DNA of 61,037 bases from Arcanobacterium sp. S3PF19. Its GTDB lineage: Bacteria > Actinomycetota > Actinomycetes > Actinomycetales > Actinomycetaceae. This document shows, one piece after another, positions 1-61,037 of the stretch; within the stretch, counting starts at the first letter, position 1, and every line of letters starts with the position of its first letter. The notes below the pieces were generated by a model. That model was not told the DNA's origin and ran no database searches. It saw only the letters and a program-made list of their open reading frames with translations. A program made the position numbers and the translations under genes. The stretch lies in NCBI RefSeq assembly GCF_000758825.1, contig NZ_JRMX01000004.1, positions 1 through 61,037 on the forward strand, written 5' to 3'.

Positions 1-7
1 CCCGGGA

Positions 8-31
8 GGAAACCCCGGGTTTCCCTTTTTA
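8..31 (+). terminator. Intrinsic terminator of an upstream gene
   Basis: GGAAAC and GTTTCC form a GC-flanked stem around a CCCGG loop, followed by C and five T. It would end a transcript entering from the left of the window. Positions 32-132 hold no gene and look like an A/C-rich leader. Confidence 0.55.
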
Positions 32-132
32 TATACACACAACACATATCCACACACAGCCCACACAACGCCATTACACACAGAAACAGGATCCGCCAAA
101 ACGCCGCAGGAAGAAAACGCCATTATATTAAT

Positions 133-1434
133 ATGGCTGAAACAATAAAACTCGACACCCCGGCGCAGCTGCTTGCTCTGCTTCCGCATATGCTGGGATA
201 CCGCCCGCAAAATTGCATCACCGTATCGTGTCTCGGGCCCAAAAGGAATACGGATGCTACCTCGGGATTATCAGGCACAGGATTAATATCGGGCACAGAG
301 TCAATGCCGGGCACAGACTCCGCATCCAACGGCGCTTCGGGCGGCCAAAGCAAAACAGCCGCAGATTTGCCATCAGGAAGGCTTTTCCTGCACAGCACGG
401 CAATAATATCCGATCCGGAAACTATGGATCCCTGCTGCACCGTATCCAAAATTCTTTTTCTCCTGCGCGAGGCACAAACTACGGCGCTGATCGTGAACTA
501 TTACGGTTCGGACCTGCGGAGTATGTGCGAAAACGTGCTGTTTGAAAAATTTTTACGGATTTTATGCACCGACTTAACCGAAAAACAGGAACTTAAACTT
601 ATTTCCCCAAATTTCCTTCTGGATATTTATCTAACCGACTTCAAAAACCGGGTCAGCTGGGAGGAAATCTGTGCTGCTCGGAGCAGCATCCGCGAAACAC
701 GGGAAAACTGTTTCCCGAAAAAAGAAGAATATGCGAATTATTTTCATCCCTATTGCGAACCTGAAGAATACGGCTTCCTTTCCGCACTGCCGCATAATCC
801 GAATCGGGGTTTGCCGTCAAAGAGTTCTGTTTTGCCGGCCGGAGAAGCACTTTACTGTGAAGAGAAAGCGGCCGGTGCCGCAGCCGCAAGAATTTCGGTG
901 ATGTGCAAAAGCATGGGCGGCAGACAGCTGCCGAATGTATCCCTGTGGGAAAAAGTACTGAGAGACGAGTATGAAGGATTCCCCAATATGGGTGAAGTGC
1001 CAAAAAATCCGGCCGATGAAAAAAGCGTTGCCGAACTGGCGGCCGGGCTCGGATCCCATTTTCTCCGGGACTGCATTTTGCTGTTTGCCGTGAACCGCGA
1101 GGTGGAAAAAATAAGCGAAATCGACACAGACAGCGTTTGTTTTCTGCTCGAACAGGCCGCGGGGCAAAAACCGGCTCCGGAAAGAATTTTTCGGGTTATC
1201 GAAAAACTGAAAAGAATAAACCGTTATCTGCCAAAAGGAGACGGATCCGGGTATGCCGCCGTCGCCTATCTATACTGGTGGCTGGGAATGAACGAAGGAG
1301 CGGAGCTAAACGTGCTTCGGTCGTTGGCAGAAGAAAAAAATAATTCTCTGGCAAATTTGCTGCTTCGGACTATTGAATCGCAGATTCCTCCGCCGTGTTT
1401 TGACCTCTGCGGCAAAGGGGAGAAAAACGGCTGA
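133..1434 (+). CDS. DUF4192 family protein
   Basis: The 433-residue protein opens with the DUF4192 signature ([20 protein letters not shown], residues ~13-32), a family almost confined to Actinobacteria and without a settled biochemical role. The C-terminal part ([21 protein letters not shown]) is the usual helical end of the family. A low-complexity insert rich in Gly, Ser and Pro lies at residues ~40-75. The ATG at 133 starts right before the conserved N-terminus, with only a weak purine stretch upstream as ribosome site. It sits beside sigA, as is common in this order. Family assignment is firm; function is unknown. Confidence 0.85.
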
Positions 1435-1529
1435 CGCAACATTTCGCGGATACGGGTTTGGGCTGCGTGCAATATGGGGATATAATGAAAATTCGGGTTA
1501 TATTTGATAATTTCTTTGAAAGGTGCCAC

Positions 1530-2978
1530 GTGACCGGAGATACTGCGCAGAAAAAGACGAAAGGTATTTCTAAGAAGGGTACGGATGCAATACGGGATAT
1601 TACTCCGAATGCAGATACTCAGACACCCAAATCCTCGGATCTGAAGCAGGTCTGGATTGAATACCGTGTTTCCCGCGGGGAAATGACGGAAGCGGAAGCG
1701 AAGGCAAAAACCAAGAAAGAACTGATTAATTTCCGGTGCGGCGCACCTGCAGGCGGAGTGTCTGAAATTTCGGAAACCGATTCGGGCAAAGATACCGCCG
1801 AACCCGATGACGGCGATCTTGAATCCGCCGACACTCCCGATGAGCCGGAGATTATCGAAGAAGAAGAGATAGATCTCGAAGTCGAGACCGGGGATTCGGA
1901 CGAAGACGATGAGGACGACGATAGTCTTTTGCCCGAGGAAGAGGAAAAAGACGCAGAATCCGAAGAAGAAAACAAAGAGGATGTAGAATCTGCCAAATCG
2001 GCGGGCGCATTCGTGGTAAAAGACTCGGACGACACGGACGAACCCCAGCAGCGGGTGACAGTTGCCGGTGCCACGGCCGATCCGGTCAAAGATTATCTCA
2101 AACAGATCGGCAAAGTGCCTTTGCTTAACGCAGAACAGGAAGTGGAGCTGGCTAAAAGAATTGAGGCGGGTCTGTATGCGCGTCATATTCTGGATACCGA
2201 AGATATCTCCGATCCCAAATACCGCAGGGAACTGTCTTTAATCGCCCGTGACGGGCACAATGCGAAGAATCATCTTTTGGAAGCGAACCTGCGCCTGGTG
2301 GTTTCGCTGGCAAAGAGATATACGGGCCGGGGAATGCTGTTTTTGGATTTAATTCAGGAAGGCAATCTGGGGCTTGTGCGGGCTGTGGAAAAATTCGACT
2401 ACGCAAAGGGATATAAATTTTCCACTTACGCAACATGGTGGATCCGCCAGGCGATTACGCGCGCGATGGCAGACCAGGCGCGTACGATCCGTATTCCCGT
2501 GCATATGGTGGAAGTGATCAACAAGCTTGCCCGCGTGCAGCGGCAGATGCTGCAGGATCTCGGACGCGAACCAACTGTGGAAGAGCTGGCACAAGAACTC
2601 GATATGAGTGAAGAAAAAGTGGTTGAGGTGCAAAAATACGGCCGGGAACCGATTTCTTTGCATACTCCGCTGGGAGAAGACGGCGATTCGGAATTCGGAG
2701 ATCTGATCGAAGATTCCGAAGCCGTGGTACCCGCCGATGCCGTCGGTTTCACTCTGCTGCAGGAACAGCTGCATCAGGTTTTGGACACTCTCTCCGAGCG
2801 CGAAGCGGGAGTTGTGTCAATGCGTTTCGGACTGTCTGACGGGCAGCCGAAGACCCTTGACGAAATCGGAAAGGTTTATGGCGTAACACGGGAACGTATC
2901 AGGCAGATCGAATCGAAAACGATGTCCAAACTGCGTCATCCTTCCCGTTCGCAGGTACTGCGCGACTATCTGGATTAA
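1530..2978 (+). CDS. sigA: Primary sigma factor (RpoD/SigA/HrdB type)
   Basis: This is the housekeeping sigma factor that directs RNA polymerase to -10/-35 promoters. Region 1.2 ([16 protein letters not shown]) begins near residue 183, region 2.3-2.4 ([18 protein letters not shown]) near 298, and the region 4.2 helix-turn-helix ([20 protein letters not shown]) near 440, ending in LRDYLD. Between residues ~105 and 150 is a strongly acidic Asp/Glu stretch, typical of actinobacterial primary sigma N-termini. I chose the GTG at 1530 because GAAAGGT lies six bases upstream; the same frame stays open to 1458, so an ATG at 1485 is possible. Confidence 0.95.
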
Positions 2979-2994
2979 CGGTAACGGAATCGGA

Positions 2995-3651
2995 TCAGCG
3001 TGCCGGCCGCATTTTCCACGGTACGGCCCCAGTCCAGCTTTCGGGGAAAATTTCCGTACCCTGCCTGCTGAGCGCGCGTTCGCAGCACCGCAGATTCAGC
3101 TCTTCGCGCCGAAGATAATATCTGAGGAGTTTTGCGCACATCCGTGCGTCATTCAGTGCGCGGTGCGCCCCGGTTTGCCCAAACCCAAGGCGGGAACAGA
3201 GACCGGAGAGGGAATGCGGCCCCGGTTCGCAGTATATTTTGGATTGGTCCATTGTGCAGACGGTGTTTTCCGGGCGAATGCGGTAATCCGTGCCCGCCCG
3301 GGCAAATTCGGCATTGAGAAACGAGCGGTCAAAGCGGGCATTGTGTGCCACAAGGACAGTATTTTCCAAAAGTTCCGCGACGGTTTCGGCTATTGCGGGA
3401 AATACGGGGGCACAGCGCACGTCCCTGCCGCAGATACCGTGAATTTCCACGGCAGAGACCTCGCACTGCGGGTTCACCAAAGAAGACCATACGTCCGTTT
3501 CTTTCCCTGAGGCGTCCAGACGGACAACCGCGATTTCGATGATTCGGTTTCCGAGGGGATCCAGACCGGTTGTTTCCACGTCGACCGCGGAAAAACGGAC
3601 GTCGCGGGACGGCGTTTCCGCTGTGGCCCGGCTTTTTACTCTGCCGTGCAT
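2995..3651 (-). CDS. DEDDh 3'-5' exonuclease (DnaQ/epsilon-like)
   Basis: A 218-residue single-domain exonuclease. Exo I is FSAVDVETTGLDPLGNRIIE (Asp and Glu), Exo II is LVAHNARFDRSFL, and Exo III is HRALNDARM with the His and Asp of the DEDDh class. It lacks the polymerase-binding tail of true DNA polymerase III epsilon, so it is probably a repair or accessory proofreading nuclease. It is convergent with sigA, 16 bp from its end. The start used is the ATG at 3651; the frame continues upstream, so an earlier start cannot be excluded. A second, unrelated DEDDh domain is fused to Cas2 at the other end of the window. Confidence 0.85.
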   Translation of the reverse strand: MHGRVKSRATAETPSRDVRFSAVDVETTGLDPLGNRIIEIAVVRLDASGKETDVWSSLVNPQCEVSAVEIHGICGRDVRCAPVFPAIAETVAELLENTVLVAHNARFDRSFLNAEFARAGTDYRIRPENTVCTMDQSKIYCEPGPHSLSGLCSRLGFGQTGAHRALNDARMCAKLLRYYLRREELNLRCCERALSRQGTEIFPESWTGAVPWKMRPAR

Positions 3652-3816
3652 TCTGCCTGCTTTCAGATTTCTGCGAACATCCGGATCCGCTTCCGGATCT
3701 GCCCGGAAATCCGCCCGGGCGCGTATTCCGTCTCATATTCTAAGTCAGTGTTTCGTTATGCGCGAATTAGCCCGGCGTATTTTTTCAATGCGGGATTCTC
3801 TTAGTAGAATTTAAAT

Positions 3817-4032
3817 ATGGTTACAGCACTACAGAAAGAACTTCCGCAAACCGAACAGTGCCCCCGTCTCACGGCGGCAGACCGATGCGATGCCTGCGGT
3901 GCGCGGGCATATATGAAGGTAATTCTGCCGTTCGGGGAGCTGCTGTTTTGTGCGCATCACGCAAACGAACACCGCGTAAAACTGGCGGAGTCCGCCGTCG
4001 AAATTATTGATGAGACTCATCTGGTGGGATGA
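3817..4032 (+). CDS. DUF7455 small zinc-knuckle protein
   Basis: A 71-residue protein with the core RCDACGARAY...LLFCAHHANEH, a CxxC...CxxH pattern that should bind one zinc. Small proteins of this type lie between sigA and the second gyrB-like gene in many Actinobacteria. The short length, this position and the motif make the identification good. Its function is not established; the zinc knuckle hints at nucleic-acid or protein binding, which is inference. Confidence 0.8.
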   Translation: MVTALQKELPQTEQCPRLTAADRCDACGARAYMKVILPFGELLFCAHHANEHRVKLAESAVEIIDETHLVG

Positions 4033-4113
4033 ATCGGGCAGACATATGGGGTGTGACGCGTTTGGCGCGTGGCGTCGGAGAAAAATAGCGTTTGGCACAG
4101 ATAGACTTGCAAA

Positions 4114-6294
4114 GTGTTAGAAACAGGGAAAAGCGAAGAATACAACGCACGCCATCTGCAGGTTTTGGAAGGGCTGGAAGCAGTTCGGAAACGTCCCGGG
4201 ATGTATATCGGATCAACCGATTCGCGGGGTCTGATGCACTGTGCCTGGGAAATTATCGACAATGCGGTGGATGAGGCATTGGAAGGGTATGCCGACGAGA
4301 TTACCGTTACCCTGTATGCGGACGGCTCGGTGGAAGTGGACGACAACGGACGCGGAATTCCGATCGACACCGTTCCGGGCACCGGTGCCAGCGGCGTGGA
4401 AGTTGTGTATACGAAACTTCATGCCGGCGGCAAATTCGGAGGGGGATCATATTCGGCCTCCGGCGGTCTGCACGGCGTGGGCGCGTCCGTAGTGAACGCC
4501 CTTTCCCGGCGTCTGGACGTGGAAGTGGACAGGAGCGGAAAAACGTGGGCGATGTCGTTTCGCCGCGGAGAACCGGGGATTTTTTCCGACAGCGGAACAG
4601 CTCCCGATCCCCTGGCAGATTTTTCCCCGTTCACAAGTGCTTCGGAACTGCGCGTTGTGGGGAAAATCGGAAAAAAGAAAACCGGCACGCGCGTGCGCTA
4701 CTGGGCAGACCCGCAGATTTTTCCCGAAGATGCCGTATTTGATGCCGAAGAGCTGCGCGAGAGAATCCGGGAAAAAGCTTTCCTTGTCCCGGGCCTGAAA
4801 ATTATTCTTCGCGACAGAAGACCGGCTTTCCCGGCGCACGGATCTTCGCAAGCCGGTTTGCCCGCCGCGGAAGGCAAAACCGGCAGTGCGGCGGAAAATT
4901 CGGAAGAAATTTTTTATTACGAAGGGGGAGTGCGCGACTTCGTTGAATTTTTGGCCCAGGATCCCCCGGTTACCGGGATCTGGCAGATCAGCGGCGAAGA
5001 CGTGTTTACCGAGACAGTGCAGGCACTGAACCCCGACACAGGGCATCTGCAGCCGAAAGAGGTGGAACGCCGCTGCAAAGTGGATATTGCGCTGCGGTGG
5101 GGAACCGGTTACGAAACAAAAGAACACTCGTATGTGAACATTATTTCCACGCCCAAGGGCGGCACGCATCTGGCGGGATTTGAAAACGGCCTGGTACGGG
5201 CCGTACGGGCACAGACAGAAGCGAAAAGCCGGCAGCTGAAACTCGGTTCGCGCGAGGCAAAAATCGAAAAAGACGATGTTCTCTCCGGTCTGACCGCGGT
5301 TGTGACCGTCAGTTTCCCGGAACCCCAGTTTGAGGGGCAGACAAAAGAAATACTGGGAACGGCCCCGATTCGCTCCATTGTGCAGAAAATTACGGAAACG
5401 CAGGTAACCGGGTTTCTTAAATCCGCAAAAAGGGATCGGAAAACGGAAAATCTGCGTCTGCTGGAAAAAATAGTGGCGGAGATGCGTGCCCGGGTCGCGG
5501 CCAGGACGCAAAAAGAAATTTCGCGGCGAAAAAATGCCCTGGAGTCTTCCACACTGCCGGCGAAACTGGCAGACTGCAGAAGCAGTGAAATTGAGCGCAG
5601 CGAACTGTTTATCGTGGAAGGCGATTCGGCTCTGGGAACGGCGAAGCTCGCCCGGTCCTCGGATTTCCAGGCCCTGCTGCCGATTCGCGGAAAAATTCTG
5701 AATGTGCAGAAGGCTTCCCCTGCCGAAATTCTGAAGAATGCGGAAGTGTCTTCAATTATTCAGGTGATCGGTGCCGGCTCGGGGCGCACATTCGATTTGG
5801 CTGCGGCCCGCTACGGAAAAATTATTTTCATGACCGATGCGGATGTGGACGGGGCGCATATCCGCACACTTTTGCTGACTCTGTTTTTCCGGTATATGCG
5901 TCCTTTGGTGGAGGCCGGACGGGTCTATGCCGCCGTTCCTCCGCTGCACCGGGTAGAGGTAGCCGGAAACGGGAAAAAGAAGAAAGAATATATTTACACA
6001 TATTCCGATTCGCAGCTGCACACCGTGCTGGCGAAGCTGAAAAAACAGGGGAGAAGCTATAAAGAGCCGATTCAGCGTTATAAGGGACTGGGAGAAATGG
6101 ATGCCGATCAGCTTGCCGAAACCACAATGGATCCGGCACACCGCACGCTGCGCAGGATTTCCATGGCCGACGAAGAAGCGCTGAAAACCGCCGAGGGCAC
6201 GTTTGAACTGCTGATGGGAAGTGACGTTGCCCCGCGCAGGGATTTTATTGTGCGGGGGGCGGCCAGTGTTTCGCGTTCCCGAATTGATGCCTAA
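4114..6294 (+). CDS. parE: Type IIA topoisomerase subunit B (ParE/GyrB-like)
   Basis: The 726-residue ATPase subunit of a type IIA topoisomerase. The GHKL ATPase motifs are EIIDNAVDEALEGYA and GGLHGVGASVVNALS. The TOPRIM domain carries VEGDSALGTAKLARS and MTDADVDGAHIRTLLLTL, whose acidic residues bind Mg2+, followed by QRYKGLGEMDADQL. The start is a GTG at 4114 followed by the expected YNARHLQVLEGLEAVRKRPGMYIGS. Its partner is the gyrA/parC-like gene at 8343-10745. In Actinobacteria this pair near sigA is the second set beside gyrAB at oriC, so topoisomerase IV-like decatenation is likely, though databases often label it gyrase. Confidence 0.9.
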   Translation: MLETGKSEEYNARHLQVLEGLEAVRKRPGMYIGSTDSRGLMHCAWEIIDNAVDEALEGYADEITVTLYADGSVEVDDNGRGIPIDTVPGTGASGVEVVYTKLHAGGKFGGGSYSASGGLHGVGASVVNALSRRLDVEVDRSGKTWAMSFRRGEPGIFSDSGTAPDPLADFSPFTSASELRVVGKIGKKKTGTRVRYWADPQIFPEDAVFDAEELRERIREKAFLVPGLKIILRDRRPAFPAHGSSQAGLPAAEGKTGSAAENSEEIFYYEGGVRDFVEFLAQDPPVTGIWQISGEDVFTETVQALNPDTGHLQPKEVERRCKVDIALRWGTGYETKEHSYVNIISTPKGGTHLAGFENGLVRAVRAQTEAKSRQLKLGSREAKIEKDDVLSGLTAVVTVSFPEPQFEGQTKEILGTAPIRSIVQKITETQVTGFLKSAKRDRKTENLRLLEKIVAEMRARVAARTQKEISRRKNALESSTLPAKLADCRSSEIERSELFIVEGDSALGTAKLARSSDFQALLPIRGKILNVQKASPAEILKNAEVSSIIQVIGAGSGRTFDLAAARYGKIIFMTDADVDGAHIRTLLLTLFFRYMRPLVEAGRVYAAVPPLHRVEVAGNGKKKKEYIYTYSDSQLHTVLAKLKKQGRSYKEPIQRYKGLGEMDADQLAETTMDPAHRTLRRISMADEEALKTAEGTFELLMGSDVAPRRDFIVRGAASVSRSRIDA

Positions 6295-6331
6295 ACTTCG
6301 GTTCCCGGATTTTCTTGGGTAAAATGGACTC

Positions 6332-7390
6332 ATGTCTGATTTTGAGGATTTATCCGCTTCTTCGCATACCGACCGCAGAAGTCAGTTCGCGCGCCGGATC
6401 AATGCCCCGGAAAATGTGCGCATTCCCGGGTCGCATTTGGGTCTGAGCTGGAGAAAGCTGGAACCGAAAGATGTGCCGCAGGCGGTGCGGCTGTACGTAC
6501 GCTGTGCGGGCGAGCAGCTCACCGGCGAGCAGCTGAGCACGAACGAATTTGCCGGCCGGCTGGAAGTTGCGCTGCGGGACACAAAACGGTCAGACACTCT
6601 GTGCGGCTGGAACGCAAATCACGATCTGATTGCTTTGGCAATGGTGGCTTTGAACGAATCGGCCCTGACCGAACTGCAGATAGATATTTTTGCGGTTGTG
6701 GAAACTTCCTGGCGCAGTCGGGGAATTGGCAGGGCTCTGTTGGAGTGGCAGGACGGACGGGCGCGTCAGCTGGCGGTTGCCGACGGACGCGATTTGCCGG
6801 TGGCAATCCGTTCGAGTGTCAATTCTGCGAATCTGGACCGGCGCAGACTGCTGGCGGCCGGAGGGTTCTCCCCGCAATACAAAAAAGTGCTGATGGTGAG
6901 GAAAATAGGCAGCGACGACGCCCGGCTGGGCCCGCAGGCACGCAAATGGCTGGCGGATAAAGGATACCGTCGGGAAAGATTTTCCCTGAAATACTGTGAG
7001 GAGCTGCGAAACCTGCATAATCGGCTGACGATCACGAAGGAGAGAAGCCAGCCGATATCGGCGCAGAATTGGAAGAATTTTCTGCCGCGGATAGATATGA
7101 ACCACTCTTATCTGCTGTTTGACGGCAATGATGTGGTGGCTTACACCCTGACTGTGGATACCGCAGTTCCCGGTCTTATTTTTGTGCGTCATTACGGGGT
7201 GGAGCGCCGCCTGCGCGGGCGGGGAATTGGTCTGAATATGATTCTTTCCCTGCTTGATTCCGAAATGCCGGGTCAAAAAGACGAAATCCGCGTACCGGTT
7301 GTTCTGGAAGGAAATTCAACCTATACTTTTCTTTCCCGCCACGGTTTCCTGGAGGGGCTTTCTCAGATTCTGTATTCGATCGACCTGTGA
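6332..7390 (+). CDS. Tandem GNAT-fold acetyltransferase
   Basis: The 352-residue protein holds two GNAT-like halves. The first has the acetyl-CoA P-loop motif SWRSRGIGRALLEW (residues ~130-143), the second RRLRGRGIGLNMILSLL (~290-306). The start is the ATG at 6332, 38 bases after the topoisomerase gene. Two-domain GNAT proteins of this kind lie in this block in other Actinobacteria and have no assigned substrate. The next gene is a related paralogue, so a tandem duplication is probable. Confidence 0.75.
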   Translation: MSDFEDLSASSHTDRRSQFARRINAPENVRIPGSHLGLSWRKLEPKDVPQAVRLYVRCAGEQLTGEQLSTNEFAGRLEVALRDTKRSDTLCGWNANHDLIALAMVALNESALTELQIDIFAVVETSWRSRGIGRALLEWQDGRARQLAVADGRDLPVAIRSSVNSANLDRRRLLAAGGFSPQYKKVLMVRKIGSDDARLGPQARKWLADKGYRRERFSLKYCEELRNLHNRLTITKERSQPISAQNWKNFLPRIDMNHSYLLFDGNDVVAYTLTVDTAVPGLIFVRHYGVERRLRGRGIGLNMILSLLDSEMPGQKDEIRVPVVLEGNSTYTFLSRHGFLEGLSQILYSIDL

Positions 7391-7411
7391 TGCCATGGCC
7401 GGTGTTTTACT

Positions 7412-8362
7412 GTGAAAGTGCGCGAATGGATATGGCGCCGGCTCGGGCCGTCCGATGCCGGGGCGGTGGCGGACGCGGTTGCGGATACCGAACGCAGCGA
7501 TTTTGCCTATATTCGGACGACAAAGCAGGAAATAGAATCCTATCTGGACGGCGGCGGTGTATGGCAGGCTCAGGGAGCATGGCGGGGAGCGGAACTTCTT
7601 GCTTTTGGTTTTCTGCGTTTTTCCGCAGATGAAAATGCGATTATACTTTCAGGCGGCGTGTGCGCGCGCTGGCGGGGGCGCGGTTTGGGAGCGGAACTGC
7701 TGGAACGCCAGCTGCGCTCGGCGCAGCTTCTGGCGGGGGCGCATTCTCTGCGCCGTTACGGTATCAGGATGTATGTGCGCTCCGGGCAGCAGGATTTAAT
7801 CCGTCTTGTGCACAGCTACGGATTTTCCGTACACTGCAGGTCAATCCATCTGGAAAAAAGAACGGATGTGCCGGGCTGCGGCGGTTTTCCCTATCCGGGC
7901 ACGGAAGAAACCGGAAGATATTTGAGGATTCAGTCTTTACGCCCGGAGCATCTGCCTTTGCTGAAACGGCTCTGCCCCGATTCGTCTTTCGGTGCGGTGG
8001 ATGCAGATTTTATGCGGTATTTTTATTTTCCGTGGTGTTTTGTGGCATTTGACGGGTTTTCCGACCGTCCGCAGCCCGTCGGGTATCTTCTTGCGTCAAA
8101 AATGAAAGAGGATACCGAAGACCGCGCAGTGATCGGATATTTGGAGGAAATAGCGGTTTTCCCCCATTCTCTGCACGAAAATATAGAGCGGATGCTGATT
8201 TCCCGGGCTTTGCGCGAAATTATGTCTTCCGGCGTGCAGACCGTATATGCGGATACGGGATATGCAGATTCGCAGGGAAACGGCGAACAGTCCGTATTCG
8301 TGCGGGAATTTGGGTTTATTCCGACCGAAGAAACGTTTATTTTCAGCCGAGAGCAGCGATAA
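7412..8362 (+). CDS. GNAT-like protein, paralogue of the preceding gene
   Basis: A 316-residue protein that starts MKVREWIWRRLGPSDAGAVADAV and has one clear acetyl-CoA site motif, RWRGRGLGAELLERQL (residues ~85-100). The C-terminal half keeps the fold length but has a weak motif, so it may have only one active domain. It starts at a GTG, 22 bases after the previous gene, and its last 20 bases overlap the 3' end of the convergent parC-like gene. Substrate unknown. Confidence 0.65.
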   Translation: MKVREWIWRRLGPSDAGAVADAVADTERSDFAYIRTTKQEIESYLDGGGVWQAQGAWRGAELLAFGFLRFSADENAIILSGGVCARWRGRGLGAELLERQLRSAQLLAGAHSLRRYGIRMYVRSGQQDLIRLVHSYGFSVHCRSIHLEKRTDVPGCGGFPYPGTEETGRYLRIQSLRPEHLPLLKRLCPDSSFGAVDADFMRYFYFPWCFVAFDGFSDRPQPVGYLLASKMKEDTEDRAVIGYLEEIAVFPHSLHENIERMLISRALREIMSSGVQTVYADTGYADSQGNGEQSVFVREFGFIPTEETFIFSREQR

Positions 8363-10745
8363 TTCCCTGTGCCGGCGTGCCCGAGGCGTCTCTTCTCTCA
8401 TCCGGTGCGGGCAGTTCCGCAGGAACTCCCGAAGAGGTGACTGCCCGCACGGGATCCGGGCCGATATATGCCAGGGAGAGCCGGTCTTCCCCGCGCAGGA
8501 AACGGTGCGTGCGCACTCCGCCGGTGGCACGTCCTTTGGCGGGGTAGCGGTCCAGGGGAGTTACCTTCACTGTTCCCGGTACCGTTCCGGGAAGCACCGA
8601 CGAAGCGGTTGCCACGGTTACGGCCATTTGGGATCCCAGATCGTCTGCGGGAACCGTATTGAAGGCAATGACCCGCGCACCGGGATTCAGGGTGATTCCC
8701 GCGATTCCCCGCCCGGCACGTCCCTGGGGGCGTACGGCGTCTGCGGAGAAACGCAAAAGCCGTGCGTCGTCGGTAATAAGCACGATCACGTCGGTATCTG
8801 CCGCAGGCGCGGCCCCGACGATTTCGTCACCCGGATTGAGCCTGATGATCTCAAAAGGCGTACGCGCGGGATAACCGGGCTGCACGCGCTTAATTTTCCC
8901 CTGTGCTGTGGCAATCGCAAGAGGTGCCCGGCTGCCGTCCAGCGCAATGATATCCACGATTCGGGTGTGTGCGGGAAGCAGGAGAAGCTCGTCCAAAGGT
9001 GCGCCCGCGCCCAGCCCGGGCGCGTTTTCGGTGGCGGGAATGGCCGGTACGTCGATTGCGCGCAGGGAAAATACCTGTCCGTCGGAAGTAAGCACGCCGA
9101 ATTCACTGAGATTTGTTGTTTTGACGACGCCGCGCAGAGCATCATGTTTTACGCGCGCACCCGCACGCGGAAGAGGTCTGTCGTCCGCAATTCGTGCAAT
9201 AAGACCCGTTGCGGAATAGATGACCAGGCAGGGGTCGTCTTCAATTTTCAGTGTTTTCGGAGTTTTTGTTTCGCCCGTATCGCTTTCCAGCAAAGCGGTT
9301 CTGCGTCCGGTACCGTATTTTTCCGCCGTTTCCAGCAACTCCGCGGAAACGAGATCCCGCAGTGCCTGCGGGGAATGCAAAATTTCGTTCAGCCGGGAAA
9401 TTTCGCTTTTCAGTTCTTTGTGTTCCGTTTCCAACTCTATCCTGGAAAATTTCGTGAGCCTGCGCAGACGCAGCTCAAGCAGATATTCGCACTGTTCGTG
9501 CGTCAGAGCGAATCTTTCCGCGAGCCGGGCGGAGGCGGCGGCGGAATCCTGGGAAGAACGGATAATTTCAATGACTTCGTCGATGTTGGCGATGGCAGTC
9601 AGCAGACCTTCCACGAGGTGAAGACGTTTTTCTGCTTTTGCGAGACGGAATTCGGTGCGTCTGCGGGTAACCGAGAGCCGGTGTTCGAGATATACTTCCA
9701 GCAGCTGTCTGAGTCCCAGCAGCCGGGGTTGGCCGTCAACCAGCGCAACGTTGTTTATCCCAAACGATTCTTCCAGGGGGGTGTGGCGGTACAGGGCCGT
9801 AAGCACGGCTTCCGGGTGGAAAGAGTTTTTCACCTCCACCACCAGGCGCAGACCGTGGTTTCGGTCGGTCAGGTTCTGCACGTCGGAAATTCCCTGCAGT
9901 TTTTTGGACTGTACGCCGTCTTTGATTTTTTCAATGACTTTCTCCGGACCTACCATATAGGGCAGTTCGGTGAACACGATTCCTTTTTTCCGTGCCGTCA
10001 CATTTTCAATATGTGCGGTTGCGCGGGTAACGAACTTTCCGCGCCCGGTGGCGTATGCCTGTCGGATTCCCTCCAGTCCGACGATTCTGCCTCCGCCCGG
10101 CAAGTCCGGCCCGGGAATGAAGCGCATCAGTTCTTCGAGATCTGCCTGCGGATTCATAAGCAGGTGACGCGCGCCGGCAATGACTTCCCCAAGATTGTGC
10201 GGGGGCATATTTGTTGCCATTCCCACCGCAATTCCCGACGATCCGTTTACGAGCAGATTTGGAATTGCCGCAGGCAGCACTTCGGGCTGAAGCATGGTGT
10301 TGTCGTAGTTCGGCACCATATCGACTACGTTTTCGTTCAGGGAGGCGGTCATTGCCTGTGCGGGAGGTGCCATTCTGACTTCGGTGTAGCGCGCCGCCGC
10401 CGGACCGTCGTCGGGGGAGCCGAAGTTGCCGTGCCCGTCTACCATCGGCAGCCGAAGAGTGAAATCCTGGGCGAGACGGACCATTGCATCATAAATCGCA
10501 CTGTCTCCGTGCGGATGCAGACGTCCCATTACCTCGCCGACCACACGGGAGGATTTTACGTGTCCCTTTTCCGGGGTGAGTCCCATTTGGCTCATCTGAA
10601 ACAGAATCCGGCGCTGCACGGGTTTGAGACCGTCGCGCGCATCGGGCAGTGCACGGGCATAAATCACGGAATAGGAGTATTCCAAAAACGAGGTGTTCAT
10701 CTCCTGCGAGACGTCAACATCGATGATTTTCTCTTTGACCTGCAT
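8343..10745 (-). CDS. parC: Type IIA topoisomerase subunit A (ParC/GyrA-like)
   Basis: An 800-residue DNA cleavage subunit. The N-terminus (SYSVIYARALPDARDGLKPV), the quinolone-pocket segment (HPHGDSAIYDAMVRLAQ) and the catalytic tyrosine in AARYTEVRM (near residue 120) are all present. The C-terminal half is a beta-pinwheel domain. The motif at the GyrA-box position reads QGRAGRG, a departure from the gyrase consensus QRRGGKG, which fits a decatenating enzyme better than a supercoiling one. I chose the ATG at 10745 because AAAGGAG lies just upstream; an in-frame ATG at 10775 lacks this. It is encoded opposite to its ParE-like partner. Confidence 0.9.
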   Translation of the reverse strand: MQVKEKIIDVDVSQEMNTSFLEYSYSVIYARALPDARDGLKPVQRRILFQMSQMGLTPEKGHVKSSRVVGEVMGRLHPHGDSAIYDAMVRLAQDFTLRLPMVDGHGNFGSPDDGPAAARYTEVRMAPPAQAMTASLNENVVDMVPNYDNTMLQPEVLPAAIPNLLVNGSSGIAVGMATNMPPHNLGEVIAGARHLLMNPQADLEELMRFIPGPDLPGGGRIVGLEGIRQAYATGRGKFVTRATAHIENVTARKKGIVFTELPYMVGPEKVIEKIKDGVQSKKLQGISDVQNLTDRNHGLRLVVEVKNSFHPEAVLTALYRHTPLEESFGINNVALVDGQPRLLGLRQLLEVYLEHRLSVTRRRTEFRLAKAEKRLHLVEGLLTAIANIDEVIEIIRSSQDSAAASARLAERFALTHEQCEYLLELRLRRLTKFSRIELETEHKELKSEISRLNEILHSPQALRDLVSAELLETAEKYGTGRRTALLESDTGETKTPKTLKIEDDPCLVIYSATGLIARIADDRPLPRAGARVKHDALRGVVKTTNLSEFGVLTSDGQVFSLRAIDVPAIPATENAPGLGAGAPLDELLLLPAHTRIVDIIALDGSRAPLAIATAQGKIKRVQPGYPARTPFEIIRLNPGDEIVGAAPAADTDVIVLITDDARLLRFSADAVRPQGRAGRGIAGITLNPGARVIAFNTVPADDLGSQMAVTVATASSVLPGTVPGTVKVTPLDRYPAKGRATGGVRTHRFLRGEDRLSLAYIGPDPVRAVTSSGVPAELPAPDERRDASGTPAQGIIAALG

Positions 10746-10936
10746 AACAGCTCCTTTTATGCCTGCACGGCTCATATTTACCGGCTCTAATCATATCCCG
10801 AAATACTTCGTCGGCTAAAAAAGCGGTTCCGAAGAATAAGCAACACCACCAAAGCGGGCAGTGAGATTAACGACTTATCCCGCATCGGGGGCGAATTTCG
10901 GCGCGAAAGTGAAACAATGGAGGGGAACGTTGCGCG

Positions 10937-12091
10937 ATGAGGGGAGGCACGGTGAACGCGGAGGAGCTTTTCCCCGGGGCGGTTTTGCCCGGACGTTTCG
11001 GGCTGCAGTCTGTGCTGTGGGGCGCCTGCGCAGCTGCCTGTCTGACGGATGAAGAACAGGCGAAGCAGGCACAGGATGCTTTTTCGTTTCCGGCAGTGAA
11101 ACGCGTCTGCGTGGTTTTGGCCGACGGTTTGGGCTCTTTGCAGCTTCAGTCGCGCAGCGGTCATGTGCCGAATCTGCGGCATTTGGATCCCGGGGCGCAG
11201 ACGACGTCCGTTGTGCCGGCAACCACTGCGGCGGCAATCACGGCATTTGGCACCGGCGCTCTGCCCGGGCAGACGGCAATGGCGGGATATTCTTTGCGTT
11301 CTCCGCGTACGGGGGCAGTGTTCAGCCTGATAAACTGGGAAAATTCAGGATACGTGGCCGGGCAGTGGCAGCGTCATCCGACTGTTTTTGAACAGCTTCC
11401 CAATGCAAAAGAAACATTCGCGGCGGTACAGCCGAAAAAATTTATCGGTTCGGGGCTTTCCCTGGCGGCTTTGCGGGGAGCGGCGTGTTTTCCCGCACAG
11501 ACGCTGCCGGAACGTTTTGACTGTGCGGCGCATTTGCTGCGCTGCGGGAAAAAAGCTGTCTACGTGTACTGGGGGGATTTGGATTCCGCCGGGCACCGAT
11601 ACGGGTGGAAATCGGAACAGTGGATTTCCGCACTGGAGTACTTTGATGCCGAATTCGGCCGTTTTCTGCGCTGTGTTCCGCCGGGGACGCTGGTAATTCT
11701 CACGGCGGATCACGGGATGACGGACGCCGGGGAGAAGACGGATATTGCCGCCAATGCCGATTTGACGGCAAATGTAGACTGCGTGGCGGGAGAAGAGCGT
11801 GCCTTCCAGATTTATACCGGCACTCCGCAGGCGGTTGCCCGGCGGTGGCGGGAGCGTTTCGCCCAAGATGCCTGGATTGTGGAAAAGGAAGAGCTGCTGC
11901 AAAGCGGTATAATGGGCAGCGTCACCGATTTTGCGCGTTCCGTAATCGGTGATGTGCTCGTGTTTTCCAAAAACACAATGGGTTTTGTGGACTCGCGGGT
12001 GCATTCCGCTTCCGCGATTGCAATGATTGGAGTTCATGGATCAATGACGCCCGACGAAATGCTGATTCCGCTGATCAGGGTGGTATGTTAA
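10937..12091 (+). CDS. Alkaline-phosphatase-superfamily phosphodiesterase
   Basis: A 384-residue member of the type I phosphodiesterase/nucleotide pyrophosphatase family. The first metal-site motif is VCVVLADGLGSLQ, the nucleophile is in VPATTAAAITAFGTG, and later metal ligands are in YWGDLDSAGHRYG and LVILTADHGMTD. It looks cytoplasmic: no signal peptide or membrane segment. The ATG at 10937 is used; a GTG at 10952 behind GGGGAGG is an alternative. It overlaps the thymidine kinase start by one base, and this pairing is conserved in Actinobacteria. Substrate not known. Confidence 0.8.
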   Translation: MRGGTVNAEELFPGAVLPGRFGLQSVLWGACAAACLTDEEQAKQAQDAFSFPAVKRVCVVLADGLGSLQLQSRSGHVPNLRHLDPGAQTTSVVPATTAAAITAFGTGALPGQTAMAGYSLRSPRTGAVFSLINWENSGYVAGQWQRHPTVFEQLPNAKETFAAVQPKKFIGSGLSLAALRGAACFPAQTLPERFDCAAHLLRCGKKAVYVYWGDLDSAGHRYGWKSEQWISALEYFDAEFGRFLRCVPPGTLVILTADHGMTDAGEKTDIAANADLTANVDCVAGEERAFQIYTGTPQAVARRWRERFAQDAWIVEKEELLQSGIMGSVTDFARSVIGDVLVFSKNTMGFVDSRVHSASAIAMIGVHGSMTPDEMLIPLIRVVC

Positions 12092-12735
12092 TGGCCGAAC
12101 TGGTATTTTTTTTAGGTACCATGGACTGCGGAAAATCCACGCTGGCGCTGCAGACTTCATACAATTACCGGCAGCGGGGACTGCGCGGAATCATTTTTTC
12201 AATGAATGACCGTGCGGGCACGGGAAAACTTTCTTCGCGTCTGGGTCTGATTACCGATGCGGTGGAAGTCACGCGCGAAACCGATTTTTGGCAGGCAGTG
12301 AACAGACTCCGTCTTGCGGGACGCGTGGATTATCTTATCTGCGACGAAGTCCAGTTTTACACGCGCTCCCAGGTTGACCAGCTGGCACGCATTGTGGATG
12401 AAATCGGGATCAACGTTTACGGGTTTGGCATTACCACCGATTTTCTGACGCGTCTTTTTCCGGGATCGGCACGGATGCTGGAACTGGCCGACCGCGTGGA
12501 ACGGCTGCAGGTTGAAGCGCTATGCTGGTGCGGAGCCCGTGCCACGCATAACGCCCGGACAGTGAACGGGATAATGGTACGCGAGGGGGAGCAGGTTGTG
12601 GTGGGAGACACCGACAACCGTGACGTGGTGGCATACGAAGTTCTGTGCAGGAAACACCATATGCGCGGAATGACGGCAGAAAGCGTGCGGGCCGGAGAGC
12701 TGTCTCCGCGCACACTGCTGGAGGAACACGAGTAA
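12091..12735 (+). CDS. tdk: Thymidine kinase (type II, zinc-binding)
   Basis: It phosphorylates thymidine to dTMP in the salvage pathway. The Walker A motif is GTMDCGKSTLA near the N-terminus, the Walker B-like motif is YLICDEVQFY, and the zinc-binding lasso is LCWCG...LCRKHH. At 214 residues it has the usual length. The ATG at 12091 overlaps the stop of the upstream gene (TAATG), suggesting translational coupling; an ATG two codons earlier is also in frame. Confidence 0.92.
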   Translation: MAELVFFLGTMDCGKSTLALQTSYNYRQRGLRGIIFSMNDRAGTGKLSSRLGLITDAVEVTRETDFWQAVNRLRLAGRVDYLICDEVQFYTRSQVDQLARIVDEIGINVYGFGITTDFLTRLFPGSARMLELADRVERLQVEALCWCGARATHNARTVNGIMVREGEQVVVGDTDNRDVVAYEVLCRKHHMRGMTAESVRAGELSPRTLLEEHE

Positions 12736-12796
12736 AAGGTATCCGCGTTCTGCCCGTGCATGTTTTTATTGGCTGTACGTTTTGGCGGCGCCTTAT

Positions 12797-13864
12797 TCAG
12801 TGCTCATCGGATTTTGGGGAGCCGAAAACTATTTCGTCCCATGAAGGCATCGCGGGGCGGTCGCGTTTCGTTTTCGGTTTCTGCGCTTGGGGCTGTTTCT
12901 CCGCCTGTCCGTTGTCTTCCGTCAGCCCGGGAAGGGGTTTTTGCGGATTTTCCCCGCTGCTGTCCGCGACTTGGGTATCTGCAGTATGGCGTGTGGGAAA
13001 ACTTAAAATCCGGGCGTCTGTGGCCCGTTCCGGTTCGGAAGATGCCGGGTGTGCGCCGTCGAGAAAATCGTCTTTTGGCATTGGGCGCGACACTCCGCGC
13101 TGAGTGTCGAGAGAGGCGAGCACGGCGTCAATGTCCACGTTTTTGGCGGAAACCGGAGAGTCGGCGGAAACATCCGGGTGCTCCTGCGTCTCCGGTGTGT
13201 CCGTATGCTGTTGCGCCTCGGTGTGCGCGGCGGTTATCGGTGTTGCCTGCGCCGGCGTGCCCGGCTGCGGTGCGTGCAGCGGATGCCACGCGGAAGAAGG
13301 TGCGGCAAGCGGTGTTTCGGTCAGGGCGATTGCCTCCTCGTTTAAGGCCCGAAGGGTTTTTGCCCGCTGACTGACGGACCACTGCGCACAGCACCGTTTT
13401 CCTTCTGCCGTGTAACGGGCGATAAGCGTCCAGGGTGCGTCCGCTTTCCGTACCGCATCCCAGGTGAGCGTATCGGCATCGGCTTTGCGTCCGATCAGAC
13501 GCGAAACAACGAGCTCTTCGACAGTCATTCCCTCATTGTCCGCCGTCTGCATATATTTTCGCGCGCTTTGCGCAACGTACTGCCGTTCGGCGAAAATCGG
13601 CATGGCAAGCCTCGTGAGCTGTGAGGGAGGAAGAGCGCACAGCTCGGCTACCTCGTTAATGGTTTTTCCCTGCCGGAAGTAAGACTGTATTTCACGCGGC
13701 GAAGCCGGTTTAAGCTCCTGCAAAGGTTCGCTGAAATCAATATCCTTACGCAATGCCGCCCGTATTTCGTCACAGACAGACACCTCGTAGCGGTTGCCGT
13801 CGGCGTCATTGAAAGTAAGCTTGTTTCCTGAAGCATCAAGCCCGAGAAATTCCAGTGTAATCAT
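12797..13864 (-). CDS. sepH: SepH, cell-division regulator of FtsZ
   Basis: A 355-residue protein with the DUF3071 N-terminal domain of SepH (LEFLGLDASGNKLTFNDADG) followed by a helix-turn-helix-like segment (IQSYFRQGKTINEVAELCAL). In Streptomyces and Mycobacterium, SepH binds FtsZ and promotes its assembly. The C-terminal half is a Pro/Thr/Ala-rich disordered linker ending in a basic tail. The start has GGAGGAGGGTG upstream. It is divergent from DUF4193, as is usual. Confidence 0.87.
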   Translation of the reverse strand: MITLEFLGLDASGNKLTFNDADGNRYEVSVCDEIRAALRKDIDFSEPLQELKPASPREIQSYFRQGKTINEVAELCALPPSQLTRLAMPIFAERQYVAQSARKYMQTADNEGMTVEELVVSRLIGRKADADTLTWDAVRKADAPWTLIARYTAEGKRCCAQWSVSQRAKTLRALNEEAIALTETPLAAPSSAWHPLHAPQPGTPAQATPITAAHTEAQQHTDTPETQEHPDVSADSPVSAKNVDIDAVLASLDTQRGVSRPMPKDDFLDGAHPASSEPERATDARILSFPTRHTADTQVADSSGENPQKPLPGLTEDNGQAEKQPQAQKPKTKRDRPAMPSWDEIVFGSPKSDEH

Positions 13865-14086
13865 TTCACCCTCCTCCCCAATCTTGCCATATTATTTCTT
13901 TTTTGGGGGTGTTATTCCGCTTTGCCGTGTTGAACCGCGGATAGGGGAAAGTGCGGCAAAAATAAACAGACGGGGGATGAATGTAAAGCCGAGGGAAGAA
14001 ACTTTGAAATTATGTTGCATTATTTTACCGGCTCTGATACAAAGACTTCGGGAGAACATTTATTTTTACCCTGAAATGGAAGGCAT

Positions 14087-14386
14087 ATGGCAACTGATTA
14101 CGATGCGCCCCGCAAACAGGATGAAGATCTGAAGCAGGATTCGCTGGACGAGCTGAAGGCGCATACCGGCGCAGGCAGATCTGATTCCGTGGATGTAGAC
14201 GAAGCCGAAGCGGCAGACGGATTCGAGCTGCCCGGCGCCGACCTGTCCGATGTGGAACTGTCGGTGGCGGTTATTCCGGCGCAGGACGACGAATTTACCT
14301 GCGGGTCGTGTTTTCTTGTCCATCACCGTTCCCAGCTTGCATACGAAGAAGACGGTATGCCGATCTGTACGGAGTGCGCTTCCTGA
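14087..14386 (+). CDS. DUF4193 small acidic zinc-finger protein
   Basis: A 99-residue protein starting MATDYDAPR and ending in a CxxC pair set (FTCGSCFLVHHRSQL...PICTECAS) that should bind zinc. The middle is acidic. This is the conserved actinobacterial DUF4193, next to sepH. A ribosome site (GGAAGG) precedes the ATG. Function unknown. Bases 13865-14086 hold the divergent promoter region between it and sepH. Confidence 0.85.
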   Translation: MATDYDAPRKQDEDLKQDSLDELKAHTGAGRSDSVDVDEAEAADGFELPGADLSDVELSVAVIPAQDDEFTCGSCFLVHHRSQLAYEEDGMPICTECAS

Positions 14387-14434
14387 AACGGACCGAAATA
14401 AATTTGAAGCGCGGTTACAACATTAGGAATTCTT

Positions 14435-15049
14435 GTGGGGCTATTTTCAGGACGCAGAAAAAAAACGAAGAATACGCACACCGATTTCGCGCAAAACGAG
14501 GAAGCGTGTGTTGCAAAAAAAGCGGTAGGACCCTTTGATTCAAAAGAGGTTCAGGGGCCGGGCAACCGTATTGACGCCGGTGCGCTGTGGCTTCCGCCTG
14601 CCGAAGGAACATCGATACAGTTTATTACCGACGAATCACAGACGCAGGTGATCGGCGTGGTTTATATTCTGGGGGATTCGGCCCTGCAGATGCAGGTATT
14701 TGCCGCGCCGAAGAGCGCAAATATCTGGGACGAAGTGCGCCTGGATATGAGAACCTCAATCGCCGGTCAGGGAGGATCGTCCAAGGAAATGAACGGCCCT
14801 TTCGGGAAAGAACTGATGGCCAATATGCCGGTGGCAAATTCCAAGAATTTTGCTCCCCACAGATTCCTCGGAATCGACGGCCCGCGTTGGATGCTGCGTG
14901 CCTCGCTTTACGGGCGTGCCGGATCGGATCCGCGGGCAGCTGCCGGGCTGCTGGAAATTTTGGCACAGACCGTGGTATACCGCGGGGAAGAACCGCGTAC
15001 ACCGCGTGAGCTGCTTCCTCTGCGCCTGCCGCATATCGCCAAAAAATAG
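14435..15049 (+). CDS. DUF3710 family protein
   Basis: A 204-residue protein of the DUF3710 family: a basic, charged N-terminus, then RIDAGALWLPPAEGTSIQF and a core with GIDGPRWMLRASLYGRA. It starts at a GTG with AGGA upstream. In most Actinobacteria it follows DUF4193, DUF3093 and dut; here the last two are missing. No role is established. Confidence 0.82.
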   Translation: MGLFSGRRKKTKNTHTDFAQNEEACVAKKAVGPFDSKEVQGPGNRIDAGALWLPPAEGTSIQFITDESQTQVIGVVYILGDSALQMQVFAAPKSANIWDEVRLDMRTSIAGQGGSSKEMNGPFGKELMANMPVANSKNFAPHRFLGIDGPRWMLRASLYGRAGSDPRAAAGLLEILAQTVVYRGEEPRTPRELLPLRLPHIAKK

Positions 15050-15108
15050 AGATTTTACCCGGCCGGGTCGAGGTGCAGACCGCCGGGGTGGAAAAGGAGA
15101 GCGGGTAA

Positions 15109-15816
15109 ATGGAAGAATTTTCCCCGTTTTCCGGGCCGAATGCCCGGAAAAAACAATCCGGGCCGGGTACCGCGCTGCTGAACGCACAGGAGTTTGATCC
15201 GATTGCCGCCGTCGGCGGTGTGCGCGCAATAGCGGAAGCGGTGATTCCGACACTCGTGTTTCTGGTGCTCTTCATTATCCTGAAAGACCACATACTGCCC
15301 GCCTGTATCTCATTGGCGGTCTGCCTGCTTTTTGCCGTTCTTCGGTTAATTAAGAAAATCACGGTTCTGCCGGCCGTCGGCGGAATCCTTGCTATGGCGC
15401 TGTCGGTGTTTATCGTGCGGAAAACGGGAAATTCGTCGGATTTTTTTGTGATCGGCCTGGCAACAAATGCCATCTATGCCGGGGGGATTTTGCTTTCGAT
15501 TCTTCTGCGCCGCCCTTTGCCCGGAATTGTGCTCGGATATTTTCGCGGTGAAAAAATGCAGTGGGTGAAAGGCGAAAATATGGCGCGGACACGCCTGTGC
15601 TATTACTCGATTGCATGGATCTGGTTTGCCGTGTTCGGTTCGCGTCTAATCGTTCAAATGCCGCTGTATCTGGCAGACAGTACCGAAATTCTCGGTTTGG
15701 CGAAACTGTTTATGGGATTGCCGGTTACCATGTTGGCTCTGTATTTTTCCTGGATGCTGCTGCGCCGGTTACCCGGGAAAGCCCGTGCGCACGACGCAGG
15801 GCAAATCAGTGGGTAA
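15109..15816 (+). CDS. DUF3159 membrane protein
   Basis: A 235-residue integral membrane protein with about six hydrophobic segments (for example IPTLVFLVLFIILKD and AVGGILAMALSVFIV). The family signature is FDPIAAVGGVRAIAEAVIPT near residue 40. GGAG precedes the ATG at 15109. DUF3159 normally lies in this neighbourhood between DUF3710 and the TRAM methyltransferase; the OB-fold and TrkA genes usually between them are absent. Function unknown. Confidence 0.82.
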   Translation: MEEFSPFSGPNARKKQSGPGTALLNAQEFDPIAAVGGVRAIAEAVIPTLVFLVLFIILKDHILPACISLAVCLLFAVLRLIKKITVLPAVGGILAMALSVFIVRKTGNSSDFFVIGLATNAIYAGGILLSILLRRPLPGIVLGYFRGEKMQWVKGENMARTRLCYYSIAWIWFAVFGSRLIVQMPLYLADSTEILGLAKLFMGLPVTMLALYFSWMLLRRLPGKARAHDAGQISG

Positions 15817-15872
15817 ACGTGCCTGTCCGCTGTCTGTAATGTATTTGTCTGCCCGCCTACGTTAAGGAAAAA

Positions 15873-17132
15873 ATGGAACACTCACCGGCTGTCGGAGATA
15901 TCCTTACTCTCGAAATGGGAGAAATGACGCATGGGGGTGAGTGCATTGCGCATTTCGCCGGCGCGGCGATATTCGTCCGCGGAGCCATTCCCGGTGAAGT
16001 TCTGAAAGCCGAGATAACCGAGAAGCGGGCACGGTATTATCGTGCTTTGGCATTGGAAGTGCTCTCCGCTTCCGAAAACCGGGTGGAACATCCCTGGCCG
16101 GTGGGGAGCGCGTCCCAAACCGGAGTGGCGGATTTTGGGCATATCAGCCTGTTTCATCAGCGGGAACTGAAAAAACAGATCATTTTGGGGCAGATACGGC
16201 GCGTGGGCGGAGAAAAAGCAGCGGAAATTTTTTCCGCCCGGGATTTTAAGGTGCAGGGCGCAGATTCGGGCGACGGTTGGCATATGCGCAGCCGGACGGA
16301 TCTGGTGAAGCTGAAGCACGGTTTCGGAATGCATTCCAAACGGCGCAAAGAACTGATTCGCCTGACCGATATGCGTCTTGCGGATGCCCGTTTGAAGAAT
16401 CTGGAACTGTTTGGCTCAAAATGGGACGGTTTTATCCCGGAAGGAAGTGTGGTCCGTGCGCTGGCTTCCGCGCAGGGAGATCTTGGAATTGCCGCAGACG
16501 GAAAATTTTGGACTGCGCCGGGTGTGAAAGGCCCCGATTTTGTACGTGAATACGTGGAAATCGGGTATTGTGCCGGCGGGAAGAAAACATTTTGCTACCG
16601 GCTGTCTCCGCGCGGATTTTGGCAGGTGCACAGGTATGCGCCGCGCACTTTGGTGCGGGAGGCAATGCGGGCCCTGAAACCGCAGCCGGGGATGCGTGCC
16701 GTTGATTTGTATTGCGGGGCAGGCCTGTTTACACTGCCTTTGGCCGATGCAGTGGGAGAGCGGGGGCGCGTGTCCGGATACGAATTAAACTCTGCGGCAG
16801 TGGAAAGTGCGCGGTTCAATCTGCATGAATTCCCGTGGGCGCGCGCATCCGCGACGGAAATCGATGCGCAAAACGTGGGGGAACTGGTACGCGGAGCCGA
16901 TGTGATTCTGGCAGATCCCGCAAGATCGGGACTGAAAATACCTACGGTGCGGAAACTTGCAGAATCCGGGGCGCAGAGAATTCTGCTGATATCCTGCGAC
17001 GTGGCATCGATGGCACGCGATGTGGGTGCCTTTATCGATGCGGGAATGAATGTGGAAAGTTTCCGGGCTTTCGACATTTTTCCGCATACGCATCACGTCG
17101 AGAGTGTCGTATTGATGTCAAAGTCTGATTAG
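15873..17132 (+). CDS. TRAM-domain class I SAM RNA methyltransferase (RumA/TrmA family)
   Basis: A 419-residue RNA uracil-C5 methyltransferase. The N-terminal TRAM domain (residues ~1-60) is followed by the SAM-binding motif AVDLYCGAGLFTLPLADAVG, the VILADPARSGLK motif, and the catalytic cysteine in LLISCDVASMARD. It ends HHVESVVLMSKSD, the conserved C-terminus of the family. AAGGA precedes the ATG. Its 3' end is the attachment site for the accessory elements to the right: copies of the last codons recur at 18542, 24214, 30147 and 32536, while this copy completes an intact gene. Whether it modifies rRNA or tRNA cannot be told. Confidence 0.88.
   Translation: MEHSPAVGDILTLEMGEMTHGGECIAHFAGAAIFVRGAIPGEVLKAEITEKRARYYRALALEVLSASENRVEHPWPVGSASQTGVADFGHISLFHQRELKKQIILGQIRRVGGEKAAEIFSARDFKVQGADSGDGWHMRSRTDLVKLKHGFGMHSKRRKELIRLTDMRLADARLKNLELFGSKWDGFIPEGSVVRALASAQGDLGIAADGKFWTAPGVKGPDFVREYVEIGYCAGGKKTFCYRLSPRGFWQVHRYAPRTLVREAMRALKPQPGMRAVDLYCGAGLFTLPLADAVGERGRVSGYELNSAAVESARFNLHEFPWARASATEIDAQNVGELVRGADVILADPARSGLKIPTVRKLAESGAQRILLISCDVASMARDVGAFIDAGMNVESFRAFDIFPHTHHVESVVLMSKSD
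17094..17132 (+). other. Attachment site copy 1 (3' end of the methyltransferase gene)
   Basis: The last 13 codons (HVESVVLMSKSD and stop) form the reference copy of a sequence found four more times downstream. It is the presumed site at which integrative elements entered while restoring the gene. Confidence 0.7.
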
Positions 17133-17545
17133 GTGGGTGCATTTTTGCTCTTGTGTAGCAGGGGTTTGCGAGGTCTATCGTTAAAAGGTTTAGCGTGTGG
17201 CGGATTTAGGCTGGGTTCTCGCGGTCTTTGAGAGTGATTTTGCTGTATGAGGGAACATGTCTACGCTTTAGGGTCGAGTGCACAGGATATTAACGTACTT
17301 CGCTTGCGTTGAAAGCACACTGTGTTTTCAACTTTGAGCAAGCTCAGCGAATCGAAGTGCATTCGCGAATTATGTTATTCCTCACGGCTATTAGCAGCCG
17401 TTCGGCTGATTTGGCATGTAAAGTCCACTGGACTTTACATTTGAGCCAAATCACGCTTTGAAGGAGCTTGAAATGCGTTATGCAATTTCAAGCTCTGTCA
17501 AAGCGCTCATGCAAGTCGATTCGCCACTTTGCACCCAGGTTGTGA
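17133..17545 (+). repeat. Block R1 of the att-flanking repeat, interrupted
   Basis: Bases 17133-17295 match, with scattered changes, those after att copies 2 and 3. Shared landmarks are ATCGTTAAAAGGTTTA, GTCTTTGAGAGTGATTT and GTCGAGTGCACAGGAT. The block resumes at ~17525 with ACTTTGCACCCAG. The 229 bases between are replaced by a palindrome-rich insert. No coding sequence is visible in 17133-17594. Confidence 0.75.
17296..17524. repeat. Palindrome-rich insert of three nested hairpins
   Basis: Three long bulged hairpins follow each other. Hairpin 1 (17298-17358) nests ACTTCG/CGAAGT, CTTGC/GCAAG and GTTGAAA/TTTCAAC. Hairpin 2 (about 17406-17453) nests TGATTTGG/CCAAATCA and TGTAAAGTCC/GGACTTTACA. 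Hairpin 3 (17454-17504) nests GCTTTGA/TCAAAGC and GAGCTTGAAAT/ATTTCAAGCTC. A small GGCTATTAGCAGCC hairpin lies between 1 and 2. The ends resemble an imperfect inverted repeat. It interrupts block R1 and is absent from blocks R2 and R3. Confidence 0.65.
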
Positions 17546-17618
17546 TGTGGTTAAATATAGCTCAAAAGGTAAAATGAGACCTGATTATTAGTATGTGCAC
17601 GAGGAGGTTTTTAAGGGA

Positions 17619-17798
17619 ATGGATAAGCTCGTTCGTTTTTGCCGTGAAGTAGCGACATTCGGCTTGACGGTTGCCTTAATCGCGATGCTGGTTGCCTTAA
17701 TATGGGATGGCACACTTGCTATTAGAATTGGTTTTACCTCTTTTGTTATTGGTGTCACAGTTATCTCGCTTAAGACTGTCCTTCGAAAGACTGATTGA
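17619..17798 (+). CDS. Small two-helix membrane protein
   Basis: A 59-residue protein (MDKLVRFCREVATF...) with two hydrophobic segments (GLTVALIAMLVALIW and IGFTSFVIGVTVISL) and a basic end. The ATG at 17619 follows GAGGAGG and TTAAGGGA. A strong terminator follows at 17841. I do not recognise the family; small membrane proteins of this kind are common in integrative elements. Confidence 0.5.
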   Translation: MDKLVRFCREVATFGLTVALIAMLVALIWDGTLAIRIGFTSFVIGVTVISLKTVLRKTD

Positions 17799-17840
17799 AT
17801 TTTGTTTGGTTCAAGTCAATAGTTGAATATCTCACGTTGG

Positions 17841-17882
17841 GTGACTATTACTGATCTCTGTCAGTGATAGTCACTTCTTTTT
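17841..17882 (+). terminator. Intrinsic terminator
   Basis: A 14-base near-perfect stem, GTGACTATTACTGA against TCAGTGATAGTCAC, with a six-base loop, then TTCTTTTT. It ends the transcript of the small membrane protein. Confidence 0.8.
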
Positions 17883-17950
17883 ATGAATCTTAAAGTCAGG
17901 CTCAATGTCCGTCCTGTTTAGCCGGTGATTAGTTAGGGTAATCGGATGAA

Positions 17951-18337
17951 GTGTTGGATACGTTGAAGAATAATATTAGAGAAATTATCGCGTGCAATAA
18001 CTTAAGCGAGATTGAAACTGTTGATAAAAGAATTGCAGTTAAACAAGCGATACTACTAACCTTGCTTAAAGCTAAAAAAGACTACACGAAAACTGCCAAT
18101 GAGATTGATGAGCTTAAAGTTAAGAAACAGCAGCTTCTTATAGAAGAAGCAGGTCAAGAAGATGCTAAAAGACGAATCAGAGAAATGGAAGATTTTCTGA
18201 AAAGTGAGCGTCACGATATTAGTGAGTATGATGAGAAGCTGGTAAGAAAGTACATCAAGAAAATAAAAGTTTACGAGGATAGGTTCAGCGTAACTTTTAA
18301 ATCAGAGATTAGTGTGGATATTGAAAGGGCATCGTAA
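17951..18337 (+). pseudogene. Serine recombinase, C-terminal remnant
   Basis: Only the last ~128 residues remain. They match the coiled-coil tail of large serine recombinases: DKRIAVKQAILLTLLKAKKDY, a long charged helix, then the closing strand motif LVRKYIKKIKVYEDRFSVTFKSEISVDIE. The resolvase catalytic domain, recombinase domain and zinc ribbon are missing, and nothing upstream supplies them. It stands in the first slot downstream of the att site, so it is probably what is left of the integrase of that element. Confidence 0.7.
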
Positions 18338-18377
18338 AAGCCAAAAAGAATGTGAGCGTTTGAAATGTTACAAAAGT

Positions 18378-18411
18378 CAGCCTAGGGGTAATCCTCTCTA
18401 GGCTGTTTTTT
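18378..18411 (+). terminator. Intrinsic terminator
   Basis: CAGCCTAG and CTAGGCTG pair around a 12-base loop, followed by six T. It lies 40 bases after the recombinase remnant. Confidence 0.85.
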
Positions 18412-18445
18412 ATGCTCAAAAATTAAGCTATTAAGCCAATCTTAA

Positions 18446-18481
18446 ACTTTTTAACGATAGCTTTTCCTATCGTTAAAAGGT
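18446..18481. repeat. Inverted repeat carrying the CGTTAAAAGGT motif
   Basis: ACTTTTTAACGATAG and CTATCGTTAAAAGGT form a nearly perfect 15-base inverted repeat around CTTTTC. The right arm contains CGTTAAAAGGT, seen again at 17181, 18628, 18740, 24299 and 24415, so it may be a protein-binding site of the elements. Confidence 0.55.
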
Positions 18482-18541
18482 GCACCCGGTATCCATAGTG
18501 TGCACTCAAAAAAGTGTAGCTATACTTGGAGTTCTCTCAAT

Positions 18542-18795
18542 CCACGTTGAGAGTGTTGTGTTGATGTCAAGGGCTTAATAGCCGGATGCAAGTTTGCCCT
18601 TGTGTAACAAGGCTTAGCGAGGGCTGTCGTTAAAAGGTTTAATGCGAAGTAGCTTTAAGCTGGTTCCTTGCGATTTTTGAGCGTGTTTTGGCTGTATGAG
18701 GGAAGATATCAACGCTCTAGGGTTGAGTGCACAGGATGTTAACGTTAAAAGGTGCACCCACTTTGCACCCAGCTGGTGAAGTGGGGAAATAAGGT
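18542..18795 (+). repeat. Attachment site copy 2 and block R2
   Basis: 18542-18577 still encodes HVESVVLMSRA and a stop, a displaced end of the methyltransferase gene. The following ~220 bases repeat block R1/R3: TCGTTAAAAGGTTTA, ATCAACGCTCTAGGGT, GAGTGCACAGGATGTTAACG, GGTGCACCCACTTTGCACCC. Bases 18338-18845 contain no gene apart from the terminator and repeats listed. Confidence 0.75.
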
Positions 18796-18845
18796 TTAGG
18801 CTAATTATCGAAGTGGTTCAATTACGATAATTATGCAAAACTATA

Positions 18846-19128
18846 GATCTGTTCTATCCGTCCACAGCTCACACTGAGTCATTACTGTTTGAACAGCATC
18901 TTCCATACCTTCAGGAGGATAACGGTGCTCCTTAAGAAACATAAATACCCACCGGAGGGCATGGATGACGCTGTTGTTACTGTAATGATTCAGTGCGAGC
19001 TCTGGACGGACAACAATGATATGGAGCATCGGGTAGTTAACTATAGTGAGGTACTGAAAGAGAGTAATAATCAGGAATTGATGATGGTTGCCGAAGACAG
19101 AGGAGCTTATGACAATAATAAGTGCTGA
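18846..19128. pseudogene. Inverted duplication of a probable HsdR C-terminal fragment
   Basis: An imperfect inverted repeat of ~88-base arms is centred on CTTAAG at 18931-18936. Both arms, read outward, encode almost the same peptide: KYPPEGMDDAVVTVMIQCEL on the plus strand and RYPPEGMEDAVQTVMTQCEL on the minus strand. This resembles the C-terminal segment of type I restriction R subunits. The plus strand runs on to VLKESNNQELMMVAEDRGAY and stops. No helicase or nuclease motif remains. I read it as a rearranged scrap of a lost type I restriction system; the HsdR match is from memory. Confidence 0.5.
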
Positions 19129-19227
19129 TACAGCTGATATAACGAAAAGAAGATGTTGTGGTTTCTGGCGGCTTTCGAATAGAGTTTCCTGATAATCAAA
19201 AGGCAAAAATGAAATGGAGAAATAATT

Positions 19228-20043
19228 ATGAGTTCAAATGTAATAAGACATGATAACATTATCCCTTTAGTAACGCGTCAAAGCATAGCAAACAGATATC
19301 GTACGGTTACGAAAGCTATAAATCAAGAGTTTTGGAATTCAACGAGTGAAACCACACATAGTCTCTATGTTGGTTCTTATGGAAGAAACACAGCAATAAA
19401 TATAAGTGACATAGATATACTTGTTGAAATTCCGGAAGATGAATATAATCGGTACTCATATTCTAAAGGGAATGGGCAATCTCGACTTTTACAGGCTGTG
19501 AAGAATGCGATTGAAACTCCCTATTCAAGAAGCGATATTAGGGCAGATGGTCAGGTTGTTAAAATTGCCTTTTCTGATGGGATGAAATTTGAAGTGTTAC
19601 CAGCGTTTCCGCAGACAAGTTGGGGTGGTAGTGTTTCATACAAATATCCAGATACGAATATGGGAGGAAACTGGAGAACAACAGATCCTAAGTCTGAGCA
19701 AAAAGCAATGAAGGAAAAGAACAGCTCATCTAATGGGTTATTGTGTGCTACTTGTAAGCACATAAGAACGATCAGAGATGATTCTTATTCGAGCTATCAT
19801 CTGTCAGGAATTTTAATTGATTCCTTTGTATATGTTGCGATGGGAAGATGGTATTTTACGGATGGAGATAGCAATTCCTCAAGCCAACCAAGATCGTATG
19901 AACAGGCATTGCTTGATTATTATAATCATATTTCATGCAACGGAATATTTGCGCCAAGTCTATCTGCTCCCGGAAGTGAAATGTCGATTGATACTACAAA
20001 GGGATGGGATGTCCTCGGCAAGATTCTAAATAAAATGGTATAG
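19228..20043 (+). CDS. CD-NTase (SMODS domain) of a CBASS-like pair
   Basis: A 271-residue nucleotidyltransferase. The active site is GSYGRNTAINISDIDILVEI (residues ~49-68), with the GS motif and two metal-binding Asp of the DxD pair; the third acidic position is the Glu of KFEVLPAF near residue 115. Enzymes of this class make cyclic oligonucleotides on phage infection. The ATG at 19228 follows GGAG. Eleven bases downstream is a SLATT 2TM protein, the partner expected of a membrane-acting CBASS. The protein is short, and no Cap2/Cap3 ancillary genes are present, so this would be a minimal type I layout. The nucleotide product cannot be told. Confidence 0.8.
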   Translation: MSSNVIRHDNIIPLVTRQSIANRYRTVTKAINQEFWNSTSETTHSLYVGSYGRNTAINISDIDILVEIPEDEYNRYSYSKGNGQSRLLQAVKNAIETPYSRSDIRADGQVVKIAFSDGMKFEVLPAFPQTSWGGSVSYKYPDTNMGGNWRTTDPKSEQKAMKEKNSSSNGLLCATCKHIRTIRDDSYSSYHLSGILIDSFVYVAMGRWYFTDGDSNSSSQPRSYEQALLDYYNHISCNGIFAPSLSAPGSEMSIDTTKGWDVLGKILNKMV

Positions 20044-20054
20044 GGCGGAGTAAA

Positions 20055-20609
20055 ATGGAAAGTGATAAAAGCTATAGGGCACGATTAAAAAATCAAATAA
20101 AGGATGCTTGTGGAAAAGTTATATACACATATACTGCGCATCACAAATTAGCTGATCGACTTGAGAAAGAAAATAAGTATGTGAAGAATGCACAGATTAT
20201 ATTGACCGCACTTTCTTCTTGCGGATTTTTTGCCAGCATTATAACAAACAAGGTCATATTGACATGGGTAGGTGGAATTTCTGCTGTATTGTCTTTGTGC
20301 CTAAATCTATATGCCAAGGAATATAAGATTCAAAATGAAGTAAGCCAGCATCGAAATGCAGCAAATGTGTTGTGGGGTATTCGAGAAGAGTATGTTTCCT
20401 TATTAGTTGATTTTGAAGTGCTTGACGATAGTGAGATACAAAAAAAGAGAGATGTTCTTTGTAATAAAGTTTCAGAAGTCAATAATAATTATCCTGCAAC
20501 TGATGAGAGAAGCTACAGGGCTGCGCAGAAGGCTTTGCAAAAGGAAGAAGAACAGACTTTTAAGGAGAACGAGGTTGATTCCATTTTGCCTAATGGAATT
20601 GATAGGTGA
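20055..20609 (+). CDS. SLATT-domain two-helix membrane effector
   Basis: A 184-residue protein with a basic/helical N-terminus (YRARLKNQIKDACGKVIYTY), two adjacent membrane helices at residues ~50-88 (IILTALSSCGFFASIITNKV and ILTWVGGISAVLSLCLNLYA), and a helical C-terminal half. This is the SLATT architecture, predicted to open or disrupt the membrane when a CD-NTase product is sensed. It follows the CD-NTase by 11 bases with GGGCGGAG as ribosome site. Family assignment rests on architecture and context. Confidence 0.72.
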   Translation: MESDKSYRARLKNQIKDACGKVIYTYTAHHKLADRLEKENKYVKNAQIILTALSSCGFFASIITNKVILTWVGGISAVLSLCLNLYAKEYKIQNEVSQHRNAANVLWGIREEYVSLLVDFEVLDDSEIQKKRDVLCNKVSEVNNNYPATDERSYRAAQKALQKEEEQTFKENEVDSILPNGIDR

Positions 20610-20631
20610 ATAATCGAAAGGGGTGAGTTAT

Positions 20632-22074
20632 ATGATACTCCCTGAAAATTTGATGAACTTGATTCGTCAGGGCGAGGGGCTGACAGTCGAATTCAAAAAA
20701 TCAACAACAGATATTACGAAGGATGTCTATGATACTGTTTGTTCTTTTTCCAATCGGAATGGCGGTCATATTTTCTTTGGCGTGAAGGATAACGGGACGA
20801 TTCTCGGTGTTGATAAAGACTGCGTTGAGCAGATGAAGAAAAATTTTGTTACTACGATCAACAATGAGAGCAAAATGTATCCGCCACTCTACTTGACTAC
20901 AGAGGAATATGAGATCGATGGGCGTATTGTTCTTTATGCCTATGTCCCGGTTGGAAAAACCGTTTACCGCAATGCGGGCAGAATATTTGATCGCAATAAT
21001 GAGTCGGACATCGATATTACAGATAATGCGGACATGGTTTTCAACCTTTATGCCCGTAAGCAAAGCACCTATTTTGTGAATAAGGTCTACCCTGCCATCC
21101 CGGTTTCAAGCCTTCGTCATGATCTTATGGATCGAGCAAGGAGAATGACGAGAGTGAATACTGAGCACCATCCGTGGATTGACATGACGGATGAGGATAT
21201 GCTCAGAAGCTGCGGGCTTATACTTGAGGATCCGGAAACGAACAAAGAAGGTATAACACTTGCGGCAATCTTACTCTTTGGTACGGATAACCGTATCATG
21301 TCCGTGTTACCTCAGCATAAGACGGACGCTATTTTCAGAGTGTTCAATGTTGATCGTTATGATGACAGGGATGTGGTGATCACAAACCTGATTGAAAGTT
21401 ATGATCGTCTGATGGAATTTGGAAAGAAGCATCTAAATGACGTTTTTACATTGGATGGCATCCAAAGGGTAAGCACCAGAGACAAAATCCTGCGTGAGAT
21501 TATCTCCAATTTGTTGATGCACCGTGATTTTTCCAGCGGATATGTACCAAAGCTTGTCATTGAACGGGATAAGATTACAACAGAAAATGCCAATCTTGCA
21601 CATGGGCACGGAAACCTGAATCTGAAAACATTCAAGCCATTTGCAAAGAATCCGCCGATAGCAAAAGTATTCCGTGAGATCGGTCTTGCTGACGAACTGG
21701 GAAGCGGTATGCGCAACAGCTATAAATACACGAAGATGTATTCTGGTGGAGAGCCTGTCTTTACAGAGGCAGATGTTTTTACGACAGTGATTCCCCTTTC
21801 CGAGGCGGCAACGGCTACCGTCGGACCGACTACCCAAGGTACTACCCAAGCGGCTACCCAAGGTACTACGCAAGCTGAACTGAGCGAAAGAGATAAGACG
21901 TTAGTTAATCTCTTACTGAAGCATCCGGACCATACACAAGCAAAGATTGCTAATGAATTAAACTGGGATGTTAATACTGTGAAATATTATATGAATAAGC
22001 TAAAGAAGAATTCCGTAATTCTACGCCACGGGACAAGTCAGAACGGCTATTGGGAAGTTATTTATAAGAATTGA
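20632..22074 (+). CDS. AlbA_2 (Schlafen-like) and ATPase domain regulator
   Basis: A 480-residue protein. Residues ~1-125 are an AlbA_2 domain (EFKKSTTDITKDVYDTVCSF and GGHIFFGVKDNGTILGVD). Residues ~260-385 match the HATPase_c_4 module (LREIISNLLMHRDFSSGYVP, REIGLADELGSGMRN). After a Thr/Gln-rich tandem repeat (TTQGTTQAATQGTTQ) comes a winged helix (HPDHTQAKIANELNWDVNTV). Such proteins are usually called transcriptional regulators; many sit in defence islands. The ATG at 20632 follows GAAAGGGGTG, 22 bases after the SLATT gene, so it may be co-transcribed with the CBASS pair. Confidence 0.72.
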   Translation: MILPENLMNLIRQGEGLTVEFKKSTTDITKDVYDTVCSFSNRNGGHIFFGVKDNGTILGVDKDCVEQMKKNFVTTINNESKMYPPLYLTTEEYEIDGRIVLYAYVPVGKTVYRNAGRIFDRNNESDIDITDNADMVFNLYARKQSTYFVNKVYPAIPVSSLRHDLMDRARRMTRVNTEHHPWIDMTDEDMLRSCGLILEDPETNKEGITLAAILLFGTDNRIMSVLPQHKTDAIFRVFNVDRYDDRDVVITNLIESYDRLMEFGKKHLNDVFTLDGIQRVSTRDKILREIISNLLMHRDFSSGYVPKLVIERDKITTENANLAHGHGNLNLKTFKPFAKNPPIAKVFREIGLADELGSGMRNSYKYTKMYSGGEPVFTEADVFTTVIPLSEAATATVGPTTQGTTQAATQGTTQAELSERDKTLVNLLLKHPDHTQAKIANELNWDVNTVKYYMNKLKKNSVILRHGTSQNGYWEVIYKN

Positions 22075-22134
22075 GATATAATAATTCATCTGCATTTTAG
22101 GGCACTCCAAAGCGCACTTATAGATCAAGCCAAA

Positions 22135-22362
22135 GTGCCAAAACGCCAAGATGACGTTTTAAGTGGCGTTTTGAATGATGTTTTGGCGGATAAGATAATA
22201 GAAGTCATTCAAAATGACCCTAAGATTACGCAGGTAGAACTTGTGAAGATACTTAATATTCCATATCGTTCTTTACAAAGAAAAATGGATGAGATGAAAG
22301 ACTCTGGCCGCATAGAACGCATTGGTGGCAAGCGTTATGGTCACTGGAAGATTAATGAGTGA
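22135..22362 (+). pseudogene. Winged-helix fragment of an AlbA_2-type regulator
   Basis: A 75-residue fragment (ITQVELVKILNIPYRSLQRKMDEMKDSGRI...) with the winged-helix end seen in AlbA_2/HATPase regulators and no other domain. No ribosome site precedes the GTG. It is probably the tail of a second regulator whose front was deleted. Confidence 0.5.
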
Positions 22363-22423
22363 TGTAGATGTGTGAAGGATTGACTTTATGTATGGGCAGA
22401 AAATAACGGCGAGATGATATTTG

Positions 22424-22622
22424 ATGAATCAAGATCCTTATAAGGAATATATCAAAAAGTCCGATCCTGATAAGTGGGATAAGGGAACAAGATAAGGAGC
22501 AAGCCACGATGCAAGATTTAATTCAATTTTGCTCTGTTCCTCGCAGCCGGAAAGAAATGCAAGAATTTATGGGGCTGATCGGTAGAGGAAACTTTTCGCA
22601 AAAATTACAAGGCCTCTTATGA
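22424..22622 (+). pseudogene. Internally deleted Fic-family gene
   Basis: Bases 22424-22495 encode MNQDPYKEYIKKSDPDKWDK and a few more residues to a stop; this looks like the N-terminus of Fic proteins. Bases 22509-22622 encode FCSVPRSRKEMQEFMGLIGR..., like the C-terminal winged helix of the same proteins. The whole Fic core with HPFxxGNG is missing. The two ends lying 13 bases apart indicate a large internal deletion. Confidence 0.55.
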
Positions 22623-22654
22623 AACATCAAATAAAAAGGAAAGGTCGTGAATAA

Positions 22655-23788
22655 ATGAGCAGAATACTATGCCCGGAATGCGGGACAAAAATATCAGATA
22701 AAGCTACGAATTGCCCGCATTGTGGATTTCAAAGTGCCGATCCAAAGAGGCCAATCAGTGAGCAGGACAAATACGAGATGGTTCCGATCTTCGAATATGA
22801 TATTGAAGAGTGGCAGCCGAATCGAGGAGAACTAAGCATTATCTCATATGAAGATAATAGAAGTCTCATTCACTATTTTGGTAAGTGGGAAAATATCAAG
22901 GTGAAGCTTCCTGCAATTGCAGAAGTAATAGGAGCTATGGCAGACAAGGATCACATCATGGTTGCTAAGATGGATTCCCATGTGAAGGAGTTAATAGATA
23001 AGGGAATCTATCGATTCACCATTGATAAACAGGGAGAAATACTACCAACAATTCGTGACGCAGATGGATTTGTTAAACAGGTGAGACTTGAGGACATGGC
23101 CTTGACACCTAATCTCATACAGTCCTTAAACAATTTATCGACGCACGCGATAATGGCTCAGATTCTTGATGAAATAGAATATGTCGGTGATGCAATAAGA
23201 GAAATCCATGTAGAGCTTCAGAATGATCGTCTTGCTATGGCAGAAGGAGCGAGGGATAAACTAATGCAGGCAAGGCTGATTCAGGATGCAAAGCTGAGAG
23301 AAGCGGCTATGCTGGATGTTATACATAGTGCGACAGATGCAAAGCGAGTATTGATGCGGAACTTTTCTCAGAATATGTATCATATCACCGAACATTCCCA
23401 GAAGTCTGATTTTCAAATGATGCTTGAATTCAAAGGAGAAAAAGACGTCAGCAGGAAGGCAATTGACGCATTTCAGGCACTTGTTTACATTACTAACTCT
23501 GTGCAGATCGAGTGTGAAGGATACGCAATGTTGGGAGAATACGAACCGTGCAAGGAATGCTTAGAGGAATTCAAATCCTTCATAGTGGAAAATAAACTTA
23601 ATGAGCGAGATACATTATTGTTGCTCAATGAGAATTCTTCTCAGAAGCGGATCGAAGTAGTTGATCAGTTTACCGATATTGCAGCGAGGATTACAGCCTT
23701 TGATCCGAAGGCACAAATTGAGTATTCAGTACATAATCTGTTGACAGTAGAAACAGAACATACCGGAAGTGATTATGATGAGCAATAA
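22655..23788 (+). CDS. Zinc-ribbon protein of unknown function
   Basis: A 377-residue soluble protein beginning with a zinc ribbon (ILCPECGTKISDKATNCPHCGF, two CxxC pairs in residues 4-24). The rest is mixed alpha/beta followed by a long helical part (residues ~160-260). There are no membrane segments or catalytic motif I can name. AAGGAAAGG precedes the ATG. It overlaps the next small zinc-ribbon membrane gene by 14 bases, so the two are probably one functional pair. Its place between a CBASS pair and the next att site makes a defence role possible, but that is inference. Confidence 0.6.
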   Translation: MSRILCPECGTKISDKATNCPHCGFQSADPKRPISEQDKYEMVPIFEYDIEEWQPNRGELSIISYEDNRSLIHYFGKWENIKVKLPAIAEVIGAMADKDHIMVAKMDSHVKELIDKGIYRFTIDKQGEILPTIRDADGFVKQVRLEDMALTPNLIQSLNNLSTHAIMAQILDEIEYVGDAIREIHVELQNDRLAMAEGARDKLMQARLIQDAKLREAAMLDVIHSATDAKRVLMRNFSQNMYHITEHSQKSDFQMMLEFKGEKDVSRKAIDAFQALVYITNSVQIECEGYAMLGEYEPCKECLEEFKSFIVENKLNERDTLLLLNENSSQKRIEVVDQFTDIAARITAFDPKAQIEYSVHNLLTVETEHTGSDYDEQ

Positions 23789-23975
23789 TAAAGGTCCAGA
23801 AATTCGTTACTGCAAGAAGTGCGGATGCGAACTTGTAAGCACGAATAAGTACAAGTTATGTGATAATTGCAGACGCGAAAGGAATGCAAATATTAGAAAG
23901 GGCGTATTAGGTGCGGTTGGCAGTATCGCACTATTTATTGTTACCAAGGGGAAAGCATGGTGGCGGAGGAAATAA
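23775..23975 (+). CDS. Small zinc-ribbon membrane protein
   Basis: A 66-residue protein with two CxxC pairs (YCKKCGCELVSTNKYKLCDNC) then one membrane helix (GVLGAVGSIALFIVTKGKAW) and a basic end. The start lies inside the 3' end of the preceding zinc-ribbon gene, which suggests coupling. A GTG at 23769 is also in frame. Function unknown. Confidence 0.55.
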   Translation: MMSNNKGPEIRYCKKCGCELVSTNKYKLCDNCRRERNANIRKGVLGAVGSIALFIVTKGKAWWRRK

Positions 23976-24213
23976 AGCCTGAGCCGAGTTGAGGCGATGG
24001 GATTTCAGATATATTCCCTCAGAGCGAAGTCTTGAGGCGGTTGGTAAATCTGTGCGTTTGCATATTATTAGGCAGGAACATGGTCTTTGACCTGTTTCCG
24101 AGAGCGGACAAGGGTAAAATCGGTGTGTTTTCCTCAAAAAATGCGCTTTGACCAATTCCTGCGAACGAACGTGAATTTGGCTACACACTCGACATTAAGA
24201 TGAAGCAGTCAAT

Positions 24214-24455
24214 CCACGTTGAGACTGTTGTATTGATGTCAAAGGCTGATTAGGTGGGTGCAAGTTTGCCTTTGTATAGCAGGGGTTTGCAGGGTCTATC
24301 GTTAAAAGGTTTAGTATACGGCGGCTTTAGGCCGGGTTCTCGCGGTCTTTGAGAGTGATTTAGCTGTTTGAGGGAAGATATCAACGCTATAGGGTCGAGT
24401 GCACAGGATGTTAACGTTAAAAGGTGCACCCACTTTGCACCCGGCTTTGTGAAAT
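24214..24455 (+). repeat. Attachment site copy 3 and block R3
   Basis: 24214-24252 still encodes HVETVVLMSKAD and a stop in frame, a well-preserved displaced gene end. The next ~200 bases match block R1 closely (TAGGTGGGTGCA, ATCGTTAAAAGGTTTA, GGGTTCTCGCGGTCTTTGAG) and end in GGTGCACCCACTTTGCACCC. Bases 23976-24213 carry no gene I can see. Confidence 0.78.
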
Positions 24456-24506
24456 AAGTAAGACGATAGTTAAGTTGCTTGAGGTACTAAGTTATATATG
24501 ATCACA

Positions 24507-24615
24507 TGGTATAATAGTGACAATTATTTTCGGAGGTATCAAAAGATGGTAATTAATAAATCCTGTTCTAACTAATGTAGAGAGGTTAAATCCTCTCGGT
24601 ATTTTCAAGGAGGAT
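24507..24615 (+). promoter_or_regulatory. Extended -10 promoter and attenuator-like leader of the ABC-F gene
   Basis: TGGTATAAT at 24507-24515 is an extended -10; no good -35 is visible. The leader then has GGAGG and a nine-codon ORF (24546-24575). Next is a hairpin, GAGAGG/CCTCTC (24580-24597). TCCTC inside it can pair instead with GAGGA of the ABC-F ribosome site (24610-24614). This is the layout of ribosome-stalling attenuators. Which state is repressive cannot be decided by eye. Confidence 0.6.
24546..24575 (+). CDS. Putative leader peptide of the ABC-F gene
   Basis: Nine codons (MVINKSCSN) behind CGGAGGT, ending 42 bases before the ABC-F start. Short leaders here often stall ribosomes in the presence of an antibiotic. 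The peptide resembles no leader I know. Confidence 0.45.
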   Translation: MVINKSCSN

Positions 24616-24617
24616 TT

Positions 24618-26057
24618 ATGATACGTATTGATGATTTAACAAAAGTTATAGGTGCAAGAACTTTATTTGCGATTGATCATCTATCTATTGGTGCTTGTGA
24701 CAAGGTTGGTTTAATTGGTGATAACGGCACAGGCAAAACCACCTTTTTACGCATACTTTCAAGTCTTGATACTGACTACGCGGGGCGAGTTCAAGTGAAC
24801 GACGAGATTAGTTATTTGCTCAACAATTTAGAAGATGAACTCGGTTTTATATATCAGCGTCGTTTTCAGCAGAATTGTAGTAGTCCAGGCGAGCAGCAAA
24901 GATTGAAACTGGAGCACCTTTTAGTTGATAATAAAGCATTTTTGCTTATTGACGAGCCTACATCACATTTAGACATTAAGCAAAGAAATCTATTAGCTAA
25001 ACAGCTCTATTTTCGCAATAAGGGTTTTATTCTTGTCTCCCATGATCGAGATTTTATTAACCAAACCTGTACGAAAATTTTCGAATTGGTCAATGGGAAA
25101 ATTGAGGTTTATAGCGGTGATTATTCGTTTTACCTATGCGAAAGAGAAAAGAGGTATAAGTGTGCTGAGAGGGAATATGAGAGTTATGTAAAAGAAAAGA
25201 AGCGTCTTTTACAGGTTGCAAATGCAATAAAACAGCAGTCAGCAAAAGTAAAAACCACACCCAAAAGGATGGGTAACTCAGAAGCTAGGCTGCATAAAAT
25301 GGGTGGGCAACAAAATAAGAAGAAGCTCGACAAACAGGTAAAAGCCACTTTAAAAAGAGTAAATCAACTAGAGGTGAAGAGTAAGCCATATCAAAATGCA
25401 GCCATCAAGCTCAATATGGACGAGCGAGAAAAAATTCATTCCAAGGTACTCATCAGGGCAGAAAATCTCAATAAGAGCTTTGATGGCAAGGTGATTTTTA
25501 AGAATGTCAATTTTGCGATAGACAATATAAATAAAGTTGCCTTATTAGGTGACAACGGTTCAGGGAAAACCACTTTGCTCAACATGATTCTTAACGGTGA
25601 AACGTGGACGCATCCGAATTTACGAATTGGTTACTATAGTCAGCTAGGAGAAACACTCGACTATACAAAAACGATTCTAGACAACGTATTACCTTATTCA
25701 TTCTATGACCAGTCAATGACGAGAATCATCTTGGCTCGTCTAGGTTTCAAAACAAATGATGTGTTCAAGCAAGTGAATGTGCTTAGTGATGGTGAAAAAG
25801 CCAAGGTGAAATTGGCGAAGCTTCTAACAGGTAACTTTAATTATTTGGTGATGGATGAGCCAACTAACTTTTTAGATATTCGTGCCATAGAAGCCTTAGA
25901 AGAGCTGCTTCAAGGCTACGACAGACCCTTGCTTTTCGTGACGCATGATGTGTCCTTTATCAACAATGTAGCGGATTCTTTGTTACTTATCGAGAATGAA
26001 AAGATTACTGGTTTTGAAGGTAATTTGCAGCAATATACTGAGGAAAATGAGGTTTAG
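24618..26057 (+). CDS. ABC-F ribosomal protection protein
   Basis: A 479-residue soluble twin-ATPase without membrane segments. Walker A motifs are GDNGTGKTT (~34) and GDNGSGKTT (~312), signatures SPGEQQRLKL and LSDGEKAKVKLA, and Walker B motifs LLIDEPTSHLD and LVMDEPTNFLD. The linker (TPKRMGNSEARLHKMGGQ...) is of the type found in antibiotic-resistance ABC-F proteins (Msr/Vga/Lsa group), which displace drugs from the ribosomal exit site. AAGGAGG precedes the ATG. The low-G+C composition and regulatory leader fit an acquired resistance gene; drug range (macrolide, lincosamide, pleuromutilin or other) cannot be told. Confidence 0.85.
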   Translation: MIRIDDLTKVIGARTLFAIDHLSIGACDKVGLIGDNGTGKTTFLRILSSLDTDYAGRVQVNDEISYLLNNLEDELGFIYQRRFQQNCSSPGEQQRLKLEHLLVDNKAFLLIDEPTSHLDIKQRNLLAKQLYFRNKGFILVSHDRDFINQTCTKIFELVNGKIEVYSGDYSFYLCEREKRYKCAEREYESYVKEKKRLLQVANAIKQQSAKVKTTPKRMGNSEARLHKMGGQQNKKKLDKQVKATLKRVNQLEVKSKPYQNAAIKLNMDEREKIHSKVLIRAENLNKSFDGKVIFKNVNFAIDNINKVALLGDNGSGKTTLLNMILNGETWTHPNLRIGYYSQLGETLDYTKTILDNVLPYSFYDQSMTRIILARLGFKTNDVFKQVNVLSDGEKAKVKLAKLLTGNFNYLVMDEPTNFLDIRAIEALEELLQGYDRPLLFVTHDVSFINNVADSLLLIENEKITGFEGNLQQYTEENEV

Positions 26058-26070
26058 ACTAATTATCATA

Positions 26071-26888
26071 ATGAGAATATTTGCTGTTATTCGCTGGCAT
26101 TGCACAAATGAGAAGTTTAGTGCCCAGGAATACATAGATGTCAATTGCAATTATCCTGGTGATTGGGATGGTGCAATAGAACGCATTGAAGAATGCGAGA
26201 AAGGTAATCTTGATATTATTCTTACTAAAAGTGTGAGCCGTTTTGGTCGTAATACGAAAGAAGGCTTAGAGGCTATTAGAAAGCTTAAAGCTTGTGGCAC
26301 GAGAATTATCTTTGAGGCTGATAAGATTGATACGGAAACTGTCGATGATGAACTTTTAATCAGTGTGGTTCAAGCGTGCTGTCAGGCTGAAAATGACTGG
26401 CGAAGTGAAAATATACGCTTTGGCTTAAAACACAGAGCAGAAGATGGCACATCAGATCTTTATAGTAAGGCTTGTTATGGTTATAAAAAGATAAACATGG
26501 AATGCTTATTATTGATGAAGAGCAAGCGAAGGTAGTGAGAGCTATCTTTGATTGGTATCTGGAAGGTTTAAGCGTTGGTGGAATTATTGAAAGGTTAAAA
26601 AGTAAAGGTGTTAAGTCTCCAAAGGGGAAAGACACCTGGAGTAAACAGGCTGTTGAGAGCACTTTGACTAGGCGTAAATATACAGGCGATGTGGCTATAG
26701 CTGATTCAGGCGGTTCTGACAGGCAATATTTGTATTCGGATCATCATTCCGGAATTATTTCTAAAGAGAAGTTTGAAGCCGTTGAGCTTGAGATGGCGTC
26801 TCGGAGTAATGTGGAAGTTGGAGAAGACGGAAAGATGCACAGAAAGAGTAAGAAATATAGTTCGAAAAATATTAATAAAACTTTGTAA
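26071..26888 (+). pseudogene. Broken serine recombinase
   Basis: The first reading frame (26071-~26490) gives the middle of a resolvase domain: NLDIILTKSVSRFGRNTKEG and GTRIIFEADKIDT. The catalytic serine segment at the N-terminus is missing. Near 26490 one base is lost: KACYGYKK should continue into DKHGMLIIDEEQAKVVRAIF, found in the next frame. The second part (to 26888) has the recombinase domain (WYLEGLSVGGIIERLKSKGV) and stops before the zinc ribbon and coiled coil. Together with the tail remnant at 17951 it shows decay of the integrases. Confidence 0.75.
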
Positions 26889-27008
26889 AGCATGTTCTGC
26901 TTAGCATAAATCCTTTAATTAAGGCTACGATTTTACAAGTACGATGTTTTGACATTGACAATTGCCAAAATGCAATATATAATTGCAAGTATAAAAGGAG
27001 GAATTAGT

Positions 27009-27329
27009 ATGAGCTGGCAAGAAAAGGTTAAGAACTTAATGAACGATAGAGGTATTAACCAAAAACAGTTATCGCAATTAAGCGGCATTACAGAAAGTTC
27101 AGTATCGAGGTATCTTCGTTCTGAGCGTAGACCGCGACTTGATATTGTAGTGAACTTTGCTAAAGCATTTGGTGTTGCAACTGAATATCTTCTTGACGAT
27201 GGAGAAGAGAGTAAAGCAAGTGCTTATGAAACAATATCTACGGCTATTGCCAGAAAAGGCGGCGAGCTGACAGCTGAAGAAAAAAATGAGCTAATTGCAC
27301 TGCTTCTTGGGAGTAAAGCGGATGTATAG
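27009..27329 (+). CDS. XRE-family repressor
   Basis: A 106-residue DNA-binding protein with an N-terminal helix-turn-helix (INQKQLSQLSGITESSVSRYL) and a short helical tail. AAAAGGAGG precedes the ATG. Its last 8 bases overlap an ImmA/IrrE peptidase gene, the arrangement of ImmR/ImmA pairs that keep integrative elements repressed until the peptidase cleaves the repressor. It probably controlled the element carrying the broken recombinase just upstream. Confidence 0.8.
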   Translation: MSWQEKVKNLMNDRGINQKQLSQLSGITESSVSRYLRSERRPRLDIVVNFAKAFGVATEYLLDDGEESKASAYETISTAIARKGGELTAEEKNELIALLLGSKADV

Positions 27330-27906
27330 AAGCGGAAGTGAATATGACGAATTGGATAAGTTGATTTATTCAATATATGTTGATTACAATATCAAAGCAT
27401 TTCCGATTGATGAAAAAGAGCTTTGTCGGAAGATGAAAATAGCTCTTGTTTCCTATTCTGCTTTTTCCGATGAGGCTAAAAATCTGTTGCAAAAGAAATC
27501 GAATCATGCATTCTTTGTTAAAGAGTCTAAAGAAAATCCACCAACGATTTATTACAACGATGCGTTTGGGTCAGAAGGTGCAGTCCGTCTTTCCGTTTTT
27601 CATGAAATTGGGCATTATATTTGCGAAGATGAAGATGATTCTAAAGATGATTTAGCTGATTATTTTGCAAGGCATTTCATGTGTCCAACTGCTTACCTCA
27701 TGTTGAAGGGTATAGAATCACCCAATGAGATTGTGGCATTTTGTGGTGTAAGTTTTGAAGCTGCTTGTAATGCAGGCGCAAATATTGCAAATCGTAAGAA
27801 AAAACTCGGATTTAAATTATTTAGTCATGAAAAAGAATTTATAAAAAATATTGATCCGATAGCATTTTGGTTTTATGAATTGAAAGAAAAGGGGGAACAG
27901 TTATGA
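27322..27906 (+). CDS. ImmA/IrrE-type metallopeptidase
   Basis: A 194-residue zinc peptidase with the active site FHEIGHYICEDED (HExxH plus downstream Glu/Asp) followed by ADYFARHFMCP. The family cleaves cognate XRE repressors. The ATG at 27322 lies inside the end of the repressor gene. A stem-loop follows at 27922. Element regulation is the likeliest role; toxin-antitoxin-like use is possible. Confidence 0.82.
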   Translation: MYRSGSEYDELDKLIYSIYVDYNIKAFPIDEKELCRKMKIALVSYSAFSDEAKNLLQKKSNHAFFVKESKENPPTIYYNDAFGSEGAVRLSVFHEIGHYICEDEDDSKDDLADYFARHFMCPTAYLMLKGIESPNEIVAFCGVSFEAACNAGANIANRKKKLGFKLFSHEKEFIKNIDPIAFWFYELKEKGEQL

Positions 27907-27921
27907 ATGTGTCGATAAAAT

Positions 27922-27961
27922 AAAACGCTTCTAAATTGTTGGAGCAATTCAAAAGCGTTTT
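27922..27961 (+). terminator. Probable terminator after the XRE/ImmA pair
   Basis: AAAACGCTT pairs with AAGCGTTTT, with an inner AATTG/CAATT stem. The run of T at the 3' edge is short, so either an intrinsic terminator or a bidirectional hairpin. Confidence 0.5.
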
Positions 27962-28079
27962 ATGTAGGCGTTATAAAACACCCATCTAAGCAATGACTAT
28001 TTTATCACGCCTACTAAGTAACTACAAGAAAAAAGTAGAAAGAACACCTGTTTTAAGAACAGGTATAAAGGAGTGATAT

Positions 28080-28154
28080 ATGGTGAAATTAAATACAAAT
28101 AAAGCTCTTCACCGTACACATATGGTGAAGGGTGAAGTAAATGGGAACAACTAA
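28080..28154 (+). CDS. Possible 24-codon leader ORF overlapping the toxin start
   Basis: ATG at 28080 behind AAAGGAG encodes a 24-residue basic peptide (MVKLNTNKALHRTHMVKGEV...) that ends 14 bases inside the next gene. The good ribosome site belongs to this ORF, not to the toxin, so toxin translation may be coupled to it. Confidence 0.35.
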   Translation: MVKLNTNKALHRTHMVKGEVNGNN

Positions 28155-28626
28155 AAGTGGACGAGTTTTAAATACGCGCGGAGCCGCCGGTTCGGCAAGT
28201 CAGTTTGCTGTCGTTCATTCTAATGAAGGAGCATACACTAAGCCACAGAAGGATAACCATATCCGATTAAAATCCGGCGGGCACGGACAAACCGGGCTTA
28301 AGCAACTGGATAAATATGGAATTGAGTATCATATTGTGAAAACATATCCCAATGGCGTAAGAGTTGGATATTTACCCAAGCATTGGAACAAAAAGAAACG
28401 TGAGGGTATATATCAATCTTGGTTTCCTGCTAGTTGGACAAGCAAGGACATTAAACATGCGGGTGAACATGTTGCTAATTTAAAAGGGAACAAGCATGTG
28501 AAGGATGGGGTTATTGTATTTGGTACTTGGAAAGGCGTGCGTGTGGGAGTTATACGAACACACGGTCAAATCGGTACAATCTTTCCCGATTCAAATCAAC
28601 CGCGTAAGAAAAGAGGTAAGAAATAA
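28141..28626 (+). CDS. EndoU-like RNase toxin domain, stand-alone
   Basis: A 161-residue protein resembling bacterial EndoU nuclease toxins: a GGHGQTG segment near residue 50, then QSWFPASWTSKDIKHAGEHV and GVRVGVIRTHGQIGTIFPDS near the end. These are C-terminal tips of polymorphic toxins that cut RNA. Here there is no delivery or pretoxin domain upstream, so this is an orphan tip. It ends in a basic tail (PRKKRGKK). Its stop overlaps the ATG of an immunity-like gene, of which there are two copies. The EndoU call is by remembered motif pattern. Confidence 0.6.
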   Translation: MGTTKSGRVLNTRGAAGSASQFAVVHSNEGAYTKPQKDNHIRLKSGGHGQTGLKQLDKYGIEYHIVKTYPNGVRVGYLPKHWNKKKREGIYQSWFPASWTSKDIKHAGEHVANLKGNKHVKDGVIVFGTWKGVRVGVIRTHGQIGTIFPDSNQPRKKRGKK

Positions 28627-29014
28627 TGGATGTACAAAAGTTTAGAGAAGTAATTAGAAGACGCAATGAAACTCATGACGAATACGATTATGGCGTAGAA
28701 ATGTGTGACAAAGAAGAAATTCAAATATTAGCTGAAGATATACCATCTACTATCGAGTACTTAAAAAATGATTGTACGGCAGAGGAGTTCTTTTGGATTA
28801 GTGAAATTATTGATGATCTCGCTACTGAAATACAGAGTAGAGAGATTGTGGAATGCTATAAGAATCTAGGGAAAAATATCCTGACGTGGCTAAGACATTT
28901 AACTTTGCCGGCTGTGTGAAGTATGCCGAAGCAGCCCTGGGAGAGGATACTGTTGAAGATTCCGATTCTAAACAACCGCGTAAGAAAAGAGGTAAGAAAT
29001 AATGGATGTACAAA
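28597..29014 (+). repeat. 42-bp direct repeats bounding the first immunity-like copy
   Basis: The 42 bases 28597-28638 and 28973-29014 are identical. Each contains the end of a basic tail, the stop TAA, and the start ATGGATGTACAAA of an immunity-like gene. The 376-bp unit between them was therefore duplicated by recombination, carrying the toxin's last codons with it. Confidence 0.8.
28626..29002 (+). pseudogene. First copy of the immunity-like gene, frameshifted
   Basis: It begins MDVQKFREVIRRRNETHDEY and parallels the second copy until residue ~80. One base is then missing near 28870. The frame gives a premature stop at 28917-28919, whereas the next frame continues EKYPDVAKTFNFAGCVKYAE and ends in the PRKKRGKK tail borrowed from the toxin gene. 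It is probably a decayed immunity gene, unless the 97-residue truncated product still binds. Confidence 0.6.
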
Positions 29015-29334
29015 GATTTAAAGAGGTAATTAAAAAGCGCAATGAAACGCATAATGAATACGATTACGGACTAGAAATGTGTTGGAAGGAGGAAGTTGAA
29101 ATATTAGCTGAAGATATACCATCAACTATCGAGTACTTAAAAAATGAGTGCACGGCAGATGAGTTTAGTTGGATTAGTGAAATTATAGAGGATTTGGCTG
29201 AAAAGACACGAAGCAGAGAACTTGTAGAGTGTTATAAAAGCTTGATGGCAAAATTTCCTGAAGAGTCTAAGAGGTACCATGTGGATTTTTGCATAGAGTG
29301 CGCAGAGGATTTCCTTGAGGATACTGATGCCTAA
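29002..29334 (+). CDS. Immunity-like protein, second copy
   Basis: A 110-residue acidic helical protein (MDVQRFKEVIKKRNETHNEY...DIPSTIEYLKNECTADEF). It is closely similar to the broken copy upstream and intact. Small acidic proteins right after a toxin domain are typically its immunity protein. Its last 8 bases overlap the DUF4417 gene. Immunity function is inferred only from position, size and duplication. Confidence 0.6.
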   Translation: MDVQRFKEVIKKRNETHNEYDYGLEMCWKEEVEILAEDIPSTIEYLKNECTADEFSWISEIIEDLAEKTRSRELVECYKSLMAKFPEESKRYHVDFCIECAEDFLEDTDA

Positions 29335-29998
29335 AATAGAAACTCTTGTAGATGAAGGTTTCAGAGTTTCTTTAATTGAAACAGCATTCTTTGATGGAAA
29401 ATTTGAAATACCGCATATTGATGCTCCTAAGGAGATTGTTGTACTCAGTGGTCTTGTACCGTTTTCACGAAGGCAGCGTAGCTGTGATAAGCAAGACTTT
29501 GTTTGCTTTTACGAACACGACGTTAAGTTCAGAGACGTTTTGATGCATACGGAAGAGTACGTTGAAGAACTAAAACAATATCCCGGAGTGATTTCACCTG
29601 ATTGTTCTCTCTACATTGATGCTCCACTTTGCGTGCAAATCGCAGGCATCTATTTAAATCGAGCAGTTGGTTACTATTTAAGCAAACAGGGGATTTACGT
29701 TATACCTAATATTCGTTGGGGTGATGAAAGAACCTATACCAATGAATTATTGGGAGAAAAAGTGGCTTTCCAGGGCGTAGACAAACATAGCATCGTTTCA
29801 ATTGGAACCTACGGGCAAATTAAATCATCTGAATCTAAACGATATTTTAGGGAAGGCTTGATTGCTATGTTAGATGAGCTTGAGCCGCGCGTTGTTCTTG
29901 TGTATGGCGCAATGCCGGATACTATATTTCATGGCTTGGAAACTAGAACTGAGTTTGTGCAATATCCCGATTGGACAAGACGCATGAAGCAAAAATAA
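29327..29998 (+). CDS. DUF4417 family protein
   Basis: A 223-residue protein with the family pattern SPDCSLYIDAPLCVQIAGIYLNRAVGYY, VIPNIRWGDERTY, VSIGTYGQIK and VVLVYGAMPDTIF. DUF4417 proteins are found mostly in phages and mobile elements; no activity is known to me. The ATG at 29327 overlaps the immunity-like gene. It closes the third slot before att copy 4. Bases 29999-30146 show only a short echo of the toxin tail (GGTAAGAAATAA). Confidence 0.7.
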   Translation: MPKIETLVDEGFRVSLIETAFFDGKFEIPHIDAPKEIVVLSGLVPFSRRQRSCDKQDFVCFYEHDVKFRDVLMHTEEYVEELKQYPGVISPDCSLYIDAPLCVQIAGIYLNRAVGYYLSKQGIYVIPNIRWGDERTYTNELLGEKVAFQGVDKHSIVSIGTYGQIKSSESKRYFREGLIAMLDELEPRVVLVYGAMPDTIFHGLETRTEFVQYPDWTRRMKQK

Positions 29999-30146
29999 TT
30001 TCGCTTCATTATGCCGGGACAATTTAGCAAAAATAAAATTGCCTAATCAAGGTAAGAAATAACAGGTGTAAGCAAACTATCGATAATGCCTGCAAATAGG
30101 CGAAAAACAAAGAATTTAGACCGGTTTTCAAAAATAGCCCAACAAT

Positions 30147-30186
30147 CACGTCGAGACTTGTAGTATTGATGTCAAGAGTGGATTAG
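30147..30186 (+). other. Attachment site copy 4 (decayed)
   Basis: CACGTCGAGACT then GTAGTATTGATGTCAAGAG and GATTAG. With one extra T removed it encodes HVETVVLMSRVD and a stop, so it is a displaced methyltransferase end with a one-base insertion. No R-type block follows. Bases 30187-30615 contain no gene I accept. Confidence 0.7.
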
Positions 30187-30615
30187 CATCTGTTGCTGCG
30201 CGCTTGGATCCTTGCGTTTGTCGATTCTGATATGCGCTTGACAACAAACGTATGTTTCTGTTGCCTTATTCAGGATGTTCGTTGTTGGGGATTGGCATGA
30301 ATGAGAGCAGAGCAATGAGGCGGATATCGGTCTTCGGCGCGTTGTGTTGTATGGCTCGTGCACCTTGGATTTTGTACGTTCTCTGTTAGTTTTGTATAAA
30401 TTTCTTTTGAAACAGCTATTTTTACATAATTATGTGCGCGTGTGCCAAGAAAATGCCATGTTACGATTCGTAACGCTTGCGTTCTCGTTCGTTCCTTTTC
30501 TATTTATATGTTGCTCGTTAGCATGTAATTACGCAGTGCGATTATTAATTGCATTACGAGCAAAACAAATAATCGTTAAGAACGAAAACTCATAGCCAAT
30601 GAAAGGAGTTATACG

Positions 30616-31248
30616 ATGTTGTTAGGAGAAAAAATCAGAAATGCGCGCGTGGAAGCGGGTTTAACTCAGGAAGAACTTGCTGAAATGATTATGGTTTCGC
30701 GTGCTGCGGTAGCGAAGTGGGAAGGTGGTCGCGGTCTGCCGGATGTTGCAAATTTGAAGGTGATTGCGGATGCGCTGGGTGTTACTGTCGACTATTTGTT
30801 GGATAAAGACAATGCTATTGATTTGTCAATCATTAAGAAGCCTATTGATTTAGCGAAGTATGGTCTTAATGCAAAATTGGGTGTTCGTAAGAAAATCAAG
30901 ATAAAGGAACAAATTATTCGCGATGAATATCCGGACGCTGAAATTATTATGCTCACGGTGACGAAGTTTATTCCAAATTCGTCTGAAAAGTTTATGGATA
31001 ATTTTATCGGGTGGATTACTGCTTTGTTCGGTAGTATTCCTTTGCTTGATACGTTTGCATTCGGTAAAGCGGTAAAGACTATTGGCAGTGAACAGTATTA
31101 CTTGGTGAATAAAAAAGAAAAGCAATTTTTTGTGCTGATAACGGATGAGCATATTATTAGCAGAATGATGCGCGTAAAGTTCACTGATAAGAAGATGCGT
31201 GTTGGGGATAAGGAATTTACGCAAGTTGGTAAGTTGCGTGATAAGTAA
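30616..31248 (+). CDS. XRE regulator with C-terminal PH-like domain
   Basis: A 210-residue protein: helix-turn-helix at residues ~5-60 (AGLTQEELAEMIMVSRAAVAKWEGGRGLPD), then a domain with GSEQYYLVNKKEKQFFVLITDEHIISRMM that looks like a PH/YcxB-type beta domain. AAAGGAG precedes the ATG. The following gene is a lipoprotein 60 bases downstream. Target unknown. Confidence 0.65.
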   Translation: MLLGEKIRNARVEAGLTQEELAEMIMVSRAAVAKWEGGRGLPDVANLKVIADALGVTVDYLLDKDNAIDLSIIKKPIDLAKYGLNAKLGVRKKIKIKEQIIRDEYPDAEIIMLTVTKFIPNSSEKFMDNFIGWITALFGSIPLLDTFAFGKAVKTIGSEQYYLVNKKEKQFFVLITDEHIISRMMRVKFTDKKMRVGDKEFTQVGKLRDK

Positions 31249-31308
31249 GATCTGTTTTATAAGTATTTGATGTAAAGTGGTGTTAACGAAAAGGAGGTTA
31301 GCAGTGTT

Positions 31309-31749
31309 ATGAGGAGTAAAACAATTTTTTGTAAAACCATTTTTCAAAGTTGTCTTGTTATGCTTCTGCTGCTAGGCGTTCTCTTTTCTCTTTCCGGGTG
31401 CGACGACGATAAGGAGAAGGCAGAGCTTGCGTCGTACCATTGGGAAACAGTAGCTGTGTCTCAAGAAGAGTTTCATATACCGGAAAACTACATGAATCAT
31501 GATGAGCTGTATCTCTTTGCTGCGCGAGACATTCTTGAGTCTAACTACGACCTATCTAAAGTCACTCTTGGAGATAAGCGTATCAAATTAGTTGACTCAT
31601 CGTTCAATTTACCCGGTCCGGGATTTAAAGCTTTATTTTTAGTTGGGAAATTTGACTTAAAAGACAAGTCAAGTTCTGATGTTCTTAAAGTACCAGGGAT
31701 TAAGAAAACAGGTAAAGTTGTTATAGGCTATAAGGAAAAAAGAAACTAA
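31309..31749 (+). CDS. Putative lipoprotein
   Basis: A 146-residue protein with a basic start, a hydrophobic core (LVMLLLLGVLFSL) and a lipobox SGC at residues ~29-31, so it should be lipid-anchored and exposed outside the membrane. The mature part is soluble with no motif I recognise. AAAAGGAGG precedes the start. Confidence 0.65.
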   Translation: MRSKTIFCKTIFQSCLVMLLLLGVLFSLSGCDDDKEKAELASYHWETVAVSQEEFHIPENYMNHDELYLFAARDILESNYDLSKVTLGDKRIKLVDSSFNLPGPGFKALFLVGKFDLKDKSSSDVLKVPGIKKTGKVVIGYKEKRN

Positions 31750-31843
31750 TTAATCATGTTTTCCGGCTATCCGGACAGGCAGGGACATTCAATATGCAGG
31801 TAAATATGTTTCCAGCTTAAAAGAAAATAATATTTGCATATCC

Positions 31844-32143
31844 CTATTTTTCATATTCGTATACAACACGTTTTATAAGAGCGTCTTTACCGGGGCCCGG
31901 TTCAATCATTGATAAGAAATGACGGGATGAAATTGTGGTCAGCAGATCAAATAGATATCTCACGCTTTCATCAGGCCCAAGAATAGTATCTTCTTTGTCA
32001 ATATGTTTAAGGATGTAATGCCTGTAGTATTTAGCTGCACGATTAGGTTTCCAACCATTTTCTTTTAGTTCATTGTATAATTTGTCAAGATCTAAAGTAA
32101 CAGTGACTTTCGTAGGTAAATTAATATTTTCATTTTTATCCAT
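31844..32143 (-). CDS. Hypothetical protein
   Basis: A 99-residue charged protein (MDKNENINLPTKVTVTLDLD...GPDESVRYLFDLLTTISSRH). The ATG at 32143 has a G-rich stretch (AGGGGGC) upstream. No family recognised. Real coding is likely but not certain; it is the only gene on this strand in the slot. Confidence 0.45.
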   Translation of the reverse strand: MDKNENINLPTKVTVTLDLDKLYNELKENGWKPNRAAKYYRHYILKHIDKEDTILGPDESVRYLFDLLTTISSRHFLSMIEPGPGKDALIKRVVYEYEK

Positions 32144-32535
32144 AAATTTGCGCCCCCTATCGCGGATAATATACTTCAATGCTGAAACGAAGGCAACAAA
32201 ATGAAAAATGGTAGCTCAAAATCTCTAAAGACCTATTATCCGCCACGCAAAAAGACTGTATAAAGCTTCAGGCTAAAGAAATTTTCCGATTTTGGGAATG
32301 GTTGACATACCCGATAGAAAGATGCGCTTTTACTTATTATAAGTGTTGTAAAATTTGTTGACTTAGTGGTAGCAAGGAGATATTGCATTTACTGCATTTG
32401 GATATGGAATTTATAAAAAGTATAACCTAATCGGTTTTGAAGAAGATTATAAAGCGGGCAGAAAAACAGGACTATATTGATATCGGGATTTTTCCCATCG
32501 TTAAAAAGTGCAGAAATATTACCCGTGCTCTCAAT

Positions 32536-32570
32536 CCGCGTGGAGAACGTCTGTTTTGATGTCAGGAGCG
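32536..32570 (+). other. Attachment site copy 5 (most decayed)
   Basis: CGCGTGGAGAACGTC then TGTTTTGATGTCAGGAGCG. Removing one T gives RVENVVLMSGAE, still recognisable as the methyltransferase end. Just before it lie ATCGTTAAAAAGTGCA and CTCTCAATCC, as before copy 2. Bases 32144-32863 otherwise show no gene. Confidence 0.55.
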
Positions 32571-32863
32571 GAAGGAAAATGGCCTCAAAAGCCTAATAAC
32601 GCTAAGGCTTTCGGGTAATTGGGGAAATGGTACCGTGGATGCAAAACGCTCTTCGGTAACTTATCCAAAGGTAAATCGGGTCAAAAATGTGAGAGTTGAG
32701 TTGCTCCGATAGATGTCACTATGTTGGGCGGCCGAGTCAGATGTCGGAGAATTGTGGCCGTGAGATAGATGCAGGAAATAAAAATGTTAATCCACGTTGC
32801 TTGTAGCAACGGCATGCTGTTCCTACAATGAGAATAACGACCGGAAGAAAGAGGTTATCCTCG

Positions 32864-33379
32864 ATGCTTAATGAGAATATTCAGTCCATAAGAAAATCGA
32901 AAGGACTGTCACAGGAGGAGCTTGCAGTTAAGCTGAATGTAGTGAGACAGACTGTGTCCAAATGGGAGCGCGGCTTATCGGTTCCGGATTCCGAAATGCT
33001 GATCGGCATTTCGCAGATTCTTGAAACGCCGGTTAGCGTTTTGCTCGGTGAAACGAATACGGAGACTGCGCTGCCCGTTGATGATTTGAAAGTAATTTCT
33101 GAAAAACCGGAGGCCGTCAATCTGCAGTTGGCACGAAGCAAAGCTGCTAAACGAAAAGTTTTACACTGGTTGTTTATCGCTTTGTGTGCACTGACTGTGA
33201 TAACCGCCGCAGTTCTGATTTCGCAAAACAGTCCCTATTTGAGCTGGGATTTCAATGATCCGGAAACTGCAATAGCGGGAACACTCTTTCATGCGTTTGA
33301 ATGGATCTTTTTCAGATTGGCACCTGTTGTTTTAATGGGAGCTGTTGTTGGGATAGTGTTAACGAGACAAAGGAATTAA
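32864..33379 (+). CDS. XRE regulator with two membrane helices
   Basis: A 171-residue protein: helix-turn-helix at residues ~5-60 (GLSQEELAVKLNVVRQTVSKWERGLSVPD), a linker, then two membrane segments (WLFIALCALTVITAAVLI and LAPVVLMGAVVGIVLT). Membrane-tethered XRE regulators of this type often respond to the cell envelope. The ATG at 32864 follows GAAAGAGG. A terminator follows at once. Confidence 0.75.
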   Translation: MLNENIQSIRKSKGLSQEELAVKLNVVRQTVSKWERGLSVPDSEMLIGISQILETPVSVLLGETNTETALPVDDLKVISEKPEAVNLQLARSKAAKRKVLHWLFIALCALTVITAAVLISQNSPYLSWDFNDPETAIAGTLFHAFEWIFFRLAPVVLMGAVVGIVLTRQRN

Positions 33380-33387
33380 GACGGGCC

Positions 33388-33434
33388 AACGCTCCTCACT
33401 GCCGGCAGGTGCGTCGGCGGCGGGGGAGCGTTTT
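33388..33434 (+). terminator. Intrinsic terminator
   Basis: ACGCTCC and GGAGCGT pair across a GC-rich loop with its own pairing, then TTTT. It ends the XRE gene. Bases 33435-33856 hold fragments in broken frames that I do not recognise. Confidence 0.75.
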
Positions 33435-33856
33435 TATGCTTCGATATTGATTGTGATCCCGGAGTTGAATTCCATGGTTTTAATTCCGCGGTAAAGTGGC
33501 CGGCGATGATGTTCTGCAGCTCCTCAGGTTTCGCCTGAATACCGTTCGGCAAGAGGGTACCTGCACTTACCGGGGCTTTTGCGAGATTCTGCCGTAAGGT
33601 TTTCAAAAGAGTCCCTTTCGGCGGAGGCGGATTCCGGGCAGCTGATGCGGCTCCGCAAGACGGACTTGCGGCCGTGGTGTTCCGGGTCTGCTTTTAAGGC
33701 AGGGCGCACAAGGATAAATGCTGCGAAAATGCACCCCTTTTACCCCCTCCTGTGAGGTGGGGAAGCTCTGTTTAGGCTAACTGTCATGATAAAAAAATCA
33801 AAGTTTGTTAGTCTGATAATTAAGGCGGGCGATTCATTAACGAGGAAGGTGCTCAA

Positions 33857-34459
33857 GTGGCCAATGGTAGGAAGTTTGCGGCAAAAACGGTGGATATTGG
33901 CCTAACCGTCAGAAGAGCTGAGTCTTTTAACGTCAGTTATGTTAATTGTGAAAAAGATATATTTAAAACCGAAGAAAACCAAGACGGCATACAGCTCGTC
34001 CAAACAGAAAAAGTGCCGGCTTTTTACCGGCTTAGGTGGCCGGCTAAAGGCGATCCTGAAGTCATTGTTACGTTGCCGGGAAATGTTGATTTTTGTGAGA
34101 TTGAAGCTGAGTCAAGTAAAGTCTCGGTAACGGATATTAAAGCCGACAGGATTTATGCAGAGGTTCATAACGGCAGGGTAGAGGCAAGAAACGTTAAGGC
34201 GAATGATATTTTTCTGAAGTGTTTTAACGGTTCTGCCGTGGCTAAAAATGCGGAGGCAACCGGTGTGTGCGTGGTTGATACGTTAAACGGCACGAGTGTT
34301 TTGGAAGGGACGATTGCAAAAAATGCGCGTCTTGAAGTAGCCTGCGAGAATGGCAGTACCGAAGTTTCTGATGGGAATAAAGCCAATCTTGGCTATAAAA
34401 CGGAGGGATGTGCCCACTACATTGTGCATTGCGTGAATGGGAAAGCTGTAGTGAAGTAA
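33857..34459 (+). CDS. DUF4097-like beta-helix protein
   Basis: A 200-residue protein with a repeating pattern of short strands: VEARNVKANDIFLKCFNGSA, VVDTLNGTSVLEGTIAKNAR and HYIVHCVNGKAVVK. This resembles the DUF4097 beta-helix/adhesin-like fold. It starts at a GTG behind GAGGAAGG. It lacks the N-terminal helix-turn-helix or membrane part seen in many relatives, so it may be a derived or partial member. Function unknown. Confidence 0.55.
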   Translation: MANGRKFAAKTVDIGLTVRRAESFNVSYVNCEKDIFKTEENQDGIQLVQTEKVPAFYRLRWPAKGDPEVIVTLPGNVDFCEIEAESSKVSVTDIKADRIYAEVHNGRVEARNVKANDIFLKCFNGSAVAKNAEATGVCVVDTLNGTSVLEGTIAKNARLEVACENGSTEVSDGNKANLGYKTEGCAHYIVHCVNGKAVVK

Positions 34460-34688
34460 TAAGATTGAGGTGTTTTTATGTGCGCTGCCGGCACCGGTCG
34501 CACCAAACACGGTTTTGGCGAATTATAAAACCTGCGGGACAGGAAGCATTAAGTTTAGCGGTATTTTTATCCGGGTGTAAAGGCTGTTTTCATTTGCTGC
34601 GCCGCAACGCATTGCTGCAGGGAAGCGCGCGCCTGCCGCTCTGCCTGCAGGCGCACCCGCGCATCTCTTATCCCGCACCAAGAAGCAC

Positions 34689-34745
34689 TTGAAAGTAAGG
34701 CAATCCTAATTTATACTGTTTATATCGACGCAACCGTCGATATAA
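34689..34745 (+). promoter_or_regulatory. Promoter and TetR-type operator of the first ECF/ABC operon
   Basis: TTGAAA (34689-34694), 17 bases, TATACT (34712-34717) is a near-consensus sigma-A promoter. Overlapping the expected start is a perfect 11-base inverted repeat, TTATATCGACG-CAAC-CGTCGATATAA (34720-34745), of the size a TetR dimer binds. The tetR gene begins 180 bases downstream, so autoregulation is likely. The rest of 34460-34924 shows no gene. Confidence 0.8.
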
Positions 34746-34924
34746 GCGTGCGGCGGCGCATAACGCGCAGGAACGGCAGAAAATGATGCCGGCATGGGAG
34801 AAAAAACAGCTCTTAATATGTGTGTTATGCAGCGCAGACAATAACGTGCGTGTGGGTACGTATGCACGTGACGCGATAGCGTGCCGTTCTGACGCCGCAC
34901 GCGCCAACAGCGGGGAGGTGGCCT

Positions 34925-35671
34925 ATGGTTCGTAATAAGCGCCTGAGCTTTGATGAGCGCAAACAGCAAATCAAGCGTGCGGCGGCACGTATTTTTACGG
35001 AAAAGGGCTTTGAAAATACCGCGATGGAAGATCTTGTGAAAGAAACGGGCCTTTCAAAAGGCGGCCTGTATCACTACTACAAAAATACAACCGGCATACT
35101 GTATGACATCATGCTTGACGGCATTGCATACCGCAACAACGTTATTGCGCAATCGATAGCAGACGGCAGGCAGTGGAGCATGGAATTTCTTGCCGAAGAA
35201 ATGGCAAAAAAGGCTGTTGATACAAATGAGCTTATGCCTGTCTACGTTGAATTGCTGCTGGCTAAAAAAAGAAACTCCCGGCTTGACGAAGTATATAAGC
35301 AACTTGAGCGCACAACATTGGAAATGTTTAAGACCCAAAACATCGAAACAGAAACTCTCAATATCGCTCCAAATCGGGTTGCGTTTATGGCATTTTTTAT
35401 AAATGCAATTATTCTTTCTGCAAACGTACTGAAAGCGCACGAGCTTGTGCAAGACAATCAAGACCTTATAAAAGACATCATTTTACGTATTCTGGCGCAA
35501 AGTGATTCTGAAAACAGCACGTCACAAGCAGAACGTATGGACGCACCGCAACCGCACAATCCGTGCGCGGAGGAAAGTAAGCCCCACGTACCGCAACCGC
35601 ACCCGCAGCAACCGCGCCAACGCAAGCAGCACCACGCAACACCTTCCCCATCAGCAAAGGAACGCTTATGA
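34925..35671 (+). CDS. TetR-family regulator of the ECF/ABC operon
   Basis: A 248-residue protein with the TetR DNA-binding domain (RAAARIFTEKGFENTAMEDLVKE then LSKGGLYHYYKN) in the first ~60 residues and a helical ligand domain. The last ~45 residues are an unusual Pro/Gln/His-rich tail, probably disordered. GGGGAGGTGG precedes the ATG. Its stop overlaps the first ABC gene. With the operator upstream it should repress the operon until a transported ligand or drug binds. Confidence 0.85.
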   Translation: MVRNKRLSFDERKQQIKRAAARIFTEKGFENTAMEDLVKETGLSKGGLYHYYKNTTGILYDIMLDGIAYRNNVIAQSIADGRQWSMEFLAEEMAKKAVDTNELMPVYVELLLAKKRNSRLDEVYKQLERTTLEMFKTQNIETETLNIAPNRVAFMAFFINAIILSANVLKAHELVQDNQDLIKDIILRILAQSDSENSTSQAERMDAPQPHNPCAEESKPHVPQPHPQQPRQRKQHHATPSPSAKERL

Positions 35672-37413
35672 ACACCTACCGAAAACTGTTCGCCTACATT
35701 CCCCGGCTTAAAGGCTTAGCCATACTGGCAGTTATTATATCGTGCGTATCGTGCATCCTTATTGCGGGCGGATACTATACCATCTATCGTTTTTTGCACG
35801 CGCTTATCGTGGACGGCAACCTGCAGCGCGCGCAAAGTTTTGCGTTCGTGATCGTGCTGTTGTTGCTGGCAGGAAGCATATTTCTAGGAATTTCGGCGCT
35901 CATAGCGCATCACGTGGGCTTCAGCTTGGAAACCGCGCTGCGCAAACGCGGCGTTGAAGGGCTAAACACGGCAAGCTTCCGGTTTTTTGATACCCATTCA
36001 TCAGGCACTATTCGTAAAACCATCGACGATAACGCAGCGATGACGCACACGATTGTAGCGCACATCATCCCCGATGCCACCAAGGCATTCCTGATGCCCA
36101 TTTTTATCATTGTTGTAAGTTTCTTGGTAAGCATACGCGTTGGATTATGCGTTACCATCCTTACGCTTGCTACGGGAGGCATCCTGGCAAGCATGATGGG
36201 CGGCAGCCAATTCATGAAAGTATATCAGGACGCACTTGACAGGCTATCAGCGGAAACGGTCGAATACATTCGCGGAATTGCCGTCATTAAAATTTTCGGC
36301 GTATCAATTAGTTCGATGAAAAAGCTGTTCACGCTTATTCACACCTACTCCGACTACGCGTACCAGTACTCGAGGCATTGTAAAAAAAGTTACGTTTTTT
36401 ATCAGTGGCTGTTCTTTGGTGTGGCGGCAATTCTTGTTCTCCCGATTGTATTTTTCCTGCCTGAACTGGGAAGTCCTTCTATCCTTGCGCTCGATTTAAT
36501 AATGGTGCTGTTCTTGTCGGGCGTGATGTTTGCCGCATTCATGGGCGTTATGTACATTGGCATGTTTGCATTCCAAGGCAACTACGCGGTTGATTCGCTT
36601 GAAGCGCTGTACAAACAAATGGCTGATGAATCTATGCATTTTGGAAACGAAACGCATTTTGCGCACCACTCCATCGAGTTTAAGGACGTGTCATTTTCCT
36701 ACGGCGACAAACACGTTCTTCAAAATTTGTCGTTCACGCTTGAGGAAAACAAGATATATGCGCTGGTGGGCGAGTCGGGCTCGGGCAAGTCGACCATTGC
36801 GAAGCTTATTTGCGCGTACTACCCGCTTGATTCGGGCGCGGTGCTGATTGGCGGAAAACCACTTTCCTCCTACACGCAAGAGGCGCTCATCCGCGAAATT
36901 GCGTTCGTGTTTCAGGACGCCAAACTGTTCAATGACACGCTGTTCAACAACGTTCACTGCGCTAAGCGCGATGCATCGCATGAAGAAGTGATGGCGGCGC
37001 TGTCGGCAGCGGGGCTTGACAGCGTCATCAACAAGCTGGAAAAACGCGAAAATACGCTTATTGGAACGAAAGGCGTATACCTGTCGGGTGGCGAAACGCA
37101 GCGCGTTGCTATTGCGCGCGCCATCTTGAAAAACGCACCCATCGTCATTATGGATGAAGCGTCGGCTTCTGTTGACGCCGATAACGAATACGAACTGCAA
37201 AAAGCGTTCAAGCAGCTGATGCGCGGTAAAACGGTAATCATGATTGCGCATCGCCTGTCGTCCATCACGGGCGTTGACGAAATTTTGCTTGCCGAACAGG
37301 GGAAAATCGTCGAACGCGGCTCGCACGCGCAGCTTATTGCGCAAAACGGAAAGTATAAACGGCTTTACACGCTCTATACTCAGGCGAACGAATGGAGAGT
37401 AAGCAATGAATAA
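35668..37413 (+). CDS. ABC half-transporter 1 of ECF/ABC cluster 1
   Basis: A 581-residue six-helix membrane domain fused to an ATPase. Walker A is GESGSGKSTI (~residue 370), the signature LSGGETQRVAIARAI, Walker B IVIMDEASASVD, and the H-loop IAHRLSS. It overlaps tetR by 4 bases and the second ABC gene by 8. Half-transporters in this setting, next to an MptD/Trep_Strep ECF module, form a conserved but uncharacterised unit; heterodimer formation with the next gene is inferred. Confidence 0.85.
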   Translation: MNTYRKLFAYIPRLKGLAILAVIISCVSCILIAGGYYTIYRFLHALIVDGNLQRAQSFAFVIVLLLLAGSIFLGISALIAHHVGFSLETALRKRGVEGLNTASFRFFDTHSSGTIRKTIDDNAAMTHTIVAHIIPDATKAFLMPIFIIVVSFLVSIRVGLCVTILTLATGGILASMMGGSQFMKVYQDALDRLSAETVEYIRGIAVIKIFGVSISSMKKLFTLIHTYSDYAYQYSRHCKKSYVFYQWLFFGVAAILVLPIVFFLPELGSPSILALDLIMVLFLSGVMFAAFMGVMYIGMFAFQGNYAVDSLEALYKQMADESMHFGNETHFAHHSIEFKDVSFSYGDKHVLQNLSFTLEENKIYALVGESGSGKSTIAKLICAYYPLDSGAVLIGGKPLSSYTQEALIREIAFVFQDAKLFNDTLFNNVHCAKRDASHEEVMAALSAAGLDSVINKLEKRENTLIGTKGVYLSGGETQRVAIARAILKNAPIVIMDEASASVDADNEYELQKAFKQLMRGKTVIMIAHRLSSITGVDEILLAEQGKIVERGSHAQLIAQNGKYKRLYTLYTQANEWRVSNE

Positions 37414-39124
37414 GTTTCTGAAACGCAGCTTCGCCCTAACTGACCAGGGAGTTCACGGCGCTCTTAAGGGAGGCATGTTCAGCTTCTTGGTATTTGTTAT
37501 AACGATGTGCCCGGCAATGTTACTGCTGCTGTTGGTTGATCAACTGCTGCTGCAACACGTGCACGGCACCCTCACCTACGTGCTGTTTTCGCTGATCACG
37601 CTTATCGTAATGGCAGTGTTGCTAAGCTTTGAATACGAATCGCAATACAACGAAACCTACAAGGAAGCGGCGAACTTGCGCATCGAAATTGCGCAGAAGC
37701 TCTCGCAGCTTGAGATGTCGTATTTCTCGAAGCACGACCTTGCCGATCTTGCGCAAAGCATTATGGCCGACGTAGCGGCAATCGAGCACGCAGGCAGTCA
37801 CGCCATTCCCAAAGCGCTTGGGTTTTGCCTGTTCTTACCCGTAATTACGATACTGATGCTTATCGGCAACTGGAAAATGGCGCTGCTTGCCATTGTGCCA
37901 ACCTTGGTGTCGTTTGGGCTGATTGTGCTGGGGAAAAACTACGCACGCGCACAGTTCAACAAACATTACGTGCGCCTGCGCGAAAATTCGCAGGCGTTTC
38001 AAGAGCGCATTGAGATGTCGAAAGAAATTACCGCGTTCAATTTAACAGAGCACGTCAAAAGCAGTTTATACGCTCGACTTGAAGATACGCAGCGCGTGCA
38101 TTGGAAAACCGAACGCAATGCGGCATTCCTGATAATGGGCTCGGGAATTTTTGACCACTTCTCGCTTGCATTTACGATTGTGGGCGGCATTTTCCTTATG
38201 CAAACGGGAGAAATTTCGATATTGTACCTGATAGGCTACGTGCTTGCTGCCATGAAAATCAAAGAAGCAGTCGATGCGAACATAGAGTTTTTCATGGAAA
38301 TTTTCTACATCAATTCGGCAGTGGAACGCATCAACGAAATCCGAAACGCAAAAGCGCTTAGCGGGCGCGATGTAAACTTTTCGTCCTTTGACATGAGCAT
38401 CGAACACCTGAATTTTTCCTACGATGCCAACAAACCGGTGCTCAAAGACGTTAGCTTTACGGTGCCGCAAGGCAGCGTGTGCGCGTTGGTGGGTGAGTCG
38501 GGCTGCGGCAAAACGACGCTGTTGCACCTGATAGCGCGCCTGTACGACTTCGATTCGGGCAGCATTTCCATTGGCGGCGTGAACATTAAAGACGCGTCGG
38601 CTGAAAGTTTGTATCGCAACGTATCAATTGTGTTTCAAGATGTCGTGCTGTTCAACACAAGCGTTCTTGAAAACATTCGCATTGGGTGCGAAGGTGCAAG
38701 CGATGAGGAAGTGAAGCGTGCCGCGCAGCTTGCGCAGTGCGACTTTATTGACGATTTGCCCGAGGGTTTTGATACGCTCATCGGGGAAAATGGCCAGCAG
38801 CTTTCGGGCGGTGAACGCCAGCGCATCTCCATTGCGCGCGCGTTTTTGAAAAATGCACCAATTCTGATTTTGGACGAAATTGCGTCAAGCTTAGATGTTG
38901 ACAACGAGCGAAAAATTCAAGAATCCCTCAATGAGCTGATGAAAAACAAAACCGTTATCATCATTTCGCACCGCATGAAGTCGATTCAGAACGCAGCGCG
39001 CATTGTGGTGCTGAAAGAGGGCCGCGTTGAAGCGTGCGGTACGCATAGCGAGCTGCTTCGTTCCAGTTCAAGCTACCAAAAGCTGATCGAGAAAACACAG
39101 GCAGCAGATGAGTTCGTGTATTGA
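37406..39124 (+). CDS. ABC half-transporter 2 of ECF/ABC cluster 1
   Basis: A 572-residue partner with six membrane helices and an ATPase: Walker A GESGCGKTTL, signature LSGGERQRISIARAF, Walker B ILILDEIASSLD and H-loop ISHRMKS. All catalytic motifs are intact in both halves, so neither looks like a degenerate site. It is translationally coupled to ABC 1 by an 8-base overlap. Direction of transport cannot be read from the sequence. Confidence 0.85.
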   Translation: MNKFLKRSFALTDQGVHGALKGGMFSFLVFVITMCPAMLLLLLVDQLLLQHVHGTLTYVLFSLITLIVMAVLLSFEYESQYNETYKEAANLRIEIAQKLSQLEMSYFSKHDLADLAQSIMADVAAIEHAGSHAIPKALGFCLFLPVITILMLIGNWKMALLAIVPTLVSFGLIVLGKNYARAQFNKHYVRLRENSQAFQERIEMSKEITAFNLTEHVKSSLYARLEDTQRVHWKTERNAAFLIMGSGIFDHFSLAFTIVGGIFLMQTGEISILYLIGYVLAAMKIKEAVDANIEFFMEIFYINSAVERINEIRNAKALSGRDVNFSSFDMSIEHLNFSYDANKPVLKDVSFTVPQGSVCALVGESGCGKTTLLHLIARLYDFDSGSISIGGVNIKDASAESLYRNVSIVFQDVVLFNTSVLENIRIGCEGASDEEVKRAAQLAQCDFIDDLPEGFDTLIGENGQQLSGGERQRISIARAFLKNAPILILDEIASSLDVDNERKIQESLNELMKNKTVIIISHRMKSIQNAARIVVLKEGRVEACGTHSELLRSSSSYQKLIEKTQAADEFVY

Positions 39125-39207
39125 GGCAGCGCGCAACACAGCACCACGTATCACGGCACCACACGCGACAGATAAGTTCGCGTTATCCATAAAGTAAGGA
39201 GATTAGG

Positions 39208-39816
39208 ATGAAACAACAAAACACCACGTCAAATCAACGTTCTTCACTTATGCTGAAAGATTTAGTTCTTATCGGTATTTTCGATGTGATTTACCTTGTC
39301 ATTATCATGGCATGCGACTGTATGGGGATTGTGCCGATTTTGTATTTGATCTACCCCACCATTGCCGCCATTATTGCTGGGCCATTGGTGCTGCTATTTA
39401 TGGCGAAAGAACAAAAAGCGTTTGCGTTTGCGATTTTTGCTATCATACCGCCCGCTCTCACGTTCTTGCTGGGCAACACGTACGTTGTTTTAGTGATTGT
39501 CATTATCACGACCCTGCTTGCCGAAGTGCTGCGCAAAATTGGCAACTACTCCAGCTTCACCTGGAACACGCTGGCATATGCAGTGTATTCGCTATGGATT
39601 CCTGGCGTATTAAGCCAGATGATTTTTGTGCGCGAGCGTTTTCTTGAACTGTGTAAGCCGATGGGAGATGCTTATATAGCGCAGCTTGTTCAAATTCTTA
39701 CATGGCAAAGCATGATTTTAGTAACTATCGGGGCAATTGTGGGAGCGATTATCGGGGCGCTTATCGGTAAAAAGCTCTTAAAGAAGCACTTTGTAAAAGC
39801 CGGAATTGTTGCGTAA
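39208..39816 (+). CDS. ECF transporter S component, MptD/Trep_Strep family
   Basis: A 202-residue membrane protein with about six helices, starting after a charged N-terminus with LKDLVLIGIFDVIYLVIIMA, and ending IIGALIGKKLLKKHFVKAGI, the typical end of the Trep_Strep family. This subunit binds the substrate; the family's ligand is unknown. AAGGAG precedes the ATG. Its T and A subunits follow directly. Confidence 0.8.
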   Translation: MKQQNTTSNQRSSLMLKDLVLIGIFDVIYLVIIMACDCMGIVPILYLIYPTIAAIIAGPLVLLFMAKEQKAFAFAIFAIIPPALTFLLGNTYVVLVIVIITTLLAEVLRKIGNYSSFTWNTLAYAVYSLWIPGVLSQMIFVRERFLELCKPMGDAYIAQLVQILTWQSMILVTIGAIVGAIIGALIGKKLLKKHFVKAGIVA

Positions 39817-39830
39817 CAAAGGCTGTTCAC

Positions 39831-40670
39831 ATGCGTATATCAACCAAGAACGAAAGTATCAGCGCCACGTCGTGCGAAGCGAACGCGCAGAAGAACGCGC
39901 AAGCAGTCACAGATGACACAGCGCAAGCAGCTGCGAGCGACACCGCGCAAGCGGCTGCAGACATTATCCGTTCGTTTTGCGGTTCGCACGCGCACCCGTT
40001 CAACCCAAACCCCATCAGCAAATGCGTGGTGCTGGTGCTTGCAGGCCTGTGCGTCTTTAAGCACCTCCCTACCGAAATTCCGCTGTTTATTACGCTCCTG
40101 GTATTTCTGTATCTGAACGACTACCGCACAACCGTGATAAAAGCGCTGATTGTGTACACGCTGCTTAGTTTTGTGCCGAATTTTGACGCGCTTTCGAGTC
40201 TGCCTGATGTGCTGAAGATATTCTTGTGTGTCGGCTTGGTGATAAAATTGTTCATGCTGCCGTATTTAGCAGGAAAGTTCCTGGTGAAAGGTTCAAGTGT
40301 GAGCGCCATCCTTTCCTCACTTTACCTGCTGAAAGTACCGCAATGCGTCTCAATTCCCCTGGCGGTGATGTTTCGCTTTTTCCCGGCGTTCAAAGAAGAA
40401 AGCGCCGCCATTACCACCGCTATGCGCATTCGCAACATTTCTAAACGCCACCCAGCACGCTATTTAGAATACGTATTCGTGCCGCTGATGATTGTGTCGT
40501 GCAATCTTGCCGACGACATTACCAAAGCCGCAGAGTGCAAAGCCATATCCAACCCCGGCACCAAAACGCACTACACCACCATTCGCTTTCGTGTTGTCGA
40601 TTTTTTGTATATGGGCATTGTTGCGGCACTAATTGCAGGAGGGATTGCATGCTTACACTGCGCAATCTAA
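39831..40670 (+). CDS. ECF transporter T component
   Basis: A 279-residue membrane protein of the EcfT family. The coupling-helix region reads FRFFPAFKEESAAITTAMRI, with helices before and after it. The first ~45 residues are an extra Ala/Gln/Asp-rich stretch encoded by short repeats and are probably disordered. It follows the S component by 14 bases and overlaps the A component by 22. Confidence 0.82.
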   Translation: MRISTKNESISATSCEANAQKNAQAVTDDTAQAAASDTAQAAADIIRSFCGSHAHPFNPNPISKCVVLVLAGLCVFKHLPTEIPLFITLLVFLYLNDYRTTVIKALIVYTLLSFVPNFDALSSLPDVLKIFLCVGLVIKLFMLPYLAGKFLVKGSSVSAILSSLYLLKVPQCVSIPLAVMFRFFPAFKEESAAITTAMRIRNISKRHPARYLEYVFVPLMIVSCNLADDITKAAECKAISNPGTKTHYTTIRFRVVDFLYMGIVAALIAGGIACLHCAI

Positions 40671-42184
40671 GCGTGTTTTACGATGAAAACCAGGTGGTTC
40701 ATGCTATCAACCTTAACGTATCACCAGGTGAATGCATTGTTTTGACGGGCGAAAGCGGAAGCGGCAAATCGAGCATCATAAATGCCATAAACGGATTAGG
40801 CGCGCGCTACGATAATGCGCGCATCGAAGGCACCATTGCCCTTGATGGCGACGAGCTTACTCAAAAGCAAATATATGAAATTGCAATGCTTGCCTCGTCG
40901 GTGTTTCAAAATCCCAAAACGCATTTTTTCAACGTCGATACAACGCAGGAGCTCCTGTTTTTTCTCGAAAACACGGGAGTGCCCAAAGAGAAGATGCAGG
41001 CGCGCCTGCAGGAGTTGCTTTCTCTGTTTCCGATTGCTCACTTGCTTAACAGAAGCATTTTTGAGCTGTCGGGCGGAGAAAAGCAAATTCTATGCCTGGC
41101 CGGCGCTTATATTTCAGGGTGCAAACTGATACTGCTTGATGAGCCAACCTCGAATTTGGATCACATTTCGATTGCGCTGCTTGCTGACATGCTCAAACGC
41201 TTAAAACAGCAGGGCATTACCTTGCTTATTGCCGAGCATCGCTTGTATTACCTGCGCTACATACTTGACCGGCTTGTTCATATTCAGAAAGGGGAAATAC
41301 AACGCTGCTACACGCAAGAGGAATTCGCCCACTTAACACGCGATGAGCTGCATGCGCGCGGGCTGAGGAGCAATAGCGATGACGTGCTTACGGTGCCTGA
41401 ATTGCTACCGTGCGCGGAAAACACGAGCGGCGAGCCTGGTACAGAACCTGGTACGGTGGCACGCTCGGAGCTGCGTTCGGAGCCTGATGCGAAGCCTGGT
41501 ACGGAGCTGCACTCGGAACTTCGCATAGAGAAGCTTGCGCTGAGCTTCTCAAAGCAACGCGATGTTCGCGCAGACAACAGCACCGCACGCGACGTGCGCA
41601 CAAACGGCCTGTTCATAAGCGGCGTCACGTTCCAAACGAACAACATTTATGGCATTGTTGGAAGAAACGGCTGCGGCAAGTCGAGCTTCATCAAAAGCCT
41701 GATAGGCGTTATGAAGCACTCCAAAGAAACCGTGCTCTACCGGGGAAAACAATGCAACAAACGAAGGCGGGTTGCGCTGTCGTCGCTGGTAATGCAAGAC
41801 GTGAACAGCCAGCTTTTTAGCGAGTCGGTTGAACACGAGCTTACGCTTACTCACACAAACATGACGGACGATTCCCTTGATGCGCTTTTAGAACAGCTGA
41901 ACATCCGCGCGTTTAAGCAGGCGCACCCCATGAGTTTGTCGGGAGGTCAAAAGCAGCGCGTTGCCATTGCCGCCAGTATAGTTGACGGAGCGGCGCTGAT
42001 GTTTTTCGATGAGCCCACCAGCGGTATGGATTATAAAAACATGCTTGCCATATCGCGCTGCATTAAGTCGCTTAAAAACCGCGAGCGCATTATTTTCATC
42101 GTTTCGCATGATGTGGAATTTCTGAACCTCACGTGCGATTATGCCTTAAATATAGAACGCTTCTCTGCGCGGCGGCCGGCATAA
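40649..42184 (+). CDS. ECF transporter fused A-A' ATPase
   Basis: A 511-residue twin ATPase. The first half has GESGSGKSSII, LSGGEKQILCLAGAY and LILLDEPTSNLD; the second GRNGCGKSSFIKSL, LSGGQKQRVAIAASI and LMFFDEPTSGMD. The linker between them (residues ~240-290) has repeated Glu-Pro-Gly-Thr units. The ATG at 40649 follows AGGAGGG inside the T gene. It ends the operon of cluster 1. Confidence 0.87.
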   Translation: MLTLRNLSVFYDENQVVHAINLNVSPGECIVLTGESGSGKSSIINAINGLGARYDNARIEGTIALDGDELTQKQIYEIAMLASSVFQNPKTHFFNVDTTQELLFFLENTGVPKEKMQARLQELLSLFPIAHLLNRSIFELSGGEKQILCLAGAYISGCKLILLDEPTSNLDHISIALLADMLKRLKQQGITLLIAEHRLYYLRYILDRLVHIQKGEIQRCYTQEEFAHLTRDELHARGLRSNSDDVLTVPELLPCAENTSGEPGTEPGTVARSELRSEPDAKPGTELHSELRIEKLALSFSKQRDVRADNSTARDVRTNGLFISGVTFQTNNIYGIVGRNGCGKSSFIKSLIGVMKHSKETVLYRGKQCNKRRRVALSSLVMQDVNSQLFSESVEHELTLTHTNMTDDSLDALLEQLNIRAFKQAHPMSLSGGQKQRVAIAASIVDGAALMFFDEPTSGMDYKNMLAISRCIKSLKNRERIIFIVSHDVEFLNLTCDYALNIERFSARRPA

Positions 42185-42265
42185 TTTAAAGTTCCTTTGC
42201 GAATATTGTTCGCTTCATCCGCACTGCGGTTTACCGGAGCCCGGCGGCCGGCATAATTTAAAGTT
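42170..42265 (+). repeat. 24-bp direct repeat at the end of ECF/ABC cluster 1
   Basis: The same 24 bases (from CGGCGGCC to TTTAAAGTT) occur at 42170-42193, over the last codons of the A subunit gene, and at 42242-42265. The 48 bases between contain GCGAA/TTCGC and CCGCA/TGCGG hairpins. It looks like a junction scar or the edge of a transferred segment. The stretch to 42396 has nothing else. Confidence 0.7.
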
Positions 42266-42396
42266 TTGACGATACATTTTTCAATGCGGGAGGGAGCGAA
42301 AGAGGCCTACCCCTTACAGATTTTGCGTTTTATGAAGTAGATAATCAGAAATGGCCCGACGAATGCCATAGCTGCGTAAGGCATAAATATAAAGAA

Positions 42397-42720
42397 CTAT
42401 TCCCGCATTGAAGCATCTGACAAAATTAAAACGGCCGGCGGTAAAAATATCGCCAAACCAACAGATGGCAGGAACAGAGATTTGGATATTTTCAATGTTG
42501 TCTTGTTAATAAAAATGAGATGCAGCGGATACAGGTATAGTCCAAGGTCTAAAACCAATCCGATAAAAAATGCTTTATCGTCTATGTAGTCAAACGGATG
42601 ACCGCTCGGAAACAGGCTGTCATTTTTAGGTATGCTGTCGGCAATCAGTGATAAGACAACCGGAATAATTACAACGCAGGCAATATAAGTGAAAAAATAC
42701 GTTATTTGTTTTCCGCACAT
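42397..42720 (-). CDS. Small membrane protein
   Basis: A 107-residue hydrophobic protein with three helices (TYFFTYIACVVIIPVVLSLI, KAFFIGLVLDLGLYLYPLHL, LFLPSVGLAIFLPPAVLILS). The ATG at 42720 has AAGAGATG upstream; one three codons earlier is also in frame. No family recognised. Confidence 0.5.
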   Translation of the reverse strand: MCGKQITYFFTYIACVVIIPVVLSLIADSIPKNDSLFPSGHPFDYIDDKAFFIGLVLDLGLYLYPLHLIFINKTTLKISKSLFLPSVGLAIFLPPAVLILSDASMRE

Positions 42721-43016
42721 AACAATCATCTCTTTTCGGTTATTTTACAATATGGTTTATATTTTCCCGAAACGGCAGAGCATGGCGGAGAGTTCGCGAT
42801 CCTTATGCGAAAGCATTCTTTTTGTAGGATGCGCAAACCGGCGGCGGAAAATGTTCGGAAAGATCCGGGTGGGGGAGATAACGGCAAAATTGCGTTCCCT
42901 GCCCGAAGCGTAAAATCTGCCTTGGCTTTTAGCGGCAGAAAACTGTTGACGGGATATTTAAAAGTGGTACTATAAATAGCACCAAAGTGCTATAAATGTA
43001 ACCAAAAGGTGACTGC

Positions 43017-43163
43017 ATGAAAGCTGAAATTAGAATAGAACAGCGGAATTCCGTAAGGAAAAAGGGTGCCGCAGATTCTGCGCCAACTGCCCGCCGATTT
43101 GAAGCGGGGAGCGCGGCGTATGGAAATAATATCATCACTCCGTTTTTGGGAAACGGAGTATAA
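43017..43163 (+). CDS. Possible 48-residue protein with terminal hairpin
   Basis: ATG behind AAAAGGTGA encodes MKAEIRIEQRNSVRKKGAAD... and ends inside a perfect hairpin, ACTCCGTTT-TTGGG-AAACGGAGT (43137-43159). Upstream, AGCACCAAAGTGCT sits between two TATAAAT boxes (about 42970-42997), which could be an operator in a promoter. A regulated short gene is plausible; no homologue is known to me. Confidence 0.4.
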   Translation: MKAEIRIEQRNSVRKKGAADSAPTARRFEAGSAAYGNNIITPFLGNGV

Positions 43164-43213
43164 ATATGTTTAATTTTGGAAAGATGTATTTATGCAGGTG
43201 ATTGGAGAGGGCA

Positions 43214-43633
43214 ATGAGCTTTTTTGCGTATGATATGGAAGAGATTAGATCGCAGGTTCGGGCGGCTTTCGGCGATACGGATAATTATTTGGTTGCCGTT
43301 AAGCACAACAGTTGGCAAAGCGATATCGTTAAATTATTTATTAACACGCTGTATTATGCAACGGACAGCAGCCGCCAATTCATCATTTATTTCAGTCCAA
43401 AAGGTATTTATGAAAAAGAACTGGGCACCCCGTTAAAAAGCGATTTTGTCTTAATGCCGTGGCATGAAATTGAAGAATTCGGCCTTAAACCATGGTGGAT
43501 GCATAAGGTTATCCGTTTCCTGCACCTGGGGAAAAAAGTGGGATATGAAGTGCAGTTTAGCGGCAGGATCAACAAAGACAACAGAACTAATTTAGAAAAA
43601 CTGGCAGCAAATGACTGGAGAAGAAATTTTTAA
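43214..43633 (+). CDS. Hypothetical PH-like protein
   Basis: A 139-residue soluble protein (FFAYDMEEIRSQVRAAFGDT...FVLMPWHEIEEFGLKPWWMH...) with an alternating strand pattern like small PH-type domains that read out a stored parameter. GGAGAGG precedes the ATG. No catalytic motif. Function unknown. It converges on the second ECF cluster. Confidence 0.55.
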   Translation: MSFFAYDMEEIRSQVRAAFGDTDNYLVAVKHNSWQSDIVKLFINTLYYATDSSRQFIIYFSPKGIYEKELGTPLKSDFVLMPWHEIEEFGLKPWWMHKVIRFLHLGKKVGYEVQFSGRINKDNRTNLEKLAANDWRRNF

Positions 43634-43789
43634 AAGTGTGCATGAAGCAAATGAATGCCGAAACTTTAAAAGCAGGCATTGTTTTTGCAGACCGCGCCTG
43701 ATCCATTCCGTAACGGATAATACCGATAAAGTTAAAGATAAAAAGTTCGGTAGGCGATAGGCAGAAGAGACGCCCGCCGAAAAATGCCG

Positions 43790-45196
43790 TTACATCCGAA
43801 TCAGTCTTGTGCAGCATGCATGTATTAATTCGCTGTCGTGCGTGACAACAATAATTGTTGTGCCCATCGATCTGATCTTCGATAACAGGTGCGCTGTTTC
43901 CTGCATGTGCGCATAGTCCAATCCGCTCGTCGGTTCGTCCAGCACCAGAATTTTTCTCCCCGTCGCAAGGGCGCATGCAATTGCCAGCCGCTGCTTTTGC
44001 CCGCCGGATAAGCTCTGCGGATGACGCTTTGCCAAAGATTCCAAATCAAGGCGGCGCAGCATATTCATCGCCTCTTCCTGCCTGTTTTTGGTTTTTTTGG
44101 GTAAACTGATCAGAACTTCGTCCAAAACGCTTTCGGTAAAAAGCTGATTACCTGTATTTTGCATCACCATAAAGCATAATTTTTTACGCTCCCGATTGTT
44201 TAAAATACGGCCTTCATATTCGAAAATGCCTTTGCAGCTTCTCTCCAAACCGCAAAAACAGTTGAGAAAAGTGGTTTTTCCGGCACCGTTTTTCCCCACA
44301 ATTGCCGTAATCCGGTTAAGTGCAATTTTAAGCGACTGAATGTTTAGCGTTTTGCCCTTTCCGCCGTTGTATGCAAAGCTGAAATTTTTCAGTGTGATCA
44401 CCCGGTCATCCGGCTTCACGGAGGGCATATTAATTTGCGTGGGTGATTCCATGAACCGCGTTCTGAGTCCCAATTTCTCTAAATCTGTTTCGCGAAGTAT
44501 GTCTTTTTCTCCCGCTTTAATTTCTTTGACCGTCTCACCCTCTTTCATAATGATTAAACGATCCATAATATCCCAAAGATAGGCTATCCGATGTTCGGCC
44601 ACAACAATTGTTTTACCTTCTTTTTTCCAATGTAAAATCAGTTTTTTCAGCATTAAAGTTGCATCATAATCCAGGTTTGCCGAAGGCTCGTCCAGCAAAA
44701 TTATTTTTACTCCCGCTGTTTCAACTGACGCGCAGGCTATTTTTTGTTTCTCGCCGTCGGAGAGATGAAAAATGTTTCGGTCCATCAGGTCTTCCATATG
44801 CAAATCGGCAACCGTTTTATCAATACGCCGATAAATATCCGCTTCCGGCAATCCCTGATTTTCACATGCAAACGCCAATTCGCCGGTTGTGTCTACGTTG
44901 TAAAACTGTGATTTGGGATTTTGAAAAACCGTGCCGACAATGCGGGCCGAATCGTATAATTCACTTTTTTTAAAAGAGCGGTCGTCCAATAATACGTCAC
45001 CTTTTAAAATTCCTCGGTAAAAGCGCGGAATCAAGCCGTTTATAAGCCGTAAAACCGTTGTTTTGCCGCAGCCGGACGGACCGCTTATCAAAACCAATTC
45101 GCCGTTGCCGACAGTTAAATTGATATTTTTTAATTCGCCTGTATTTTGGCTGTTTTCGCTTCCGTAGCGAAAACAGATATTTTTTAGCCCGATCAT
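43790..45196 (-). CDS. ECF fused A-A' ATPase, cluster 2
   Basis: A 468-residue twin ATPase. Half one: GPSGCGKTTVLRL, LSDGEKQKIACASVE, IILLDEPSANLD. Half two: GKNGAGKTTFLNC, LSGGQKQRLAIACAL, ILVLDEPTSGLD. The ATG at 45196 overlaps the stop of the T gene (ATGA). It has the same role as the A subunit of cluster 1 but is strongly diverged and lacks that linker's Pro-rich repeat, so the two clusters are not a recent duplication. Confidence 0.87.
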   Translation of the reverse strand: MIGLKNICFRYGSENSQNTGELKNINLTVGNGELVLISGPSGCGKTTVLRLINGLIPRFYRGILKGDVLLDDRSFKKSELYDSARIVGTVFQNPKSQFYNVDTTGELAFACENQGLPEADIYRRIDKTVADLHMEDLMDRNIFHLSDGEKQKIACASVETAGVKIILLDEPSANLDYDATLMLKKLILHWKKEGKTIVVAEHRIAYLWDIMDRLIIMKEGETVKEIKAGEKDILRETDLEKLGLRTRFMESPTQINMPSVKPDDRVITLKNFSFAYNGGKGKTLNIQSLKIALNRITAIVGKNGAGKTTFLNCFCGLERSCKGIFEYEGRILNNRERKKLCFMVMQNTGNQLFTESVLDEVLISLPKKTKNRQEEAMNMLRRLDLESLAKRHPQSLSGGQKQRLAIACALATGRKILVLDEPTSGLDYAHMQETAHLLSKIRSMGTTIIVVTHDSELIHACCTRLIRM

Positions 45197-45930
45197 ATCG
45201 TTGCCCCCAAACCGGTTAACAGCCAAAAGAATATGACCGCCGTGCAAACTGCCGTCAGCAGCCAATCCTGTATGCGAAAACCGATTTGGCAGATATTGGT
45301 TCGTTTGACCGGCGAGCCCAGTCCCCGAATTAAAGCGGCGGCCGATAATTCTTCACCGATTCGCACACCGGAACTAATCATGGGAATCAGCTGATATTCC
45401 AATATCTTTTCAATGCCTGCCGTTGTGATGCGGATTTCACGCATACTCATTGCGCGGCAAATCGATTTCCATTCCGCCCCAATCGTGGGAAACATTCGAA
45501 ACATAACCGACATTGGCACGATAATCGCCTGCGGCATATGGATTTTTTCCATTGCCGCAATAAATTCGCTGACCGAAGTAGTTGCCACTGCGTATTCTCC
45601 CATTGCAACCGTGATAACAAAGCGCGTAAAAATATATCCGCACATCAAAGCAATAAATTTTAATATGCCGGGTAAATGCGGCATCGCCCAAAGACAGCCG
45701 TATCCGATTATGAGCATCGTGCTTGCGCGGCAGAATTTTTTCCGCTGTTTTTCCGCCAAAAGCAGCACAAAGGGAATGGCGGACAATCCAAACACAGCAT
45801 ATTTCATGCGCGGGCCGCCCACACCGCCCATCACAAATACCGCCAATATCAGAACAAGGGCTATTTTCACCCGCGGATCGAGAAAACTGCGTTTTTTCTT
45901 TTGCGCCGTCAGCGATGAGTAATTCATCAA
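45193..45930 (-). CDS. ECF T component, cluster 2
   Basis: A 245-residue EcfT membrane protein with the coupling region VMFRMFPTIGAEWKSICRAM. Helices include ALVLILAVFVMGGV. It overlaps both the S gene (4 bases) and the A gene (4 bases), giving a tightly coupled operon on the minus strand. Confidence 0.82.
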   Translation of the reverse strand: MMNYSSLTAQKKKRSFLDPRVKIALVLILAVFVMGGVGGPRMKYAVFGLSAIPFVLLLAEKQRKKFCRASTMLIIGYGCLWAMPHLPGILKFIALMCGYIFTRFVITVAMGEYAVATTSVSEFIAAMEKIHMPQAIIVPMSVMFRMFPTIGAEWKSICRAMSMREIRITTAGIEKILEYQLIPMISSGVRIGEELSAAALIRGLGSPVKRTNICQIGFRIQDWLLTAVCTAVIFFWLLTGLGATI

Positions 45931-46511
45931 ACGAGACCGGCTTTTTCAAAATGTCTGTGCAGCACTTTTTGGCCGAGCAGCCCTCCCAGGATGCCGCAGA
46001 CAAAACAGGAGATTAACAGAACGGGTGCCGTCCAATTGGGCATCAGTCGGGTAACGGCATCGGCATATGCCTGCCCAAGGCCGGCGCGCTGCGCAAAATA
46101 CTGTGCACGGTTAATGAATAACGGCATATAATTGCCAAAAATCCACAGGCTGAAAAATCCATATGCCACAACCGCTTTTTTGGCACTGCTGTATTTTCCG
46201 CTCTTAAACACGGCTTCCGCAATCAAACCGGCAATCGCACCGGTTAATAACGCCCATAATCCCATACCCGTAAACAGCATCAGCAGACCCATAATGACTG
46301 CCATAATAAAAATCATCCCCGGCTTTTTTACTTTCGTCAGAAAGAGCATAAAGGGAATGCCCCCTATTATCGGCACAAATACCGAGAGAAGCGGCAGAAA
46401 AACGGGTATTATCCCCAGCATTGCCACAATAAATAAAATAACAAAATAGATGGCTCCAAATACGCCGATGTTCATCAGATCGCGGCCGTTTAATTTATGC
46501 CTGTTTTCCAT
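45927..46511 (-). CDS. ECF S component (Trep_Strep family), cluster 2
   Basis: A 194-residue substrate-binding membrane protein (DLMNIGVFGAIYFVILFIVA ... ILGGLLGQKVLHRHFEKAGL), the same family as in cluster 1. The ATG at 46511 is preceded by AGAAAAGAG. Upstream in-frame starts exist, but they would overlap the ABC gene. Ligand unknown; the divergence from cluster 1 suggests a different ligand. Confidence 0.8.
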   Translation of the reverse strand: MENRHKLNGRDLMNIGVFGAIYFVILFIVAMLGIIPVFLPLLSVFVPIIGGIPFMLFLTKVKKPGMIFIMAVIMGLLMLFTGMGLWALLTGAIAGLIAEAVFKSGKYSSAKKAVVAYGFFSLWIFGNYMPLFINRAQYFAQRAGLGQAYADAVTRLMPNWTAPVLLISCFVCGILGGLLGQKVLHRHFEKAGLV

Positions 46512-46537
46512 AATATTTTTCTCTTTTCTGCGTTGAA

Positions 46538-48309
46538 TCATTTGCCTATTTCCCAATTTACCGCTTCGTTTCTGCTGTTAATCAATTTGCGGTATATACC
46601 ATTTTGCTTCATCAGTTCCGCATGTTTTCCCCGCTGCACAATTCTTCCCCGGTCAACCACAAGAATCTGATCCGCATTCTTTACGGTTTTCAGACGGTGG
46701 GCAATCATAATTACGGTTTTTCCTCTGTCAGCCGCCCGATGGCATGAATCAGATCATTTTCGTTTTCGGGGTTGATGTTGGCTGTCGCTTCATCCAAAAA
46801 GATAATCGGCGCATTCTTTAAAATTACGCGGGCAATTGAGATACGCTGTTTTTCGCCGCCTGAAAGATTGGCTCCGCCTTCGCCGACAACCGTGTCGTAA
46901 CCGTTTGGGAGAGCGGAAATGAAATCATGGCAGCAGGCTTTTTTGGCGGCACAGACAACTTCTTCTATTGGCGTATCGGTTCTTCCGAAGCGGATATTGT
47001 TTGCAACCGTATCGTGAAAAAGATAAACCGACTGAAAAACAAAACTAAAATTAGCCATCAAAGAATCCATTTCATATTCTTTGACGCTGTGGCCGCCAAG
47101 GAGTATTTCGCCTTTACCGACGTCCCAAAAACGGGCCAATAAATTTATCAGCGTCGTTTTGCCGCCGCCGGAGGGACCGACCAAAGCGATAAAACTTCCT
47201 TCCGGAACAGACAGCGATACGCCGTGCAGAACTTCTTTTTCGTGATATGCAAAATGGACATCATGCAATTGTATGTTGTTGTTTTTAACGGGTTCTGCCT
47301 CTGCCGGCCGTTTCATTTCGGGTGCGTCCAAGATCTTTTGGACTTCGCCAAAAACAGTACCCATCTTCATCAGATCGTCGGAGTAACTCATCAACGTAAT
47401 AAGAGGCGTAATCAAGCCAACCGATAAAATCAAAACGGTAATCAGATTTTGCGCGGAAAGGATTTGGTTTTTAACGAGCAAAGCGCCGATGGGCAAAACA
47501 AAAACCAATGTTGCCGGCATAATAACCGTTGCCGAAGTAAAAGGAAGAATACTTACCCGCATCCGGTCAATATAACTGTGCGCCGCCTCATTTGTCTCAT
47601 GCACGAAACGTTCATACGAACTTTTTGTTTTTCCGAAAACCTTAATTACCTGAATACCGCCGATATATTCCACGGCAGTGTCGTTTAATGCTTTTGTTGC
47701 CTCAATCGTGTGCCGGTAGAATCTATCGCTCTTCTTCATCATGTATGCATAGCAAAACATTCCTATCGGCATTGTTGCAACGGACGCCAGGCCCATTCGC
47801 CAATCCAAAACAAAGATATATACCATAATGAAGAAGGGAACAAGCAAATTAGCCGTAAATTCGGGAACGATATGGGCCGGTGTTGTTTCAATACTGTCGA
47901 TACGCTCGATAAGCGTATTTTTTAAAGCCCCCGAACTCTGTTCGAGTACCGCTCCAAGCGGTATCTTGGCCAATTTTTCAAGACGTTTTTTTCTTATTTC
48001 GGCAAGTACCGCAAATGTTGCCCGGTGGCTCAAACCTGTGCTTAATGCGTGAAACAGTACGCGGCCAATCCAAAAAACAGCCATCAGCAGACAGGAAATT
48101 AAATAAAAAAACAGATCCGTGTTTTCATTCATCAGGCCATATACAATTCCGACGACGGCGAAATAAGGAGCCAGCGAAAAAGCCACCCCGATTGTCGCCA
48201 AAACGACGCTAAAAACATACTGTTTTTTGTGTCTGCCGGTCTGTCCCCATACCCATGCCATGGGTGAGGAATGATTTTTTGCTTTCTTCATATAAGCAAA
48301 CCACCCCAT
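46538..48309 (-). pseudogene. ABC half-transporter of ECF/ABC cluster 2, frameshifted
   Basis: About 590 residues if repaired: six membrane helices, Walker A GPSGGGKTTL, signature LSGGEKQRISIARVI and Walker B IIFLDEATANIN are in one frame from 48309 to 46711. That frame stops right after [11 protein letters not shown]. One base is missing in a run of five T (46717-46721, A on the coding strand); with six the protein continues [20 protein letters not shown] to a stop at 46538, restoring the H-loop. Only one half-transporter gene is left here, against two in cluster 1. The defect may be real, phase-variable or a sequencing error. Confidence 0.75.
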
Positions 48310-48510
48310 AATTTGCCGGCGACGGTATAAGCCTGTGCACGTTAAATTATATTTAATCTTCACCTGTCTTTAAAGACCCACAATTGCTTTTCGCTTTATC
48401 CGGCCGGGCCCGGGAGGTGGGAGTTTATCCCCGCTTACACGGCAGATTCTGTAAAAACCGGCCGGCGAAGCGGGCGCAGACGCCGGCGTGAAATACAAAA
48501 ATTCGCATAA

Positions 48511-48556
48511 TAGGCTTGGGTGCCGGATATAAACATCCGGCACCCAAGCCTATATT
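48511..48556 (-). terminator. Strong bidirectional terminator
   Basis: An 18-base perfect stem from TAGGCTTGGG to CCCAAGCCTA with an ATAAAC loop, followed by TATTTT on one side and preceded by A-rich sequence on the other. It ends the surface-protein gene and insulates the ECF cluster. The rest of 48310-48622 has no gene. Confidence 0.85.
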
Positions 48557-48622
48557 TTACGTATCCGAATATTGCGTTTCACAAAATATCGGCGCAGCTT
48601 TTCAGATTTTAAAAAGTTGCTT

Positions 48623-50152
48623 TTACTTTTGTTTTTTTGTTCTTACTCTTATCAGACAGGATCCAAGCACGGATGCCAGCAGTATCGGCAATGCACCTGA
48701 ATTTAAGATATTTGAACCTGTCTGGGGAATAGCGCGGATATTCCCGCCTGTTGTGTTTCCGGTGTTGTTGGCGTTGCCTGCCGTGTTTCCGGTGTTGTTG
48801 GTATTGCCTGTTGTGTTTCCGGCGTTCCCGGCGTTGCCTGCCGTATTCCCGGCATTGGCGGCAGTGCTGTCTGCACCTGTGTTACCGTCTGAACCGGCGG
48901 GCGGAACAGGCTCCTTGGCCTTGATTTCCCATGTTATTTCGCGATACGGCTTCGTGATTTCACCCAGAACACTGTTTCTGAGTTCGGAGTTGGCCGGATC
49001 GTTCATAAGTGTTTTCGCAGCTTCAATTCCGCTCCAAACAGATTTCGGAAGCAAAACAGCCTTTGCTCTATATTTGCCCTGTTTGGCGGCTTTGGAAACA
49101 AAACCGGCGCCGTCTTCAAGGCGCATGCCGTCTGCGGGAGAAATTCCCTGAAGAACAGTGCCGTTTTCACGTAAATCTGTCTTGCCTTTTGGAATGGAGA
49201 CCACAACTGTTTCCTGCTCAAGTTTTTGCATATCGGTATCCAGTTTGGGCAGCACATTCCTCATCATGTCGTTTAGATAGTAGGGGTGTTTGCTGTCAAA
49301 CCAATTGCCAAACAGTTTTTTCACGGTTTTTGATGTGAAAGTCACCGCCGGCAGCTTAACGGATTTGTGATGGGCCTTTGTAACCGAGGAAACAATAGTA
49401 TCGTTCTTTTCTTTAAGTTTGCGTTTATCGGCTTCTTTCGAGGCTGCTTCCAATTCATTTTCGGGAATGGCATTCCAGTCTTTGGGGACGTCTTTATAAT
49501 TGGAAGGCATTCCTCTGTCTATGAGAGGCTGAATTACGTCTTTTTCGTATTTAATCAATTCGTCGGCTACGGCTTCATACCCGGCACGTTCTTCAGCCGG
49601 AAGGTCGGCTATAATTTTCTTGGCAGTCTCGGCATTGTAAAGATGTGCCTCGTGGTTGGCTGCCAAGAGTACCGCATATACAGCCGAAATATTTTCTGCG
49701 TCGTCAATCTTTTTGCCAACCAGTTTTGTGCGCTCGGCGATCCATGAATCCCAATTGGTATTTACATAGTTGTCTATCTGCCGGGCGCTGGTAAAATCAG
49801 TGCCGGTGCCGAATGAGCCAAATCGCTTACTGTAAAGTTTCCTGACTTTTTCCGTGCGCTCCTTTGCGTACGCATCAGTGTATTTTAAAGCCTGTTTTTC
49901 CAGTTGGTCTGCAATGTAAACTGCAAGTTCCGGGTTGTCGGAATCAATATTTTTTACTGTTTTGCCAAAAGAAAGATACTCCATTGCGGCTTCGGCCGTG
50001 GAGTAATCTTTTTGATTTTCGGCTCCCCCCCCCCGGGAAGCGGAAGTGTTGCCGGGAGCCTCTGCCGCATTTACGGGAACGGCCATTCCGGCCAAACCCA
50101 TCGTTCCCAGGAGCAAAGAGCTGAGAAAAAGTTTGGACATGGTTCGCTTCAT
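48623..50152 (-). CDS. Sortase-anchored surface protein with a G10 tract
   Basis: A 509-residue cell-wall protein. It starts MKRTMSKLFLSSLLLGTMGL, a signal peptide cut near VNAAEA, and ends with the sorting signal IPQTG, a hydrophobic helix and RVRTKKQK. The mature part is helical and charged with no domain I recognise. Before the anchor are four 10-residue repeats (GNTAGNANNT-like). Right after the signal peptide SRGGGAEN is encoded by ten consecutive G; any change of one or two would abort translation. GGAGGAAAC precedes the ATG at 50152; the frame runs on upstream without such a site. A role in adhesion is inference. Confidence 0.85.
   Translation of the reverse strand: MKRTMSKLFLSSLLLGTMGLAGMAVPVNAAEAPGNTSASRGGGAENQKDYSTAEAAMEYLSFGKTVKNIDSDNPELAVYIADQLEKQALKYTDAYAKERTEKVRKLYSKRFGSFGTGTDFTSARQIDNYVNTNWDSWIAERTKLVGKKIDDAENISAVYAVLLAANHEAHLYNAETAKKIIADLPAEERAGYEAVADELIKYEKDVIQPLIDRGMPSNYKDVPKDWNAIPENELEAASKEADKRKLKEKNDTIVSSVTKAHHKSVKLPAVTFTSKTVKKLFGNWFDSKHPYYLNDMMRNVLPKLDTDMQKLEQETVVVSIPKGKTDLRENGTVLQGISPADGMRLEDGAGFVSKAAKQGKYRAKAVLLPKSVWSGIEAAKTLMNDPANSELRNSVLGEITKPYREITWEIKAKEPVPPAGSDGNTGADSTAANAGNTAGNAGNAGNTTGNTNNTGNTAGNANNTGNTTGGNIRAIPQTGSNILNSGALPILLASVLGSCLIRVRTKKQK
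48751..48870 (-). repeat. Four 30-bp tandem repeats in the surface-protein gene
   Basis: Units start at 48751, 48781, 48811 and 48841 and share GTGTTTCCGG and GTTGCCTG. Each encodes ten residues of the Gly-Asn-Thr-rich stalk. Copy number could vary by slippage without breaking the frame. Confidence 0.8.
50025..50034 (-). repeat. G10 homopolymer inside the coding region
   Basis: Ten C on this strand are ten G in the coding strand of the surface-protein gene, about 40 codons after its start. The assembled length keeps the frame open. Confidence 0.9.
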
Positions 50153-50390
50153 GTTTCCTCCTTTTTGTATTACCAATACTTTTTCAAGACGGTAGTAAGC
50201 AAAATTATACATACAACTTAGAAATAATGTGTGCATTCTCATTTTAGGAGACGAAGAATCGCCGAAATATAATTGATACGGCCACGGTGTTTTATGTAAA
50301 GTGTAAAAATTATACATATTGCATATAACCTTGCCGGCAAAGGGGCAGGGGGCGGACCCGTAACTTTCGCGGTGCGTCTGCGCGGCGCCG

Positions 50391-50451
50391 GCAGGCGAAG
50401 AATAACCGCAGCCTGCTGCGGTAAAAGCCGCAACACGGCTTTGCGGCCTGC
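50391..50451. other. Three-way branched hairpin element
   Basis: GCAGGC (50391) pairs with GCCTGC (50446-50451) and encloses two perfect hairpins: ACCGCAG-CCTG-CTGCGGT (50405-50422) and AAAGCCG-CAACA-CGGCTTT (50424-50442). It lies in the gap between the surface-protein gene and the mini-array. It could be a structured RNA or a terminator. Confidence 0.45.
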
Positions 50452-50529
50452 CTTATGCCGGGCGGTACGCCGAATAAGAAGGGATATTGCGGACGTCCGC
50501 AGCCGTGTGCTCTGTGGGCAAAATATTAT

Positions 50530-50558
50530 TTGGCATATGGGCACGCGGTTTGTAATAT
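50530..50558 (+). promoter_or_regulatory. Promoter of the mini-array upstream of cas3
   Basis: TTGGCA (50530-50535), 17 bases, TAATAT (50553-50558). Transcription would start near 50565, about ten bases before the first degenerate repeat. TATAAT at 50556 overlaps as an alternative -10. Confidence 0.6.
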
Positions 50559-50574
50559 AATTTTTTTACCGGCA

Positions 50575-50648
50575 GAGTTTCCCGCATACGCGGGGGTGAT
50601 CCTTCTATGTTTCGTGTTCTGCCGTCTTTCCCGCATGCGCGGGGTGTT
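50575..50648 (+). ncRNA. Mini-CRISPR RNA with degenerate repeats upstream of cas3
   Basis: The first repeat (50575-50602) differs from the array repeat at two bases near its 5' end, but its last 25 bases, including the GTGATCC handle, are identical. A 21-base spacer (50603-50623) follows, shorter than the 32 of the array. The second repeat (from 50624) keeps GTCTTTCCCGCAT and the hairpin CCCGC-ATGC-GCGGG, then diverges. Cas6e cutting would release a crRNA with an almost intact 5' handle (GTGATCC then T instead of C) and an intact 3' hairpin. It resembles CreR/CreA-type guides; the target is not identified. Confidence 0.6.
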
Positions 50649-50756
50649 GACTGAGATTCAGATTGCCGCGCGTTTGAATCTCGGTCAATGGGTGAGTAAA
50701 GATGCGGAACAATCTTCCTTAAAATTCTGATTAAGAGTATATTTACCGTTAATCAG
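50649..50756 (+). promoter_or_regulatory. Inverted repeats in the cas operon leader
   Basis: GACTGAGATTCA and TGAATCTCGGTC (50649-50686) form a 12-base stem, and CTGATTAA and TTAATCAG (50727-50756) an 8-base one just before cas3. Either may be an operator or leader hairpin of the cas operon. No clear promoter is visible between them and cas3. Confidence 0.45.
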
Positions 50757-50786
50757 TGGCCGTTGCGGATTTGGAAGTTGGTAGGT

Positions 50787-53620
50787 ATGAATTGTGACAG
50801 TGCCGTTAATTCTGCATTATGGGGTAAAAAGCGGGAAGCTGACGGAGCGATGCAATGGCTCCCTCTTTCCCTGCATCTTGAAGATACGGGAAACGTTATT
50901 GGGCTGCTGTGGGATCATTGGCTGAGCCGTGGCCAGCGGGAATTGATTGAATCGTCGTTAAGCAAACGGGTCGATGCGAAAAAATTATGTCAATTTCTGG
51001 GATGCGTCCATGACATCGGTAAAGCCACTCCCGTTTTTCAGTTTCGCAAATCGTTTTCAAATTCGGAAGATTTGGATATTGCCTTAAAAAATAAGTTGGC
51101 CAATGCCGGATTTACGGATATTGATGATTTTATTGCCGATACAAAAAACTGGTCGGACAGTCATCACACAATAACCGGCCAGGCTATTCTTTCCGATGCA
51201 GGCCTGCCCAAAGGAATTTGCGCAATAGTCGGTGCCCATCACGGTAAGCCTTTGGAAAGTGATCTTGTTTGTAAAAATAATGAAGATGCGTATGCCGACC
51301 ATTACCGTCAGAGCGAAACCGAGAGTGAAAACAGTAAATTATGGCGAAAAATGCAGAATGATATTTTGGTCTGGGCTTTGAAAAGGAATGGTTTTTCCAA
51401 TGCGGGAGATCTTCCCGAGATAAGCGAGCCGGCACAGGTTTTGCTGTGCGGATTAGTGATTATGGCTGATTGGATTGCAAGCAACGAACACTATTTTCCG
51501 CTTATTTCAATAGAGCGGGATTCAACGCAGGATCAGGAAACAAGGTGTGAAAACGGGTGGAAAAAGTGGCTGCGGCACGGTTCCAAAGACGTGTGGGAAT
51601 CATTGAGCTGCTATAGCACTGTTTCGCAATTGTATAAACACCGTTTTGGGTTTTCGCCAAATAATATTCAGAAGGCACTGTATGATGCGATTTCCCGGTG
51701 CAAAGAGCCCGGAATTTTTATTCTTGAGTCGGCGATGGGCTCGGGGAAAACGGAATCTGCTTTGATCGCTGCCGAGCAGCTGGCAAATGCGGCCGGAAGA
51801 AGCGGCGTGTTCTTTGGTCTTCCAACGCAGGCGACTTCCGACGGAATATTTAAGCGTGTGGAGGACTGGCTTAAAAGTGTGAACCGCGATTTTCGGGGTG
51901 AAATTGGTTTACGCCTGGTGCACGGAAAGGCCGAGCTGAACTCGGATTATGCGCATTTGCCGCGCGGAATGCAGAACATGAATGACGGCTGCGGGGGCAG
52001 TTCTGCCGATAATGACGCAAACAACAGCGGAGTAATACTCAATGATTGGTTCACCGGGCGAAAAACCGCAATGCTGGATGATTTTGTGGTTGGCACGGTA
52101 GATCAGTTTTTGCTGGCTTCGTTAAAACAAAAGCATCTTATGCTTCGTCATTTGGGTTTAAGCAAAAAAGTTGTAATTATCGACGAAGTGCATGCCTACG
52201 ATGCGTATATGAATGAATATCTTGAAGAATCGCTTATTTGGATGGCGGCTTACGGCGTTCCCGTAGTCCTGCTTTCAGCTACTTTGCCCGCGGATCGCAG
52301 AGAAGACCTCATAAAATCTTATATGCGAGGTCTGGGATTCAAATGGAAAGAATGCGATAAGTCTAATGCTGATTTTGAAACAAATGATTATCCTTTGATC
52401 ACCTACAGCGATAAAAACCGCATAAAACAGAAATCCGCCGCAAATGACGCTGCCGATAATAAATCCGTTTCCGTAAAGAAAATTGCCGATGATGCCCTGC
52501 ATGAGGGGATTGTAAATGAACTTAATTCTTTGCTGAATAACGGAGGTGTTGCCGGAATTATAGTAAACACCGTCAGAAGAGCCCGGGAAATTTACAATGC
52601 ATGCGTTAATGTGTTTGGCGATGATGAGGTTACGCTTGTTCATTCGCAGTTTATTGCCACGGACAGGGTCTTAAAGGAGCGGCAGATTCGCGCTATGGTC
52701 GGCAAAAATGCCGACAGGCCCGATCGTGCGGTAATTATTGGTACGCAGGTACTCGAACAGTCACTTGACATTGATTTTGATGTTTTGGTTACCGATCCCG
52801 CTCCCATGGATTTATTGCTTCAGCGTGCCGGCAGACTGCACAGGCATAGGATAAAACGCCCGGCCGCCTTTAAAGATCCAATTTTGTATGTGCTGGAAAC
52901 GGGCGAACGCTATGAATTTGATAAAGGCTCCGAGTCTGTTTACGGCAGATGTTTACTTATGAGAACGCAATACTTTCTGCCGGATGTTATCAGCATGCCC
53001 CTCGATATTTCCCGGTTGGTGCAAATGGTTTACGACGCTGCGCCTTTGGATTTACGCGAAGATCTGAAAGACACGTATGACCGCGCATCCAAGCAACACG
53101 ATTCGGAGAGAAATAAAAATAAAAAAAGGCCGGAACATACCGCATTAAGAATCCTGTATTGAAAATCGGCAGAAAATCCATTATGGGGCTGTTAAACAAT
53201 TCGATTACCAATGAATCCGATGAATTTGCCTGTGCCCGGGTTCGTAACAGCGGCGAATCGATAGAAGTTATTGCCGTGAAAAAAGTCGGGAACGGTTATG
53301 GAACTTTCCGTGACTGCAAAGATATTTCCCGAGATGTTGATGATGCGCAAACCGCAATGGGGCTTGCCCGGGAAACAGTAAGACTGCCGTGGATGTTTAC
53401 GGCCAACAGCGAGCGTGTTGAGGAAACCATTGCCGAATTGGAAATAATCCGCGGGCAGCGGCAATTCCAAAACTGGGATAATCAGCCTTGGCTGCGCGGC
53501 GCCCCGGTTATTGTGTTCGATGAAAATAATAGTTGCAGACTTTCGAAATATAGAGTTACATATTCTGAAAAAAGTGGTATTGTGTGTACTGAAAGTTCGG
53601 AAGAAGAGGGAGGGAGCTGA
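50787..53620 (+). CDS. cas3: Cas3 nuclease-helicase (type I-E), with a frameshift
   Basis: Cas3 is recruited by Cascade to degrade target DNA. The HD nuclease motif is GCVHDIGKATPVF (~residue 73) with GAHHGKP later; the helicase has Walker A SAMGSGKTESA (~317), VVIIDEVHAYD (~465), LLSATLP and LLQRAGRLHRH (~678). The frame opened at 50787 stops at 53162, after RNKNKKRPEHTALRILY. The C-terminal domain (IGRKSIMGLLNNSITNESDE ... WLRGAPVIVFDENN) is in the next frame and ends at 53620. The frames join at a run of seven A (53121-53127). It may be broken, rescued by slippage, or a sequencing error. A TTG at 50763 is an alternative start. Confidence 0.85.
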
Positions 53621-53623
53621 AAG

Positions 53624-55279
53624 ATGGGCAGGTTTAATTTACTCGATGAGCCTTGGATTTCCGTCATTACAGACGAAAAAGGCCACAACGAACACGTATC
53701 GATGACCGATGTTTTTAAGCATGCCTCAGAGTATAAAACGCTTGCCGGCGATATGAAAACGCAGGATTTTGCGGTGCTTCGTGTTTTGCTTGCGGTGCTT
53801 CATACCGTGTTTTCCCGCTACGACGCCGAAGGCAATCCTCGCATATTCAGTCCCGACGACGATGATGAGGATGACTTTAATGAAGAAAGTATGAATATTT
53901 GGCGCGAAGTTTGGGACGCGAAAAAGTTTCCGGATACGGTTTTTAAATATTTGGAACAGTGGCGCGGCCGTTTCTTTCTTTTTGACGGCAGGTATCCGTT
54001 CTTCCAAGTGACTGAGCAGGATATTGGCACTGAGAAGCTTGGCGGCAAATCACCCGGCGAGATATCGGGTAAGAATATAAATCGTTTAATTTCCGAAAGC
54101 AATAATAAAATTGCGATATTTTCCCCCAAAGCGGCATTTTCCCCAAAAGGCAATAATAAGTGCGTGCTTACCGAAGCGCAGTTGGCCAGATGGATTATTT
54201 CTCTGCAGGGCTATATGGGACTATCCGATAAGACGATATTTGGGACTAAAAAGTACAAAGCTTCCAAAGGCTGGCTTTTTGATCTTGGGGGTATTTATAT
54301 AGAAGGGCGCAGCGTATTCGAAACCCTGATGCTCAATTGCGCACTTGTCGGCGATAATCAGTCTCCCAAAAATCCCCAAAAACCATGCTGGGAGTATTCG
54401 GGAACGGAAAATATCGAAAATTCATTTTCCGATACGTTCATCGATAATATCGCGCAGCTTTATACCCGTTGGAGCAGGGCAATATATGTGAATCCGGATT
54501 TGGACTGCGATAAGGAAGCAGCCGTTTCCGTTGTGAAACTTCCCGACATCGATCATAAAAATGCTTTTATCGAACCGATGACGGTATGGCAGTACAACAG
54601 GAGCGGGGAAAACAAAGACTCTTATACGCCGAGGAAACACAAACCGGAAAAATCAATGTGGAGATCGTTCGGACTTCTTACATTGCGGGAATTGAGTGAC
54701 GGAAGCAGAAATCACAAACCGGGAATTATGGAATGGCTGGACAGAATTGGTGATGCCGTTGCCGGTTCCTCTGTTTCATTGCAGGCCGTAAGTATGAAAG
54801 ATGACGGTAATGCTACGTCCTGGGTTCCTGCCGATGAAATATGCGATACTCTGCACATTGATGAGATTGTGGTAACCGATAATGCCGCCGGCGGGTGGGT
54901 ATACAGAATTAACAAAGAAGTTGAGCTTACAGGGAAAGCCGTTGGATCTGTTTACGGGAAATTTCTTCGGGATATATGCGAAATACGCAATATCGACAAA
55001 GACCAATATGCCGCTAAGCGTATCAGCCGCGTTTATTTTCTGGTTGATCAGCCGTTTAAAGAATGGTTGGCGAATATCGGACCGGAAGATTCAAAGAACG
55101 AGCGCTGCGGCCAATGGAGAAACGTGTTGCGCGGCATACTCACAGACGAGGCGGAAAATGTGCTAAGAAATGCCACGTTGCGTGATTTCACGGGCAGGGC
55201 TGCCGAAGAAACCGGAAAAAATATAGTTACGGCTTACAACACTTTTATTCATTATTTAAACAAATTAACGGAAAAGTAG
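53624..55279 (+). CDS. casA: Cascade large subunit Cse1 (Cas8e)
   Basis: A 551-residue protein starting RFNLLDEPWISVITDEKGHN, the family's hallmark, and containing the usual central domain and C-terminal helical bundle (TGRAAEETGKNIVTAYNTFI). It recognises the PAM and recruits Cas3. It begins 4 bases after the Cas3 C-terminal frame, behind GGGAGGGAG, which supports Cas3's C-terminus being translated or recently so. Confidence 0.93.
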   Translation: MGRFNLLDEPWISVITDEKGHNEHVSMTDVFKHASEYKTLAGDMKTQDFAVLRVLLAVLHTVFSRYDAEGNPRIFSPDDDDEDDFNEESMNIWREVWDAKKFPDTVFKYLEQWRGRFFLFDGRYPFFQVTEQDIGTEKLGGKSPGEISGKNINRLISESNNKIAIFSPKAAFSPKGNNKCVLTEAQLARWIISLQGYMGLSDKTIFGTKKYKASKGWLFDLGGIYIEGRSVFETLMLNCALVGDNQSPKNPQKPCWEYSGTENIENSFSDTFIDNIAQLYTRWSRAIYVNPDLDCDKEAAVSVVKLPDIDHKNAFIEPMTVWQYNRSGENKDSYTPRKHKPEKSMWRSFGLLTLRELSDGSRNHKPGIMEWLDRIGDAVAGSSVSLQAVSMKDDGNATSWVPADEICDTLHIDEIVVTDNAAGGWVYRINKEVELTGKAVGSVYGKFLRDICEIRNIDKDQYAAKRISRVYFLVDQPFKEWLANIGPEDSKNERCGQWRNVLRGILTDEAENVLRNATLRDFTGRAAEETGKNIVTAYNTFIHYLNKLTEK

Positions 55280-55302
55280 AAAAGGCGGGAAAGGAGGATA
55301 TT

Positions 55303-55914
55303 ATGGCGAAAAATCAAAGCAAATCTGCCGAAGTGTCAAATGCCGTAGGTAAAATTATCAGGCAGTTTACGCAGATTGCGGATACTTCGGCCTACAGAGC
55401 CGTGCTTGCCCAATTGCGGCATACGATCGGCAGGCCATTAAGCCAGTCTGTGGAAATATGGCCGTGGGTGCTAAGCAATGTGCCGGAAAGCTTTATCGGC
55501 AAATATGGCGAGGTGAGCTTTCAACTGCGGGCCGTTATAAACACTTTGCAGATATACGCATTGTATGAGCAGGGTGGCGCGGAAAAAGCAGGAAATAAAG
55601 ATTCGAAGGAATCCGGAAAATCCGAAGATCAAAAATCCTACGGCAATATGGGAACGGCTTTAAGGGTGCTGCGGGCCGATGAGGGTGTGCGCGGAGCTAT
55701 GGACAGACGCTTTGGCGTTATGCTTACCGCAAACGATTATGAGAGCTTCTACTACTACCTTCGCCGGCTGGTTACATTGCTGAAAAGCAGAACGAAGGAA
55801 AACCGGCAGGCTATTGATTACATCCGGTTGGCCCGCGATTTGTATTTGCTTCAGCTTGAAGACCCGGAAAAAGTAAGACTTTCCTGGGCCCGGGAATATT
55901 ATCGCTTCGGCTGA
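55303..55914 (+). CDS. casB: Cascade small subunit Cse2 (Cas11e)
   Basis: A 203-residue helical protein (AYRAVLAQLRHTIGRPLSQS ... FYYYLRRLVTLLKSRTKENR) of the Cse2 family, two copies of which stabilise the R-loop. The middle holds a Lys/Ser/Glu-rich insert (GNKDSKESGKSEDQKS). AAAGGAGG precedes the ATG, 24 bases after casA. Confidence 0.9.
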   Translation: MAKNQSKSAEVSNAVGKIIRQFTQIADTSAYRAVLAQLRHTIGRPLSQSVEIWPWVLSNVPESFIGKYGEVSFQLRAVINTLQIYALYEQGGAEKAGNKDSKESGKSEDQKSYGNMGTALRVLRADEGVRGAMDRRFGVMLTANDYESFYYYLRRLVTLLKSRTKENRQAIDYIRLARDLYLLQLEDPEKVRLSWAREYYRFG

Positions 55915-55971
55915 CAGACGCGCTTTTATAAAACAGACAACAGAAATATAAATTCGGAAAGGTTTACGACA

Positions 55972-57048
55972 ATGAATACCCGTTTATTTTTGGACATTCA
56001 GGCAATCCAAACGGTTCCGCCATGCAATATGAACCGCGATGACGCCGGCAGCCCGAAAACGGCACAATACGGCGGTGCGACCAGAACCAGAGTAAGCTCT
56101 CAATGCTGGAAACACTCAATGCGCGAATATTTCAAAGAGCACGGCAGTGACTCGAATGTAGGCATACGAAGCAAAAATATTGTTAAGTATGTTGCGGATA
56201 AAATTATTGCTTTAAAACCTGAATTATCTGAACAGGAAGCACTGGATTTATCAAATAAAGCGTTAAATAATGCCGGCGTCAAAACCGGTAACGATAAACT
56301 TCACACACTGAAAGCTTTATTCTTTTTGGGGGAAACCCAGGCGAATGCTTTGGCTCAGGCGGCAGTCGGCAACGTTACCGACAGGAAACGGCTGCAGGAA
56401 ATTTTAAAGGCCAATCCGGCCGTTGATATTGCGTTATTCGGCCGTATGCTGGCAGATGACCCCTCCCTTAACGAAGACGCTTCTTCGCAGGTCGCCCATG
56501 CAATTTCCACTCACGCTGTGCGCGCTGAATTTGATTACTATACGGCTATTGACGATTTATCCGAAGAAGACAATGCCGGGGCCGGAATGCTGGGCACAAT
56601 CGAATATAATTCCTCAACGCTTTACCGCTATGCGAACGTGGCAATACACGAGTTTGTTCATCAGCTGAATGATGACAGGGAATCGGCAATTAATGCCCTC
56701 AGGCTTTTTATTGAAGCTTTCGCCAATGCCATGCCTGCCGGGAAAGCAAATACTTTTGCCAACCAAACATTACCGCAGATGCTGGCAGTGACTTTAAGGG
56801 ACGACAGACCGGTGAACCTGGTGAGCGCATTTGAAGATCCGGTGAAATCCGGGGACGGATATGTTTCAAAATCGATCGCGAAACTTTCCCGGGAATATGA
56901 AAAAGTTCAAAAATTCGTTCATAGGCCCCTTGCGTCATTCTATGTAACAACGGATTCTTCGGACGGGCAGCTCAAATTGGGAACGGAAGAGCAGAATATG
57001 CAGAAATTATTGGACGATTTTTCCGCCAAAGTATCCGAACTGCTTTAA
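55972..57048 (+). CDS. casC: Cascade backbone subunit Cas7e (Cse4)
   Basis: A 358-residue protein starting TRLFLDIQAIQTVPPCNMNR with GATRTRVSSQCWKHSMREYF, both diagnostic of Cas7e; six copies coat the crRNA. GGAAAGG precedes the ATG. It is full length for the family. Confidence 0.93.
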   Translation: MNTRLFLDIQAIQTVPPCNMNRDDAGSPKTAQYGGATRTRVSSQCWKHSMREYFKEHGSDSNVGIRSKNIVKYVADKIIALKPELSEQEALDLSNKALNNAGVKTGNDKLHTLKALFFLGETQANALAQAAVGNVTDRKRLQEILKANPAVDIALFGRMLADDPSLNEDASSQVAHAISTHAVRAEFDYYTAIDDLSEEDNAGAGMLGTIEYNSSTLYRYANVAIHEFVHQLNDDRESAINALRLFIEAFANAMPAGKANTFANQTLPQMLAVTLRDDRPVNLVSAFEDPVKSGDGYVSKSIAKLSREYEKVQKFVHRPLASFYVTTDSSDGQLKLGTEEQNMQKLLDDFSAKVSELL

Positions 57049-57110
57049 GTAAATTACTTAATAAATAATGCTTATGGGCCAATGTTCGGTGTTTGACAGT
57101 TAGGAAGCTT

Positions 57111-57974
57111 ATGAAAAGTTTGTTATTGAAGTTTTCCGGACCGTTGCAGTCATGGGGTACAGATTCACATTTTGAGACTCGGCACACAGATTACCATCCT
57201 TCGAAAAGTGCGGTAATAGGCATGATTGCCGCGGCTTTGGGATACAGAAGAAGCGCCGATTGCGACGAAAAGATTGCAGAGCTTAATGATTTGGATTTTG
57301 CGGTACGAATCGACCGGCAGGGAAATTTGCTCAGAGATTATCATATCGCGGCAAAATACAAACCTAATGGCGATTTTGAAAGAAATTACGTTACCAACCG
57401 TTATTACCTCGAAGACGCCATATTTCTTGTTGCAATAGGTTCGGCCAACGGGCAATTCATTGACGGTATCAACGATGCTTTGCGCTCTCCGTATTTTCAA
57501 TCCTGCTTAGGCAGAAGATCGCTGCCTCCTACAGCCGACTTTATTCTGGGCACACAAGACTGCGGAGTGCTTCAGGCATTGTTGACTCATGAGTGGCTTG
57601 CGGGAAAAACCGGGAAAAATCGGATTAAGATTTCCAAATTATCCGGGATATCCGAATCTTTCGGCAAATCGGACAACGGAAAATTTGTATCTTTATATGC
57701 CGATTCGGATTTAGTGGATAAAATTGCGGGCAAATTGGGTAAGGAATATAAAATTCAGTCAGCGGTGCGCAGGCTGCGTAAGGATTACGTTAATTCTTTC
57801 TCAAACGCAGAGAGAAAATTCGGATTCCGTTACGAGTCGAAAATAGAAATACCCATTGACAAAATTTTTCGCGGCAATTCGGATTCGGAAAGTATTTCGT
57901 CAGACAGCAAGCAGGTAAAATCTGCCGGAGATTTTAATGCCGAGCATGATGCATTTTCCGGATTGGAGGCATAG
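57111..57974 (+). CDS. casD: Cascade subunit Cas5e
   Basis: A 287-residue protein with the Cas5e N-terminus (KSLLLKFSGPLQSWGTDSHF) and HPSKSAVIGMIAAALGYRRS-like second motif. It caps the crRNA 5' handle. The ATG at 57111 follows TTAGGAAG. The C-terminal ~40 residues are Ser/Asp-rich and extend beyond the usual family length. It abuts cas6e with no gap. Confidence 0.9.
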   Translation: MKSLLLKFSGPLQSWGTDSHFETRHTDYHPSKSAVIGMIAAALGYRRSADCDEKIAELNDLDFAVRIDRQGNLLRDYHIAAKYKPNGDFERNYVTNRYYLEDAIFLVAIGSANGQFIDGINDALRSPYFQSCLGRRSLPPTADFILGTQDCGVLQALLTHEWLAGKTGKNRIKISKLSGISESFGKSDNGKFVSLYADSDLVDKIAGKLGKEYKIQSAVRRLRKDYVNSFSNAERKFGFRYESKIEIPIDKIFRGNSDSESISSDSKQVKSAGDFNAEHDAFSGLEA

Positions 57975-58619
57975 ATGTCTTACTTAAGCAGAGTTGAAAT
58001 TGATTATAAAAAACCCAAATCGCAGATAGATCTTAAATCGGTGGGGGCTTTCCACAATTGGGTGGAGCAGAGTTTTCCGGAAGAATGGGAAAATCGCGAA
58101 AGAAGCCGAAAGCTATGGAGAGTTGATGTTTTGCGGGGAAAACATTATCTGCTTATAGTAAGCGACTCGACACCGGATTTGCGGCGTCTGGAGACGTACG
58201 GTGTTGCCGGAACGGCGTCGGCCAAGAATTATGATAAATTTTTAAATTCGCTGAGAAATGGCATGAGAATGCAATTTAGGGTGACTCTTAACCCGGTTGT
58301 TTCCATTTCCGACACTCCTGACGCCCGTACTTCCAGAGGCAGGGTGGTGCCGCACGTTACTTATGCTCAGCAGATGAATTTTTTGCTTGACCGTGCGCAA
58401 AAATTAGGCTTTTCACTGAATGAAAACGAATTCACCGTCATTGAGCGCGGATACAGCCTGTTTATGAAATCCGTAAAACCCATTCGCTTAAGTAAAGCCG
58501 TTTACCAAGGCATTTTAACAATTAGCGACGCGGACGTGATGCGCAAAACATTGGTTGAAGGTATCGGAAAAAAGAAAGCGTATGGTTTTGGCATGATGAC
58601 TGTGATCCCGTTGGGATAA
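57975..58619 (+). CDS. casE: CRISPR RNA endonuclease Cas6e (Cse3)
   Basis: A 214-residue protein starting YLSRVEIDYKKPKSQIDLKS and ending with the Gly-rich RNA-binding loop GIGKKKAYGFGMMTVIPLG. The candidate catalytic His is in LKSVGAFHNWVEQSF. It cuts the repeats to make crRNAs and would process both the main array and the mini-array. Confidence 0.92.
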   Translation: MSYLSRVEIDYKKPKSQIDLKSVGAFHNWVEQSFPEEWENRERSRKLWRVDVLRGKHYLLIVSDSTPDLRRLETYGVAGTASAKNYDKFLNSLRNGMRMQFRVTLNPVVSISDTPDARTSRGRVVPHVTYAQQMNFLLDRAQKLGFSLNENEFTVIERGYSLFMKSVKPIRLSKAVYQGILTISDADVMRKTLVEGIGKKKAYGFGMMTVIPLG

Positions 58620-58624
58620 CTTAA

Positions 58625-59602
<978 letters not shown>

Positions 59603-59603
59603 C

Positions 59604-60698
59604 ATGCCTTTAACCGTAATCACAATGACGAACTGCACACCGTCGCTTCGCGGTGATTTAACTAAATGGATGCAGGAAATTGCCACCGGCGTTTACGTTG
59701 GCAATTTCAACGGCAGAGTTCGGGAAGAATTGTGGAAGCGTATAGAAGACAGTGCGGGGAACGGTGCCGTAACGATGAGTTTTGCTTCCGGAAATGAAAT
59801 CGGATACGACTTTAAGACTATTCATTCCCGGCGGGAAGTAGTTTATTTGGACGGGCTGCCTTTGGTTCGTATTCCTTCGGCTGATACGGACAATATTAAA
59901 CACGGATTTATCAATGCCGCACATTTTCACAACGCAGGTAAATTTTCAAATGTCCGGCATAAAAGAAATATTAATATTTCTCCCGATGCAACCGAAAATA
60001 ATTTTTCTAATGAAAATGCCGGTTCCCTAAGCTGCGCCAATACTTCGCGGCCTGCAAGATCGGCTGCAAATAGCGAAGAAATAACCCGCAGCGACTGCCG
60101 GAAAGATCATATCGGTAAAATAAATAAAAATTTTGTTGTAATAGATTTTGAAACCACAGGTTTAGACAGCAAAGAAAACAAGATTATTGAGATCGGCGCC
60201 GTTAAGTTTACCGATGGAAAAATTGAGGAATTTCAAACGCTAATTAACGTTAATTGCGCTAAAGACGCCGCTAGCGCGGATGTCGGTATCGGGAAAAATT
60301 ATTCTGTAACGAAGAATATTACCCAAATGACCGGTATCACGAATGAAATGTTGGATTTATACGGCGTTGGGCTGTCGGACGCTCTGCCTGATTTTTTGAA
60401 TTTTACAGGTAGCCTACCGATAGTTGGGTATAACGTATTTTTTGACCTGGCTTTTTTGAAAGCTGCCATATTATCGGCAGATATGCAGGCTGACTGTAGT
60501 ATTATTTCCAATAATGCTGTTTTTGACGTAATGCGTTTTGTAAAAAAGGATAAAATGTTTTTGCGGGATTATAAGTTGGAAACTGTTCTGCGCGAGTATG
60601 GCATTGCCGAACCGGTTTTGCACCGGGCTCTGCCGGATGCCAGATTGACTTCCCGCCTTGTGCTTAAAATAAGGAGGTTATTAAATTTAATCCCTTAG
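59604..60698 (+). CDS. cas2: Cas2e fused to a DEDDh exonuclease
   Basis: A 364-residue fusion, about four times the length of plain Cas2e. Residues 1-~95 are Cas2e (LTVITMTNCTPSLRGDLTKW, YVGNFNGRVREELWKRI). A variable linker of ~75 residues follows. Residues ~173-364 are a DnaQ-like nuclease: FVVIDFETTGLDSKENKIIE, IVGYNVFFDLAFLKA and HRALPDARLTSRLV supply D-E-D-H-D. Such fusions are known in several I-E loci and trim prespacer 3' ends before integration. All catalytic residues are kept. The stop lies 101 bases before the array. Confidence 0.92.
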   Translation: MPLTVITMTNCTPSLRGDLTKWMQEIATGVYVGNFNGRVREELWKRIEDSAGNGAVTMSFASGNEIGYDFKTIHSRREVVYLDGLPLVRIPSADTDNIKHGFINAAHFHNAGKFSNVRHKRNINISPDATENNFSNENAGSLSCANTSRPARSAANSEEITRSDCRKDHIGKINKNFVVIDFETTGLDSKENKIIEIGAVKFTDGKIEEFQTLINVNCAKDAASADVGIGKNYSVTKNITQMTGITNEMLDLYGVGLSDALPDFLNFTGSLPIVGYNVFFDLAFLKAAILSADMQADCSIISNNAVFDVMRFVKKDKMFLRDYKLETVLREYGIAEPVLHRALPDARLTSRLVLKIRRLLNLIP

Positions 60699-60799
60699 AT
60701 GTATAATTTTTTATTGTTTACCGCAGGGGATGTTTTGAAAGTAAATGAAATTTGACTGTTTCTTTCATGGAAATGGTTATTTTATTGGGGTTTTCAAGT
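60699..60799 (+). promoter_or_regulatory. CRISPR leader
   Basis: An A/T-rich 101-base stretch between cas2 and the first repeat, the expected site of the array promoter and of new spacer insertion. It contains GTAAATGAAATTTGACTG and TGGTTATTTTATTG. No clear -10/-35 pair stands out. Confidence 0.65.
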
Positions 60800-61037
60800 G
60801 TCTTTCCCGCATACGCGGGGGTGATCCCTGGGGCCAACAGCGCAGGGCCCTCGCACAGGCGTCTTTCCCGCATACGCGGGGGTGATCCCGAGACAACACT
60901 GCAATGGCGTGTACGCACCAAGTCTTTCCCGCATACGCGGGGGTGATCCCAATAGTTATATGGCAAGAGGAGAACTGAAAGTGTCTTTCCCGCATACGCG
61001 GGGGTGATCCCGGTGTTGAATGGGGCGATGCGTGCAT
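60800..61037 (+). CRISPR. Type I-E CRISPR array, continues past the window
   Basis: Four identical 29-base repeats at 60800, 60861, 60922 and 60983, beginning GTCTTTCCCGC and ending GCGGGGGTGATCCC, with the stem CCCGC/GCGGG. Three complete spacers of 32 bases (60829-60860, 60890-60921, 60951-60982) and a fourth cut off by the window end. Orientation is that of the cas genes. I could not match any spacer to the window by eye. Confidence 0.97.

Follow-up and report, generated by a model that had tools for sequence, protein, structure and literature searches.

In the present study, we analysed a 61,037-nt stretch of Arcanobacterium DNA (hereafter the window) and found, upstream of cas3 in a type I-E CRISPR-Cas locus, a unit of two degenerate repeats and one short spacer which is very probably a CreR-type guide gene, the Cascade-bound guide repressing the Cascade and adaptation genes by negative feedback. 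As far as sequence can tell, the unit appears to be a well-supported CreR guide directed against the Cascade genes, with a function that is predicted. The initial annotation of this DNA had suggested a self-regulating, CreR-like guide, and the suggestion has gained support from the conservation of the unit, from a PAM-flanked target for its 11-base seed and from paired changes in guide and target.

The window is part of a 1.49-Mb genome (G000) that carries a type I-E system. The genes cas3, cas8e, cse2, cas7, cas5, cas6e, cas1 and cas2 each scored above the cut-off of a type I-E or cas3-domain model, the split cas3 falling under the cut-off of the full-length model, and the gene set is that of a type I-E CRISPR-Cas locus. 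In the window, cas3 is read in two frames (799 aa up to 53162, and 153 aa at 53159-53620). This split (region 53121-53162) comes from a one-base difference from the five relatives at or near the A7 run 53121-53127, and could be any of a sequencing error, phase variation or slippage; because of it, activity of the system in the Arcanobacterium strain cannot be asserted. The cas3 stop codon lies at 53618-53620 and cas8e starts at 53624. Two side observations were made here, a Cas2e-DEDDh exonuclease domain fusion at 59604-60698 and, adjoining the locus on the minus strand (48623-50317), a protein that by eye looks secreted, carries Asn/Gly/Thr repeats and ends in a sortase-like PQTGS motif, for which there was no NCBIfam match.

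The canonical array has the 29-nt repeat GTCTTTCCCGCATACGCGGGGGTGATCCC and 32-nt spacers. Elsewhere in G000, solitary CRISPR repeats were seen within phage-like DNA, at about 4320-4348, 5277-5304 and 5467-5495 of L063 (C6) and, on the minus strand, at about 3323-3351 of L064 (C5). Two of them share an identical one-base deletion and one lies inside an open frame. Decoys resembling RNA anti-CRISPRs are one possible explanation and stray insertions another. In addition, L063 has an array piece at 1-1010 whose final repeat is followed directly by a phage gene that looks lysin-like by eye; the junction may have arisen in assembly, at a phage-matching spacer. The viral contigs L125 (3926-3943) and L126 (1813-1830) each hold a single 5' part of the repeat with its hairpin and without the handle.

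Anatomy and conservation of the probable guide gene

The coordinates of all features are collected in Table 1. Repeat 1 departs from the array repeat at three bases (2, 3 and 29), base 29 being T in all six genomes that carry the unit and C in 18 of the 20 array repeats counted in the window genome. The earlier description of a repeat altered near its 5' end, with the handle kept save for its final base, therefore holds, and so does that of repeat 2, which kept its hairpin and differs at loop base 14 and within the final eight bases. The two degenerate copies of the array-type repeat were also rightly recognised; the 21 bases then given for the spacer reflect a 28-nt repeat count, and with the 29-nt repeat the spacer has 20 nt (32 minus 12). 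Two unlike degenerate repeats around a single 20-nt spacer do not make a canonical array. A two-repeat, one-spacer mini-CRISPR beside cas genes and outside the array, as is characteristic of CreR, was found in 6/6 genomes. The predicted Cas6e cut was placed at repeat base 21 by analogy with S. thermophilus and E. coli (PMC3890593).

Table 1. Positions of the guide gene, its target and neighbouring features in the window
Feature	Position	Strand	Description
Probable guide promoter	50530..50561	+	TTGGCA 50530-50535, TAATAT 50553-50558, overlapping TATAAT 50556-50561
Clamp stem, 5' arm GGCAGA	50571..50576	+	partner in the precursor RNA: TCTGCC 50618-50623, the 3' end of the spacer
Repeat 1 GAGTTTCCCGCATACGCGGGGGTGATCCT	50575..50603	+	degenerate at 5' end
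5' handle GUGAUCCU	50596-50603	+	predicted Cas6e cut after 50595
Spacer, 20 nt	50604..50623	+	seed TCTATGTTTCG = 50604-50614
Repeat 2 GTCTTTCCCGCATGCGCGGGGTGTTGACT	50624..50652	+	hairpin and 5' part retained, 3' end altered; Cas6e predicted to cut after 50644
Second hairpin, after repeat 2	50647..50688	+	3/10 pairs changed on both sides; from the fold; without T run
Conserved block before cas3, possible cas3 promoter	50710..50747	+	from alignments
cas3	50788 (or 50763)..53620	+	split into two frames in the window
Target	53535..53557	-	PAM AAC 53557-53555, protospacer TCTATATTTCG... 53554-53535; match at 1-5, 7-11
Low-synonymous-change block between target and cas8e, possible cas8e promoter	53558..53590	+	from codon comparison
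Genes predicted to be regulated	53624..60698	+	cas8e, cse2, cas7, cas5, cas6e, cas1, cas2e-DEDDh exonuclease domain fusion; from profile models
Canonical CRISPR array, first part	60800..61037	+	29-nt repeat, 61-nt period; continues past contig end

The promoter noted earlier before repeat 1, TTGGCA-17-TAATAT (50530-50558), was the sole promoter-like match in 50450-50800. It agrees with the consensus at 9/12 positions, shuffled sequences average 0.5 matches, and taken alone it is a weak indication. A TATAAT stands 11 nt from repeat 1 in 5/5 relatives and 13 nt from it in the window, and this element of the relatives gives the putative promoter better support than the consensus match of the window does. 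Rfam gave no match in 50100-50800 at E values up to 1, and 50540-50800 was without match in a plasmid collection.

In a Cas3 search of 112 genomes, 56 had some match; five reached 78-79% identity (Gardnerella swidsinskii, G. vaginalis 1500E, Bifidobacteriaceae NR021 and two more genomes of the same genus), and the next stood at 38-45%. Within the window's own family, 92 of the 200 sampled genomes had a Cas3 match, the long ones being 28-44% identical apart from the own genome. These 200 included none of the 112 genomes of the other search, so that the window genome presumably belongs to a different family from the Gardnerella-group relatives and the locus has presumably moved between families. 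The guide unit stands upstream of cas3 in 5/5 of the other genomes with a close cas3, which argues that the observed anatomy is not due to chance, and the spacer has 20 nt in 6/6. These six genomes make up two well-separated lineages, the window and the five Gardnerella-group genomes (cas3 90-95% identical among themselves), and are not six independent tests. Comparison with related genomes had been put forward earlier as a check, with free erosion of the repeats as the adverse outcome; neither repeats nor seed decay freely in any of the six. The seed TCT[A/G]TGTTTCG is common to all and varies at base 4 alone. In the 3' part of the spacer, four relatives depart from the window at two bases, and the fifth (G310) at nearly all.

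Pairing of the RNA was evaluated on the six-genome alignment, with slid alignments as controls. Across both repeat hairpins and the one that follows repeat 2, standard pairs fill 98.3% of 120 cells (at most 49% in slid controls) and 4/20 pairs are changed on both sides, including one compensatory pair (C-G/U-A) in the hairpin of repeat 2, which lends indirect support to Cas6 processing of the predicted guide RNA. The altered 3' end of repeat 2 forms the 5' arm of the hairpin that follows; this hairpin is possibly the end or a stabiliser of the guide transcript. Furthermore, a clamp stem, which the initial annotation had not mentioned, joins the 5' flank of repeat 1 to the 3' end of the spacer. 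Four relatives have GATAGA or GATAGG with TCTATC; over the six genomes 35/36 cells are paired, and 4/6 pairs are altered on both sides, two via the window and two via G310. The stem of G310 is weak (5/6 pairs, U-rich) and absent from its minimum-energy fold, in which repeat 1 pairs with repeat 2. The clamp appears in the minimum-energy folds of 5/6 RNAs, alongside the repeat-1 hairpin in three of them (window, G201 and G202). Single-sequence guide RNAs fold weakly better than shuffles, with z of -0.1 to -1.9 in five and -3.4 in G310. Its presumed purpose, a clamp on the precursor, would account for the variable 3' part of the spacer.

The target before cas8e

A seed scan without a PAM condition was run on five sequences, those of the window and of four relatives. 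Apart from the guide, every one of them gave a single full match to bases 1-5 and 7-11 (53554-53544 in the window); the sixth genome (G305) carries the orthologous site. With AAN before the seed and the correct base 4, exactly one match per genome was found genome-wide in 6/6 genomes, one extra AAN-flanked site in G000 having G at base 4, a mismatch to its own guide. PAM and seed-matched stretch (53544-53557, minus strand) end 66 nt upstream of cas8e, within the codons Ser-Lys-Tyr-Arg-Val close to the end of the cas3 frame and about 2.9 kb from the guide. Such seed complementarity with a PAM just before cas8e, unique in each genome given the right base 4, is what characterises CreR, and the place matched by the seed may well control cas8e.

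The genome search for the seed beside a PAM had been proposed in the initial annotation, which looked to the cas3 promoter above all. It yielded the single correct-base match upstream of cas8e, at the 3' end of cas3, and the expectation of a target in the cas3 promoter failed, no match with up to one seed mismatch being present there. The remark that 50100-50800 holds no seed target was right, again with up to one seed mismatch allowed. Of the AAG-like PAM that had been expected, the AA part stands; the PAM is AAN (AAC here) and not AAG in particular. The S. thermophilus I-E repeat GTTTTTCCCGCACACGCGGGGGTGATCC, counted as 28 nt and used with an AA PAM before a 33-nt protospacer (PMC3890593), is almost the same as that of the window, and AA before 33 nt equals AAN before 32 nt. 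For in vitro binding in that system, only A or T at -1 was required (PMC3890593). The conserved block at 50710-50747 has no seed match with up to one mismatch and no consensus promoter was scored in it; partial matches noticed there by eye were dropped, as bases 1-2 or 4 failed.

Several controls bear on these counts. The reversed seed pattern gave 4 matches across the six genomes. The guide region was also tried from 452 start points, both strands included; the seed alone had an AAN-flanked match in 6/6 genomes and the others reached two at most. With the PAM condition lifted, two start points matched in six genomes, of which the second is the seed pairing read from the opposite strand, and those that came next matched in three. 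Shuffled seeds matched the window's 8 kb in 56 of 20,000 trials.

Guide and target also change together. At base 4 they are A/A in the window, G202 and G305, and G/G in G200, G201 and G310; on the cas3 tree ((G200,(G202,G305)),(G201,G310), window) this demands at least two paired changes, and on the target side the codon still reads Tyr (TAT/TAC), a synonymous difference. All guides have G at base 6 and all targets have A, a mismatch in 6/6. Base 6 is not read by Cascade; pairing at 1-5/7-11 with base 6 free ties the guide to Cascade and not to plain antisense pairing. For CreA, mutagenesis showed that bases 1-5 and 7-11 are each needed together with the PAM and that 6 and 12 are dispensable (PMC8501985). 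At and just past the target, 11/14 codons are unchanged vs 36/79 elsewhere (Fisher p 0.04, for a stretch picked after the alignment had been seen); this modest signal of low codon change would fit an overlapping cas8e promoter.

Candidate guides in other type I-E loci

A wider scan covered 59 loci (54 distant, 5 close) with 888 overlapping seed tests, and was noisy, with 24 matches without mismatch and 36 with one, where five shuffle rounds gave 7 and 87. Only cases in a hairpin context were accepted, by inspection. Six distant loci (L034, L038, L040, L042, L111 and L114) have targets upstream of cas3 on the plus strand, and one (L102, genome G235) has its target on the minus strand between cas3 and cas8e. 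One seed mismatch each is present in L038 and L042, L113 is a candidate one-mismatch case, and in L039 a similar repeat and seed were seen but no target. At base 6 there is a mismatch in L102, L040, L042, L111 and L114 and a match in L034 and L038. By eye, L102 has a hairpin and then a T run where the window has its second hairpin. The initial handle scan (75 seeds, one register) had recovered L034 alone among the accepted cases, the others having been missed because of its register.

A stricter scan was given 79 loci, 78 of which had at least 300 nt before cas3, and considered 32 candidate guides. Without mismatch it returned 4 loci (L040 and three of the Gardnerella group; shuffles 0.05 per round), and with one mismatch 3 (L038, L042 and L141; shuffles 0.55 per round), the L141 site lying upstream of its own guide. 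Because of its stem rule, L089 and L090, which belong to the five loci of the Gardnerella group, escaped it, as did L034, L102, L111 and L114. Taken together, the scans suggest that such I-E guides may recur in Actinobacteria in two sorts, aimed at cas3 or at cas8e. This recurrence bears on how the effector level is set and on the answer to phage inhibitors.

Proposed mechanism and known systems

For the steps from transcription to the physiological trigger, we infer the following course. A short RNA would be transcribed from the guide gene's own promoter, and Cas6e would cut both repeat hairpins. The resulting guide, about 49 nt long, would consist of an 8-nt handle, the 20-nt spacer and a 21-nt 3' hairpin; it would be loaded into Cascade and would bring it to the site before cas8e through the 1-5/7-11 pairing and the AAC PAM. 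Such pairing should be too short for Cas3 cleavage, which is not expected with 10 paired bases, and the bound Cascade would block transcription of the Cascade and adaptation genes; in an I-B system, spacers of up to 24 bp led to repression without interference (PMC10989794). When array crRNAs, phage inhibitors or a low level of Cascade draw Cascade off the guide, cas8e and the downstream genes would return.

The step at which transcription is stopped is the least sure part of this mechanism. Occupancy of the cas8e promoter seems most likely. No consensus sigma-70 promoter was found at 53400-53680, so promoter occlusion rests on the modest codon signal and on G235, where an unrelated guide matches the equivalent site and the complement of its PAM, GTT, runs by eye into a good promoter, TTGCGA-17-TATAGT, ahead of cas8e. 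The same lack of a consensus promoter, together with the tight gene packing, speaks for an elongation roadblock, a variant of our explanation that differs in the last step alone: with no promoter for cas8e, Cascade at the end of cas3 would stop polymerase coming from the cas3 promoter and so uncouple cas3 from the Cascade genes. We regard this variant as unlikely, if worth keeping in view, since a stop at 53557 would leave a cas3 mRNA without its stop codon; the G235 site adjoins a promoter, the targets of L040, L111 and L114 overlie, by eye, -35 or -10-like hexamers upstream of cas3, and the codons past the target show little change.

Very improbable is a cis-acting leader RNA, whose hairpins would control cas3 from within the 5' region of that gene, with no part for Cascade. 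Conserved hairpins and a clamp stem upstream of cas3 would suit it, but a separate conserved block stands between the hairpins and cas3, and this reading does not account for the seed, the PAM and the co-variation at a distance of 2.9 kb. The initial annotation had also considered an antitoxin guide of the CreTA type that represses a toxin, and the architecture is alike, with two degenerate repeats and one spacer adjoining cas genes. This reading has lost nearly all its ground, as no frame of at least 20 codons starts between repeat 2 and cas3 (a count blind to shorter or RNA-only toxins), the genome has no AAN-flanked seed match with the right bases other than the cas8e site, and that site is kept in 6/6 genomes. 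We give hardly any credence to an ordinary or decaying mini-array with a phage-immunity spacer or a relic of one, for although a 20-nt pattern covering the spacers of the window and four relatives was found in 7 viral contigs (0 for the scrambled control), all 7 share identical flanks, as one gene family would, and have GGT at the PAM position instead of AAN, so that they were rejected as a phage target, and seed, spacer length, hairpins and target are retained across lineages whose cas3 differs by 22%.

Returning to the feedback guide, we tentatively extend it to a sub-class of I-E guides that may regulate Cascade apart from Cas3, with a control site in the last cas3 codons, so that a Tyr codon and a seed 2.9 kb away evolve as a pair, and with the same solution reached by an unrelated guide in G235. 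Spacer bases 1-11 would then read DNA and bases 15-20 would only close the clamp, perhaps shaping repeat 1 for Cas6e. The feedback idea can be tested by exchanging base 4, a substitution that occurs naturally in both guide and target.

Guides of the CreR kind are already known, including in type I-E: CreR are cas-regulating RNAs through which Cas proteins of types I-B, I-E and V-A repress their own production (PMC13131331; also treated in PMC12737573 and PMC12948488). Our literature search on CreR with Bifidobacterium found nothing, and the titles returned on Gardnerella type I-E and on autoregulation from upstream of cas3 gave no sign of such a case, the original CreR paper being outside the scope of that search. 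What sequence alone has yielded in the present study is a CreR-type guide together with its target, present in Gardnerella and seemingly in a second actinobacterial family.

Compared with the I-E array of the same locus, the guide shares the repeat hairpin, the handle and the predicted Cas6e processing, whereas it has one 20-nt spacer and not many of 32 nt, unlike degenerate repeats and a seed conserved across genera. Racr RNA anti-CRISPRs are solitary repeats on phages. They resemble the guide as ectopic repeats that would load into Cas complexes, and differ from it in that the guide is chromosomal, lies within the cas locus and has a conserved self target. CreA of CreTA likewise has two degenerate repeats with the handle of repeat 1 kept, and needs seed bases 1-5/7-11 and the PAM with 6 and 12 free (PMC8501985); in contrast, the guide of the window has no recognised toxin gene and its target lies before cas8e. 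With CreR it has in common the mini-CRISPR by the cas genes, the crRNA-like guide, the limited complementarity to a possible cas control place and the predicted negative feedback, and it differs from CreR, as far as the papers cited here describe it, in the position of the site, which lies ahead of cas8e within the last part of cas3 and 2.9 kb away from its guide, and in the clamp stem that links the 5' flank of repeat 1 to the 3' end of the spacer.
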